Shown here one piece after another: positions 1 to 47,163 of a stretch of 47,163 bases of DNA (position 1 is its first letter; every line of letters begins with the position of its first letter). Position numbers and translations under genes: made by a program. Source of the stretch: Eubacteriales bacterium (GTDB lineage Bacteria > Bacillota > Clostridia > UBA1381); contig JAHAZB010000080.1 in the NCBI GenBank assembly GCA_018384175.1, forward strand, positions 1-47,163, in the 5' to 3' direction. Below the pieces are notes generated by a model. That model searched no databases. It saw only the letters and a list, made by a program, of their open reading frames with translations, and was not told the origin of the DNA.

Positions 1-39
1 TAACATATTAAATTTTTATTTGCAATATCGGCTTAAATA

Positions 40-68
40 TTTACAAAATAAGTCAGGTGTGTTATAAT
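40..68 (+). promoter_or_regulatory. Sigma-A promoter of the AraC-type regulator gene
   Basis: TTTACA at 40-45 and TATAAT at 63-68 are separated by 17 bp, with a TG one base upstream of the -10 (extended -10). Transcription would begin near 75, just before the ribosome site at 75-83. Confidence 0.75.
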
Positions 69-88
69 AGAAACGAGAGGTGAAATGT

Positions 89-1006
89 ATGGGATATAAG
101 GGGACTGTATTAAGAGATGAGATTATAATACGAGAGCTTGTAACTGTACACTATTATGAGCTTTCGAAGGATTATCATTTTCCGGGCGAGAGGCATGACT
201 TCTGGGAAATGGTATATGCTGACGGCGGCGAAATCAATGTCAAAACGGACACGGATGAAATGCTTCTTAAAAGAGGAGATGTTGTGTTTCATAAGCCGGA
301 TGAATGGCATTCGATGAATGCGGATGGAATGAACGCTCCGTCGGTGGTTGTTATCAGCTTTAAGTGCAAATCGCCCGTGCTTAACGGTATTGAAGACAGA
401 GTGTTTAGTACGGGAAGTACACAAAGATTGCTGTTGTCGAAAATACTTGAGGAAACATTAAGAGCATTTGATTCACCTTTGGGTGAACTGTATACAAGAA
501 AACTAAACCGAAGAACAGATGCGGTATTTGGCGCAGAACAGATGATAAAGCTTTATCTTACAGAGTTTATGATAAGCATTTTGCGTGATGAAAAGGTTCC
601 GGTATCAAATTCGTTAAAACGTAATCTTGACAGTGGATTATTTAGCGATATATGCGGTTTTCTGGAGGAAAGTGTAGGGGAGAAGCTGTCGCTTGAAGAT
701 ATTGCTAAATATGCGGGAATAAGCAAAACGGGTGTAAAGCAGTTGTTTCGAGAGCAGGCGGGCTGCGGAGCTTGCGAGTATTTTACAAGACGAAAAATAG
801 ACCGAGCAAAAAAGTATATAAGAGAGGCAAATTACAATTTTACACAGATTGCGGAGCTTCTTGGGTATGACAGCATACATTATTTCTCACGACAGTTCAG
901 GAAGTATGTCAATATGTCGCCTACCGAGTACGCAAATTCGATAAAAGCCCTTGCTGGAGAGGCAGGAGCGTTTGAACATAATAGAGGAAAGGATGATATG
1001 AAATGA
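89..1006 (+). CDS. AraC family transcriptional regulator
   Basis: About 305 aa. The N-terminal half looks like a cupin sensor domain (FPGERHDFWE and HKPDEWHS motifs, typical of small-ligand-binding AraC proteins). The last 100 residues hold the double helix-turn-helix: LSLEDIAKYAGISKTGVKQL, then FTQIAELLGYDSIHYFSRQF and the terminal MSPTEY. A GTG at 80 is in frame, but GAGAGGTG at 75-82 sits correctly for the ATG at 89, which I chose. The stop overlaps the next start by 4 nt (ATGA), so the small secreted protein is probably cotranslated. The effector is unknown. It may control the downstream symporter and aryl-acid genes, but nothing in the sequence proves this. Confidence 0.9.
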   Translation: MGYKGTVLRDEIIIRELVTVHYYELSKDYHFPGERHDFWEMVYADGGEINVKTDTDEMLLKRGDVVFHKPDEWHSMNADGMNAPSVVVISFKCKSPVLNGIEDRVFSTGSTQRLLLSKILEETLRAFDSPLGELYTRKLNRRTDAVFGAEQMIKLYLTEFMISILRDEKVPVSNSLKRNLDSGLFSDICGFLEESVGEKLSLEDIAKYAGISKTGVKQLFREQAGCGACEYFTRRKIDRAKKYIREANYNFTQIAELLGYDSIHYFSRQFRKYVNMSPTEYANSIKALAGEAGAFEHNRGKDDMK

Positions 1007-1470
1007 TAAAAAGGGGAGTAATATGGGCATTGATTATGGTGTTTTTGTGCTCGAGCTTTATATTTGCGACAGAATTTGTAAGGAGGCCGGGAGTTGATGG
1101 TATGTGCAAGCATATTTTATTGCTGCCGGGTTATGAAGGCGCACAACTTATTACAGAACTTCCGGGTGCATATTCGGATATTGAAGCACTTGGGGTAAAG
1201 GATATAAGGGTTTACAAGATGAATGACGGAACATCAAAGGAATTTGCTGTTATTTGGTTAAAGGACAAGGATTCTCTGGATCAAAATGTAATTGAACTAC
1301 TGCAAAAGAGAAAAGAGGAACTGAAAAATGCCTTTGATGGTAATGATGTAGAAACAGAGAGGATTGACAGAAGCAGAATTATTGAAGGTAATGATTTTAT
1401 GGTGTACATCGTATATGATACAGAAGGCGATGCAAATGAAGCGGTATATAAGTATTTTGTACAAAGGTAA
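1003..1470 (+). CDS. Small secreted or membrane-anchored protein, DUF4358-like
   Basis: 155 aa. Residues 1-22 form a signal peptide (basic MIKR, hydrophobic core, cleavage likely after FIFA). There is no lipobox Cys at the cleavage site. The mature part has an alternating strand/helix pattern with EFAVIWLKDKDSL, a charged amphipathic helix (QKRKEELKNAF) and a C-terminal FMVYIVYDTEGDA segment. This resembles the DUF4358 proteins common in Clostridia, but I am only moderately sure of the family. The ATG overlaps the stop of the AraC gene, so the two are one transcription unit. Function unknown. Confidence 0.7.
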   Translation: MIKRGVIWALIMVFLCSSFIFATEFVRRPGVDGMCKHILLLPGYEGAQLITELPGAYSDIEALGVKDIRVYKMNDGTSKEFAVIWLKDKDSLDQNVIELLQKRKEELKNAFDGNDVETERIDRSRIIEGNDFMVYIVYDTEGDANEAVYKYFVQR

Positions 1471-1658
1471 AAATGGACAATAGTATGTGCCTAAATATGG
1501 CTTTTTATACAAAAAAATAAAAAATACAAAAAAAGTCTTTATTTTTTGACAAAGTTGTAGTACAATGATTGAGTAGTTTGTTTTCGCGATGTAGCGAAGA
1601 CTTTGTAGAACAGCAGTAACATTGGTAAAAAAGGTATTGTGGAAGGATGGTAGAAAAA
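1471..1658 (+). other. Intergenic region upstream of the symporter gene
   Basis: AT-rich leader of about 190 nt. A small inverted repeat, TTCGC (1583-1587) and GCGAA (1594-1598), lies 60 nt before the start. A TTGACA at 1546-1551 is present, but the nearest TACAAT (1561-1566) is only 9 bp away and no good -10 lies 16-18 bp downstream. The promoter is therefore not resolved. Confidence 0.4.
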
Positions 1659-3236
1659 ATGGAAATGTTACAGACACAAATAGTTACAATTATTGCTTTG
1701 GTTATCTTTGCTGCGGCAATGGTTGGGATCGGAATTTATAGCTGGCGCAAAACGCAGACGATTGACGGCTTTCTTTTAGGTGGCCGCAATATCGGTGCGT
1801 GGGTGTCAGCTTTTGCTTATGGTACGTCTTATTTTTCGGCGGTCGTATTCGTAGGCTATGCCGGACAGCACGGCTGGAACATCGGTCTTGGCGGTATATG
1901 GATTGGAATTGGAAATGCACTTTTAGGATGCCTGCTTGCATGGCAGCTTCTGGCAAAACGTACCAAGGTTATGACAACGACTCTTGCGGCTAAAACAATG
2001 CCTGAGTTCTTCGAAAAGAGATATAACTCAACAGCTATTAAAATTTTTGCTGCAGTAATCATCTTCGTATTCCTGGTGCCGTACAGTGCGGCGGTTTATA
2101 AGGGATTAAGCTCGATGTTCTCGGCTATATTCCCGGGAGTGCCGAATAATGTATGGCTTTTGATAATTGCTGTTTTAACTGCGTTCTATCTTGTTCTTGG
2201 CGGCTACGTTGCTACGGCTTACACTGATTTTGTACAGGGAACCATTATGATTGTCGGAGTGTTTGCAATGGTAATCGCAATTGTAAATACAGATGCGGTT
2301 GGTGGATTTGGCAACCTTATGTCAAATCTTGCGGCAATTCCCGATAATGGCGACGGTATCACCGGTGCACAGCTTACAAGCTGGTACGGTGGTTCAAGTC
2401 TTAAGTTCCTCTGTGTAAATATTCTCCTTACCTCTTTTGGTACATGGGGACTTCCGCAGATGGTAAGCAAGTATTACGCAATCAAAGACATAAAAGCAGT
2501 TAAGCAGGCAAAGGTTATTTCGACTGTATTTGCACTTATTATCGGATGTGGCGCATACTTTGTAGGCTCACTTTCAAGACTTGTACTTAACAATCAGTTG
2601 CCTGAGGGTGGTGTTGACTCGGTAATTCCGCAGACACTTTTAACTGCGCTCGGAGACCCGAACATAGTAACAACAATTATCCTTGCGGTAATTCTTATTC
2701 TTCTTCTCTCGGCTTCTATGTCTACACTTTCGTCGATAGTTCTTTCGTCGGCATCAGCTATAAGCGTAGACCTTATTCCTGAGGTAAAGAAGAATTATAA
2801 TCCGAAGAATCAGATGCTCATTACAAGAGTACTTTGCTTGGTTTTCGTTGCACTTTCGTATGTATTTGCAACAACAAATATCACAATTATAGTAAATATT
2901 ATGTCATTTAGCTGGGGTATCGTTTCCGGCTGCTTTATCGGACCGTATGTTTGGGGTATCTACTCAAAGAAGGTTACAAAGGCTGCTGCTTGGGCAGGTA
3001 TGATAGCAGGATTTTTAACAGTTGCAGTAACAACAGTAATCCTCACATGTATGAATATGGGTGCTGCAGAGAGTGTTTATGCTGCATTTAAGATGGCTGC
3101 ATCGAAAGCACCTGAAATGGGATGTGCTGCAATGGCTGTTTCGCTTATAGTAACACCTGTTGTAAGCTTGTTTACTCCGAAATTCAGTAAAGAACATTTA
3201 GAAACTGTTTTTGAAACTGCTTATACAAAAAACTAA
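1659..3236 (+). CDS. Sodium:solute symporter (SSS/SLC5 family)
   Basis: About 525 aa with some 13 hydrophobic segments across the whole length, the size usual for the family. FLLGGRNIGAWVSAFAYGTS and the following G-rich segment are the characteristic first-helix region of SSS transporters; AYTDFVQGTIMIVGVFAM is the family signature around TM5-6. GGATGG at 1645-1650 places the start at the ATG at 1659; the in-frame ATG at 1647 lies inside that ribosome site. It should import a small organic solute with Na+. It lies 18 nt upstream of an acyl-CoA ligase, so a carboxylic acid activated by that enzyme is a reasonable substrate guess, but the sequence does not fix the substrate. Confidence 0.88.
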   Translation: MEMLQTQIVTIIALVIFAAAMVGIGIYSWRKTQTIDGFLLGGRNIGAWVSAFAYGTSYFSAVVFVGYAGQHGWNIGLGGIWIGIGNALLGCLLAWQLLAKRTKVMTTTLAAKTMPEFFEKRYNSTAIKIFAAVIIFVFLVPYSAAVYKGLSSMFSAIFPGVPNNVWLLIIAVLTAFYLVLGGYVATAYTDFVQGTIMIVGVFAMVIAIVNTDAVGGFGNLMSNLAAIPDNGDGITGAQLTSWYGGSSLKFLCVNILLTSFGTWGLPQMVSKYYAIKDIKAVKQAKVISTVFALIIGCGAYFVGSLSRLVLNNQLPEGGVDSVIPQTLLTALGDPNIVTTIILAVILILLLSASMSTLSSIVLSSASAISVDLIPEVKKNYNPKNQMLITRVLCLVFVALSYVFATTNITIIVNIMSFSWGIVSGCFIGPYVWGIYSKKVTKAAAWAGMIAGFLTVAVTTVILTCMNMGAAESVYAAFKMAASKAPEMGCAAMAVSLIVTPVVSLFTPKFSKEHLETVFETAYTKN

Positions 3237-3254
3237 TTGAAAGGGATAGATAAA

Positions 3255-4886
3255 ATGCCTATTACGGAAATACTCGAGAGAAACGCAAGGGACTTTGCCG
3301 ATGACGTTAGTCTGGTAGAGATAAATCCCGGTATGATTAAGAATCCGAGACTTACTTGGAAGGAATATTCTCTGATTGAAACTGCCGGTGAATCCTATCG
3401 TAACGAAATCACATGGAAAGAATTTAATATGAAGGCGAATCGCTTTGCTAATTTCCTGCTTTCGCGCGGAATTAAGAAGGGGGATAAGGTGGCAATTCTT
3501 CTGATGAACTGTCTTGAGTGGCTTCCGATTTATTTCGGTACTCTTAAAACAGGTGCGCTTGCAGTTCCGATGAACTACCGCTATACATCTTCGGAGATTA
3601 AGTATTGCTTGGAGCTTTCAGAGGCAAATACACTTGTGTTCGGACCGGAGTTTATAGGCAGAGTAGAAGAAATATGCGACAGAATAGATGGTGTGTCCCA
3701 GCTTTTCTATGTAGGAGAAGATTGTCCTACATTTGCTGAAAGCTATGATAAGCTTGTAACCTATTGTTCGACAGATACTCCGGATATTAAGCTTGTTGAT
3801 GAGGATGATGCGGCGATATATTTCTCAAGCGGAACAACAGGCTTCCCGAAAGCGATTTTGCATAATCATAGGAGTCTTATGCATGCTTGTAAGGTGGAGC
3901 AGAACCACCATTCGCAGACAAAGGAGGATACATTCCTCTGCATACCACCGCTTTATCATACCGGAGCTAAAATGCACTGGTTCGGAAGCTTTTTGGTTGG
4001 TGGTAAGGCAGTGCTTTTGAAAGGTGTAAAACCGGAATGGATTTTAAGAGCTGTTTCGGAGGAAGAATGTACAATAGTATGGCTTTTGGTGCCCTGGGCG
4101 CAGGATATTTTAGATGCGATTGAGCGTGGTGATATAAAGCTTGATAAATATAAGCTTTCGCAGTGGCGATTGATGCATATTGGTGCTCAACCTGTTCCAC
4201 CCAGTCTAATTAAACGTTGGAAGAAGTATTTCCCTGACCATGAATATGACACAAACTATGGCTTGTCAGAGTCGATAGGCCCCGGTTGTGTACATCTTGG
4301 AGTGGAGAACATACATAAGGTTGGAGCGATCGGTGTTCCCGGCTACGGATGGGAAGCAAAGATTGTTGATGAAAATGGTAATGAGGTAGCAAAGGAAGAT
4401 GTCGGTGAACTTATAGTAAAAGGTCCCGGCGTTATGAAATGCTACTACAACGATAAAAAAGCGACTGATGAGGTTTTGAAGGACGGCTGGCTTTATACTG
4501 GAGATATGGCGCAGATGGACAGCGATGGATTTATATACCTTGTTGACCGTAAGAAGGACGTTATTATATCAGGTGGAGAAAACCTGTATCCGGTACAGAT
4601 TGAGGATTTCTTACGAAAGCACGATGCAATCAATGACGTTGCTGTAATAGGACTTCCTGACCAGAGACTTGGTGAAATTGCGGCTGCTATAATCCAGCTT
4701 AAAGAGGGTGCTGTGTGCAGTGAGGCGGATATTGAGGACTTCTGCCGTGATTTGCCACGTTACAAAAGACCTCACAAGATTATCTTTGCCGAAGTTCCCA
4801 GAAATCCTACCGGCAAGATAGAAAAACCAAAACTCAGAAAAATTTACTGCGGTGAAAGCGTTGTCGCTACACAAATAAAAAACTAA
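3255..4886 (+). CDS. AMP-forming acyl-CoA ligase (class I adenylate-forming)
   Basis: 543 aa. It activates a carboxylic acid to acyl-AMP and then acyl-CoA. Visible motifs: P-loop YFSSGTTGFPKAILHNH, the NYGLSES A5 region, GWLYTGDMAQMDSDGFIYLV with DRKKDVIISGGENLYP (hinge region), and the catalytic lysine in NPTGKIEKPKLRK near the C-terminus. The in-frame TTG at 3237 lacks a ribosome site; AAGGGA at 3241-3246 fits the ATG at 3255. It is preceded by a symporter and followed by a terminator. Substrate class is uncertain: medium or long-chain acids or aryl acids are all possible. It is distinct from the second ligase, PaaK, further downstream. Confidence 0.88.
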   Translation: MPITEILERNARDFADDVSLVEINPGMIKNPRLTWKEYSLIETAGESYRNEITWKEFNMKANRFANFLLSRGIKKGDKVAILLMNCLEWLPIYFGTLKTGALAVPMNYRYTSSEIKYCLELSEANTLVFGPEFIGRVEEICDRIDGVSQLFYVGEDCPTFAESYDKLVTYCSTDTPDIKLVDEDDAAIYFSSGTTGFPKAILHNHRSLMHACKVEQNHHSQTKEDTFLCIPPLYHTGAKMHWFGSFLVGGKAVLLKGVKPEWILRAVSEEECTIVWLLVPWAQDILDAIERGDIKLDKYKLSQWRLMHIGAQPVPPSLIKRWKKYFPDHEYDTNYGLSESIGPGCVHLGVENIHKVGAIGVPGYGWEAKIVDENGNEVAKEDVGELIVKGPGVMKCYYNDKKATDEVLKDGWLYTGDMAQMDSDGFIYLVDRKKDVIISGGENLYPVQIEDFLRKHDAINDVAVIGLPDQRLGEIAAAIIQLKEGAVCSEADIEDFCRDLPRYKRPHKIIFAEVPRNPTGKIEKPKLRKIYCGESVVATQIKN

Positions 4887-4893
4887 GTTTAGT

Positions 4894-4926
4894 AAAGCCC
4901 GAAACGCAGTCAGTTTTGGGCTTTTT
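4894..4926 (+). terminator. Rho-independent terminator after the acyl-CoA ligase
   Basis: AAAGCCCGAAAC (4894-4905) pairs with GTTTTGGGCTTT (4913-4924) over 12 bp, with one G-T pair and a 7-nt loop, followed by T residues to 4926. It separates the symporter/ligase unit from the iorA promoter just downstream. Confidence 0.85.
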
Positions 4927-4928
4927 CG

Positions 4929-4957
4929 TTGACAAATATGCGAGTTTGTAATATAAT
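4929..4957 (+). promoter_or_regulatory. Consensus sigma-A promoter of the iorA operon
   Basis: TTGACA (4929-4934), 17-bp spacer, TATAAT (4952-4957): a perfect match to consensus. Expected start near 4964. No operator-like inverted repeat is evident over it. Confidence 0.85.
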
Positions 4958-4999
4958 AATAAGAAACGAAATTTGTATATAAAAGGAGAAAAATAAGAT

Positions 5000-6739
5000 A
5001 TGAAAAAGCTGTTGCTTGGTAATGCTGCGGTTGCACGTGGAGCATATGAAGCAGGCGTACGAGTAGTTTCATCTTATCCCGGCACACCTAGTACCGAGAT
5101 TACTGAGGAGGTAGCTAAAAACTATCCGGAAATCTACTGCGAATGGGCGCCTAATGAAAAGGTGGCAGGTGAGGTTGCTATCGGTGCTGCGATAGGCGGT
5201 GCAAGAGCAATGTCCTGTATGAAGCATGTTGGTCTTAATGTAATGGCTGACCCTGTATTTACTATGAGCTACATAGGCACAAATGCCGGTTTGGTATTTT
5301 GTGTTGCAGATGACCCTGGTATGCACTCATCGCAGAATGAGCAGGATTCAAGACATTATGCTGAGGCTGCGAAGATAATGATGCTTGAACCGTCCGACTC
5401 TGAGGAATGTAAAGAGTTCACAAAAAAAGCGTTTGAGCTTAGTGAAGAATATGATACACCTGTATTTTTAAGACTTTCTACAAGAATTTCTCACTCACAG
5501 AGTATGGTAGAGCTTAAAGACCGTGAGGAAAAAGAGCTTTTGCCATACGAGAAAAATATCGGAAAGTATGTAATGATGCCCGGTAATGCTAAAAAGCAGC
5601 ACGTTGTTGTTGAAGAAAGACAGAGAAAGCTTTCTGAATACGCAAATACTACCGAGCTTAACAAGGTGGAGGAAAACGGATCAAAGATAGGTATTATCAC
5701 AGCCGGTATTTCATATATGTATGCAAGAGAGGCGCTTGGTGATAAGGCTGATTATTTGAAGCTCGGTATGGTTTATCCGCTTCCTGAAAAGCTTATAAAG
5801 GACTTTGCGGCAAAGCACGACAAGGTTTACGTTATAGAAGAGCTTGACCCGTTTATAGAGAATTTTTGCAAGTCAGCAGGTGTTGAGGTTATCGGCAAGG
5901 GCGAGTTTACACTCCTTGGCGAATACACACCTACAATGATTAAAAAGGTTGTGCTTGGTGAGGGTGCACCTGAATGTTCTGCAATTCCTGAACAGATTCC
6001 GGTAAGACCTCCGGTAATGTGTGCAGGATGTCCTCATAGAGGTACATTCTATGTACTAAAAAAGCTTGGTCTTGTGGTATCGGGTGATATCGGCTGTTAT
6101 ACACTTGGCGCAGTAGCTCCTTTGGCGAGTGTTGATACAACAATTTGTATGGGTGCGTCGGTGTCTGCGGCACACGGTATGGCAAAAGCAAGAGGTGCGG
6201 AGTTTAACAAGAAGCTTGTTTCTGTTATAGGCGATTCAACCTTTATGCATTCGGGTATTACAGGTCTTGTGGATATTGTGTACAACAAAGGCGCAAATAC
6301 TGTAATCATACTTGATAACTCAATTACAGGTATGACAGGCCATCAGGATAACCCGACAACAGGCTACACAATCCGTAAGGAAGAAACAAAGCAGGTCAAT
6401 CTCATTACACTTTGTAAGTCAATTGGTGTAGAAAGAGTTGTTGTTGCGGACCCGTTTGATTTACAGAATTTTGAAGCTGTTGTAAAAGCTGAGGTTGAAG
6501 CAGATGAGCCGTCGGTTATCATCGCACAAAGACCTTGCGCTTTGCTTAAGACAGTTAATTATACAGGACATTGTAAAATCACCGATAAGTGTAAGAAATG
6601 TAAGGTATGTATGCGACTTGGCTGTCCTGCTATTTCAGAAGACGGAAATGGCGGAGTCAGAATAGATACAACACAATGTAACGGCTGCGGACTTTGTATA
6701 AATGTATGTCCGTTTGGTGCGATTGAAAAGGAGGACTGA
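5000..6739 (+). CDS. iorA: Indolepyruvate:ferredoxin oxidoreductase, alpha subunit
   Basis: 579 aa. The large subunit converts aryl-pyruvates (indolepyruvate, phenylpyruvate) to aryl-acetyl-CoA with ferredoxin, or the reverse. The N-terminus carries the pyrimidine-binding domain (LLGNAAVARGAYEAGVRV, SYPGTPSTEI). The middle has the TPP-binding segment with CAGCPHRG and GDIGCYTLG, then GDSTFMHSGITGL. The C-terminus has a ferredoxin-like part with CKKCKVCMRLGCP and CNGCGLCINVCP for [4Fe-4S] clusters. AAAGGAGAA at 4982-4990 supports the ATG at 5000. Its partner iorB follows after an unusual 181-nt structured spacer. Aromatic amino acid context is supported by the downstream phenylacetate-CoA ligase. 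Confidence 0.96.
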   Translation: MKKLLLGNAAVARGAYEAGVRVVSSYPGTPSTEITEEVAKNYPEIYCEWAPNEKVAGEVAIGAAIGGARAMSCMKHVGLNVMADPVFTMSYIGTNAGLVFCVADDPGMHSSQNEQDSRHYAEAAKIMMLEPSDSEECKEFTKKAFELSEEYDTPVFLRLSTRISHSQSMVELKDREEKELLPYEKNIGKYVMMPGNAKKQHVVVEERQRKLSEYANTTELNKVEENGSKIGIITAGISYMYAREALGDKADYLKLGMVYPLPEKLIKDFAAKHDKVYVIEELDPFIENFCKSAGVEVIGKGEFTLLGEYTPTMIKKVVLGEGAPECSAIPEQIPVRPPVMCAGCPHRGTFYVLKKLGLVVSGDIGCYTLGAVAPLASVDTTICMGASVSAAHGMAKARGAEFNKKLVSVIGDSTFMHSGITGLVDIVYNKGANTVIILDNSITGMTGHQDNPTTGYTIRKEETKQVNLITLCKSIGVERVVVADPFDLQNFEAVVKAEVEADEPSVIIAQRPCALLKTVNYTGHCKITDKCKKCKVCMRLGCPAISEDGNGGVRIDTTQCNGCGLCINVCPFGAIEKED

Positions 6740-6881
6740 TAACGTGAAAGTTCCTTTCACGTTATCGCCTTCGGCGGATTGAAAAGCTCGTGCGAAATTT
6801 TCTTCCCATCCGCTCAGAAACGCACATGGGCAAAAAATCTCTTGTCATTCCTTGCCATACGGATAAGAGATATATTAATTA
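6738..6881 (+). other. Structured intercistronic insert between iorA and iorB
   Basis: It starts inside the iorA stop codon with a perfect 13-bp inverted repeat (6738-6750 and 6754-6766) and a 3-nt loop. Next come CGCC/GGCG (6766-6776) and a 10-bp stem, ATCTCTTGTC (6837-6846) with GATAAGAGAT (6862-6871, one G-T pair). No run of T follows the first hairpin, so it is not a standard terminator. No gene of its own is credible here: the open frame at 6779-6991 runs into iorB out of frame. It may be a small palindromic repeat unit that inserted between two genes normally adjacent, and may tune iorB expression or protect the mRNA. Confidence 0.6.
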
Positions 6882-6923
6882 CTATTTGTGCCGACGTATG
6901 GCGGCGGAATGGAGATTTTTATG
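6882..6923 (+). repeat. Dispersed repeat, copy 1 (provides iorB ribosome site and ATG)
   Basis: This stretch is nearly identical to 11295-11337. The first 15 bases differ at one position. A short central part differs (TATG here, CTTTA there). The last 23 bases, ending in GGAGATTTTTATG, differ at one. The variable centre is flanked by GCCG/CGGC here and GCTG/CGGC there, which keeps a short stem. The conserved tail includes the GGAG ribosome site and the start codon. Confidence 0.75.
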
Positions 6924-7487
6924 ACAAAGAGTATAATGATAGTCGGAGTCGGTGGTCAGGGAACACTTCTTGCCAGCCGTATTCTCGGTAATACAGTAAT
7001 AAATGAGGGCTATGACGTAAAGGTTTCTGAGGTTCACGGTATGAGTCAGAGAGGCGGCAGCGTTGTAACCTATGTAAAGTTCGGCGAGAAGGTATATTCA
7101 CCGATTATTGATATGGGTGAGGCAGATATTATTCTTGCATTTGAACAGCTTGAAGCATACAGAGCATTGCCGTATCTAAAAAAAGGCGGAAAAATGATTG
7201 CAAACAACCAAAAAATTAACCCAATGCCTGTAATAACAGGAGTAGCAGAATATCCGGAGAACATATTTGAAAAGATTTCGAAGGAAGCAGAGCTTATTGA
7301 GGTTGACGCACTTTCTCTAGCAGAGGAGGCAGGTAATTTTAAGGCTGTAAACGTTGTATTAATCGGTGTTATGGCAAAAAGTACCGACATTCCCTATGAA
7401 AAGTGGGTAGAAACAATAAAGACAACAGTTCCACCTAAGTTTTTAGATGTAAACTTAAAGGCATTTGATTTGGGATATAATACATAA
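6921..7487 (+). CDS. iorB: Indolepyruvate:ferredoxin oxidoreductase, beta subunit
   Basis: 188 aa, the small catalytic (gamma-type) subunit partnering IorA. It opens with the typical SIMIVGVGGQGTLLASRILG motif, then EVHGMSQRGGSVVTYVKFG (the family signature) and IILAFEQLEAYRALPYLKKG. An ATG at 6909 is in frame, but GGAG at 6911-6914 sits 6 nt before the ATG at 6921, chosen here. That ribosome site and start belong to a dispersed repeat also found before a protease gene at 11.3 kb. Its stop overlaps the ribosome site of paaK, so the two are translationally close. Confidence 0.95.
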   Translation: MTKSIMIVGVGGQGTLLASRILGNTVINEGYDVKVSEVHGMSQRGGSVVTYVKFGEKVYSPIIDMGEADIILAFEQLEAYRALPYLKKGGKMIANNQKINPMPVITGVAEYPENIFEKISKEAELIEVDALSLAEEAGNFKAVNVVLIGVMAKSTDIPYEKWVETIKTTVPPKFLDVNLKAFDLGYNT

Positions 7488-7499
7488 GGAGTGGTAAAA

Positions 7500-8807
7500 A
7501 TGGCTATTTTCCAACCGGAAAAGGAATGTATGGACAGAGAACAGCTAAAAAAGCTTCAGCTTGAAAGACTTCAGGCAACTGTAAAGCGTTGCTATGATAA
7601 TGTAGCTGTTTTCCGTGAAAGAATGAACGAAAAGGGATTGACTCCTGATGATGTTAAATCACTTGCTGATTTAGCAAAGCTTCCATTTACAACAAAGCAG
7701 GATTTGAGAGACTATTATCCGTATGAGCTGTTTGCAGCACCGATGAAGGATATAGTAAGAATTCAGGCATCAAGTGGTACAACAGGAAGACAGATTGTTG
7801 CAGGCTACACCAGAAACGACCTTGATATGTGGGCGGATGCAATGGCACGTCAGCTGGCAGCAACAGGTGCCGATGAGAACTCTGTTGTTCAGGTATCATA
7901 CGGCTACGGACTTTTTACAGGCGGTCTTGGCGCACACGGCGGTGCTGAAAGAATTGGAGCAACTGTTATACCGACATCTTCTGGAAATACAGAACGTCAG
8001 ATAAGACTTATGATTGAGCTTGGCACAACACATCTTTGCTGTACACCGTCTTATGCTATGTACCTGGGCGAAACTATTAACGAAATGGGACTTAAAGACC
8101 AGTTAAAGCTCAAAGCCGGTATATTTGGTGCAGAGCCGTGGACAGAGGATATGAGAATGGCAATTCAGGAGTCTCTTGGACTTGTTGCTCACGACGTTTA
8201 CGGACTTACTGAGATTATGGGACCGGGTGTATCATATGAGTGCGATAAGCAGAATGGTATGCACGTTAATGAGGATATGTTTATCCCCGAAATTATAGAC
8301 CCTGATACAGGCGAAGTTCTTCCTGAGGGCGCATTCGGTGAGCTTGTGTTCACAACAATCACTAAAGAGGGTATGCCTCTTATCAGATACAGAACAAGAG
8401 ATTTGTGTACTCTTAACTATGAACAGTGTGCTTGTGGCAGAACCTTTGTACGTATGCTGAAGCCTGCAGGCAGAACAGACGATATGCTGATTATACGTGG
8501 TGTTAACGTATTCCCGTCGCAGATTGAAGAGGTTCTTCTTAAGGTGAGCGGAGATGAAATTACACCGAATTATCAGATTATAGTTGACAGAGTAAATAAT
8601 ACCGATACACTTGATGTTAATGTCGAAATGAGCGAGAAGATGCTCTCCGACGATGTTCGCTCGGTTAAGGCTATTGAAGATAAGATTGTAAATCAGCTTC
8701 GCTCGACTCTCGGAATAGGCGCAAAGGTACACCTTGTAAACCCGAAGACTATTGTTCGTAGTGAGGGTAAGGCTAAGAGAGTAATCGACAACAGAAAGCT
8801 TCACTAA
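7500..8807 (+). CDS. paaK: Phenylacetate-CoA ligase family enzyme
   Basis: 435 aa, the usual PaaK length. It makes aryl-acetyl-CoA from arylacetate, ATP and CoA. Visible: the P-loop ASSGTTGRQIVAGYT, the adenylation region DVYGLTEIMGPG, the hinge motif RYRTRDLCTL, the Cys-containing CACGRTF, and the C-terminal RGVNVFPSQIEEVLL typical of PaaK. GTG at 7491 is in frame, but AAGGAG at 7486-7491 fits the ATG at 7500. It directly follows iorB and precedes an ACT-domain gene, an arrangement common in anaerobic bacteria and archaea. Because the enzyme is AMP-forming, it favours activation. That points to arylacetate uptake and reductive carboxylation to aryl-pyruvate, although oxidative degradation is possible. 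Confidence 0.94.
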   Translation: MAIFQPEKECMDREQLKKLQLERLQATVKRCYDNVAVFRERMNEKGLTPDDVKSLADLAKLPFTTKQDLRDYYPYELFAAPMKDIVRIQASSGTTGRQIVAGYTRNDLDMWADAMARQLAATGADENSVVQVSYGYGLFTGGLGAHGGAERIGATVIPTSSGNTERQIRLMIELGTTHLCCTPSYAMYLGETINEMGLKDQLKLKAGIFGAEPWTEDMRMAIQESLGLVAHDVYGLTEIMGPGVSYECDKQNGMHVNEDMFIPEIIDPDTGEVLPEGAFGELVFTTITKEGMPLIRYRTRDLCTLNYEQCACGRTFVRMLKPAGRTDDMLIIRGVNVFPSQIEEVLLKVSGDEITPNYQIIVDRVNNTDTLDVNVEMSEKMLSDDVRSVKAIEDKIVNQLRSTLGIGAKVHLVNPKTIVRSEGKAKRVIDNRKLH

Positions 8808-8830
8808 GACTACACGAAAAACAATTTGTA

Positions 8831-8896
8831 GCTTTAAGTAGTGCCATTTGTACGCCGGCGCTACTCAAAGCAGCAATCTGCGCGATTGTTTTCTGC
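8831..8896 (+). other. Two consecutive hairpins between paaK and the ACT gene
   Basis: Hairpin A: 8831-8845 pairs with 8857-8871 (15 positions, one A-C mismatch, one T-G pair), loop of 11 nt. Hairpin B: GCAG/CTGC outer (8870-8873, 8893-8896) and CAATC/GATTG inner (8874-8878, 8884-8888). No T-run follows, so these are not simple terminators. They lie 44 nt before the ACT start and could be a processing site, an mRNA stabiliser or a decayed repeat. Confidence 0.55.
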
Positions 8897-8939
8897 GTAA
8901 AGCTTGTGATTGAATTGTAGTGATTGAAGGAGGATTAAA

Positions 8940-9377
8940 ATGATTATAAAGCAGATTTCCGTATTTGTGGAAAATGGTGTCGGAGGAATTTCCGAGATAA
9001 CAAAAATCCTGAGTGATAACAATATAAATATCCGTTCTGCATATGTTGCAGATACAGCAGAGTTCGGTATTTTAAGACTCATTGTAACAGATACTAAAAA
9101 GGCTGAAAAGGTTTTGGGTGATAGCGGTATAGCTGTTAAGGAAACAGATGTTATTGCTGTTGAAATGAGTGATACACCGGGTGGTCTTGGCGGAATACTT
9201 GATGTTCTTTCGGATAACGGTGTAAATATAGAATACCTTTATGCGTTTGTCGGTAAGGGCGAGAGTGGTGCTTTGATGGTGTTTAAGGCAGATGATGCCC
9301 AGAAGGCAGAGACAGTACTTGAGAATTCAGGCATAGTTGATATAAATGCAACGTCAGTTTATGACAGCCTGAAATAA
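8940..9377 (+). CDS. Tandem ACT-domain protein
   Basis: 145 aa in two ACT repeats. The first (IIKQISVFVENGVGGISEIT, then DNNINIRSAYVAD) and second (VIAVEMSDTPGGLGGILDVL, then DNGVNIEYLYAFVG) each show the strand-loop-helix with glycines typical of amino acid binding. GAAGGAGGA before the ATG at 8940 is a strong ribosome site. Proteins of this type usually follow phenylacetate-CoA ligase in anaerobes and are thought to sense aromatic amino acids. Here it probably gives feedback on the Ior/PaaK pathway. There is no DNA-binding or catalytic domain. Confidence 0.9.
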   Translation: MIIKQISVFVENGVGGISEITKILSDNNINIRSAYVADTAEFGILRLIVTDTKKAEKVLGDSGIAVKETDVIAVEMSDTPGGLGGILDVLSDNGVNIEYLYAFVGKGESGALMVFKADDAQKAETVLENSGIVDINATSVYDSLK

Positions 9378-9389
9378 TATAAATTAATA

Positions 9390-9432
9390 CGCACAGCGGG
9401 GTATTTGCTCTGCTGTGCGATATTGCATTTTT
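9390..9432 (+). terminator. Probable terminator of the ior-paaK-ACT operon
   Basis: CGCACAGCGGGG (9390-9401) pairs with CTCTGCTGTGCG (9408-9419): 12 bp with two G-T pairs and a 6-nt loop. The T-run (9428-9432) begins 8 nt after the stem, so efficiency is uncertain. Confidence 0.6.
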
Positions 9433-9449
9433 GAGAGGAATAACAATCA

Positions 9450-9992
9450 ATGGATTTTACAGAAAGAACAATAGAATCAGAAATGATTTATGACGGAAGA
9501 ATACTAAAATTCAAAATAGATAAAGTAGAGCTTCCGAATGGTGAAATAGGAGAAAGAGAGCTTGTTGAGCATCCGGGCGGAGTTGCGGTGGTAGCTGTTG
9601 ATGACGAGGGAAATATCCTTATGGTAGAACAGTATAGGAAACCGTATGAGAGAAATCTTCTGGAAATTCCGGCAGGAAAGCTTGACAAGAATGAAGATAT
9701 AGAAGATTGCGGCAGACGTGAGCTTGAGGAGGAAACAGGATATATCGCAGAAAAGTTTGAATATCTTGGTGAGTGCTATCCGTCGGTGGGCTACACAAAT
9801 GAGATAATCCGTATCTTTCTTGCAACCGGACTTTCAAAGACAAGTCAAAATCTTGACGATGATGAGTTTTTGAACGTGTATAAGCTTCCTGTTCGTGAAG
9901 TGCTGGATAAGATTATGAATAATGAGCTTGCTGATGCAAAGACCGTTATGGGTGTGATGAAGGCAGTGGTAAAGCTTGGAATTGTAAAATAG
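9450..9992 (+). CDS. nudF: Nudix hydrolase, ADP-ribose pyrophosphatase-like
   Basis: 180 aa. The Nudix box is complete: GKLDKNEDIEDCGRRELEEE followed by TGY, carrying the REx2EE metal-binding glutamates. The preceding segment VAVDDEGNILMVEQYRKPYE and the LLEIPAGKLD lead-in are typical of ADP-ribose pyrophosphatases that clear ADP-ribose to AMP and ribose 5-phosphate. Ribosome site GAGAGGA at 9433-9439, ATG at 9450. It begins a set of small housekeeping genes (DJ-1, cyclo-ligase). Confidence 0.9.
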   Translation: MDFTERTIESEMIYDGRILKFKIDKVELPNGEIGERELVEHPGGVAVVAVDDEGNILMVEQYRKPYERNLLEIPAGKLDKNEDIEDCGRRELEEETGYIAEKFEYLGECYPSVGYTNEIIRIFLATGLSKTSQNLDDDEFLNVYKLPVREVLDKIMNNELADAKTVMGVMKAVVKLGIVK

Positions 9993-10005
9993 GAAGGAGT
10001 CGCTT

Positions 10006-10539
10006 ATGATATATGTACTTTTAGTAGACGGATTTGAGGAAATTGAGGCGTTAGAGCCTGTTGATATAATGCGTCGTGCAGGCCTTGAGGTAAAGACAGT
10101 CGGTGTGTATGATAAGATGGTATGCGGCTCACATAATATAAAGGTTGAAGCGGATATTACAATTGATGAGGTTGATGTTGATAATATGGAGCTTCTGATG
10201 CTTCCGGGCGGACCGGGACACGAAAAGCTTGATGCATCAAATGATGCACATGGTCTTATAAATACTGCACATTCAAAGGGTGTATATATTTCGGCTATTT
10301 GTGCGGCACCCTCTATTATTGGTAAAAAAGGACTTTTGGACGGCAAGAAGGCAACCTGTTTTCCGGGGTTTGAAAAATATCTTTACGGAGCAGATGTTAC
10401 GGGTGAAAAGGTAGCTCATGATGGACGGTTCATTACCGGAAAAGGTGCAGGTGCGGCGGCTGATTTCGGCTTTAAGATGGTAGAACTTCTTTTAAGTCAG
10501 GAAAAGGCTGACGAACTAAGGAGTGTAATGCAGTATTGA
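10006..10539 (+). CDS. DJ-1/PfpI family protein
   Basis: 177 aa, a single DJ-1 domain. The nucleophile-elbow cysteine is Cys99 in ISAICAAPSIIG, with the conserved glutamates in FEEIEALEPVDIMRRAG near the N-terminus. LLMLPGGPGHEKL is the second family motif, and ITGKGAGAAADFG closes the fold. Members act as glyoxalase III/deglycase-like or redox stress proteins; the exact reaction cannot be told from sequence. GGAAGGAG precedes the ATG by 8 nt. The stop TGA overlaps the TTG start of the next gene. Confidence 0.9.
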   Translation: MIYVLLVDGFEEIEALEPVDIMRRAGLEVKTVGVYDKMVCGSHNIKVEADITIDEVDVDNMELLMLPGGPGHEKLDASNDAHGLINTAHSKGVYISAICAAPSIIGKKGLLDGKKATCFPGFEKYLYGADVTGEKVAHDGRFITGKGAGAAADFGFKMVELLLSQEKADELRSVMQY

Positions 10540-11102
10540 AAAAGGAACAGAGAAAGCAGTTTATAAGAAAAAGAAAAGAAAGCTTTGATATGGAAAAATG
10601 TCTGGCAGTTTCTGAAAAGATACTTGTTCTTGACGAATACAAAAATGCAAAAAACATTCTTTGTTATGCATCCTATAACTGTGAGGTTGATACATTTTAT
10701 CTAATGAATAAAATTATCGCAGACGGCAAAAATCTCTATCTTCCAAGATGTGTTACCGAAACGAAAGAGATGGATGTGTGCATAGTTAAGGATTTGACAG
10801 AGCTTAAAACAGGAACATATGGAATAAAAGAGCCTGTTGGAGAAGGTGTATCTGCACAGCTTCTGGACTTAATCATAGTTCCGATGGTTGCATTTGACAG
10901 ACGGAAAACACGACTTGGCTACGGTGGTGGTTATTATGACAGATTTTTACCGAAAACTGACGCTGTTAAGGTCGGGATTGCATTTTCTGTTCAGGAGTCG
11001 GACAGTCTTGTAAAAGAGATGACAGATATACCAATGGATATAATTATAACCGAAAAAGAGGTGATAAGAGGAAAAACATTGACTGAATCATCACACAATT
11101 AA
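10536..11102 (+). CDS. 5-formyltetrahydrofolate cyclo-ligase
   Basis: 188 aa. It converts 5-formyl-THF with ATP to 5,10-methenyl-THF in folate recycling. The family signature RRKTRLGYGGGYYDRFL is present, as are the N-terminal KKEQRKQFIRKRKE basic segment and the IIVPMVAFD strand. The start is TTG at 10536, inside the DJ-1 stop (TTGA); AAGGAG at 10518-10523 lies 12 nt upstream, somewhat far. No ATG nearby gives a better N-terminus, so TTG is favoured, with translational coupling. Confidence 0.92.
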   Translation: MKKEQRKQFIRKRKESFDMEKCLAVSEKILVLDEYKNAKNILCYASYNCEVDTFYLMNKIIADGKNLYLPRCVTETKEMDVCIVKDLTELKTGTYGIKEPVGEGVSAQLLDLIIVPMVAFDRRKTRLGYGGGYYDRFLPKTDAVKVGIAFSVQESDSLVKEMTDIPMDIIITEKEVIRGKTLTESSHN

Positions 11103-11294
11103 CAGGCGTTAAAACAATTCTTAACGTACGGGTTCTACGACACCACTTATTTGTGCTTGAAAGATGATTCTAACACTGATTTTTATACTGTTTTCGGAAA
11201 GGTCCTCTACAACTCACCTCGTCGTGCTTTGTAGTATATTTTTCCTCAATTACAGTATACCAAAAAAAATAGCCGCAGGTCTGCACTTTCATTT
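11103..11294 (+). other. Intergenic spacer before the CPBP protease gene
   Basis: About 190 nt without a credible gene. It holds CGTTAA/TTAACG (11107-11112, 11121-11126) and CTACAA/TTGTAG (about 11208 and 11231) small inverted repeats, and a TATTTGTGC resembling the start of the dispersed repeat that follows. I see no clear terminator or consensus promoter. Confidence 0.35.
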
Positions 11295-11337
11295 CTATTT
11301 GTGCTGACGCTTTAGCGGCAGAATGGAGATTTTTATG
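11295..11337 (+). repeat. Dispersed repeat, copy 2 (provides CPBP gene ribosome site and ATG)
   Basis: This matches 6882-6923 closely: 15 bases at the start with one change, a short variable centre (CTTTA), and 23 bases at the end with one change. It contains GGAG (11325-11328) and the start codon at 11335. The two downstream genes are unrelated, so the similarity is not gene duplication. Confidence 0.75.
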
Positions 11338-12255
11338 AATAAAGGACGAGGTTTTCAGCATGGCTGGTGGCTGATGCTGATTACTCTTGGGGTAATGTTG
11401 GCAACTGCATTGCCGTTCTCGTTTGCGTATTCTGAAGACAAGCAGTTTGCTTATATGATGTTTAATGAAATTACCCTGATTATACCTCTTTTGGTTGGAT
11501 TTTGTTTTGTAAATGCAGAAGATTGTAGTGGGAGTATTATTGATAGAATTGGTATAAAAGGTTTTTCGCCTAAAGTTTTGCCGTTTATTATTCTGCTTCT
11601 TGTAGCGGGGCAGTTCTTTGTAAACTATGCGACACTTCCAATACAAACGATACTTACTATTCTGCTTGGTGGCAGAGAATATGATTTTGCGAACGGTGTG
11701 GAGAATTTGTGGCAGAACATTCTGCTTATGTGTGTGCTTGCGCCAATATTTGAGGAGATACTTTGCAGAGGTATCCTGATGGATTTGTTCAAACGGTATG
11801 GAGTTGCAAAAATGCTTATTTACTCATCTTTTGGCTTTGCAGTTCTGCACTTTGATATGCAATCGCTTATACCACTCTTTTTTATAGGTATTTTGCTCGG
11901 TATGATAAGAATTACAACCGATTCAATATTTGCGGCGATGGTTGCACATTCTGCAAGTAATCTTTTTGCTCTGCTTTCTATAACATTTGAGCAATTCGGA
12001 GTATTTGCTGAAACTGTTATAGTGATTCTTGGAACTGTCGCATTTCCGTTTCTTGTATGGTACTATTTTAAGAAGTGTAGCGGATGCTTTAAGTGCCGTA
12101 GAGAGTTGATTCAGGCAGAGGCTTCGCCCACGGGATTTTCGGCGGCGTTGGTAATAATACTTTTTCTGTTTGTAATATCGGGATTTGCATTGGCAGTATC
12201 GAGGTTTATTAGCGGAGAACTGTTTTATGACATCAGAAGTTTGTTTATCTACTAA
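11335..12255 (+). CDS. CPBP family intramembrane glutamic endopeptidase
   Basis: 306 aa with about eight hydrophobic segments. The family motifs are present: EEILCRG (EExxxR, catalytic glutamates), HFDMQSLIPLFFIGILLG with its conserved His, and HSASN in the next helix. These membrane proteases are related to eukaryotic CAAX prenyl endopeptidases; bacterial members act in peptide maturation, immunity or stress. A Cys-rich loop (KKCSGCFKCRREL) precedes the last hydrophobic segment and may bind a metal. In-frame ATG at 11323 is less likely than the ATG at 11335, 6 nt after GGAG. It lies 14 nt from tatD. Confidence 0.9.
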   Translation: MNKGRGFQHGWWLMLITLGVMLATALPFSFAYSEDKQFAYMMFNEITLIIPLLVGFCFVNAEDCSGSIIDRIGIKGFSPKVLPFIILLLVAGQFFVNYATLPIQTILTILLGGREYDFANGVENLWQNILLMCVLAPIFEEILCRGILMDLFKRYGVAKMLIYSSFGFAVLHFDMQSLIPLFFIGILLGMIRITTDSIFAAMVAHSASNLFALLSITFEQFGVFAETVIVILGTVAFPFLVWYYFKKCSGCFKCRRELIQAEASPTGFSAALVIILFLFVISGFALAVSRFISGELFYDIRSLFIY

Positions 12256-12269
12256 AGGAGGAGTAAAAA

Positions 12270-13034
12270 GTGCTTTTTGATTCGCACGCACATTATGATG
12301 ACGCAAGATTTGACGCAGACAGATTTGATGTGCTTGATAAAATGCCACAGAATAATGTCGGGCTTATAATGAATGCTTGTGCAGCAATGAGTGATATAGA
12401 CAGAATTATAGAAATGTGTAATCGCTACGATTTTATGTACGGCTCTGTTGGTGTTCATCCGTCCGATTGTGAAGGACTTACAGAAGCCGATATGGAAAGG
12501 CTCAAAAAAGAGAGCGAACACGAGAAAATCAAAGCGATAGGAGAAATTGGTCTTGATTATTACTATGACGATGTTCCGCGTGATGTTCAGAAAAAATGGT
12601 TTGCAAGGCAGATAGAGCTTGCAAAAGAGGTGAAAATGCCTATTGTAGTCCATGACAGAGATGCCCATCAGGATACGGTTGACATAATGCGAAGCAGTAG
12701 CGCAAAGGATGTTGGCGGAGTATTACACTGCTTTTCGGGTAGTTGTGATATGGCAAGAGATATTCTTGATATGGGATTTTATATTGCGTTTGGCGGAACG
12801 CTTACATTTAAGAATGCAAGACGAGCTGTTGAGGCGGCAGAATATGTGCCGATTGACAGAATTTTGATTGAAACAGATTCGCCATACTTAGCACCTGTAC
12901 CGGAGCGGGGCAAGAGAAACGACTCTACTTTGGTAAAATATGTGGCAGAGAAGCTTGCCGAGATAAAAGGCATTGATGCTGCTGAGGTGGAAAGAATAAC
13001 GTTTGAAAATGCAAAAAAATTGTTTAATATATAG
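12270..13034 (+). CDS. tatD: TatD family metal-dependent deoxyribonuclease
   Basis: 254 aa, usual length. Metal ligands are visible in order: FDSHAHYDD (HxH), GEIGLDYYYD (Glu), IVVHDRDAHQD (His), GVLHCFSG (His) and ETDSPYLAPVPERGKRN (Asp). The family hydrolyses DNA 3' ends with divalent metals. The start is GTG at 12270 with an excellent AAAGGAGGAG at 12254-12263. It is followed at 12 nt by a radical SAM gene of the TatD-associated type, a pairing seen in many Clostridia. Confidence 0.95.
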   Translation: MLFDSHAHYDDARFDADRFDVLDKMPQNNVGLIMNACAAMSDIDRIIEMCNRYDFMYGSVGVHPSDCEGLTEADMERLKKESEHEKIKAIGEIGLDYYYDDVPRDVQKKWFARQIELAKEVKMPIVVHDRDAHQDTVDIMRSSSAKDVGGVLHCFSGSCDMARDILDMGFYIAFGGTLTFKNARRAVEAAEYVPIDRILIETDSPYLAPVPERGKRNDSTLVKYVAEKLAEIKGIDAAEVERITFENAKKLFNI

Positions 13035-13046
13035 GAGAAAAAGATA

Positions 13047-13652
13047 ATGGCAGGAATGAATATAGCATATCCCTTTGAGGGACATTTGTATATCAATCTT
13101 ACAAACCGTTGTACAAATAAGTGTAAGTTCTGTATAAGATTTACTCCGTCTGGGGTTGACGGAATAGATTTGTGGCTTGAAAGAGAGCCTACTGTTGAAG
13201 AAATCAAGGCAGCGCTTATCAAAGCTGAGTTTAAGACGTATAACGAGATAGTATTTTGCGGCTACGGTGAGCCGATGCTAAGATATGATGCAATTGTTGA
13301 GGTGGCAAAGTTTATACGAGAGAACACCGCGGCAAAAATAAGAATTAACACTAATGGACACGCAAACCGTGCGGCAGGTAAGGATATTACTCCCGAACTT
13401 GAAGGTATAGTAGATGTGATTTCAATAAGTCTTAATGCAAAGAATGCAAAGGAATATAATGAAATTTGTGTTTGTGATTATGGCGAGGAAGGCTTTTATG
13501 AAATGCTGGACTTTGCAAAGAAAGCAAAAAGATATGTGCCGAAAGTCGTTTTAAGTGTAGTTGACACGATAAGCAAGGAGGATATTGAGGCTTGCAGAAA
13601 AATCGCTGAAGAAGTCGGTGTAGAGTATAGGGTAAGAGTGTATTCGGAATAA
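13047..13652 (+). CDS. TatD-associated radical SAM protein
   Basis: 201 aa. The radical SAM cluster motif is CTNKCKFC (CxxxCxxC), within NLTNRCTNKCKFCIRF near residue 20. VFCGYGEPMLRYDA is the following GxxxP-type region, and INTNGHANR is a second typical strand. The protein is short for the superfamily and lacks an auxiliary cluster domain. Members next to tatD are widespread, and their reaction has not been assigned to my knowledge. The ATG at 13047 follows AGGAGAAA. A strong bidirectional terminator ends the unit. Confidence 0.92.
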   Translation: MAGMNIAYPFEGHLYINLTNRCTNKCKFCIRFTPSGVDGIDLWLEREPTVEEIKAALIKAEFKTYNEIVFCGYGEPMLRYDAIVEVAKFIRENTAAKIRINTNGHANRAAGKDITPELEGIVDVISISLNAKNAKEYNEICVCDYGEEGFYEMLDFAKKAKRYVPKVVLSVVDTISKEDIEACRKIAEEVGVEYRVRVYSE

Positions 13653-13665
13653 TTGAATAACGAAT

Positions 13666-13695
13666 AAAAACTGTCTCAGTAATGAGACAGTTTTT
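13666..13695. terminator. Bidirectional terminator between the radical SAM and DtxR genes
   Basis: AAAAACTGTCTCA (13666-13678) and TGAGACAGTTTTT (13683-13695) form a perfect 13-bp stem with a GTAA loop. T-runs on both strands make it usable by both convergent genes; it touches the stop codon of the minus-strand regulator. Confidence 0.9.
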
Positions 13696-14072
13696 TAATA
13701 ATTATATCCGTTTTTATTTATAAATTCCTTAAGCTTCTGAAATGTCTGGTCGCTGATATCGTGTTCGATTTTGCAGCTGTCATCATATGCAGTAGCTTCA
13801 TCAACACCGATTGCCATAAGTGCTGCAGCTATTGTACGATGGCGGTCATATACACTTTCTGCAATTTCAAGTCCCTTTTCTGTAAGGGTAATTCCGCCAT
13901 CATCACCTATTACGATATACCCTTCTTCACGAAAATGCTTCATAGCAACAGAAACGCTCGGCTTGGTTACACTAAGCTCGTTTGCAATATCAATGCTTCT
14001 GACATAACCTTTTTTATTCTTCAATACGAGTATTGACTCTAAATAGTTTTCTGCCGATTCTTTTATTATCAT
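13695..14072 (-). CDS. DtxR/MntR family metal-dependent repressor
   Basis: 125 aa: N-terminal winged helix (DIANELSVTKPSVSVAMKHF is the HTH) and a metal-binding dimerisation domain, without the C-terminal SH3-like domain. Aligning by eye with MntR and DtxR: His78 (YDRH), Cys100, Glu103 and His104 in SCKIEH. Cys at this place matches DtxR Cys102, where MntR has Glu99, so iron rather than manganese sensing is likely. Asn9 replaces the MntR Asp8/DtxR Met10 position, and Glu12 is kept. Start: ATG at 14072 after TGAGGT; an upstream TTG is in frame. It lies next to copA and opposite feoAB, and probably controls feo. It has its own consensus promoter overlapped by a 28-bp inverted repeat. Confidence 0.92.
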   Translation of the reverse strand: MIIKESAENYLESILVLKNKKGYVRSIDIANELSVTKPSVSVAMKHFREEGYIVIGDDGGITLTEKGLEIAESVYDRHRTIAAALMAIGVDEATAYDDSCKIEHDISDQTFQKLKEFINKNGYNY

Positions 14073-14078
14073 ATAAAA

Positions 14079-14106
14079 ATACCTCAAAATAAATCTTTTG
14101 AGGTAT
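14079..14106. promoter_or_regulatory. 28-bp perfect inverted repeat over the DtxR-type gene start site
   Basis: ATACCTCAAAA (14079-14089) and TTTTGAGGTAT (14096-14106) are perfect inverted copies with a 6-bp spacer. It overlaps the last two bases of the -10 and covers the transcription start and ribosome site of the minus-strand regulator. It is a likely operator for autoregulation. As RNA it would also pair the ribosome site. Confidence 0.7.
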
Positions 14107-14133
14107 TATATCATATTATGTTGAATTTGTCAA
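14105..14133 (-). promoter_or_regulatory. Consensus promoter of the DtxR-type gene
   Basis: On the minus strand TTGACA (14133-14128), 17-bp spacer, TATAAT (14110-14105), with TG upstream of the -10. It lies entirely between the copA stop and the regulator, so the regulator can be made independently of copA. Confidence 0.85.
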
Positions 14134-14140
14134 AACAAGA

Positions 14141-14344
14141 TTATCCGATTACCTTATAGCCCTGGTCCTCAACAGCCTTTTTTAGAATATCGTCAGATAC
14201 TTCTTTTGAAAGCTTTATGGTAGCACAGTTTTCCTCGTGGCTTACAATTGCTTCTGTAACACCGTCAATCGCCTCTAATACTGACTTTACTCTGCCAGAA
14301 CAATGTCCGCACATCATACCTTCGATTTTCATTGTCTTTTCCAT
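14141..14344 (-). CDS. copZ: Possible free CopZ copper chaperone from an internal start in copA
   Basis: In frame with copA, the ATG at 14344-14342 is preceded by AAGGAG (14359-14354) at 9 nt, an ideal ribosome site. It would give a 67-aa HMA protein starting MEKTMKIEGMMCGHCSGRV, the normal size of CopZ, with the MxCxxC copper site. The reading frame between the ATPase and this domain is open, so both a fused and a free form are possible. Alternatively it is a former copZ gene fused by loss of the copA stop, with the ribosome site a relic. Confidence 0.5.
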   Translation of the reverse strand: MEKTMKIEGMMCGHCSGRVKSVLEAIDGVTEAIVSHEENCATIKLSKEVSDDILKKAVEDQGYKVIG

Positions 14345-16666
14345 AGTTTTTCTCTCCTTGTTTTTTGCTTTTTTATCTTTATTTGAATTGTATATATTAA
14401 ACAAATTAAGTCTTAACGCATTTGATACTACACAAAAGCTTGAAAGACTCATTGCCGCAGCACCAAACATTGGATTTAGTTCCCAACCGAATAAAGGAAT
14501 AAATACTCCGGCAGCCAACGGAATACCAATAGTATTGTATATAAATGCCCAGAACAGATTTTCGTGAATGTTCTTAAGTGTCGTTCTGCTTAGTCTTAAT
14601 GCGGCAGGAACATCGGAAAGACTGCTTCGCATCAGTACAATATCCGCAGCATCAATTGCAACATCTGTTCCTCTGCCGATTGCAATACCTGTATCAGCAC
14701 TTGTGAGTGCGGGTGCATCGTTAATTCCGTCTCCTACCATTGCAACATTTCCGTGTGATTTTAGCTCTCTTATGATTTTTTCTTTGCCGGAGGGAAGAAT
14801 GCCTGCATAAATTTCGTCGACGCCAGTTTCTGCCTGAACAGCTTTTGCTGTAAGCTCGTTATCGCCTGTTAGCATAACAACCTTTATTCCCATATTTTGT
14901 AGCTGTTTTATAGCATTCGCACTATCCTCTTTTATCGAGTCTGCCACGGCGATTATTCCTGCAAGACTGCCGTCTACACTGAAATAAAGTGGTGTTTTAC
15001 CGCTTTTGGCAAGTGTTGCGGCAACAGATTTTATTTCCGTGGAAATATTGCATTTTTCGGTAATAAATCTGCTGTTTCCGCCTGAAATTATTTTGCCGTT
15101 AATAACAGCAGATAATCCGTTTCCTGCAACAGATTGAAATTCGGTAGTCTCAAGCAAAGCTATGCCATCGTCAGAAGCTTTCTTTACTATGGCTTTTGCA
15201 AGAGGATGCTCACTTTTTGCCTCGAGCGAATATGCAAGCTGAATCAGCTCATTTTCTGTAAAGTCATTCGTGGGGATAATGTCGGTAACAACCGGCTCTC
15301 CGTTTGTTATAGTACCTGTTTTATCAAGTGCTACAATTTCGGTCTTTCCTGCTTGCTCAAGCGAAGTTGCGTTCTTAAACAGTATGCCATTTTTTGCACC
15401 GACACCATTTCCTACCATTATGGCAACCGGAGTCGCTAAGCCTAACGCACACGGACAGCTTATTACAAGTACCGAAATAGCTCTTGCGAGTGCAAACGAA
15501 GTAGTTTCGCCTAAAATGAGCCATACAATCGCAGTAACTACGGCTATTCCAATAACAACAGGAACAAAAATACCGGATACTTTGTCTGCGATTTTTGCGA
15601 TAGGTGCTTTTGTAGCGGCAGCATCGCTTACCATTCGTATAATTTCGGAAAGGGCGGTATCTTCTCCGACCTTCGTAGCTTCGCATTTAACAAATCCAGA
15701 CTGAGTTATCGTTGCAGCAGATACGTTGTCGCCTGTTGTTTTGTCGACAGGAATACTTTCGCCCGTTAATGCTGATTCGTCAACTGCACAAAAACCGTCT
15801 ATAATAACTCCATCAGCAGGTATAGCCATTCCGGACTTTACTATAAATACATCACCCTTCTTGACATCAGATGCAGGAATTTCAATCTCTTTGCCTTCTT
15901 TAATTACTATTGCTGTTTTAGGTGCAAGATTCATCAGACTTTTTATTGCGTTTGTGGTTTTTCCCTTTGAGTGTGCCTCAAGCATTTTCCCGACTGTTAT
16001 AAGTGCCAGTATCATTGCGGCAGATTCAAAATAGAAATTGTCGTGCATATATGCAAAAAGCATATCCTCATGAGATTTGTGAAGAGAGAGGACAAGAGCT
16101 GATACTTCGCCGAGTGGTTTTGCTGAAGTCATCATAAAGAGAGCATATGTGCTGTACACAAAAGCTGCTCCCGAGCCTAAGGCTACCAGAGAATCCATAT
16201 TGGGGGCACGATTTACAAGAGCCTTAAATCCGCTGGTAAAAAATCTTCCATTTATAATCATAACAGCGATAGTTAAAAGTAACTGCAATATTCCAACACC
16301 AATTGGATTTCCGTTAAAGAAAGAGGGAAGAGGCCATCTCCACATCATATGCCCCATAGATACATACATAAGAACTATAAGGAAAATTAGAGATGAAATA
16401 AGCCGTCTTTTTAGTGCAGGTGTTTCTCGGTCAGCAAAAGCATCATCAGAGGTATTTTCTCGCTTGCTGCCTTTTTTTGCCGCACCGTAACCTGCCTTTG
16501 TAACAGCTGCTATAATTTCTGCTTCTGATGCTGTGCCTGAAACTGTCATAGAGTTTGTAAGCAGATTTACTGAACAAGAAGTAACGCCATCAACGGCATT
16601 TACTGCTTTCTCAACCCTTGCACTGCAAGCTGCGCAGCTCATTCCTGTAATATTATATTGTTCCAC
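14141..16666 (-). CDS. copA: Copper-translocating P1B-type ATPase with N- and C-terminal HMA domains
   Basis: 841 aa. An N-terminal heavy-metal domain (GMSCAACSARVEKAV) is followed by eight membrane helices with SCPCALGLATPVAIM (CPC ion site), the phosphorylation motif DKTGTITNGEP, SEHPLAKAI (HP of the N domain) and MVGDGINDAPAL. After the last helix pair a linker rich in Lys leads to a second HMA domain (KIEGMMCGHCSGRVKSVL) that looks like CopZ. It exports Cu(I) from the cytoplasm. The start is GTG at 16666, seven nt after AAAGGAG; an upstream in-frame extension is unlikely. An internal ribosome site and ATG precede the last domain (see separate entry). A C-terminal HMA is unusual for CopA. 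Confidence 0.93.
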   Translation of the reverse strand: MEQYNITGMSCAACSARVEKAVNAVDGVTSCSVNLLTNSMTVSGTASEAEIIAAVTKAGYGAAKKGSKRENTSDDAFADRETPALKRRLISSLIFLIVLMYVSMGHMMWRWPLPSFFNGNPIGVGILQLLLTIAVMIINGRFFTSGFKALVNRAPNMDSLVALGSGAAFVYSTYALFMMTSAKPLGEVSALVLSLHKSHEDMLFAYMHDNFYFESAAMILALITVGKMLEAHSKGKTTNAIKSLMNLAPKTAIVIKEGKEIEIPASDVKKGDVFIVKSGMAIPADGVIIDGFCAVDESALTGESIPVDKTTGDNVSAATITQSGFVKCEATKVGEDTALSEIIRMVSDAAATKAPIAKIADKVSGIFVPVVIGIAVVTAIVWLILGETTSFALARAISVLVISCPCALGLATPVAIMVGNGVGAKNGILFKNATSLEQAGKTEIVALDKTGTITNGEPVVTDIIPTNDFTENELIQLAYSLEAKSEHPLAKAIVKKASDDGIALLETTEFQSVAGNGLSAVINGKIISGGNSRFITEKCNISTEIKSVAATLAKSGKTPLYFSVDGSLAGIIAVADSIKEDSANAIKQLQNMGIKVVMLTGDNELTAKAVQAETGVDEIYAGILPSGKEKIIRELKSHGNVAMVGDGINDAPALTSADTGIAIGRGTDVAIDAADIVLMRSSLSDVPAALRLSRTTLKNIHENLFWAFIYNTIGIPLAAGVFIPLFGWELNPMFGAAAMSLSSFCVVSNALRLNLFNIYNSNKDKKAKNKERKTMEKTMKIEGMMCGHCSGRVKSVLEAIDGVTEAIVSHEENCATIKLSKEVSDDILKKAVEDQGYKVIG

Positions 16667-16691
16667 ATTAACACTCCTTTCGGACACGTAT

Positions 16692-16720
16692 ATCTTAATA
16701 CCTATGCGGAAATTTGTCAA
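16692..16720 (-). promoter_or_regulatory. Promoter of copA
   Basis: Minus strand: TTGACA (16720-16715), 17-bp spacer, TAAGAT (16697-16692). It diverges from the feoA promoter 46 bp away. None of the TTAG-N6-CTAA boxes overlaps it. Confidence 0.7.
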
Positions 16721-16765
16721 TATTTTAACCTCAGAATATATTTGAAAAAATTTCTGAAAAACCTA

Positions 16766-16794
16766 TTGACAAATGAATTTTCCGGTGGTAGAAT
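16766..16794 (+). promoter_or_regulatory. Promoter of feoA-feoB
   Basis: TTGACA (16766-16771), 17-bp spacer, TAGAAT (16789-16794), with TG one base before the -10. Transcription would start about 16801, directly at the first TTAG-N6-CTAA box. Confidence 0.82.
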
Positions 16795-16802
16795 ATACAG
16801 AG

Positions 16803-16816
16803 TTAGTTAAAACTAA
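16803..16816. promoter_or_regulatory. Putative iron-regulator box 1 (TTAG-N6-CTAA)
   Basis: TTAG TTAAAA CTAA, part of TTAGTT-AA-AACTAA, placed at the predicted start of feoA transcription. The half sites resemble those of DtxR/IdeR boxes (TTAGG...CCTAA). Confidence 0.65.
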
Positions 16817-16822
16817 TTTATG

Positions 16823-16836
16823 TTAGCTTGGACTAA
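16823..16836. promoter_or_regulatory. Putative iron-regulator box 2 (TTAG-N6-CTAA)
   Basis: TTAG CTTGGA CTAA, exactly 20 bp (about two helical turns) downstream of box 1, so a second repressor dimer would bind nearly the same face of the DNA. Confidence 0.62.
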
Positions 16837-16867
16837 TTATTAAATTAAAGCAAGTCAGGGGATGCTT

Positions 16868-17080
16868 ATGAATTTAACTGAGGCACTGGAAGGTAAGGAA
16901 TACATAATCAAGCGTATTGAAACTGACGATGAGGAACTTGATGCATTTTTGTTTTCTTTGGGCTGCTACAGTGGCGAACCGATTACGGTTATAGCACACA
17001 AAAAGGGTGGCTGTGTTGTTTCGATTAAGGATGCAAGATACAGTATCGATAGTCAATTGGCAGAGGCAATTTTAATTTAA
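16868..17080 (+). CDS. feoA: FeoA family ferrous iron transport protein
   Basis: 70 aa, a single SH3-like FeoA domain (NLTEALEGKEYIIKRIETDD, LFSLGCYSGEPITVIAHKKG, VVSIKDARYSIDSQLAEAIL). It assists the FeoB permease in Fe(II) uptake. AGGGG at 16857-16861 directly abuts an ATG at 16862, so the ATG at 16868 is the better start. It lies downstream of two putative iron boxes and 71 nt before feoB, and that gap holds a third box. Confidence 0.93.
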   Translation: MNLTEALEGKEYIIKRIETDDEELDAFLFSLGCYSGEPITVIAHKKGGCVVSIKDARYSIDSQLAEAILI

Positions 17081-17114
17081 GAATGGTTTGCTGCCAATTT
17101 CTTTTGAGAACCAG

Positions 17115-17128
17115 TTAGTTTCGGCTAA
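17115..17128. promoter_or_regulatory. Putative iron-regulator box 3 between feoA and feoB
   Basis: TTAG TTTCGG CTAA, within the longer palindrome AGTTAG-N6-CTAACT (17113-17130). It is the best palindrome of the three and lies 24 nt before the feoB start, close to its ribosome site. No clear promoter is seen immediately upstream, so it may act as a roadblock or as RNA. Confidence 0.6.
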
Positions 17129-17151
17129 CTAAAAACGAGGAGGGGTAAATT

Positions 17152-19167
17152 ATGAGAATTGCTTTAACAGGCAATCCGAACAGCGGTAAAACAACTATGT
17201 ACAATGCTTTAACCGGACGAAATGAGAAGGTTGGAAATTGGGCGGGTGTTACCGTAGAAAAGAAAGAGCACGCTATTAAAAAGAGCTTTTGTGGCTCTTT
17301 GGAAAATCTTGTGGCAGTAGACCTGCCGGGTGCGTATTCAATGTCGCCGTTTACATCTGAGGAGAGTATAACAAGCTCATATGTAAAAAATGAAAATCCT
17401 GATGTTATTGTAAATATTGTCGATGCCACTAACCTTAGCAGAAGCTTGTTCTTCACAACTCAGTTGTTAGAGCTTGGTATACCTGTTGTTGTGGCACTTA
17501 ACAAGGCTGATATAAACGAGAAGAAGGAGACAGAAATTGATGTAGCTGCTCTTTCCGAAAAGCTTGGTTGTACTGTTGTAGAAACGGTTTCTACTTCTGC
17601 GGAAGGCTTGACAGAGGTTATAAAGACTGCTGTTGCGTTAAAAGGCAAGCATCAGGATGCCCCTTATGTCGAGAAAAGCATAGACCTTTCAAATAAAGAA
17701 GCTGTTGAAGTGGCTGACAGAAAGCGTTTTGATTTTGTTAATAAAATTGTTTCGGAAGTTGAAAAGCGTAAGGTACATACAAATGAGAAGAATTCTCAGG
17801 ATAAAATTGATGCAGTTCTTACAAATAAATGGCTTGGTATTCCGATATTTGCAGTTGTTATGTATGCTGTGTTCTGGATTTCTCAGGCAGGACCGGGTGT
17901 GTGGATTGCTGATTGGCTTGTTGGCTTGTTAGAAGTGGTACAGGGCTGGATTGGCGAACTTCTTACAGATGCAAATCCGCTTCTTTACGCACTTTTGATT
18001 GATGGTGTTATCGGCGGTGTGATTGCTGTAATAGGCTTCCTTCCTCTTGTAATGATAATGTATTTCCTTATAGCTCTCCTTGAGGACTGTGGATATATGG
18101 CAAGAGCATCTGTTGTGCTTGACCCGATTTTCAAGAAGGTAGGTCTTTCCGGTAAGTCTGTTATTCCGTTTGTTATCGGTACAGGCTGTGCAATACCGGG
18201 TGTAATGGCTTGCCGTACCATTCGTAATGAAAGAGAACGCAGAGCCACTGCTATGCTTGCACCGTTTATGCCGTGTGGTGCTAAATTATCGGTTATCGGA
18301 CTTTTTGCGGGCGCATTCTTTGCAGATGCATCGTGGGTAGGACCTCTTATGTATTTTGCAGGCATAGTGATAATATTCTTCGGAGCATTGCTGGTTAATA
18401 AAATTACAGGTTATAAGGCAAGAAAGTCGTTCTTCATTATTGAACTTCCTGAATATAAGCTGCCGAGTCTCTGGCGAGCATTGGGCTCGATGTGTAGCCG
18501 TGGCTGGGCATATATTGTAAAAGCGGCAACAATTATCCTGCTCTGTAATACTGCAGTACAGATTATGCAGACATTTGACTGGAGCTTTGCTGTGGCAGAA
18601 AGTGCTGATAGATCAATTCTTGCATCAATTGCAGGTCCATTCGCATATCTGTTGGTACCTGTTGTAGGAGTTCTTTCGTGGCAGCTTGCTGCAGCTGCTA
18701 TTACAGGCTTCATTGCAAAGGAAAATGTGGTAGGTACACTTGCTGTTTGCTTTGTCGGACTTGAGAACCTGATTGATACAGAGGAGCTTGTTCTGATGGA
18801 GGGGGCAGGAGCAGAGGTTGCTACGGCATTTGCTATTACAAAGGTAGCTGCACTTGCATATCTTATGTTCAATCTTTTTGCACCGCCTTGCTTTGCAGCT
18901 ATTGGTGCTATGAACTCGGAAATGAAGAGTGCAAAATGGCTTTGGGGCGGAATAGGACTTCAGCTCTCAGTTGGATATACGGTAGGATATCTTGTGTATC
19001 AGATTGGTACTCTTATCACGACCGGTGCTCTTGGCGCAGCATTCCTGCCGGGACTTATTGCAGTTGCAGTTATGGCGGCAATAATTGTATATCTTTGCAT
19101 CAATGCGGATAAAAAGCTGAACGCCGAATATGCACTAAATGGCACAAAAACAAAACAGAAGGTGTGA
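17152..19167 (+). CDS. feoB: Ferrous iron transporter FeoB (GTP-driven)
   Basis: 671 aa. The G domain fills the first 160 residues: G1 GNPNSGKTTMYNALTG, NWAGVTVE (G2), DLPGAYS (G3) and NKAD (G4). After a helical linker come about ten membrane segments in two Gate repeats: VIPFVIGTGCAIPGVMACRT with its conserved Cys, then a later segment with ITGFIAKENVVGTLAV. It imports Fe(II) across the inner membrane. A strong GAGGAGGGG precedes the ATG at 17152. It is cotranscribed with feoA and with a tiny Cys-rich protein starting 5 nt later. Confidence 0.97.
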   Translation: MRIALTGNPNSGKTTMYNALTGRNEKVGNWAGVTVEKKEHAIKKSFCGSLENLVAVDLPGAYSMSPFTSEESITSSYVKNENPDVIVNIVDATNLSRSLFFTTQLLELGIPVVVALNKADINEKKETEIDVAALSEKLGCTVVETVSTSAEGLTEVIKTAVALKGKHQDAPYVEKSIDLSNKEAVEVADRKRFDFVNKIVSEVEKRKVHTNEKNSQDKIDAVLTNKWLGIPIFAVVMYAVFWISQAGPGVWIADWLVGLLEVVQGWIGELLTDANPLLYALLIDGVIGGVIAVIGFLPLVMIMYFLIALLEDCGYMARASVVLDPIFKKVGLSGKSVIPFVIGTGCAIPGVMACRTIRNERERRATAMLAPFMPCGAKLSVIGLFAGAFFADASWVGPLMYFAGIVIIFFGALLVNKITGYKARKSFFIIELPEYKLPSLWRALGSMCSRGWAYIVKAATIILLCNTAVQIMQTFDWSFAVAESADRSILASIAGPFAYLLVPVVGVLSWQLAAAAITGFIAKENVVGTLAVCFVGLENLIDTEELVLMEGAGAEVATAFAITKVAALAYLMFNLFAPPCFAAIGAMNSEMKSAKWLWGGIGLQLSVGYTVGYLVYQIGTLITTGALGAAFLPGLIAVAVMAAIIVYLCINADKKLNAEYALNGTKTKQKV

Positions 19168-19172
19168 TTGAA

Positions 19173-19328
19173 ATGACAGATTTAATACTAATTACTGTAT
19201 TGATACTTATAGTAGCACTTGCCGGAGGGTATGTTTATAGGGCAAAGAAAAGCGACAAAAAATGTATAGGATGTCCGGATGGTTGCTCGTGTAATGGTGG
19301 CTGCAACTGTGAACATAGTGAGAAATAA
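19173..19328 (+). CDS. FeoB-associated Cys-rich membrane protein
   Basis: 51 aa, starting 5 nt after feoB. Residues 3-22 form one hydrophobic helix (LILITVLILIVALAGGYVY), followed by basic RAKKSDKK and a Cys-rich tail CIGCPDGCSCNGGCNC with six cysteines. This is the architecture of the FeoB_associated family, thought to take part in Fe(II) uptake in Firmicutes. GAAGGTGTGAT at the feoB end is a weak ribosome site, so translation is probably coupled to feoB. Confidence 0.9.
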   Translation: MTDLILITVLILIVALAGGYVYRAKKSDKKCIGCPDGCSCNGGCNCEHSEK

Positions 19329-19358
19329 AAAAATGCACCTCATATGAGGTGCATTTTT
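19329..19358. terminator. Bidirectional terminator between feo genes and asp23
   Basis: A perfect 30-bp palindrome (15-bp arms meeting at 19343/19344) centred on CTCATATGAG, with A and T runs at the ends. It serves the converging feo operon and the minus-strand Asp23/spoIIIA genes. Confidence 0.88.
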
Positions 19359-19365
19359 GTAATTG

Positions 19366-19797
19366 TTATTCTTCGGTAATTTCTTCTTCGCCATTAAAGT
19401 CAACTTCGGTAACCTGTTCTTTATCAAAATTCACACCTTCAACATGAATGTTGATTTTGGAAACGTTCATACCTGTCATACTTTCAACACTGTTTTTAAC
19501 GTTTTCCTGAACCTCCCATGCGATGTCGGGGATAGATACACCATAGTCAACAATGATATATACATCAATATTGCAGAAGTCCTCGCCAAGCTCTACCTTA
19601 ACGCCCTTGCCCTTGTTCTTCTTGCCGAGAATTTCAGCTATACCGCCGACAACAGAGCCACTCATACCAGCAACACCGTTAATCTCGGTTGTTGCAATTC
19701 CTGCTACTGTTGCTATAACCTCAACTGATATTTTTACGTTACCTATTTTATCTTCGCTTTCTGTAGAAGTGGTGATTACATTCTGTTCTTCGCTCAT
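19366..19797 (-). CDS. Asp23/Gls24 family envelope stress response protein
   Basis: 143 aa. The core shows the typical Asp23 pattern: GNVKISVEVIATVAGIATTE, INGVAGMSG, then VELGEDFCNIDVYIIVDYGV, PDIAWEVQENVKNSVESMTG and VSKINIHVEGVNF. These small cytoplasmic proteins attach to the membrane through partners and affect cell-envelope homeostasis. A strong AGGAGG precedes the ATG. It has its own promoter (19831-19859) downstream of the spoIIIA operon, so it is likely expressed in growing cells, unlike the sporulation genes before it. Confidence 0.93.
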   Translation of the reverse strand: MSEEQNVITTSTESEDKIGNVKISVEVIATVAGIATTEINGVAGMSGSVVGGIAEILGKKNKGKGVKVELGEDFCNIDVYIIVDYGVSIPDIAWEVQENVKNSVESMTGMNVSKINIHVEGVNFDKEQVTEVDFNGEEEITEE

Positions 19798-19830
19798 AAT
19801 AAACGCCTCCTATAAGTTTGTATATTCTTT

Positions 19831-19859
19831 ATTATACCAACTTTTAGGAAAAATTTCAA
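19831..19859 (-). promoter_or_regulatory. Promoter of the asp23-like gene
   Basis: Minus strand: TTGAAA (19859-19854), 17-bp spacer, TATAAT (19836-19831), with TG before the -10. It lies in the 90-nt gap after spoIIIAH. Confidence 0.8.
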
Positions 19860-19887
19860 TATATTTTCAAAAATATATTAAAAACAG

Positions 19888-20430
19888 TTATTTAACCGGT
19901 ATTATTTTGACGTTTGCTGCGGAAATTCCTAAATGTGAAGTTGCAATTTCCGAAAGTTTGGCAACATCACTGTCAGTTATACCGTCCTTTTTTACAAGGA
20001 TTTCGACATTTTGTCCGTCTATGTAAACGGAAACCATTTCGTAACCTTTGGCTTTTATTGTATTTTCTATTGCAGCTTCATGCTCTACTGCACTTGCTAT
20101 ATCCAAGATTGCATCCTGCGCCTTCTTGCGTGCATCTGCATCAAAGCTTTCGTTTGCGGCGGTCTGATTCAGGATATCGAGCGCTTTTTCACGTGAAGTT
20201 TCGCGGTTTTTGCGAGCCTCGTCAAAGTAATTGTTACTGCTTTGGGCTTCGGTAGCTGTATCAGTTTTGTTTACAAGCTGTGCTTCGCCGAGCTTTTTGC
20301 CTGTTGCAATATATTCTCCGCCGTCGGTAACCTTCATAACATCCTGATAAGACCAATTCAGATACCCTGCTACTCCAATTAGCACAACAAGTGCTGCAGC
20401 TACAACTTCCTTACGTTTTAACACCATCAT
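19888..20430 (-). CDS. spoIIIAH: Stage III sporulation protein AH
   Basis: 180 aa, somewhat shorter than the Bacillus protein. One N-terminal membrane helix (VVAAALVVLIGVAGYLNWSY) is followed by a long charged segment and a C-terminal domain (VSVYIDGQNVEILVKKDGIT, ISAANVKIIPV) of the ring-building type. In the mother cell it pairs with forespore SpoIIQ to form the feeding-tube channel. It is the last gene of the spoIIIA operon, 32 nt after spoIIIAG. Start at the first of two adjacent ATGs after AAAGGAATGG. Confidence 0.9.
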   Translation of the reverse strand: MMVLKRKEVVAAALVVLIGVAGYLNWSYQDVMKVTDGGEYIATGKKLGEAQLVNKTDTATEAQSSNNYFDEARKNRETSREKALDILNQTAANESFDADARKKAQDAILDIASAVEHEAAIENTIKAKGYEMVSVYIDGQNVEILVKKDGITDSDVAKLSEIATSHLGISAANVKIIPVK

Positions 20431-20462
20431 TAAATTCCATTCCTTTCAGTATTTTTTCTGTG

Positions 20463-20918
20463 TTAATTGCCTGAAAATACCGCAACCTTATACTCCGGAA
20501 CATCAAGAGCAACTGTTACAGCATTTGTGATGGCTCGGCACACCATATCATCACCTGCACCTTCGGCTACTACCACAACACCCTTGACTCTTGGGTAGCT
20601 TTCGCCTGCAGTAACAGCTTCGCCGTCAGAAACAACTGCTTTTCGGTCTGTTTCATCACCACGAATTCTTGTATCGTATACAATGTTGCTTGTTCCGCTA
20701 CCGTAATAGGTTACCATAACCTTTGCGTCGCCGGCACCGTCTATTGCAGAGATAATTTCCGATAATTCCTCCTGCTCGCTCGATGGCTCGGCTACAATAG
20801 ATTCCTTAGCGCCTTTTTCCACGGGAAAGAGCATTAACACAACTCCAATTATAAATATGATATACAAAACACGATTATTCTTGTTTTTAAGTAATGATTG
20901 TAAAAAATCTGTCTTCAT
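20463..20918 (-). CDS. spoIIIAG: Stage III sporulation protein AG
   Basis: 151 aa: one N-terminal membrane helix (VLYIIFIIGVVLMLFPVEKG), then a ring-building domain (VMVTYYGSGTSNIVYDTRI, YPRVKGVVVVAEGAGDD, VTVALDVPEYKVAVF). The family forms the large ring of the SpoIIIA-SpoIIQ channel. It is shorter than the roughly 230-aa Bacillus protein, mainly in the linker. Ribosome site GGAGAGG lies within the end of the preceding gene, 2 nt away. Confidence 0.93.
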   Translation of the reverse strand: MKTDFLQSLLKNKNNRVLYIIFIIGVVLMLFPVEKGAKESIVAEPSSEQEELSEIISAIDGAGDAKVMVTYYGSGTSNIVYDTRIRGDETDRKAVVSDGEAVTAGESYPRVKGVVVVAEGAGDDMVCRAITNAVTVALDVPEYKVAVFSGN

Positions 20919-20920
20919 AC

Positions 20921-21355
20921 TTAAGTACCTCTCCAGATAATATTATTGCAGCCGTACACCTCGCGAAGTCTTGCACTTGCGGTATTATTTTCTTTTGCAA
21001 AAATAATAATTTCTCTCACTCTGGCTATCTTATCGTCGTTTAATTCTAACTCTGCACGTGCTCTGGCAGTTATATCAAATTCTTTTTTCAGACGGTTTGA
21101 AATGTCAGCTTCTATCTCTTTTGTAAGCTCTTGAGAAATCTGTTCTTCCATAGAGTATTCGGTATATTTGGTTTCAGGTAAAGAGAATGAGGGTACCGAA
21201 ATTCCTCTTAGCTTAAGAAGCGGTGATGTGAGGCTGATAAGAAGTATAGCTCCGGTTAAAATGCTTATGTATTTCTGCCAGTTTTTTGGTATCAGTATAT
21301 CAGCAAGTGCAGCCATTATTGCAACTGCAGCCACTGTACAGATATATCCTTTCAT
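20921..21355 (-). CDS. spoIIIAF: Stage III sporulation protein AF
   Basis: 144 aa. Two N-terminal hydrophobic helices (TVAAVAIMAALADILIP and ISILTGAILLISL) precede a soluble part with a charged helix (QISQELTKEIEADISNRLKK) and a short ring-building-like domain. This matches SpoIIIAF, a component of the mother-cell channel. The strong ribosome site AAGGAGG precedes the ATG. Genes on both sides are spoIIIAE (9 nt before) and spoIIIAG (2 nt after). Confidence 0.88.
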   Translation of the reverse strand: MKGYICTVAAVAIMAALADILIPKNWQKYISILTGAILLISLTSPLLKLRGISVPSFSLPETKYTEYSMEEQISQELTKEIEADISNRLKKEFDITARARAELELNDDKIARVREIIIFAKENNTASARLREVYGCNNIIWRGT

Positions 21356-21364
21356 AATGCCTCC

Positions 21365-22420
21365 TTAGCTCGTTCCGGTTGATGCAAGCATAATGCCGAT
21401 GGTGATAAGAAAAAGCATTACTGATGTCATCATAACAGCAAGTAAGGTTGCCAATGACTCTGATACATCAGATAGCATAACACTCATTCTTTTATCACAT
21501 AGCGGCTCCGCGAGTGCTGCGCAAAGTCTTAACATAAACCATATACACCACACTTTAATTATCGGTGTACTTGCGATTATAATTACACAAATCATACCGG
21601 CACTTCCAACGGCGTTTTTGAGTACGTGCGTTCCTCCTACCACAGTTTCCATTGTGTCGGCTAAAAGACCGCCAACAACGGGTACGAGTGTTCCAATTGC
21701 GAATTTTGCACTTTTTGCACCCAAGGCATCGAGCATAGGCGCATTAAAGCCATATAATGCACAAAGGCTTGTAAACACTGTAAGAAGTGCAGTTAAAATC
21801 CAACGGGAAACTGAACGTAAAAGCCGATTGAAGCTTCCTAACTGCACTCTGCCAGAAATGTTACCTACAATTCCTAAAATAGCACTCATATACACCATAG
21901 GAAGAATAATCTTGTCCACCGTAAGAGTGAGAAGGTAAACTGCACCTGAGAGTATCGGGGAAAATGTGGTAGCTGATGAAACCTTACCTGCGGCAGCCAT
22001 AAGTCCTAAAAAAATTGGTGCAAGCTTAGTGATAAAATCGCAAACAGAGCTTATCACTTCACTGCCGTATCCTGCTACTTCACTCAAGAGCTTTACGACA
22101 GCGACAGACATAAGAGTATATACTGAAAAATATGCCGCCTCGTTGTAGCCTGAGCCGGTGTCCATTAACCTCAGAATTCCTGCTGCAGCTGCGATTGTGA
22201 TAATAGCGGCAAGCTGAGAGAAGGAGCGTGAAATTTCGCCGAAAAGTGTGCTTAAAATACTGCTTAAAAGCTTTTCGGGAGTAAGGCTATTGTTTCCGTT
22301 TGCGATTGATTCTACATATTCGTTGTATTCGGGATATTCACGTATGGTTGTATCAAATTCTGCATAAGAGGTTACAGAAAATCCGAGCAGAAATATAATA
22401 ATCAAAATCAGTTTTTTCAT
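21365..22420 (-). CDS. spoIIIAE: Stage III sporulation protein AE
   Basis: 351 aa with a likely signal peptide (KKLILIIIFLLGFSVTSYA) and about seven further hydrophobic segments. GTLVPVVGGLLADTMETVVG is a recognisable SpoIIIAE stretch. It is a polytopic part of the engulfment-channel machinery. Start ATG overlaps the spoIIIAD stop by 4 nt. Length is slightly below the 399 aa of Bacillus. Confidence 0.93.
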   Translation of the reverse strand: MKKLILIIIFLLGFSVTSYAEFDTTIREYPEYNEYVESIANGNNSLTPEKLLSSILSTLFGEISRSFSQLAAIITIAAAAGILRLMDTGSGYNEAAYFSVYTLMSVAVVKLLSEVAGYGSEVISSVCDFITKLAPIFLGLMAAAGKVSSATTFSPILSGAVYLLTLTVDKIILPMVYMSAILGIVGNISGRVQLGSFNRLLRSVSRWILTALLTVFTSLCALYGFNAPMLDALGAKSAKFAIGTLVPVVGGLLADTMETVVGGTHVLKNAVGSAGMICVIIIASTPIIKVWCIWFMLRLCAALAEPLCDKRMSVMLSDVSESLATLLAVMMTSVMLFLITIGIMLASTGTS

Positions 22421-22809
22421 ATCAGGGACAAAGCCTCTATAATAACAGACATAAGTTGTGATACTGCAGGAACTGTCAGAATAAGTACCGATACGCGTCC
22501 GGCGAGCTCGAGCTTTTGGGCAATAGCACTTTCACCTGCATCACGACAAAGAGCAGAGGTTATTTCGGTAAAATATGCGATGCCTATGACTTTTATGACG
22601 CTTTTGTAATACTCTGGTTCGATGTTTCCTGTCTCAAAAAGTGTGTAAAAGCTTGTAAATAGTGTTGATAAGCCGGATATCGTAAACCATGCCATGACGG
22701 AAGTTGCTGCAAGTGCGATGATTGCTGCAAATACAGGACTCCTGCCTTTTACAAGAATAACAAGAAAGGTTGATGTGATAGCTATTGCTGCTATTTTTGG
22801 GATATCCAT
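22417..22809 (-). CDS. spoIIIAD: Stage III sporulation protein AD
   Basis: 130 aa with four hydrophobic helices (IAAIAITSTFLVILVKG, VFAAIIALAATSVMAWFTI and two C-terminal). YKSVIKVIGIAYFTEITSAL is the conserved SpoIIIAC/AD segment, with CRDAGESAIAQKLELAGR after it. It is a small membrane protein of the SpoIIIA complex. It follows spoIIIAC by 2 nt and overlaps spoIIIAE. Confidence 0.94.
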   Translation of the reverse strand: MDIPKIAAIAITSTFLVILVKGRSPVFAAIIALAATSVMAWFTISGLSTLFTSFYTLFETGNIEPEYYKSVIKVIGIAYFTEITSALCRDAGESAIAQKLELAGRVSVLILTVPAVSQLMSVIIEALSLI

Positions 22810-22811
22810 TG

Positions 22812-23006
22812 TTAAAGGTCAAAAATCTGTTTAATAGAATCAAACAGATTTCCTATCTCCTCTGTCAGAATAAATAAAACAACAACCAGTCCGGCGATAG
22901 TAATCATCAATGCCTGCTCGTCTCTGCCTGAGCGGGATAGGAGTTGGCTGAGAACTGCAACAATTATACCAACGCCTGCAATCTGAAATATTAAATCTAT
23001 ATCCAT
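22812..23006 (-). CDS. spoIIIAC: Stage III sporulation protein AC
   Basis: 64 aa, the usual size, with two membrane helices (LIFQIAGVGIIVAVLSQLL and ALMITIAGLVVVLFILTE) joined by SRSGRDEQ, a typical SpoIIIAC loop. The reading frame is open further upstream into spoIIIAB, but the start MDIDLIF at 23006 is preceded by AGGAGAAAAGG and fits the family N-terminus. Confidence 0.94.
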   Translation of the reverse strand: MDIDLIFQIAGVGIIVAVLSQLLSRSGRDEQALMITIAGLVVVLFILTEEIGNLFDSIKQIFDL

Positions 23007-23017
23007 TTCCTTTTCTC

Positions 23018-23515
23018 CTAAAAAAGCAGTATAACTCCGAGTAGCCCAAACAGAATACCACAACTGCGGTATAGCTTGCCGCCTTTGTTGTAATTGTCTT
23101 TTGCTTCGGCTAACGAAAGTTCAAGAAGCTTTATTGTAGTGGTAATACAACGTTGCTGCTCGTCGCCGGCAAAATCGCCTATTGCACCAAGATTTTTAGC
23201 TGCCTTCAAATCATTTTCAGTAAGAGCCATATCATCGGCGTATTTCTTTAAGCTTCGAATGATGGCAGATTTTGTGCCAAGACGGAGCATCATAAAAGCT
23301 GCATCTGAAAAAACAGGCAAATTAAAATCCCGTGCGGCTTCGTTAAAAATACGCTCAAGCCGCATTTTTGAAAAGGAGATTTCTGCGCCGATTCGTTCTG
23401 TTGCGGCAATGAGTGCACTCAGGTTTTCGCAACGCTTTCTCATTCGCAATGACTTCATAAATCCGATGCTTATGCAGGAGGTGAGTATTACGGACGCGCC
23501 GATAATTTTAAGCAT
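23018..23515 (-). CDS. spoIIIAB: Stage III sporulation protein AB
   Basis: 165 aa. An N-terminal hydrophobic segment (IIGASVILTSCISIGFMK), a helical soluble part (LSALIAATERIGAEISFSKM, typical of the family) and a C-terminal hydrophobic stretch (GILFGLLGVILLF). The fold resembles GspF of type II secretion, giving the platform of the channel. It overlaps the end of spoIIIAA by 8 nt. Confidence 0.93.
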   Translation of the reverse strand: MLKIIGASVILTSCISIGFMKSLRMRKRCENLSALIAATERIGAEISFSKMRLERIFNEAARDFNLPVFSDAAFMMLRLGTKSAIIRSLKKYADDMALTENDLKAAKNLGAIGDFAGDEQQRCITTTIKLLELSLAEAKDNYNKGGKLYRSCGILFGLLGVILLF

Positions 23516-24410
23516 GATATACCTCCTTGATTTTGAAATTTTCGGAGAGTGTGATAATCAAATTGAAATGTGATACGATTTTAGAAAATGTTTTTTTTGA
23601 ATAAAGCTCGTCTCTTGATAAACAATGTGCAGTTGCGATAATTGCACAACCACAACCAAAAGCTTCTGAAATGGCTTCAATGTCTGCGTGTGTGCCGATT
23701 TCGTCGCAGGCAATAACATCGGGAGACATTGTACGTAAAAGCATATTTATACCGTCAGACTTCGATGTGCCGGAGAGTATGTCCGCATCTGCAATGTCCA
23801 TATAAGGCACACCGTCGTGGATAGCTGCTATTTCACATCTGCTGTCGCATACCCCGACCTTAAAGCCTTCGTACGACAGCATACGTACAATATCACGAAG
23901 AAGGCTTGTCTTTCCACACATGGGCGGTGAGATAATAAGTGTATTGTTTATATGATGTTCGTTGATAATATCATTTTTTATGTTATCGGAAATACCGATG
24001 TGCTCGTGTGCTATACGGTAATTCAGTGAAGAAATATCGTTAAGATTACGGAACTTGCCGTTCTTTGTTTCACCGCAAATGCCAATTCTATGTCCGCCTC
24101 GGATTGTTATGTATCCTTGCGAAAGCTCGTCCTCGTGAGCGTAGAGTGAAAACTCGAATGCGTTTTCAAGAATACGTGATATATCTTTACTGTTTGCTGT
24201 GTATGCTGTCTGCCTGTCCGATGTTTTTCCTCCATCTCTGCTAAGATAAGAGAACCCGTCTGTATAGTGCAGGATGATAGGCTTTGAACGTCTGATGCGT
24301 ATTTCGCATAAGTTCTCCTGCGGTACTGTCATGAGCTTTGATTTCAGTATAGTATGCAGGCAACTGAGGTATTCAGGAGAATTTAACTGTTTTTCAGATA
24401 GAATGTACAT
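23508..24410 (-). CDS. spoIIIAA: Stage III sporulation protein AA, ATPase
   Basis: 300 aa. Walker A is SPPMCGKTSLLRDI; Walker B is VIACDEIGTHADIEAI, the type found in secretion ATPases. GYITIRGGHRIGICGE in the middle is diagnostic for SpoIIIAA. It energises the SpoIIIA-SpoIIQ feeding tube in the mother cell and heads the eight-gene operon. The ATG at 24410 follows a GGAAG ribosome site. The family operon is driven by sigma-E; I could not find a convincing sigma-E promoter by eye. Confidence 0.96.
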   Translation of the reverse strand: MYILSEKQLNSPEYLSCLHTILKSKLMTVPQENLCEIRIRRSKPIILHYTDGFSYLSRDGGKTSDRQTAYTANSKDISRILENAFEFSLYAHEDELSQGYITIRGGHRIGICGETKNGKFRNLNDISSLNYRIAHEHIGISDNIKNDIINEHHINNTLIISPPMCGKTSLLRDIVRMLSYEGFKVGVCDSRCEIAAIHDGVPYMDIADADILSGTSKSDGINMLLRTMSPDVIACDEIGTHADIEAISEAFGCGCAIIATAHCLSRDELYSKKTFSKIVSHFNLIITLSENFKIKEVYHA

Positions 24411-24601
24411 TTGTTTACTTCCTTTCGTATGACCTTTGCTCTATACTATTCGTATTGGAGTGAAATTATGATAGAAAATTGAGGTGCTGACGTATGAATT
24501 AAATTTAGGATAAAAAATTTTCTTTTTTTTCAAAAAAGTATGTTAATTTTGTAAAAAGTGTGATATAATAATCTGAATAATGATAAAGTGGGGTGGATTA
24601 T
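24411..24601. other. Divergent intergenic region between spoIIIAA and yicC
   Basis: 190 nt. The plus strand carries an extended -10 (TGATATAAT, 24561-24569) for yicC without a good -35. On the minus strand CATACG occurs twice (about 24444 and 24497 region) but without well-spaced -35 elements, so the expected sigma-E promoter of spoIIIAA is unresolved. Confidence 0.5.
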
Positions 24602-25480
24602 GTGATAAAAAGTATGACCGGCTACGGCAGAAGTGAAGCTGTAATTGACGGAAAAAAGATATATTGCGAGATAAAATCGGTAAATCACAGATACAGCGAC
24701 TACTCTATTAAGGTACCGAGAAATCACGGGTTTTTAGAGGATAAAATCAAAAAGCTTGCGAGCGAGAAGATTTCCAGAGGTAAGGTTGATATCTATGTTG
24801 GAATCGAGTATTGTGAAACATCTGACAGAAAGATATACTTAAACAGCGAGCTTGCAAAAGAATATATAAGCGCTTTGAGTCAGCTACGTGATGAAATGTC
24901 GCTTCGTGATGATATTTCTGTAATGGGAGTTGCTCGTTTTCCTGATATATTCCGTGCGGAACGTCTTGAGGAGGACGAGGACAAGCTTTGGGAAGCAGTT
25001 AAAGAGGTTACAGGAAAAGCACTTGCTGAGTTTACTGCAATGCGTGAACGTGAGGGTGAGAGAATAGAAAAGGACCTTACAGCAAGAATTGAATATATGA
25101 GAAGTGTTGCTGCTAAGGTTGAGGAGCGTTCTCCTGAAACTGTGGAGGAATACAAAAATAAACTGTATTCAAAAATTGCTGAGGTTTTAGACGGCAGAGA
25201 AGTAGATGAGGCAAGAGTTCTGACAGAGGTTGCCATCTTTGCAGATAAGATTGCAGTAAATGAAGAAACGGTACGTCTTTGCAGTCATTTTGATGAATTC
25301 TATAAGATAATTTCAAGCGATGAACCAGCAGGCAGACGACTTGATTTTCTTATTCAGGAAATTAACAGGGAAATCAACACTACCGGCTCGAAGTCAAATG
25401 ATATAGAAATCTCACGTTATGTTGTTGAGCTTAAGGGTGAAACGGAGAAACTTCGTGAGCAGGTACAGAACATTGAATAA
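24602..25480 (+). CDS. yicC: YicC family endoribonuclease (DUF1732)
   Basis: 292 aa. The N-terminus IKSMTGYGRSEA is diagnostic, as are KSVNHRYSDYSIKVPR, SRGKVDIYVGIEY and the C-terminal RRLDFLIQEINREINTTGSK followed by SNDIEIS. YicC proteins are RNases affecting RNA turnover. The start is GTG at 24602 (family proteins begin IKSMTGYG), after GTGGGGTGG. In Clostridia it commonly heads the remA-gmk-rpoZ-priA block, as here. Confidence 0.95.
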   Translation: MIKSMTGYGRSEAVIDGKKIYCEIKSVNHRYSDYSIKVPRNHGFLEDKIKKLASEKISRGKVDIYVGIEYCETSDRKIYLNSELAKEYISALSQLRDEMSLRDDISVMGVARFPDIFRAERLEEDEDKLWEAVKEVTGKALAEFTAMREREGERIEKDLTARIEYMRSVAAKVEERSPETVEEYKNKLYSKIAEVLDGREVDEARVLTEVAIFADKIAVNEETVRLCSHFDEFYKIISSDEPAGRRLDFLIQEINREINTTGSKSNDIEISRYVVELKGETEKLREQVQNIE

Positions 25481-25492
25481 GGTGGTATACAT

Positions 25493-25753
25493 ATGAAGCT
25501 TATAAATATTGGCTTTGGAAATATGGTTGCATCGGGACGAGTGATAGCAGTAGTAAGTCCTGAATCTGCGCCGATTAAGAGAATTATCCGCGAAGCTGAA
25601 GATAAGGGTATGATGATAAATGCTACTTACGGAAGAAGAACACGAGCTGTATTGGTAACCGATTCAGGACATATAATACTCAGTGCGCTTCAGCCTGAAA
25701 CAGTTTCGCATAGATTTGAAGAAACGGAGGAGCTTCAGGAGAATTATGAATAA
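25493..25753 (+). CDS. remA: RemA-like regulator (DUF370)
   Basis: 86 aa. [40 protein letters not shown] and [20 protein letters not shown] are the conserved RemA blocks. In Bacillus RemA is a DNA-binding protein forming rings and activating biofilm matrix genes; the role in Clostridia is less clear. It starts 12 nt after yicC, and its stop overlaps gmk by 8 nt. Confidence 0.95.
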
Positions 25754-26351
25754 GGGAGCATTGTTTGTAATATCCGGACCGTCAGGAACAGGAAAAGGTA
25801 CTGTATGTACCGAGCTTATAAACCGTGGTGATGTGTTTTTGTCGGTATCGGCGACAACACGAGATAAGAGAGCCGGTGAAACGGAGGGAGTAACCTACTA
25901 TTATACCGATAAGGCAAGATTTGAGGAGATGATTGCAGGCGGAGAGATGCTTGAGTGGGCAAACTATAACGGCAACTATTACGGAACACCTAAGGCGGCA
26001 GTTGAGAAGATGCTTGCAGAGGGCAGAAATGTAATTCTCGAAATTGAGCCTCAGGGAGCGCTTGCAGTAAAGGCAAAAATGCCGGAGGCTGTGCTGATAT
26101 TTATAATTCCTCCGTCAATTGAGGTATTAAAGAACAGATTGGTTGACAGAGGCAGAGAAAACGATGAGGAAATCGAGCAACGTCTTGCTGCTGCAATCTG
26201 GGAGATGGAACAGGCGGAAAAGTATAATTATATAATTGTAAATGACGTTTTAGCTGATTGCGTTGATGAAATATCAAACGTAATGGCAGGCGTAGTTGAT
26301 ATGAGAAATAAGGTATATGCGCTTCTTGAGGAAGCGAAAGAAAGGAAGTAG
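25746..26351 (+). CDS. gmk: Guanylate kinase
   Basis: 201 aa. The P-loop is [29 protein letters not shown] is the GMP-binding segment; [13 protein letters not shown]-type residues ([14 protein letters not shown]) and [11 protein letters not shown] follow. It phosphorylates GMP to GDP. The usual VDVQGA motif reads IEPQGA here, a mild variation. Start ATG at 25746 lies after AGGAG and overlaps remA; upstream frame extension is ignored. Confidence 0.96.
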
Positions 26352-26356
26352 TAAAA

Positions 26357-26587
26357 ATGATTATTAAACCGGGAATCAGTACACTTGAAAAATGCGTTGA
26401 CGATGGCTGCAGATATGTATTGGTAACAATGGCAGCAAAGCGTGCAAGAATGATTGGCGAAAGTGGAGAAGGACTTGTTGAGGCAGACTCTAAAAAGGCT
26501 GTTTCTGTTGCAGTTGCTGAAATTGCTGCAGGCAAGATTGGTTATACCAAAGTAAAAGAAGAAGCGCCTAAAACAGAAGAGGAATAA
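26357..26587 (+). CDS. rpoZ: RNA polymerase omega subunit
   Basis: 76 aa. RYVLVTMAAKRARMIGES followed by KKAVSVAVAEIAAGKI is the omega signature helix region. It supports RNA polymerase assembly. It starts 5 nt after gmk and shares one base with the priA start. The gene coaBC, which often sits between rpoZ and priA in Firmicutes, is absent. Confidence 0.93.
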   Translation: MIIKPGISTLEKCVDDGCRYVLVTMAAKRARMIGESGEGLVEADSKKAVSVAVAEIAAGKIGYTKVKEEAPKTEEE

Positions 26588-28989
26588 TGGTTGTCAAGGT
26601 AATAGTCAATCATGGCACACGTGCGCCGGATAAGCTTTATGACTATTTTGTTCCGGAAGAAATAGAGGACAAAATCAGTATCGGAAGCAGGCTCAAGGTG
26701 CCGTTTGGCGCCAAAAACCGTGAAGTTGAGGCATATGTTTTCGGAATTAAAATGAAATCAAATGCCCGAAGATTAAAAGCAGTAACGGAAGTCTATGACC
26801 GCGCATTTGACGAAAAGATGCTACCACTTATCGAATGGATGAGGGACAGTCTTGTTTGCACATATATAGATATCATAAAGGTGATTGTTCCGAGAGGTAG
26901 TATCAATAAGCCTGACGAATTGATTGGGATTGCAACAGAAAGTTGTGATGAAGTATCTGAAGCATTAAAAAAACATGGCGGTGAGCTAGAAATAAATGAG
27001 CTTTTGTCATGTTTTGATACAGATATGTCTCAGAAGATAAACGACCTTGTACGAAAAGGTATCTTAAAACGTACTTACAGGGATAGATACGATGTTAAAA
27101 GTGCAAAGGTAAGAGTTGCATATTCTGTTGTTGAACCGGATATGGTTGCTGATGTGATTAAATCGCTTCAAAACCGTGCGCCTGTTCAGGCGAAAATGCT
27201 TGATATTCTGTCTTCAACAACAAGGGTTTCTCTTGCCGATTTGGTGCGTTTCTCTGATGGGAATTATGGTGCATTGCGTGCTTTGGAGAAAAAAGGGTAT
27301 ATTAAATGTACCGATGTTCAGGTCTTCAGAAATCCTGTAAGACAGGAACAGTGTGATGAAAAGAAGATACTTACACCTGAACAGCAAACTGCATTTAACA
27401 GAATAAGCGAAAGCTTGGGAAATGGTTTTTATGAGTTTTTGTTGCACGGTGTAACCGGCTCTGGTAAAACAGAGGTGTTTTTGCACGCTATAGACCAATG
27501 TATCGAGAACGGTAAAAAAGCAATTATGCTTGTTCCTGAGATATCACTTACACCACAGATGGTGTCAAGATTTTCTGCACGTTTTGGTGAAAGGATAGCA
27601 GTATTTCACAGCGGTCTTTCAATGGGTGAAAAATATGACGAATGGTGCCGAATAAGAGATGGGAAGGCTGATATTGTTATCGGAGCAAGGTCGGCTGTGT
27701 TTGCACCGTTTGACGATATAGGAATGATAATAATTGACGAGGAGCATGAGCAAAGCTACAAATCGGAAATGCAACCGAGATATAATACTCACGAGGTTGC
27801 CAGATTTCGTGCAAAACAGCACAGTGCAATTCTTGTGCTTGCATCTGCTACTCCAAAGATTGAAAGCTATTACGACGCATTGAACGGAAAGAAAGAGCTT
27901 CTGACCATAAATAACAGAGTCAACGACAGTAAAATGCCTGGTGTTGAAATAGTTGATATGCGTGATGAGCTTGCAAAGGGTAACCGTTCAATATTGTCGG
28001 TTAAGCTAAGGGAAGAAATTGAAGAAAATATAAAACGTAAGGAGCAGACTATACTGCTTCTTAACCGCAGAGGGTTTTCGACGTTTGTCTCGTGTCGCAG
28101 CTGTGGCTACGTGGCACAATGTCCTAATTGCAGTATATCGCTCACCTATCATAAGTTCAGCGATACTTTAAGATGCCATTACTGCGGTCATACAATACCA
28201 AATTATACAACCTGTCCCTCGTGTAACAGCTCGTACATTCGTTATTTTGGCGGTGGTACACAAAAGGTTGAGGAGGAAATCTTCAAGCTTTTTCCGGATG
28301 CTACCGTTATGCGTATGGATAATGATACTACAAGTGGTAAGGGTGGACACGAGCGGATTCTGTCGGAATTTGAACAAACTAAGGCTGATATTCTGATAGG
28401 AACACAGATGGTGGCAAAAGGTCTTGATTTTCCGAATGTAACACTTGTTGGTGTGATTTCGGCAGATACTTCGCTGTTTGCGGACGATTTTCATGCTGCC
28501 GAGAGAACGTTTGACCTTTTAGAACAGGTTACCGGCAGAGCAGGAAGAGCGGATAAGGTAGGCAGAGCGGTTATACAGACATATTCGCCTGAGAATCCGG
28601 CTGTTGTGCTGGCGGCAAAGCATGATTACAGAGCTTTCTTTGACGGCGAAATCAAAGTCAGAGAAGCAATGAATTATCCGCCCTATTGCGATATTGCAAG
28701 CGTTAGTTTTTCGGGCCCTGACGAAAGAACGGTATCCGAATGTGCAAAAAGATTTGCCAGAGTTCTTTCCGATAATCCGGAGATAAAAGAGAAGGTACGT
28801 ATTATAGGGCCTATAAGAGCGGCTGTTGCAAAGATACAGAATAAGTATCGTTGGCAGCTTATTATAAAAATGAGGCGCGGTTCAAATATTACACCGTACC
28901 TTGCGGAAGCTAATGAGCATTGCCGCAAAAATAAGAATTATGAAACAGTTATTATTGTAACAGATAAAAATCCAAATACAATTTTTTGA
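26587..28989 (+). CDS. priA: Primosomal protein N', replication restart helicase
   Basis: 800 aa. Order of parts: N-terminal 3'-DNA-end-binding domain, helicase motif I GVTGSGKTEVFLHAI, motif II DEEHEQSYK, a Zn-binding region with four CxxC pairs (CRSCG, CPNC, CHYCG, CPSC), then GTQMVAKGLDFPNV and EQVTGRAGRADK (motifs V and VI). It reloads the replicative helicase at stalled forks. The ATG overlaps the rpoZ stop (TAATG), so translation is coupled. Confidence 0.97.
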   Translation: MVVKVIVNHGTRAPDKLYDYFVPEEIEDKISIGSRLKVPFGAKNREVEAYVFGIKMKSNARRLKAVTEVYDRAFDEKMLPLIEWMRDSLVCTYIDIIKVIVPRGSINKPDELIGIATESCDEVSEALKKHGGELEINELLSCFDTDMSQKINDLVRKGILKRTYRDRYDVKSAKVRVAYSVVEPDMVADVIKSLQNRAPVQAKMLDILSSTTRVSLADLVRFSDGNYGALRALEKKGYIKCTDVQVFRNPVRQEQCDEKKILTPEQQTAFNRISESLGNGFYEFLLHGVTGSGKTEVFLHAIDQCIENGKKAIMLVPEISLTPQMVSRFSARFGERIAVFHSGLSMGEKYDEWCRIRDGKADIVIGARSAVFAPFDDIGMIIIDEEHEQSYKSEMQPRYNTHEVARFRAKQHSAILVLASATPKIESYYDALNGKKELLTINNRVNDSKMPGVEIVDMRDELAKGNRSILSVKLREEIEENIKRKEQTILLLNRRGFSTFVSCRSCGYVAQCPNCSISLTYHKFSDTLRCHYCGHTIPNYTTCPSCNSSYIRYFGGGTQKVEEEIFKLFPDATVMRMDNDTTSGKGGHERILSEFEQTKADILIGTQMVAKGLDFPNVTLVGVISADTSLFADDFHAAERTFDLLEQVTGRAGRADKVGRAVIQTYSPENPAVVLAAKHDYRAFFDGEIKVREAMNYPPYCDIASVSFSGPDERTVSECAKRFARVLSDNPEIKEKVRIIGPIRAAVAKIQNKYRWQLIIKMRRGSNITPYLAEANEHCRKNKNYETVIIVTDKNPNTIF

Positions 28990-29004
28990 AGGAGGATACA
29001 ACTG

Positions 29005-29454
29005 ATGGCACTTCGCGAAATCAGGAAAAAAGGTGATGAAATACTTGAGAAGGTTTGCAAGGAGGTAAAGGTTTTTGATGAAAGATTGTGGATTCTTCTT
29101 GATGATATGTATGATACAATGACCGATAGCGATGGTGTCGGACTTGCAGCACCTCAGGTAGGTATATTAAAGAGAGTTGCTGTAATAGATATCGGGGAGG
29201 GTAAAATTGAGCTTATAAACCCTGTAATAGTATCCGAAGAAGGTACGCAAAACGGTTCTGAGGGCTGTCTTAGTGTGCCGGGCGTTTACGGTGAGGTTGA
29301 AAGACCGCAAAAGGTTACTGTTGAAGCACAGGACAGAAACGGCAATAAGTTTACAGTAACAGGAGAAGACTTGCTTGCAAGAGCACTTTGCCACGAAATT
29401 GAGCATATGGACGGAAAACTTTTCCTTGAAAGAGTTACCGAATTTTTGGAGTAG
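29005..29454 (+). CDS. def: Peptide deformylase
   Basis: 149 aa. All three motifs are present: GVGLAAPQVG, EGCLSVPG (metal Cys) and CHEIEHMDG (HExxH). It removes the N-formyl group from nascent proteins. Ribosome site AAGGAGGA, ATG at 29005. It precedes fmt, the enzyme adding the formyl group, with 12 nt between. Confidence 0.97.
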   Translation: MALREIRKKGDEILEKVCKEVKVFDERLWILLDDMYDTMTDSDGVGLAAPQVGILKRVAVIDIGEGKIELINPVIVSEEGTQNGSEGCLSVPGVYGEVERPQKVTVEAQDRNGNKFTVTGEDLLARALCHEIEHMDGKLFLERVTEFLE

Positions 29455-29466
29455 GAGCTGATTTGG

Positions 29467-30384
29467 TTGAGAATACTGTTTATGGGAACACCAGATATCG
29501 CGGCAGGCTGTATGGAAAAGCTGATAAATGAGGGCTTTAATATAGTCGGTGCGGTAACGAGGGTTGATAAGCCAAAAGGCAGGGGACACAAGCTTGTGCC
29601 GACAGAGGTAAAGGCGGCTGCAATGAAATACGACATACCGGTTTATCAGCCTGAAACACTAAAAAATGGTGAGCTTTTGCCGGTGTTGGAGGAATTGAAG
29701 CCGGACATTATTGTAGTTGTTGCGTATGGAAGAATACTGCCGGAGTATGTGCTTAAATATCCGAAATATGGATGTATAAATATGCACGCATCAAAGCTAC
29801 CAAAGTACCGTGGAGCAGCGCCGATTCAAAGAGCAGTCATAGACGGGGAGACGGAGACGGCTGCAACGGTTATGCTTATGGACGAAGGTCTTGATACGGG
29901 TGATATACTTTTGGAAAAGATTATCAAAATAGGTGAGAATGAGACCTCGGGTGAATTGTTTGACAGAATGACTCAGGAGGGCGGAGAAGTTTTGTGCGAA
30001 GCTCTTAGAAATTTTGACAGCATAGTGCCAAGAAAGCAGGTCGGTGAGCTAATTTACGCACATATGATTACCAAAGAAGATGCACATATAGACTGGTCTA
30101 TGAGTGCAAAAGACGTATGTAATCTAATCCGCGGAATGAACCCGTATCCGCTTGCTTATACTTACTATAAAGAGGAAGCGGTAAAGATAGTATCTGCAAT
30201 GCCGGTTCCCTGTGATAAGGGTGATATTGGCGAGATATTGTCGGTTGGTGCAGAGGGAATGCTTGTTAAGGCCGCTGATGGTGCGGTGATGGTAAATGAA
30301 GTGCGTTTTCCAGGTAAAAAGACGATGAAGGTAGAGGAATATATAAGGGGAAATAATATAGAAACAGGAACTGTTTTGAAGTAA
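29467..30384 (+). CDS. fmt: Methionyl-tRNA formyltransferase
   Basis: 305 aa. RILFMGTPDIAAGCMEKLI, the formyl-THF site with INMHASKLPKYRGAAPIQRA (catalytic Asn and His) and GLDTGDIL (catalytic Asp) identify it. The C-terminal OB-like domain is complete. The start is TTG at 29467, 9 nt after GGAG; no ATG upstream gives the conserved N-terminus. Immediately after its stop is another ribosome site (AAGGAGA) and ATG, followed at once by the left side of an IS110 element. Confidence 0.96.
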   Translation: MRILFMGTPDIAAGCMEKLINEGFNIVGAVTRVDKPKGRGHKLVPTEVKAAAMKYDIPVYQPETLKNGELLPVLEELKPDIIVVVAYGRILPEYVLKYPKYGCINMHASKLPKYRGAAPIQRAVIDGETETAATVMLMDEGLDTGDILLEKIIKIGENETSGELFDRMTQEGGEVLCEALRNFDSIVPRKQVGELIYAHMITKEDAHIDWSMSAKDVCNLIRGMNPYPLAYTYYKEEAVKIVSAMPVPCDKGDIGEILSVGAEGMLVKAADGAVMVNEVRFPGKKTMKVEEYIRGNNIETGTVLK

Positions 30385-30464
30385 GGAGACCAACTATGAT
30401 TTGTCAATAGAGAAATGAAAACTTTTCAAATAGTTTTGTATAGCTAAAAAAGTGTATAGCAAAC

Positions 30465-30488
30465 AAAGCATTGTTAAAAATGCTTTTT
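30465..30488 (+). terminator. Hairpin terminator between fmt and the IS110 transposase
   Basis: AAAGCATT (30465-30472) pairs with AATGCTTT (30479-30486), loop of 6 nt, followed by T to 30488. It can end fmt-operon transcripts that enter the element, and possibly the transposase transcript from the other side. Confidence 0.7.
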
Positions 30489-30515
30489 GAAAACTAAATA
30501 TAGTTAAGGTAAGAC

Positions 30516-31679
30516 TTAGGCTAAGTTGAACTCAACATTATCAGTCATCATTTTATGAATGACACGAACCAGCTTATGTGCTACATGACCTAATGCAGCA
30601 TAGTGACGGCGACCTTGTGATATTTTTAAGTCATAATAATCTTTGAAAGTATCATTAACTAAGGTTGTCTGCCAAGCAGCATTTATCAATGCATATCGTA
30701 GCAGTTTAGAACCTCTTTTAGACATTCTAGTTTTAGCTGCTGTGAAATTGCCTGATTGATAAACAGACGGGTCAAGACCTGCATACGCAAGCAGTTGGCA
30801 AGGTTTTTTGAAACGGGATATATCACCGATTTCACCGATAATCATAGCACCGTTTAAAGAACCAATGCCCGGTATTGTTTTGATAACCGAATCAAGCTTA
30901 TCCATAATTGCATTAATATTCTCGTCAATTTCGTTTAATTGCTGAGTAAATAATTCAATTTGAGAAATAGCTTGAAATATCTGCAAAGATATGGTATCAT
31001 TTTTAATACCGACAGATTGCGATGCAAGCTCTTTTAAAAGTACAGCATTAGACTGGTTAAAGTGTCCCTTAGAGGACTTGTAGAGAAGGTTCGTAAGCCT
31101 TGTGAGATGCATTTTCGCAATCTTGTCGGGATTTGGTTCTGTTTTGAGTAGTTCATAACAAGCCTTTCCGTGAATACCGGACTTGAAAAAGTACTGTAAT
31201 TCAGGGAATAACAAATCCACATAAGTAACAAGTTGAATTTTAACCTTTGTCCTTGCCTTCATAAGTTTTTGACGGAAGCGACAGAGGTTTTTTAATTGCA
31301 GAGAATCATAATCACGCTCGGAAAACAGACGATATTGATTCATAATCAAAGCCTTAATGATGAGGTATGTATCGACAGAATCGGTTTTGGTCTTTCTGAT
31401 GTTGGTTTTTCTGAGAGTAGAAGTTTGTATAGGATTAATGATACAAACATTGAAAGCTCTTGAATACAGAAAACAGGTAAGGTTCTCGGCGTAATGAGCA
31501 GTGGATTCCATTCCAATCAGGATTTCTTCTTTTGGAAATTCTGCGAGATTGTCAAGCAGTAATTGAAAACCTGTGTGATTGTTAGAGAAAGGAAACGGAC
31601 TAACAAGGATTTCACCATCAGAATTCATAACTGCAGCATAGTGTGTTTGCTTGGCAACATCAATGCCAACATAATACAT
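30516..31679 (-). CDS. IS110 family transposase (DEDD recombinase)
   Basis: 387 aa. N-terminal DEDD domain: YYVGIDVAKQTHYAAVMNSD (first Asp), GMESTAHYAENL (Glu), and KTDSVDTYLIIKAL (the paired Asp). C-terminal Transposase_20 domain: TIPGIGSLNGAMIIGEIGDI, KPCQLLAYAGLDPSVYQSG and RMSKRGSKLLRYALINAAW, with the catalytic Ser in the last. Length and motifs are intact, so it could be active. ATG at 31679 lies 9 nt after AAAGGAG; an in-frame upstream extension to 31736 is less likely. These enzymes use a bridge RNA from the element's own non-coding end. Confidence 0.95.
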   Translation of the reverse strand: MYYVGIDVAKQTHYAAVMNSDGEILVSPFPFSNNHTGFQLLLDNLAEFPKEEILIGMESTAHYAENLTCFLYSRAFNVCIINPIQTSTLRKTNIRKTKTDSVDTYLIIKALIMNQYRLFSERDYDSLQLKNLCRFRQKLMKARTKVKIQLVTYVDLLFPELQYFFKSGIHGKACYELLKTEPNPDKIAKMHLTRLTNLLYKSSKGHFNQSNAVLLKELASQSVGIKNDTISLQIFQAISQIELFTQQLNEIDENINAIMDKLDSVIKTIPGIGSLNGAMIIGEIGDISRFKKPCQLLAYAGLDPSVYQSGNFTAAKTRMSKRGSKLLRYALINAAWQTTLVNDTFKDYYDLKISQGRRHYAALGHVAHKLVRVIHKMMTDNVEFNLA

Positions 31680-31694
31680 TAAAATCAACTCCTT

Positions 31695-31860
31695 TGTAAG
31701 TTTACACTGTGTTTGTCCACTTAGTTTTATCATCATAAACTTGCGGGAAATGAAAGTTCAAAGACTTATCCAACTATAAATAATTTAGATAAAACTGTGG
31801 CAATACACTCCTTAAAATAGTCAAAGCTATAAATTGTTATAAAAAGTCCACAGTGTTTTA
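31695..31860 (-). ncRNA. Candidate bridge RNA region of the IS110 element
   Basis: The 185-nt non-coding stretch upstream of the transposase, on the same strand, is where IS110-group elements encode their bridge RNA. An extended -10, TGATATAAT, lies just upstream (31872-31864). The RNA would open with a stem of 31848-31860 and 31790-31800 (11 pairs with a 2-nt bulge) around a 47-nt AT-rich loop, then a smaller hairpin (AACTT/AAGTT near 31740-31760). This matches the two-loop layout in outline only; guides were not assigned. The 3' limit is unknown. Confidence 0.4.
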
Positions 31861-31899
31861 TTGATTATATCATAAAGGTTTAAAAGAAAGGAGAGTATT

Positions 31900-31923
31900 G
31901 ATATATTTAGGACTAAATATATC
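31900..31923. promoter_or_regulatory. 24-bp perfect inverted repeat upstream of hemW
   Basis: GATATATTTAG (31900-31910), GA, CTAAATATATC (31913-31923). It lies between a strong AAGGAG (31888-31893) and the hemW ATG at 31938, which has no close ribosome site of its own. It may be an operator, or an RNA hairpin that brings the distant ribosome site nearer. Confidence 0.5.
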
Positions 31924-31937
31924 ATACAAGAATTGCG

Positions 31938-33032
31938 ATGAACAAAGGATTGTATGTTCATATTCCGTTTTGCCTGCAAAAATGTAAATACTGTGATTTT
32001 GTTTCTTTTACAGGATGCGATTATGTTGAATATATTGATTCTTTATGTAGAGAGCTTGATGTTTGGAAAGGGGAGCAGGTTGATACTGTTTTTATAGGTG
32101 GGGGAACGCCTACTGTTTTACCAGCAAAACTTATTGATAAGATCTTTTCACATATAAATAAGACGTTCAAAATTATCTCTGGTGCTGAATGGACAGTAGA
32201 AGCAAATCCCAAAACGGTCGATAGCGAAAAGCTTAGCCTTATGCGTTCTTTGGGCGTAAACAGAATATCCCTTGGAGTACAAAGCTTTAACGATAGTGAG
32301 CTTAAGCGAATTGGAAGGGTTCATAATGCAAAAGATGCTGCAGAAACATTAAATCTTATTGCTAAGTACTTTGATAATTATAATATTGACATTATTTCTG
32401 CTTTGCCCGACCAAACATATGAAAGCTTTATAAAGACACTTAAAACTGCAATTAGGTTTAATCCAACACATATTTCCTGTTATTCTCTTATTTTGGAGGA
32501 AGGCACACCTCTTTATAATGAGCATATTGTATCACCTCTTAATTTACCTGACGAAGACACAGAAAGAAATATGTACAACAGAATGCTTGATATTCTTGAA
32601 CTCAACGGATATAATCAGTATGAGATATCGAATTTTGCAAAAGCAGGATTTGAGTGCAAACATAACATTAAATATTGGCAATGTAATGACTATATCGGCG
32701 CCGGTGTTGCGGCGCACTCACTAATTAATGCTACACGTAATGAGAACACAAAATCACTTTCTGAGTATATAAGCGGAAATTACAGCAAAGAGAAAATTGA
32801 TTTAACTTATTCTGATGAGATTTCTGAATATATAATAATGTCTTTCCGTTTAAGAAAGGGACTTAATGAAAAGGCATTTTTTGAGAGATTTGAAATAGAC
32901 TTTTATTCGGAATATAAAGCGATAATTGACCGTTTTATAGACATGGGTCTTATCGAAAAAACGTCAACCGGATACAAACTTACACTCGAGGGAATAAGTG
33001 TATCAAATTCAGTATTGTGCGAATTTGTTTAA
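31938..33032 (+). CDS. hemW: Radical SAM HemW (coproporphyrinogen oxidase-like, haem chaperone family)
   Basis: 364 aa. KGLYVHIPFCLQKCKYCDFV contains the CxxxCxxC cluster motif; GGGTPTVLP and the EANPKT block follow, then RISLGVQSFNDSELKRIGR and NIDIISALPDQT, all typical of HemW. The C-terminal HemN_C domain is present (ISEYIIMSFRLRKGLNEKAF). HemW proteins handle haem rather than oxidise coproporphyrinogen. It usually precedes hrcA in Firmicutes, as here. The ATG has only TACAAGAATTGCG before it; the nearest good ribosome site is 45 nt upstream. Confidence 0.94.
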   Translation: MNKGLYVHIPFCLQKCKYCDFVSFTGCDYVEYIDSLCRELDVWKGEQVDTVFIGGGTPTVLPAKLIDKIFSHINKTFKIISGAEWTVEANPKTVDSEKLSLMRSLGVNRISLGVQSFNDSELKRIGRVHNAKDAAETLNLIAKYFDNYNIDIISALPDQTYESFIKTLKTAIRFNPTHISCYSLILEEGTPLYNEHIVSPLNLPDEDTERNMYNRMLDILELNGYNQYEISNFAKAGFECKHNIKYWQCNDYIGAGVAAHSLINATRNENTKSLSEYISGNYSKEKIDLTYSDEISEYIIMSFRLRKGLNEKAFFERFEIDFYSEYKAIIDRFIDMGLIEKTSTGYKLTLEGISVSNSVLCEFV

Positions 33033-33069
33033 CATAATATGAATAATTTGTAAAAATACCAATATTTAC

Positions 33070-33098
33070 TTGACAAAGAGAGTAAATAGTGGTATTTT
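33070..33098 (+). promoter_or_regulatory. Promoter of the hrcA-grpE-dnaK operon
   Basis: TTGACA (33070-33075), 17-bp spacer, TATTTT (33093-33098). The predicted start (about 33105) lies at the left edge of the CIRCE element. Confidence 0.8.
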
Positions 33099-33105
33099 AT
33101 TATTG

Positions 33106-33132
33106 TTAGCACTCGTCCGATTTGAGTGCTAA
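33106..33132. promoter_or_regulatory. CIRCE operator (HrcA binding site)
   Basis: TTAGCACTC (33106-33114), 9-nt spacer, GAGTGCTAA (33124-33132): an exact CIRCE. HrcA bound here represses its own operon until heat or misfolded protein ties up the chaperones. Confidence 0.98.
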
Positions 33133-33158
33133 CAAACTCTGTGCATGGGGGTGTGGCA

Positions 33159-34211
33159 ATGGATTTATCTGAGAGAAAACAAAAAATACTTCAGGTTATC
33201 ATTGACGAATACATCGGAACTGCAGAGCCTGTCGGTTCACGTGCGATTTCAAAGAGAAACGAGCTTGGACTTTCAAGCGCAACAATCCGAAATGAAATGG
33301 CTGACCTTGAAGATATGGGCTACCTTGTAAAACCACATACATCTGCAGGAAGAATACCATCTGACGTTGGATACAGATTTTATGTGAACTCTCTTATGCA
33401 GAAATATCAGCTTGGTGTTGAAGCTATTGAGGTTTTAAGACGCGAGCTTGCTGAAAAGGTAAATCAACTTGATACTCTGATAAAGAAGGCAAGTATTATC
33501 ACGTCTTCTCTGACAGAGTACACGACTGTTGTTACATCGCCGATGCTAAGTCGTTCAGTTATCAAAAAGATTGATGTTCTTGCTATGGCTCAGGGGACAG
33601 CTATGATTATTGTCATAACCAAAGCCGGTTTTGTGAAGAACAGAATGATTTCTGTTGATATAACAGAAGCTGAAGCAACAAGAATCACAGAACTTTTGAA
33701 CCGTTTTTTCTCAGGTGTAATGACCGATGAAATTGACGAAAATTCTGTTATAATGATTGCTTCCGCAGCAGTTGAATCCGGAATAAATCCTAAAACTGTG
33801 CAAACAGTTCTATCAAAAGTTTATGAGTTTATCACAGCTCTTGACGAGTGTGATGTTTATATAAACAATGCACGGTCAATGCTTCAATATCCTGAATTTG
33901 CAGATGTTGATAAGGCTCGTGAAATGTTAGATTTTCTTGAAAACAGAGACAATCTGATAAAGATAATAGAGAATGGACATAATACAGATGGTGTCGGTAT
34001 AAAAATAGGTAAAGAAAATAACGCCAAAGAACTTGAAAACTCAAGTCTTATAACAGTTGATTACAGACTTGGTTCAAGATCATTGGGTAAAATAGGTGTC
34101 ATAGGGCCTAAGAGAATGAACTATGCTAAGGTTATTGCTAGTCTTGATCTTATTTCCGGACACATAGATAAAATATTGGAAGAGCTTTATAGCAACGAAG
34201 GTGAGGGTTAG
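33159..34211 (+). CDS. hrcA: Heat-inducible transcription repressor HrcA
   Basis: 350 aa. The N-terminal winged helix begins DLSERKQKILQVIIDEYIGT and AEPVGSRAISKR, with LSSATIRNEMADLEDMGYL as recognition region. The rest is the dimerisation domain (FFSGVMTDEI, LIKIIENG near the middle and end; IGVIGPKRMNYAKVIASLD at the C-terminus). The start is ATG at 33159 after GGGGGTG; an upstream GTG in frame lies within the CIRCE and is rejected. It is autorepressed and cotranscribed with grpE and dnaK. Confidence 0.97.
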   Translation: MDLSERKQKILQVIIDEYIGTAEPVGSRAISKRNELGLSSATIRNEMADLEDMGYLVKPHTSAGRIPSDVGYRFYVNSLMQKYQLGVEAIEVLRRELAEKVNQLDTLIKKASIITSSLTEYTTVVTSPMLSRSVIKKIDVLAMAQGTAMIIVITKAGFVKNRMISVDITEAEATRITELLNRFFSGVMTDEIDENSVIMIASAAVESGINPKTVQTVLSKVYEFITALDECDVYINNARSMLQYPEFADVDKAREMLDFLENRDNLIKIIENGHNTDGVGIKIGKENNAKELENSSLITVDYRLGSRSLGKIGVIGPKRMNYAKVIASLDLISGHIDKILEELYSNEGEG

Positions 34212-34212
34212 T

Positions 34213-34746
34213 ATGAGTAAAGAAAAGAAGAATCCTGAGGAAGAGACTGTTGAAGAATCTACTGAAGCTGTCGAGAATGCTGAAGAAGTAGAAGAAACTT
34301 CCGAATCTCAGGAAGAGGATAAATACAAAGAGCTTGAAGACAAATATATACGTCTTCTGGCAGAGTATGACAACTATCAAAAGCGAACAACAAGAGAAAA
34401 GGAAGCACGTTATGGCGATGCTGTAATTGATACAGCCGCAGCGTTTCTGCCTGTAATGGATGACCTTACAAGAGCTTTAGAACTTGAAGTTACAAATGAC
34501 GAAGCAGTTAAGGTTAAAGAAGGGATAGAGCTTGTTGCAAAGAAACTTAAGGATGTACTTAGCAAGCTTGATATCGAGGAGATAGCTGCTGTCGGTGAAG
34601 AATTTGACCCTAATATTCATAACGCAATTCAACATATAGAGGATGAAACCGTTACAGAAAATACTATTGTTGAGGAGTATATGAAGGGTTATATTTACAA
34701 AGGTACAAGAGTTGTACGTCATTCGATGGTTAAAGTAGCAAATTAG
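34213..34746 (+). CDS. grpE: Nucleotide exchange factor GrpE
   Basis: 177 aa. A long acidic N-terminus (about 45 residues, rich in Glu) leads to the coiled coil LLAEYDNYQKRTTREKEAR and the beta-domain signature segment FDPNIHNAIQHIED, ending KGTRVVRHSMVKVAN. It releases ADP from DnaK. GAGG at 34203-34206 supports ATG at 34213, 1 nt after the hrcA stop. Confidence 0.96.
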   Translation: MSKEKKNPEEETVEESTEAVENAEEVEETSESQEEDKYKELEDKYIRLLAEYDNYQKRTTREKEARYGDAVIDTAAAFLPVMDDLTRALELEVTNDEAVKVKEGIELVAKKLKDVLSKLDIEEIAAVGEEFDPNIHNAIQHIEDETVTENTIVEEYMKGYIYKGTRVVRHSMVKVAN

Positions 34747-34793
34747 TGCTATTGCACATTTAGTATAAATTTATTATAACGGAGGAATTTATT

Positions 34794-36641
34794 ATGGCAA
34801 AGATTATAGGAATAGACCTTGGAACAACAAATAGCTGTGTTGCAGTTATAGAGGGTGGAAACCCAACTGTTATTGCAAACTCTGAGGGTGGAAGAACAAC
34901 ACCATCTGTTGTTGCGTTCAAAAAAGATGGAGAAAGAATTGTTGGCCAAGTTGCAAAAAGACAAGCAGTTACAAATGCTGACAGAACAGTTATGTCAATC
35001 AAGAGAGAAATGGGTAGTTCATACACTGTTTCAATTGATGGTAAAGCTTACACACCACAGGAAATTTCAGCAATGATTTTAACAAAGCTTAAGCAGGATG
35101 CTGAAAGCTATCTTGGTGAAACTGTATCGCAGGCAGTAATCACTGTCCCTGCTTACTTCTCTGACTCGCAGAGACAGGCAACTAAGGATGCAGGTAAGAT
35201 TGCAGGTCTTGAAGTATTGAGAATTATCAACGAGCCGACCGCTGCTGCACTTGCATACGGTATGAATGACACAGACCAGAAGGTTATGGTATATGACCTC
35301 GGCGGTGGTACTTTTGACGTATCTATTCTTGAAATCGGCGATGGTGTATTTGAAGTTCTTTCAACAAACGGTGATACAAAGCTTGGCGGCGATGACTTTG
35401 ATGACAGAATTATCAAGTACCTTGTAGATGAGTTCAAGAAGGAAAGCGGTATTGACCTTTCAAATGATAAGACTGCTATGCAAAGACTTAAGGAAGCTGC
35501 TGAAAAATCAAAAATTGAGCTTTCAGGTATGGTTACATCAAATATCAACCTTCCGTTTATCACTGTTGACCAGGATGGTCCTAAGCATATGGACATTACA
35601 CTTACAAAGGCTAAGTTTGATGAGCTTACATCAGACCTTGTACAAAAAACTATCGTATGCATAAGAAATGCTATGAATGACGCAGGCCTTTCTAAGGGTG
35701 ATATTGATAAGGTGCTTCTTGTTGGTGGTTCATCAAGAATCCCTGCTGTTCAGGAAGCTGTAAAGGCTGAAATGGGTCAGGAGCCACATAAGGGTATAAA
35801 TCCAGATGAATGTGTTGCAATTGGTGCGGCAGTTCAGGCTGGTGTACTCGGTGGAGATGTTAAAGACCTTCTTCTCCTTGACGTAACTCCACTTTCACTT
35901 GGTATTGAAACAATGGGCGGCGTATTTACAAGACTTATTGACAGAAACACAACTATTCCTACAAAGAAGTCTCAGATTTTCTCTACTGCTGCTGATGGAC
36001 AGACAAGTGTTGAAGTTCATGTACTTCAGGGCGAGAGAGATATGGCTCAATATAATAAAACTCTCGGACGTTTCAGTCTCACCGGCATTGCTCCAGCACC
36101 AAGAGGTGTACCTCAGATTGAAGTAACATTCGATATTGATGCTAACGGTATCGTTAAGGTTTCAGCAAAGGATATGGGTACAGGTAACGAGCAGAAGATT
36201 ACTATTACTTCTTCTACAAATCTCTCTGATGAAGATATCGACAGAGCTGTAAAAGAAGCTGAAAAGTATGCAGAAGAGGATAAGAAACGCAAGGAAGAGG
36301 TAGAAACAAGAAATAATGCTGAAAGTATTGTTTACCAGTGTGAAAAGACACTTGGTGAACTTGGAGATAAGCTTGATGCTAACGACAAGGCTGATATTGA
36401 GGCTGAAATTGCAAAAGTAAAAGAAGCTCTTACCGGTACCGACAGCGAGACAATAAAGAACGCAACAGAAGCTCTGCAGCAGAAGTTCTATAAGGTTTCT
36501 GAAAAGCTCTATCAGCAGGCAAATCCGCAGGGAGCACAGGGTTTTGACCCTAATAACTTCCAGGGCGGTGCTGATAATAACGCAGCAGGTGCTGATAATG
36601 TATATGAAGCAGATTACCGTGAGGTTGACGAAGATAAGTAA
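34794..36641 (+). CDS. dnaK: Chaperone DnaK (Hsp70)
   Basis: 615 aa, normal length. [38 protein letters not shown] and [18 protein letters not shown] are the three Hsp70 signatures. The substrate domain starts after [18 protein letters not shown], and a Gly/Asn/Ala-rich tail ends in YREVDEDK. It works with DnaJ and GrpE in protein folding. Ribosome site CGGAGGAA. A GC-rich hairpin follows the stop. Confidence 0.98.
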
Positions 36642-36648
36642 TTGAGTT

Positions 36649-36671
36649 GGGGTTGCTGTAACGGCAACCCC
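36649..36671 (+). terminator. GC-rich hairpin after dnaK
   Basis: GGGGTTGC (36649-36656) and GCAACCCC (36664-36671), 8 bp and a 7-nt loop. No T-run follows (CTTAAATTTC), so it may weaken readthrough or protect the dnaK mRNA end rather than terminate fully. A new promoter follows for dnaJ. Confidence 0.55.
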
Positions 36672-36700
36672 TTAAATTTCAAGAAATTACATATATACTA

Positions 36701-36729
36701 TTTACAAAGCTGACGCAATTTGGTATAAT
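36701..36729 (+). promoter_or_regulatory. Separate promoter of dnaJ
   Basis: TTTACA (36701-36706), 17-bp spacer, TATAAT (36724-36729), with TG before the -10. No CIRCE is present here. Confidence 0.82.
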
Positions 36730-36752
36730 TATTGTGTTTGAGGTGAATTTTT

Positions 36753-37895
36753 GTGGCAGATAAAAGAGATTATTACGAAGTGCTTGGTGTCAATAAAGGC
36801 GCAAGCGATGATGAAATAAAAAAAGCATACAGAAAAGAAGCGAAGAAATACCATCCGGACCTTCATCCCGGAGATAAAACTGCAGAAGCTAAGTTTAAGG
36901 AAGTTAATGAAGCTTATGAAGTTTTATCCGATTCGGACAAAAAGGCTCGTTATGATCAGTTTGGTCATGCAGGTGTTGACCATAACTTCGGCACAGGTGG
37001 CACAGGTGGTGCAGGTGGCGGATTTGGTGGCTTCGATTTTAGCGATATTTTTGATATGTTCGGTGGCGGATTTGGTGGCTTCGGTGGCAGTGGCAGAAGA
37101 AACGGTCCTGTTCGCGGTAGAGATATCAGCCGTGATATTACTATTACCTTCGAAGAAGCTGCTTTTGGATGTAAAAAGAAAATTAATATAACAAAAGACG
37201 AGCATTGCGAAGCGTGCGGCGGTACAGGTGCAAAAGCCGGAACACAGCCGGAAACTTGTTCGAGATGTGGTGGTAGAGGTCAGGTTCAGACACAGACTCG
37301 CACACCGCTCGGATATATGACGAATGTTACAACTTGTCCCGAATGTAGAGGTACGGGCAAAATTATAAAAGAACCTTGTCGTGAATGTCGAGGTACGGGT
37401 AAAGTTAAAACTCCACGAACTATAGAGCTTGATATTCCTGCAGGCATTAACCACGGACAAACTATGCAGCTTTCGGGAAGAGGCGAACCTGGTGAAAGAG
37501 GCGGCCCCAACGGAGACTTACTTATTACTATCCGTATCAAACCGCACGAAATATTTACAAGAGAAGATTATGACGTGTATATAAATTTCCCTGTTACTTT
37601 TGTGGAAGCAACACTTGGTGCGACTGTAAAAGTGCCTACACTTGATGGAATTGTTGAGTATGACATACCTGAGGGCACACAGCACGGAACAAAATTCAGA
37701 CTAAGAGAAAAAGGAATTCCGTATATAAGAGGAAGAGGCAGGGGGGACCAGTACGTCATTATCGAGGTAGAGATACCTAAAAACCTTTCTGCTAATCAAA
37801 AGAATATTTTGAAGCAATTTGATGATGAGACAGAATTAAAAAACTACAAAAAACAAAAGAATTTCTTTGATAAAGTGAAGGATTTATTCAAATAG
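36753..37895 (+). CDS. dnaJ: Chaperone DnaJ (Hsp40)
   Basis: 380 aa. J domain with the HPD motif ([11 protein letters not shown]), a Gly/Phe-rich linker ([18 protein letters not shown]), four CxxCxGxG zinc motifs ([32 protein letters not shown]) and the C-terminal peptide-binding domain. It stimulates DnaK. The start is GTG at 36753 with GAGGTG upstream. It has a promoter of its own and is followed 22 nt later by the HisD-family gene. Confidence 0.97.
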
Positions 37896-37917
37896 AGAAT
37901 CCATTGGAGGGTATATT

Positions 37918-39216
37918 ATGCAACCTAATATTTATAAGTTATCTGAAATGACCGAAAAAGAACGTGATTATATTTTAAGACGTGCCGAGCTTGACATCAC
38001 AGAGCAGATGAGAGTGGCAACAGAGGTTTCAAACGACATCAGAGCTCGTGGTGATGCGGCGGTTTTAGAGTATACAGAAAAATTTGATAAGGTTAAGCTT
38101 ACAGCATCACAAATGAAGGTAACACCCGAAGAAATTGAAATCGGTTACAACAGACTTGATAGCAAAACAAGAGAAGCAATCGAATACGCATATAAAAATA
38201 TCTATGATTTCCATGAAAAGCAGATGCCGGAAGAAATGTGGTTTACTATGGTTGATGATGGATTGATGGTTGGTGAAAAGACTACTCCGATTGTAGATGT
38301 ATGTCTTTACGTGCCGCACGGAAAAGGTAGCTTTCCATCAGTGCTTTGTATGCTTGGTATACCTGCAGTTGTTGCTAAAGTTCCTAAAATTGTAGTTGTA
38401 ACACCTCCAAACGAAAAGGGTGAGGTGGACGATGCAATACTTGCAGCTGCAAAGATTATCGGTATTACTGAGATTTACAAAGTAGGTGGTATTCAGGCAG
38501 TTGCTGCCGTTGCTTATGGAACAGAAACAATTCCAAAGTGCCATAAGATTATTGGTCCGGGAAACAGCTATGCTACTGCAGCAAAAAGAGTGCTTGCAAG
38601 TTACATTGATGCAGGACTTCCTGCAGGTCCAAGTGAAGTGATTATCCTTTGTGATGAGCACGCTGACCCAGAAAAAGTTGCTCTTGACTGGATGATTGAA
38701 GCTGAGCACGGCCCTGATAGTGCTGCACTTCTTGTAACACATTCAAAAGAACTTGTTGACAAGGTTATTCCGATTGTAAACAGACAACTCGAAAAGATTT
38801 CAGATAAGAGAAAAGAGTTTGTATCTACTAACTTTACAACATACGGCGGAGTGATACTTACAGACTCTCTGGATGACTCCATTGATTTTGTTAACGAATA
38901 TGCGCCGGAACATATGGAAGTAATGACAGAAAAACCTTTTGAAACATTACCTAAAATTAAGAATGCAGGTGAAATATTACTTGGCGACTATACGCCGGTA
39001 ACACTTTGCAATTTTGTTCTTGGACCTAATGCAATATTACCGACAGGCGGTTTCGCAAAGACATATTCAAGTGTGTCTGTCAATGATTTCCTGAAACGTT
39101 CATCTGTTGGTTATGCATCTAAGGACGGATTTGAAAAAGTCAGAGGCTATGCTGCACGATTTGCAGATGTAGAAGGCTTTGATACTCATGGCTTGGCTGT
39201 TAAAGAAAGAAAATGA
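37918..39216 (+). CDS. hisD: Histidinol dehydrogenase family protein (divergent active site)
   Basis: 432 aa, full HisD length and fold: VGGIQAVAAVAYGTETIP, KIIGPGNSYATAAKRV, AGPSEVIIL, AEHGPDSAALLVT and YAPEHMEV. Against E. coli HisD from memory, Glu331-His332 match catalytic Glu326-His327, and His264, Glu419 and His424 are kept. But Glu261 stands for zinc ligand Gln259, Asn365 for Asp360 and Ala372 for substrate-contact His367, and PGG reads PHG (133-135). It is probably an NAD-dependent alcohol dehydrogenase, perhaps not for histidinol. No other core his genes (G, A, F, H, C) are in the window. Ribosome site TGGAGGG. A true but divergent HisD remains possible. Confidence 0.82.
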   Translation: MQPNIYKLSEMTEKERDYILRRAELDITEQMRVATEVSNDIRARGDAAVLEYTEKFDKVKLTASQMKVTPEEIEIGYNRLDSKTREAIEYAYKNIYDFHEKQMPEEMWFTMVDDGLMVGEKTTPIVDVCLYVPHGKGSFPSVLCMLGIPAVVAKVPKIVVVTPPNEKGEVDDAILAAAKIIGITEIYKVGGIQAVAAVAYGTETIPKCHKIIGPGNSYATAAKRVLASYIDAGLPAGPSEVIILCDEHADPEKVALDWMIEAEHGPDSAALLVTHSKELVDKVIPIVNRQLEKISDKRKEFVSTNFTTYGGVILTDSLDDSIDFVNEYAPEHMEVMTEKPFETLPKIKNAGEILLGDYTPVTLCNFVLGPNAILPTGGFAKTYSSVSVNDFLKRSSVGYASKDGFEKVRGYAARFADVEGFDTHGLAVKERK

Positions 39217-39239
39217 ACAGAAGACAGAGAGGATTTCCC

Positions 39240-39863
39240 ATGGAACGAATAGAAGTAAAAAGAACTACCACAGAATCAAAAATGTCAGTTGTACTTGACT
39301 TTGCTCCGCTTTCCGATGATTACAGAGAAAAAATCAATACACCGCTTACATTTTTGAACCATATGATAGAGCATATTGCATGGCGTAGCGGTATCAACAT
39401 TGCAGTTGATACACAGCTCGATAAATTCACACTTTCACATGTAATCTGCGAGGATTTAGGCATTGCCTTAGGTAAAGCAATCGCAGAATATGTCAAGAGA
39501 ATGTCTGACAAAGGTGTTGTCGGTTACGGCGATGCTTATGGAATTATTGACGAAGCACGTGCACACGCACTAATCAGCTTTGAAAGTAGAACATATTTTG
39601 ACATAGATTATAACGGCATTGAAATGTGCGATGAAGTGGAAGGAATGTACAAGGAAGACCTTGAAACATTCTTACTTGGCGTTGCTCAAGGTGCTAATTG
39701 TACATTGCAGATTGTGCTCGAAAAGGGAGAAAATGGTCATCATATTTGGGAAGCAATCTATCGTAGCATAGGCACTATGTTATCTAAAGCACTTTCTTGC
39801 GACGAAAGTCGAGTTGGAAAAACTGCCGGTGTTGCCGGTACTATTAACTGGGAAATTGTATAA
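39240..39863 (+). CDS. hisB: Imidazoleglycerol-phosphate dehydratase family protein (divergent)
   Basis: 207 aa, IGPD-sized. Family pattern: EVKRTTTESKMSVVLDF, FLNHMIEHIAWRSG (usual FFDHML...HG), SHVICEDLGIALGKAI (usual DHHTVED), GYGDAYGIIDEAR, and GENGHHIWEAIYRSI. The second His of the paired manganese ligands is Val68, the Asp before the first is Ser66, and FDHM is LNHM. The later HH..E set (167, 168, 171) is kept. Activity on the usual substrate is therefore doubtful. An ATG at 39213 overlaps the HisD-family stop, but AGAGAGGA before 39240 favours that ATG. A terminator follows. Confidence 0.8.
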   Translation: MERIEVKRTTTESKMSVVLDFAPLSDDYREKINTPLTFLNHMIEHIAWRSGINIAVDTQLDKFTLSHVICEDLGIALGKAIAEYVKRMSDKGVVGYGDAYGIIDEARAHALISFESRTYFDIDYNGIEMCDEVEGMYKEDLETFLLGVAQGANCTLQIVLEKGENGHHIWEAIYRSIGTMLSKALSCDESRVGKTAGVAGTINWEIV

Positions 39864-39868
39864 ATATC

Positions 39869-39910
39869 AAGCCGACTTTGCAACAACTATTTATTTGCAG
39901 GTCGGTTTTG
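39869..39910 (+). terminator. Terminator after the HisB-family gene
   Basis: The arm AAGCCGACTTTGCAA (39869-39883) pairs with TTTGCAGGTCGGTTTT (39893-39908), with one bulge and two G-T pairs, ending in a T-run just before the ribosome site of the HAD gene. Readthrough must supply that gene, since no promoter fits in the 16 nt left. Confidence 0.65.
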
Positions 39911-39925
39911 TATAAGGAGAAATCT

Positions 39926-40924
39926 ATGGCAAAGCTTGCAAAATTTCTTGACAAATATGATACAGTTGTTTTTGATATGGATGGTGTGGTAACAAGCGAG
40001 CAGAAATACTGGACTGCTGCAGCTCTTACCGTTTGGGAAAAATTGTTTTCTTCTGATTATTCAGTAGAACAGATGGCTTACAATTCACTTACAATACGAA
40101 AAAATGTATTTTGCGATGATAGGATAATTACCTTATTGAAGAAGAAGGGAGTAAACTCTAATTGGGATTTAGCGTATGTTGTATATGCAGTTTCAAAAAT
40201 ATATAATACTACAAACTTCCACGAAATTTTTGAGTTATGCAGTAACTTCGGCAAAAATATCCTTGACGAGTATCCGGTAATTGATAAAGCACTCACTAAA
40301 GCAACTGGTGTAGATGGTTCGAGAAATGGAATTTTGTGGAATGATTTGATGATGACTTTTCAAAGCTGGTATCTTGGTGATGAACTTTACCAAACTACAT
40401 ATAATAGAGAGCCTGTAAATAAAGGGAAAACAGGACTTATATCAGATGAAAAACCTGTTATTGATATTGATGATTTAATATCAGTCTTCAAGCTGCTGTC
40501 GAATACAAACAAACGTCTCGCTATTGCAACCGGAAGACCATCTGCTGAGCTTATTACACCGATTAAAAATTTCGGAATTTATGACTGTTTTGCTAAAGAT
40601 GGAATTATAACATATGACCATGTTCAAGAGGTTGAATCGATGTTTGGAAAAACCTATTCAAAGCCTCATCCATATGTGTTTTTGAAAGCAATGCTTGGTG
40701 AGGACTATTCTGATAATGACATAATAAACGGGGAATATAACCATAGTTTATCAAGAAAAACACTTATAGTAGGTGATGCTGGTGCAGATATGTTTGCAGC
40801 TAAGGAAATGTGTGCGGATTTTTGTGCGGTGCTTACCGGAGTTGAGGGACAAGGTTCAAGAGCTTATTTCGAAAGCAATAATGCGGAATATATTCTTGAT
40901 TCCATCGAGGATTTTATTGAATAA
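39926..40924 (+). CDS. HAD superfamily hydrolase with large cap domain
   Basis: 332 aa. HAD motifs: TVVFDMDGVVTS (DxD), AIATGRPSAELI (motif II), KPHPYVFLKA (Lys) and LIVGDAGADMFAAK (DxxxD). An insert of about 180 residues after motif I forms a large helical cap, larger than in common phosphoglucomutase-like members. Expected to be a phosphatase. Substrate unknown. The phosphatase step next to HisB- and HisD-family genes recalls the order of late histidine biosynthesis, but nothing else supports a histidinol-phosphatase role. ATG at 39926 follows AAGGAGA. Confidence 0.85.
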   Translation: MAKLAKFLDKYDTVVFDMDGVVTSEQKYWTAAALTVWEKLFSSDYSVEQMAYNSLTIRKNVFCDDRIITLLKKKGVNSNWDLAYVVYAVSKIYNTTNFHEIFELCSNFGKNILDEYPVIDKALTKATGVDGSRNGILWNDLMMTFQSWYLGDELYQTTYNREPVNKGKTGLISDEKPVIDIDDLISVFKLLSNTNKRLAIATGRPSAELITPIKNFGIYDCFAKDGIITYDHVQEVESMFGKTYSKPHPYVFLKAMLGEDYSDNDIINGEYNHSLSRKTLIVGDAGADMFAAKEMCADFCAVLTGVEGQGSRAYFESNNAEYILDSIEDFIE

Positions 40925-40933
40925 GGCGGAAAG

Positions 40934-41485
40934 ATGATGAGAACAATTACACCACCTCTTAGCAAAGAGGATATAAAGACATTAAAAGCTGGCGACAGCG
41001 TCCTGATTACAGGAATTATATATACAGCAAGAGATGCTGCACACAAACGAATGTGTGAGGATTTTCAAAAAGGAATCCAATTTCCGTTTGATTTGCACGG
41101 ACAGATTATATATTACGCTGGGCCTTGTCCTGCAAAACCTGGAGAAGTAATAGGCTCTTGTGGTCCGACAACAGCAGGAAGAATGGATTCTTATACACCG
41201 CTTTTGCTAGAAAATGGTCTTTCTGGTATGCTTGGCAAAGGAGCCAGAAATGAAGCTGTTGTACAATCAATGACTGAAAATACATCGGTATATCTCGGCG
41301 CAACCGGCGGTGCAGGTGCATTGATGGCGGAATGTATTAAAAGTTCAGAGGTTGTTGCTTATCCTGAACTTGGAACGGAGGCAGTGCGAAAATTATACGT
41401 AGAAAATTTACCGTGTATTGTTCTGGTAGATTACAAAGGTAACGATATATATAAGTCCGGTCAGGAAAAATACAGGAGGTTATAA
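40934..41485 (+). CDS. Fumarate/tartrate hydratase beta subunit family protein
   Basis: 183 aa, the size of the C-terminal (beta) part of class I Fe-S fumarases and L-tartrate dehydratase. Signature parts: LKAGDSVLITGIIYTARDAA, HGQIIYYAGPCPAKPGEVIG, CGPTTAGRMDSYTP, GARNEAV and YLGATGGAGALMAECI. Normally the alpha subunit holding the [4Fe-4S] cluster is encoded just before; here a HAD hydrolase takes that place. Either alpha lies elsewhere on the chromosome, or this beta subunit has another job. Two adjacent ATGs (40934, 40937) follow AAGGCGG. The adenine deaminase gene starts 1 nt after its stop. Confidence 0.88.
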   Translation: MMRTITPPLSKEDIKTLKAGDSVLITGIIYTARDAAHKRMCEDFQKGIQFPFDLHGQIIYYAGPCPAKPGEVIGSCGPTTAGRMDSYTPLLLENGLSGMLGKGARNEAVVQSMTENTSVYLGATGGAGALMAECIKSSEVVAYPELGTEAVRKLYVENLPCIVLVDYKGNDIYKSGQEKYRRL

Positions 41486-41486
41486 A

Positions 41487-43142
41487 ATGAATAAAGAAAA
41501 GTTTATTGATATTGCTCTTTCGAATGAAATAGCTGACCTTGTAATAAAGAATGCAAAAATCGTTGATGTCTTTAACGGCAGAATTATTGAGGGAACTGTT
41601 GCTATCAGTGAAGATATAATTATCGGTATTGGTAACTACGAAGGTAAAGCTGAATATGATGCAAATGGTGCGTATCTTATGCCGGGATTTATCGACTCGC
41701 ACGTTCACATAGAATCGTCTATGGTTACTCCTGCTGAGTATGCAAGAGTAGTAATACCTAAAGGTGTAACGACTGCTATTTGTGATCCTCACGAGATTGC
41801 AAACGTGTGTGGTATAGATGGTGTTAAGTTTATGATGGATAATGCACGAAATGTTCCGCTTGATTTTAAGTTTATGCTTCCATCTTGCGTCCCTGCTGCT
41901 CCTTTTGAAGATGCCGGTGCGGTATTTACGGCTGCTGACACAAAAGAATATCTTGAAAAATACGATTTTCTCGGACTTGCAGAAATGATGAACTATCCCG
42001 GCGTTCTGTTTAAGGATGGGGAAGTCATGACAAAAATCTCAGCATCCAATATAGTCGATGGTCATGCTCCGGGAGTAAGCGGAAAAGAACTTTCTGCATA
42101 TGCCGGTCTCGGAATATGTTCTGACCATGAGTGTACAACACCTGAAGAAATGGAAGAAAAGATATCTGCCGGTATGTATGCATTACTCCGCTGCGGAAGA
42201 ATGTCCAGAGAATTTACTCAAATGGCTTCTAAAGTGAATAAATATAACGCTTCACGAGTTACATTCTGTACTGATGACAGAAACCTATCCGATATTATAG
42301 AAAGCGGTACAATTCAAAACTGTATAGTTACTGCAAATAGTGTGGGTATGGATATTTATGATGCTATTCGTGCAGCAAGTCTTAATGCGGCACAATGTTA
42401 TAAATTAGATAAGCTCGGTGCAATCGCACCCGGATATAAAGCTGATTTGGTTCTTGCAACAGACATATGTCCAAAAGAAATAATAGCTGTATGGAAATCC
42501 GGCGTTATTGCATATGATAATGCTGAATTAAAATTCAAAACACCGGAAGTTAACAAAACATCTGCTATATATGAATCTGTTAATATTGCACCTTTTTCTA
42601 AAGAAGAACTGATATGCGAGTTTTCTCAAGACAAACCTGTAATTTCTATCGAAGAAGGATCATTGCAGACAAGAAAAATATACAGGAACACAAAGGAAGG
42701 CTTATCTCATCTTGCAGTTATAGAACGCCACAAAAAAACAGGTAAAATCGGAACATGCTATGTAGATAACTACGGTATAAAGAATGGCGCAATTGCTTCT
42801 TGTATCGGACATGACTCTCACAATGTTACAGTTGTTGGTGATAGTGCAGATGATATGGCGATTGCAGTTAATCATTTAGGCAAGAATGGTGGAATTGCGG
42901 TTGTATCAAATGGCAAACTACTCGCAAAACTAGAATTACCAGTGGCGGGGTTAATGTCAGATAAGTCGGCAAATGACGTTGTTGCAGAGCATAACGCTAT
43001 TGACGAAGCAGCAAAAGCCCTTGATATAAATCCGAATCTTGACCCGTTTATGACGCTTGCTTTTTTATCCTTGCCGGTAATTCCCGAACTTAGACTTACC
43101 GCAAGAGGTCTATTTGACGTAACAAACTTTGATTTTATATAG
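41487..43142 (+). CDS. ade: Adenine deaminase
   Basis: 551 aa. It converts adenine to hypoxanthine and ammonia in purine salvage. Amidohydrolase metal motif GFIDSHVHIESSMVTPAEYA, then GVTTAICDPHEIANVCG, SDHECTTPEEMEEKISAG and FCTDDR (metal Asp). The C-terminal domain (GIKNGAIASCIGHDSHNVTV) is specific to Ade. A strong AGGAGG precedes the ATG. It is the last gene of the group running from the HisD-family gene. Confidence 0.95.
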   Translation: MNKEKFIDIALSNEIADLVIKNAKIVDVFNGRIIEGTVAISEDIIIGIGNYEGKAEYDANGAYLMPGFIDSHVHIESSMVTPAEYARVVIPKGVTTAICDPHEIANVCGIDGVKFMMDNARNVPLDFKFMLPSCVPAAPFEDAGAVFTAADTKEYLEKYDFLGLAEMMNYPGVLFKDGEVMTKISASNIVDGHAPGVSGKELSAYAGLGICSDHECTTPEEMEEKISAGMYALLRCGRMSREFTQMASKVNKYNASRVTFCTDDRNLSDIIESGTIQNCIVTANSVGMDIYDAIRAASLNAAQCYKLDKLGAIAPGYKADLVLATDICPKEIIAVWKSGVIAYDNAELKFKTPEVNKTSAIYESVNIAPFSKEELICEFSQDKPVISIEEGSLQTRKIYRNTKEGLSHLAVIERHKKTGKIGTCYVDNYGIKNGAIASCIGHDSHNVTVVGDSADDMAIAVNHLGKNGGIAVVSNGKLLAKLELPVAGLMSDKSANDVVAEHNAIDEAAKALDINPNLDPFMTLAFLSLPVIPELRLTARGLFDVTNFDFI

Positions 43143-43169
43143 ATTTTTTTGAAATGTTTTGAAAAAGCC

Positions 43170-43198
43170 TTGACAAAATGAAGAATTGCCGTTATAAT
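43170..43198 (+). promoter_or_regulatory. Perfect consensus promoter of tRNA-Asp
   Basis: TTGACA (43170-43175), 17-bp spacer, TATAAT (43193-43198); the tRNA starts 15 nt after the -10. Confidence 0.88.
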
Positions 43199-43212
43199 TT
43201 ATTAGACGGCAT

Positions 43213-43289
43213 GGCCCGGTAGTTCAGTTGGTTAGAACGCCAGCCTGTCACGCTGGAGGTCGTGGGTTCGAGCCCCATCCGGGTCGCCA
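43213..43289 (+). tRNA. tRNA-Asp (anticodon GTC)
   Basis: Cloverleaf drawn by eye: acceptor GGCCCGG with CCGGGTC, D arm with AGTTCAGTTGGTTAGA, anticodon stem CCAGC/GCTGG enclosing CTGTCAC (anticodon GTC at 43247-43249), T loop GTTCGAGCC, discriminator G and encoded CCA at the end. It is a single tRNA gene with its own promoter and terminator. Confidence 0.98.
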
Positions 43290-43295
43290 TGTTTT

Positions 43296-43320
43296 ATAGG
43301 GTACCGATAAGGTACCCTAT
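43296..43320 (+). terminator. Terminator after tRNA-Asp
   Basis: ATAGGGTACC and GGTACCCTAT form a perfect 10-bp stem with a GATAA loop. The T-run after it is interrupted (GTTTATGC), so some readthrough into the antiporter gene is likely. Confidence 0.75.
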
Positions 43321-43360
43321 GTTTATGCAATTTTATATTTACACATAAGGAGATGTTTTT

Positions 43361-44668
43361 ATGAGTACACTACTATCAGTATCTATTGCATTGCTTGCGG
43401 GATTGTTAATGACCCGTGTATTTAAGCCGTTGAAACTGCCTTCAGTTACAGCATATTTGATTGCTGGAGTACTGATTGGACCTTATTGCCTTGGCAATTT
43501 GGGTATAGATGGTCTTGGTTTTAGCACATCACATGCAGTTGAGGCACTTGGACTTGTGGCAGATGTAGCCCTTGGCTTTATTGCTTTTTCTATAGGTAGT
43601 GAATTCAGATTAGAAGATTTGAAGAAGACAGGAAAACAGGCACTGGTTGTTGGTATTTTTCAGGCAATTGTTGCAACGTTATTCGTTGACATTGCGCTGT
43701 TCTTAGCTCATCTTGTAATTCCTGAAAAACTTACACTTCCGCAGACACTTGTTATGGGAGCAATAGCTACTGCGACTGCTCCTGCAGCAACACTTATGGT
43801 TGTACGTCAGTATAAAGCAGACGGTCCTTTGACAAGGTTGTTACTTCCTATTGTTGCTCTTGACGATGCTGTTGGTCTTGTGGTATTTGCAGTATCCTTT
43901 GGTATCGCAAAGACGTTAATCTCTGGAAACCTTGATATGATATCAATTATTGTTAATCCAATCGTGGAGATTGTATGTTCGCTCGGTCTTGGCGCAATCA
44001 TGGGTTGGGTTCTTACTCAGCTTGAAAAGATGTTTAACTCAAATACAAACCGCCTTAATATGACTATTGCATTTGTATTTTTGACTGTTGCACTTTCGAT
44101 GCTTGATTTTCATATCGGACCTGTGCATATTAGCTTCTCATCACTACTTGTTTGTATGATGCTTGGAACAATGTTCTGCAATATTTGTCCTCTTTCGCAT
44201 GATTTAATGGAGAAATCTGACAAGTGGACATCTCCGCTTTTGGCGCTCTTCTTTGTAATAAGTGGCGCAGAACTTGAACTAAATGTATTTGCAGATATTT
44301 CAATTGTATTTATAGGACTTACATATATTATCTTCCGTTCACTAGGTAAATATTTTGGTGCTTTCTGGAGTGCTAAAATGGTAAATTGCGAACCAAGTAT
44401 ATGTAAGTATCTTGGTATTACCTTGTTTCCGCAGGCAGGTGTTGCTCTTGGTATGTGTGCATTAGCAGCTGCTTCTCCTGAAATGGGGGACCAGGGTGCA
44501 CTAATTAGAAATATTACACTATTTGCTGTTCTTATTTATGAGCTGTTCGGACCTTTGTTTACAAGACAGGCACTCACAGCGGCAGGGGATATTAAACCAA
44601 TCCCACATGAAGTTAAAAACCGCCGTCAGTCAAAGCTTGATATGGCAAAGAACAGAGATAATAAATAA
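43361..44668 (+). CDS. Cation:proton antiporter, CPA2/Kef type
   Basis: 435 aa with about 12 hydrophobic segments. LPSVTAYLIAGVLIGPYCLG in TM2 and IALFL...GAIATATAPAATLMVV, then LPIVALDDAVGLVVFAVSFG (the acidic ion-binding pair region) mark the Na+/H+ exchanger fold. There is no C-terminal TrkA-N domain, so it is a bare antiporter. It should exchange Na+ or K+ for H+. AAGGAGATG before ATG 43361. No separate promoter is evident; transcripts from tRNA-Asp may read in. The ClC gene follows 14 nt later. Confidence 0.9.
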   Translation: MSTLLSVSIALLAGLLMTRVFKPLKLPSVTAYLIAGVLIGPYCLGNLGIDGLGFSTSHAVEALGLVADVALGFIAFSIGSEFRLEDLKKTGKQALVVGIFQAIVATLFVDIALFLAHLVIPEKLTLPQTLVMGAIATATAPAATLMVVRQYKADGPLTRLLLPIVALDDAVGLVVFAVSFGIAKTLISGNLDMISIIVNPIVEIVCSLGLGAIMGWVLTQLEKMFNSNTNRLNMTIAFVFLTVALSMLDFHIGPVHISFSSLLVCMMLGTMFCNICPLSHDLMEKSDKWTSPLLALFFVISGAELELNVFADISIVFIGLTYIIFRSLGKYFGAFWSAKMVNCEPSICKYLGITLFPQAGVALGMCALAAASPEMGDQGALIRNITLFAVLIYELFGPLFTRQALTAAGDIKPIPHEVKNRRQSKLDMAKNRDNK

Positions 44669-44682
44669 GTCTCAGACAGGAG

Positions 44683-45945
44683 ATGGAAGATTTGTCCGTT
44701 ATTTACAATATAAAATTTTCTGTTGATTATGCAAAAACGTTTCTGAAATGGCTTGTGTTAGCTGTTATAGTAGGGGTAACAGGTGGTGTTGTTGGAAGCT
44801 TGTTCCACATCTGCGTAGATTATGCAACTGAATACAGGAACGAAAATGTATGGTTAATTTATCTTCTACCTCTTGGAGGGTTGATAATTACAGCAATATA
44901 TCGTGTTTTCAAAAACAAAGGAAAGCTCGATACTAACAGAGTGCTTGAAGCGGCTACAGAAGAAGAGAAAGTTCCGCTTGTTATGGCACCTCTTATCTTC
45001 GTATCAACAGTAATTACACATTTACTCGGAGGCTCGGCTGGCAGAGAAGGCGCTGCACTGCAGCTTGGTGGCAGTATTGGTTATAACATTGGTAGTCTTT
45101 TTAGGCTTAACAAGAATGATACGCATACGCTTATAATGTCTGGTATGAGTGCTGTGTTTTCAGCTCTTTTCGGTACACCTGTTACAGCAGCTATTTTTGC
45201 AATTGAGGTTCTAAGGGTTGGTGTAATGCATTATGCAGCCCTGGTTCCTTGTGTAATATCTGCCGCTACCGCTTTTTATGTTGCAGATATATTTGGAATC
45301 GCTCCAGTGCGTTTTGAATGTACTCCTATTAATATAACTGGTATTGATATTGCTACAAAAATTATCATAATTGCAATCATGTGTGCGTTAGTAAGTATAT
45401 TATTCTGTCTCACGATTAAAGCCTGTGAGCATTACAGCGAAAGATTTATTAAGAATAATTATTTACGTACATTTGTAGGAGCAGAAATCATTGTTCTGCT
45501 TACCGTTATTCTCAAGACTACAGACTATAATGGCGCAGGTATGGATATTATCAGCAGTGCAATTGCAGGAAACGCCGTACCTTTTGCTTTTTTGTTAAAA
45601 ATATTATTTACTGCAATTACCATTACTGCAGGTTTCAGAGGCGGAGAAATTGTTCCATCATTTTTTATCGGCTCAACATTTGGATGCTTTATCGGAGGGA
45701 TATTAGGGGTAGATTCCGGCTTTACAGCTGCCGTTGGTTTTGTTGCGGTGTTCTGTGGTGTTGTAAATTGTCCTGTTGCATCACTGATACTTGCCCTTGA
45801 AGTGTTTGGTTCAGATAATATTCTTATTTTTGCACTTGTATCTGCAATCAGCTATATGATGTCAGGATATTTCGGTTTGTATAAGAGCCAGAAAATTCTA
45901 TATTCTAAACTTTGTGACGAAAAGATTGATATTAGCACAAAATAA
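44683..45945 (+). CDS. ClC family anion transporter, probably fluoride/proton type
   Basis: 420 aa with about ten membrane segments. THLLGGSAGREGAALQLGGS contains the gating Glu of GREG; FGTPVTAAIFAIEV and FRGGEIVPSFFIGSTFGC are the other ClC filters. The segment VPLVMAPLIFVSTVITHLLG and the absence of a GSGIP motif recall the fluoride-exporting ClC-F group; Val follows the Glu where E. coli ClC has the proton Glu203. ATG 44683 touches its AGGAG, so the TTG at 44692 (9 nt away, in frame) may be the real start. It lies next to a cation/proton antiporter, a neighbour that also occurs under fluoride control elsewhere. No fluoride riboswitch was seen. Confidence 0.85.
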   Translation: MEDLSVIYNIKFSVDYAKTFLKWLVLAVIVGVTGGVVGSLFHICVDYATEYRNENVWLIYLLPLGGLIITAIYRVFKNKGKLDTNRVLEAATEEEKVPLVMAPLIFVSTVITHLLGGSAGREGAALQLGGSIGYNIGSLFRLNKNDTHTLIMSGMSAVFSALFGTPVTAAIFAIEVLRVGVMHYAALVPCVISAATAFYVADIFGIAPVRFECTPINITGIDIATKIIIIAIMCALVSILFCLTIKACEHYSERFIKNNYLRTFVGAEIIVLLTVILKTTDYNGAGMDIISSAIAGNAVPFAFLLKILFTAITITAGFRGGEIVPSFFIGSTFGCFIGGILGVDSGFTAAVGFVAVFCGVVNCPVASLILALEVFGSDNILIFALVSAISYMMSGYFGLYKSQKILYSKLCDEKIDISTK

Positions 45946-45988
45946 TTTTTTGCTACAAATCTGCATATATCATATTATTCTGTTTGTG

Positions 45989-46017
45989 TTGACATTATAT
46001 ATAAATAAAATTATAAT
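45989..46017 (+). promoter_or_regulatory. Consensus promoter of the 71-aa gene
   Basis: TTGACA (45989-45994), 17-bp spacer, TATAAT (46012-46017). It lies in the 100-nt AT-rich gap after the ClC gene. Confidence 0.85.
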
Positions 46018-46050
46018 CCTCTTGTAAAAAAAAGAATCAGGAGGATATAT

Positions 46051-46266
46051 ATGGATTTTACTTATGACTATTCTAAAACACCACAAGCTAAATACGACAA
46101 AACTCATACAACGTACATTGGCTTGAGAATTGAGGGTCATCGTGATGCGGATATTATAGCGGCACTTAAAGGTAAGGCAGAACAGACTGAAGTAAAGAGA
46201 TTAGTGCGCTTGGCACTGAATAAGTTAAATAACAAATATACGGATGCAAAAGCTGAAGTTATATAA
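46051..46266 (+). CDS. Small hypothetical protein
   Basis: 71 aa, not recognised by me. It has an aromatic N-terminus (FTYDYSKTPQAKYDKTH), a strand TYIGLRIEGHRD and two helices (ADIIAALKGKAEQTEVKRLV, RLALNKLNNKYT). The strand followed by two helices suggests a ribbon-helix-helix DNA-binding fold of the plasmid or phage accessory type, but this is a guess. Own consensus promoter and AGGAGG ribosome site show it is a real gene. The next hairpin is shared with the end of an IS3-like element. Confidence 0.75.
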   Translation: MDFTYDYSKTPQAKYDKTHTTYIGLRIEGHRDADIIAALKGKAEQTEVKRLVRLALNKLNNKYTDAKAEVI

Positions 46267-46304
46267 TGATGGTAGACACAAAAAAGTGTCTACCATCATT
46301 TTTT
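46266..46304 (+). terminator. Strong terminator after the 71-aa gene
   Basis: 46266-46279 and 46286-46299 are perfect 14-bp inverted copies around AAAAAA, followed by T to 46304. The left arm also contains the GTAGACAC end of the IS3-like remnant. Confidence 0.85.
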
Positions 46305-46890
46305 GGTATAATAAAATAAAGGAGTTGAATTCATAATGGGAAGACCAAAAGGTGTAACTAATACATTTTACACGAAAGAAGAAAAATTAGCTTTAGTTTT
46401 GCGTAATATGGTTGGATGGTTTCGGATATAGCTGTTTGGAAATCAATGAAAAGGATTGGTATTACAGGGTATGTAAGATAACAAAAAAGTCCTGAAACCT
46501 TAGGTTCAGAACATAACAGATATGCAAATATATTAAACAGAAAATTCTATGCAGATAAACCAATGCAAAAGATAGTAGCTGATGTTACCTACATAAAACA
46601 TAAAGGTAAATGGCACTACGTAACCTACTTAAATCATACAACGTAATTCAAAGTATGTCAAGAGCCGGAACGCCAAGAGATAATGCTGTTATTGAATCTT
46701 TCTTCGGAAGATTTAAAGATGTTCTGCGTTCGTACTTTCAATATTGGAAAAGTGATGCCTTGCAAAAAGTTATTGACAAAGCGGTGTATTACTTTAATTA
46801 CATAAAACCAGTAAGAAAACTAAAAAGAAAACCGCCTGTTCAATACAGACTCGAACAGGCAGCTTAAAATATTCTTTTTTTGTGTCTACA
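46270..46890 (+). mobile_element. Decayed IS3-family insertion sequence
   Basis: Left end GTAGACACAAAAAA (46272-46285) is inverted at the right end as TTTTTTTGTGTCTAC (46875-46889). Between them only pieces of the two IS3 frames remain, about half the usual 1.2-1.4 kb. No target duplication is evident. It is not autonomous. Confidence 0.7.
46336..46866 (+). pseudogene. IS3-family transposase remnant (orfA and orfB pieces)
   Basis: 46336-46431: 31-codon start of OrfA (MGRPKGVTNTFYTKEEKLAL) stopped by TAG, with AAAGGAG upstream. About 46520-46630: an OrfB integrase-core piece (NRYANILNRKFYADKPMQKI, VADVTYIKHKGKWHY) holding the first catalytic Asp. 46610-46866, in another frame: OrfB end (QSMSRAGTPRDNAVIESFFG with the catalytic Glu, then YYFNYIKPVRKLKRKPPVQY). 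The middle of OrfB, including the second Asp, is deleted and the frames are shifted. Confidence 0.85.
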
Positions 46891-46921
46891 AAGTATTGAC
46901 TACTTAAGCAAAAGCATCCGT

Positions 46922-47122
46922 TTATTTGTTATCAGTCCTGTTTGCAATATCTTCGGGAAAGAAATTAAAAATATCTGCATATGCGTCTCTCTCTTCGCTT
47001 GAATCAATAGGTGTCGGAGTAAGACCGGTACACTCTGTATTACTAGCAATATTCTTTGTGGTTATTCTGCTCATATTATAATCTTCTCTGAATGGTTTTT
47101 TGCTGTTCTTTTTCATATACAT
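46922..47122 (-). CDS. Small conserved-type hypothetical protein
   Basis: 66 aa (64 if the second ATG is used). Polar and acidic, without hydrophobic segments: KKPFREDYNMSRITTKNIAS, then TECTGLTPTPIDSSEERDAY and a DIFNFFPEDIA tail. Short proteins with a DYN and a CTGLxPTP motif occur in gut Clostridia, but I know no function. GGAAGGAG lies just upstream. The promoter would be near or past the window end (47163). A peptide precursor is conceivable but unsupported. Confidence 0.7.
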   Translation of the reverse strand: MYMKKNSKKPFREDYNMSRITTKNIASNTECTGLTPTPIDSSEERDAYADIFNFFPEDIANRTDNK

Positions 47123-47163
47123 ATCGCTCCTTCCTGTAATAATATTATTCCTCTGAATAATTA

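Follow-up and report, generated by a model that had tools for sequence, protein, structure and literature searches.

The window, by which we mean the whole 47,163-nucleotide stretch of DNA that was analyzed, carries on its forward strand a run of genes that begins with overlapping members of the HisD and HisB families. The first gene, hisD' (37918..39216), encodes a 432-aa HisD-family dehydrogenase of a group here called the E/N/F/A subfamily, and its product scores 465 bits against TIGR00069 (cut-off 244). The hisD' reading frame overlaps by 4 bases with that of hisB' (39213..39863), which encodes a divergent 216-aa member of the imidazoleglycerol-phosphate-dehydratase (IGPD) family (PF00475, 105 bits). 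The conserved third gene of this cassette specifies a HAD-superfamily phosphatase (39926..40924; 332 aa counted from the conserved ATG), and the fourth encodes a class I fumarase-type beta subunit, an Fe-S hydro-lyase (40934..41485; NF005310, 269 bits with a cut-off of 238). These profile matches agree with the names given to both neighbors in an earlier interpretation made from the DNA letters (the sequence-only reading). The adenine deaminase gene ade follows (41487..43142; TIGR01178, 570 bits). Its position beside the cassette is restricted to the genus of the window; loci L072 and L073 have ade too.

A strong terminator-like hairpin (36649-36671) precedes a near-consensus promoter, and both lie between dnaK and dnaJ. 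The promoter, a sigma-70-like TTTACA-17-TATAAT detected by consensus scan on the forward strand before dnaJ (36701..36729), is a possible start for a dnaJ-hisD'-hisB'-HAD-fumB-ade unit. Together, the hairpin and promoter (36649-36729) may mark off the heat-shock genes from dnaJ and the cassette. A tRNA-Asp (gtc) gene is located directly after ade (43213-43289) and has a perfect consensus promoter (43170-43198), and an IS110-family transposase gene occupies positions 30516-31736. The region from 5000 to 9377 encodes a ferredoxin-dependent 2-oxoacid oxidoreductase pair, an AMP-binding enzyme resembling phenylacetate-CoA ligase, and an ACT-domain pair protein. By gene content this set looks like arylpyruvate metabolism, which would be relevant to possible imidazolepyruvate handling.

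HisD' is 36% identical to E. coli HisD and shares its fold family with canonical HisD proteins (E. coli 1K75, M. truncatula 5VLB). It retains E331-H332, H264, E419, and H424, which correspond to E. coli E326-H327, H262, E414, and H419. The catalytic Glu326-His327 pair (E. coli numbering) and Glu414, whose role is imidazole binding (PMC5585171), are present in 93 of 93 relatives. HisD' differs from the canonical enzyme at four positions: Q259 of E. coli is replaced by E261 (codon 38698..38700), D360 and Y361 by N365 and F366 (39010..39015), and H367 by A372 (39031..39033). In the alignment, Glu, Asn, Phe, and Ala occupy these positions in all 93 distinct relatives, whereas Gln, Asp, Tyr, and His are found in 30/30 canonical HisD proteins from the same class. 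The alignment therefore agrees with the sequence-only reading, which had reported E261, N365, A372, and an intact E331-H332. Of the canonical zinc set Gln259/His262/Asp360/His419, both histidines are kept and the other two positions are Glu and Asn, a swap that leaves the predicted charge of the zinc ligands unchanged. HisD' is also unusually conserved, with 75-92% identity to members of its own clade across families.

The predicted structure of HisB' (pLDDT 94) has the IGPD fold. When compared with solved IGPDs, the model yields Z scores of 23.6-26.3 and rmsd values of 1.5-2.1 Å, with a Z score of 26 to S. aureus 2AE8. The protein nevertheless falls below every NCBIfam HisB cut-off, the best equivalog match being 109.6 bits versus 189. 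Canonical IGPDs such as A. thaliana IGPD2 and S. aureus 2AE8 have in common with HisB' the fold, the catalytic E21 (A. thaliana numbering; kept in 91/91 relatives), and six of eight manganese ligands. In the A. thaliana enzyme, Mn1 is bound by H47, H74, H169, and E173, and Mn2 by H73, E77, H145, and H170 (PMC4509728). The position of H74, the second His of the HH motif, is V77 in HisB' (codon 39441..39443); the relatives carry V (64) or L (27), and thus none of the 91 has the His that is present in 31/31 canonical proteins. H145 corresponds to T152 (codon 39666..39668), and this position is T in 82, V in eight, and A in one of the 91 relatives, versus Glu in 31/31 canonical Clostridia proteins. 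Given the published ligand assignments, the missing H74 and H145 indicate that one ligand has been lost from each manganese site, leaving two His and one Glu in each; these six are invariant among the relatives.

The phosphate site of HisB' is altered as well. Among the 91 relatives, R99 is replaced by G or S (G104 in the window), and H55 and K177 are replaced by R. The C-loop G206-V-A-G209 (39828..39839) is invariant (91/91) where canonical HisB has SSKG (S-S/T-K-G), and the canonical combination of R99 with S-S-K-G is missing. The T152, G104, and C-loop changes go beyond those listed in the sequence-only reading, which had correctly seen a valine in place of a paired manganese histidine; its number, V68, counts from Met10, and the residue is V77 in the full open reading frame. 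Another listed change, LNHM for FDHM, is trivial since FLNHM is found in canonical HisB too. The His of a 'TLHI' motif was considered as a metal ligand and is ruled out by the published ligand table (PMC4509728); the same position is Q166 in HisB'. In Monoglobus pectinilyticus, HisB' is annotated as a hypothetical protein.

The invariance of E/N/F/A versus Q/D/Y/H in the two HisD groups, along with that of V or L versus His in the two HisB groups, indicates that the altered residues are not due to chance. Judging from these alignments, the changes in the HisD'/HisB' pair are real and not local drift. The putative metal sites of both proteins look rebuilt rather than destroyed.

The HAD protein carries the sequences DMDGV, TGRP, KPHP, and GDAGAD, which represent all four HAD motifs (DxD, T/S, K, and GDxxxD), and D17, D19, T202, K246, D284, and D288 are invariant or nearly so. 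It belongs to the same family as S. aureus 1QYI. The bifunctional HisB of E. coli is a HAD histidinol-phosphatase fused to an IGPD. The cassette is similar in that a HAD phosphatase is paired with an IGPD, but here the phosphatase stands alone as a 332-aa member of the 1QYI family. Among relatives of the source genome, this gene is present in 50 of the 56 with divergent HisB and in none of the 33 with canonical HisB. It has been retained but moved away from the cassette in five divergent genomes, and six lack it.

In phylogenetic trees, HisD' and HisB' each form one clade (100/100) on a long stem, and neither nests within its canonical family. HisD' further clusters (100/100) with plasmid-encoded E/N/F/A proteins of Phyllobacterium (L240), Klebsiella (L241), Sinorhizobium (L243, S. 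meliloti), and Rhizobium (L244, R. ruizarguesonis), which are annotated as histidinol dehydrogenase. Three of these, QND34969.1 (S. meliloti), QLX18555.1 (Klebsiella oxytoca), and WP_100003567.1 (Phyllobacterium), are 44-47% identical to HisD'. Since this shared clade lies apart from both canonical HisD and HpsN-like proteins, the E/N/F/A proteins constitute a third HisD subfamily. TIGR00069 does not discriminate between these groups because the proteobacterial paralogues also pass it. The proteobacterial proteins share the signature and clade of HisD' but have no HisB' or HAD partner, and their operons contain transporter or dehydrogenase genes and no histidine biosynthesis block. A HutC-type regulator is encoded in three of the four operons (S. 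meliloti HutC, 259 bits with a cut-off of 220), and an uncharacterized protein of ∼430 aa in all four. Because the subfamily occurs in these catabolic-looking operons, HisD' need not act on histidinol or a close analogue.

The HisD superfamily also includes HpsN, a sulfopropanediol 3-dehydrogenase (8V35) that acts on an alcohol other than histidinol. HpsN keeps the Gln and Asp zinc ligands, and its G-R-Y-A/S-H motif ends in a zinc-switching His (PMC11382572). HisD' has HGKGSF at this motif and Glu and Asn at the ligand positions, and HpsN-like plasmid homologues carry Q/D/K/H residues and fall in a different clade. Membership of HisD' in the HpsN group is ruled out by these residues and by its clade.

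The distribution of the cassette was examined in 101 relatives and in 391 genomes sampled across the class; most of the genomes are incomplete MAGs. Different families share the gene order hisD'-hisB'-HAD, and in most of them the fumarase-type subunit comes next. In families f1 and f3 the cassette is located behind hrcA-grpE-dnaK-dnaJ; in other families it is found in different places. A scan with HisD' located 80 loci, 78 of which have HisB' downstream; the sequence-only reading had asked whether the pair stays together across genomes, and it does. In two Clostridia MAGs (L190 and L192), HisD' is flanked by carB and a cysK-like gene and lacks both HisB' and HAD as partners, and one genome of family f2 (G077; loci L101 and L102) has two copies of the hisD'-hisB'-HAD cassette.

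Canonical and divergent HisB proteins exclude each other. In the 101 relatives, HisB scores fall into two groups, 194-231 bits and 101-141 bits, and each genome has a single type; a canonical gene split into two fragments goes with the first group. For the 391 class genomes, no best HisB E-value falls between 3.7e-56 and 9.7e-40. By score, 236 of these genomes are canonical, 56 are divergent, and none has both, whereas 34 overlaps are expected under independence (p about 2e-26 if genomes are treated as independent, a statistic that ignores phylogeny). Both types occur within the same families (f1, f2, f4, f19, f20, f30, f32, and f54). Families met only in the 391-genome sample, and the other low-scoring families f20, f24, f30, f32, f37, f47, f54, f69, and f73, are classed by HisB score. 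No mosaic genome, with canonical HisB and HisD' or the reverse, was seen.

Although the window lacks the rest of the histidine pathway, as the sequence-only reading had stated, the genome does not. In this MAG (88% complete), the genes for the steps to imidazoleglycerol phosphate (IGP) are present as hisZ-hisG-hisA-hisIE on contig C46 and hisF-hisH on contig C64. No second hisD or hisB was found in it, and the best match to a HisC-type aminotransferase (TIGR01141, E-value 3.1e-28) is under the cut-off. HisG is present in 53/56 divergent and 28/33 canonical relatives, compared to five of the 12 genomes with neither form of HisB; the cassette therefore rarely occurs without HisG (3/56). HisC is above the cut-off in 30/33 canonical genomes and in none of the 43 divergent genomes outside family f2. 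The 12 divergent genomes with a HisC-like match over the cut-off all belong to f2, where the gene lies in a purE-miaB-mutS context. HisC-like matches of 200-240 bits in family f1 were set aside as probable CobD, as judged from their cobalamin-like gene context. The model for PHP histidinol-phosphatase is passed by 31/33 canonical and 11/56 divergent genomes.

A short PHP-domain protein (∼215 aa; hisJ_fam 51 bits, under the cut-off) is encoded beside hisZ-G-A in some genera of f1 (L198, L201, L204, and L196:1410-2063, the latter on source genome contig C139), and is possibly a phosphatase. It was rejected as a specific replacement phosphatase because canonical genomes matched too. In Candidatus Roslinia caecavium, 2.3 kb separates the end of the cassette from a downstream group comprising a fused hisZ-hisG, hisA, and hisIE. 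This HisZ-HisG fusion occurs in Roslinia (L168:14105-15760) and in Monoglobus (L242, NZ_OY725736.1, 490-507 kb), and RefSeq names it solely as a regulatory subunit. The Monoglobus 518-kb 'plasmid 12' carries the housekeeping genes uvrC, proB, pta, and recN and looks like a piece of chromosome.

Candidate HisR boxes were sought with a published consensus (PMC9413887) and a score of 19 or more. HisR-like boxes lie upstream of hisZ operons in 10 of 24 cases among cassette-bearing genomes, versus a background of 9/814; these include L197-L200, L203, L207, and L215. There is no such enrichment at the cassette (2/115), and no Rfam element was found there in the eight loci searched.

The explanation we favor, and consider probable, is that hisD'-hisB'-HAD is a co-inherited block replacement of the lower histidine pathway, from IGP to histidine, in some Clostridia. 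This proposal is based on the retention of the upstream genes, the one-for-one way in which the two forms exclude each other, and inheritance together with a phosphatase. We infer the enzyme activities of HisB', HAD, and HisD' as follows. These Clostridia would have lost canonical hisB, hisC, the PHP histidinol-phosphatase, and hisD, while HisZ-G-IE-A-H-F would still supply IGP. HisB' would then dehydrate IGP or dephosphorylated IGP, the HAD enzyme would remove the phosphate, and HisD' with NAD+ would oxidize the terminal alcohol to the acid. The retention of HisB E21, HisD E326/H327, and the imidazole-binding Glu fits this block replacement. Counting against it are the location behind dnaJ in f1 and f3, an odd place for his genes, the lack of HisR enrichment or an Rfam element, the six genomes without HAD, the HisC-like gene of f2, the catabolic-looking proteobacterial operons, and the incompleteness of the MAGs.

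The substrates may have changed within the histidine pathway. No mosaic genome has been seen, and HisC has been lost even though the cassette brings no aminotransferase, which suggests that the intermediates may differ from the canonical ones. Both facts would be explained if amination comes last: IGP would yield imidazole acetol after losing water and phosphate, HisD' would oxidize this to imidazolepyruvate, and a general aminotransferase would produce histidine. Histidinol would be skipped, and HisC and histidinol-phosphatase would become dispensable. The missing HisC and the exchange of the whole block at once incline us slightly and tentatively toward this route. About equally plausible, and equally tentative, is that the cassette, with its metal sites rebuilt, performs the standard reactions on IGP, histidinol phosphate, and histidinol and that a promiscuous aminotransferase replaces HisC, which would account for the same two facts. 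Mutual exclusion of the canonical and divergent genes and the conserved catalytic and imidazole-binding residues are consistent with such a displacement, as are the HisC-like protein of f2 and the optional status of HisC and HisN in published gut reconstructions (PMC9026213). It is harder to reconcile with the absence of mosaic genomes, with the lack of HisC in 43/43 divergent genomes outside f2, and with the placement of HisD' in a non-canonical subfamily.

The sequence-only reading had proposed a dehydratase/phosphatase/dehydrogenase set recruited for another metabolite. The set itself holds up: its active sites are changed coherently, and its genes stay together across genomes. Its action on an unrelated metabolite, in lineages whose histidine pathway has lost its final steps, we regard as unlikely. 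To our knowledge, IGP has no use other than histidine biosynthesis, yet hisZ-G-A-IE-H-F are retained, the cassette is rarely without HisG, and no genome with canonical HisB has the divergent form. The lack of another hisD or hisB in the genome is also a result that the sequence-only reading had itself taken to speak against recruitment. Some weight is still given to this idea because of the Rhizobium, Sinorhizobium, and Klebsiella clade-mates of HisD' near transporters and dehydrogenases, the position after dnaJ in f1, and the absence of visible HisR control at the cassette; the attached fumarase-type subunit also fits. Least credible, and disfavored despite the homologous folds and family-level HMM matches, is the other alternative raised at that time, that these are ordinary hisD and hisB genes evolving rapidly or decaying. 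The substituted positions do not revert in any of 91-93 sequences from several families, HisD' is too conserved and belongs to a subfamily shared with Proteobacteria, and both proteins form separate, fully supported clades on long stems.

Histidine biosynthesis is generally regarded as a single, conserved pathway. The exchange of a whole block of the last histidine enzymes in many gut Clostridia suggests, on genomic grounds, that these organisms may finish histidine by different chemistry. No published description of this HisB/HisD variant was found in the largely open-access literature searched; one table lists a single histidine prototroph variant, for which HisB and HisD are required (PMC9026213). 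A second set of lower-pathway enzymes that many gut Clostridia share and that is annotated only in part would cause auxotrophy to be miscalled and would alter metabolic models. It would also provide a natural test of how far the two-metal mechanism of HisB and the zinc site of HisD can be rebuilt. If amination does come last, then these bacteria would have a different ending to the textbook pathway.
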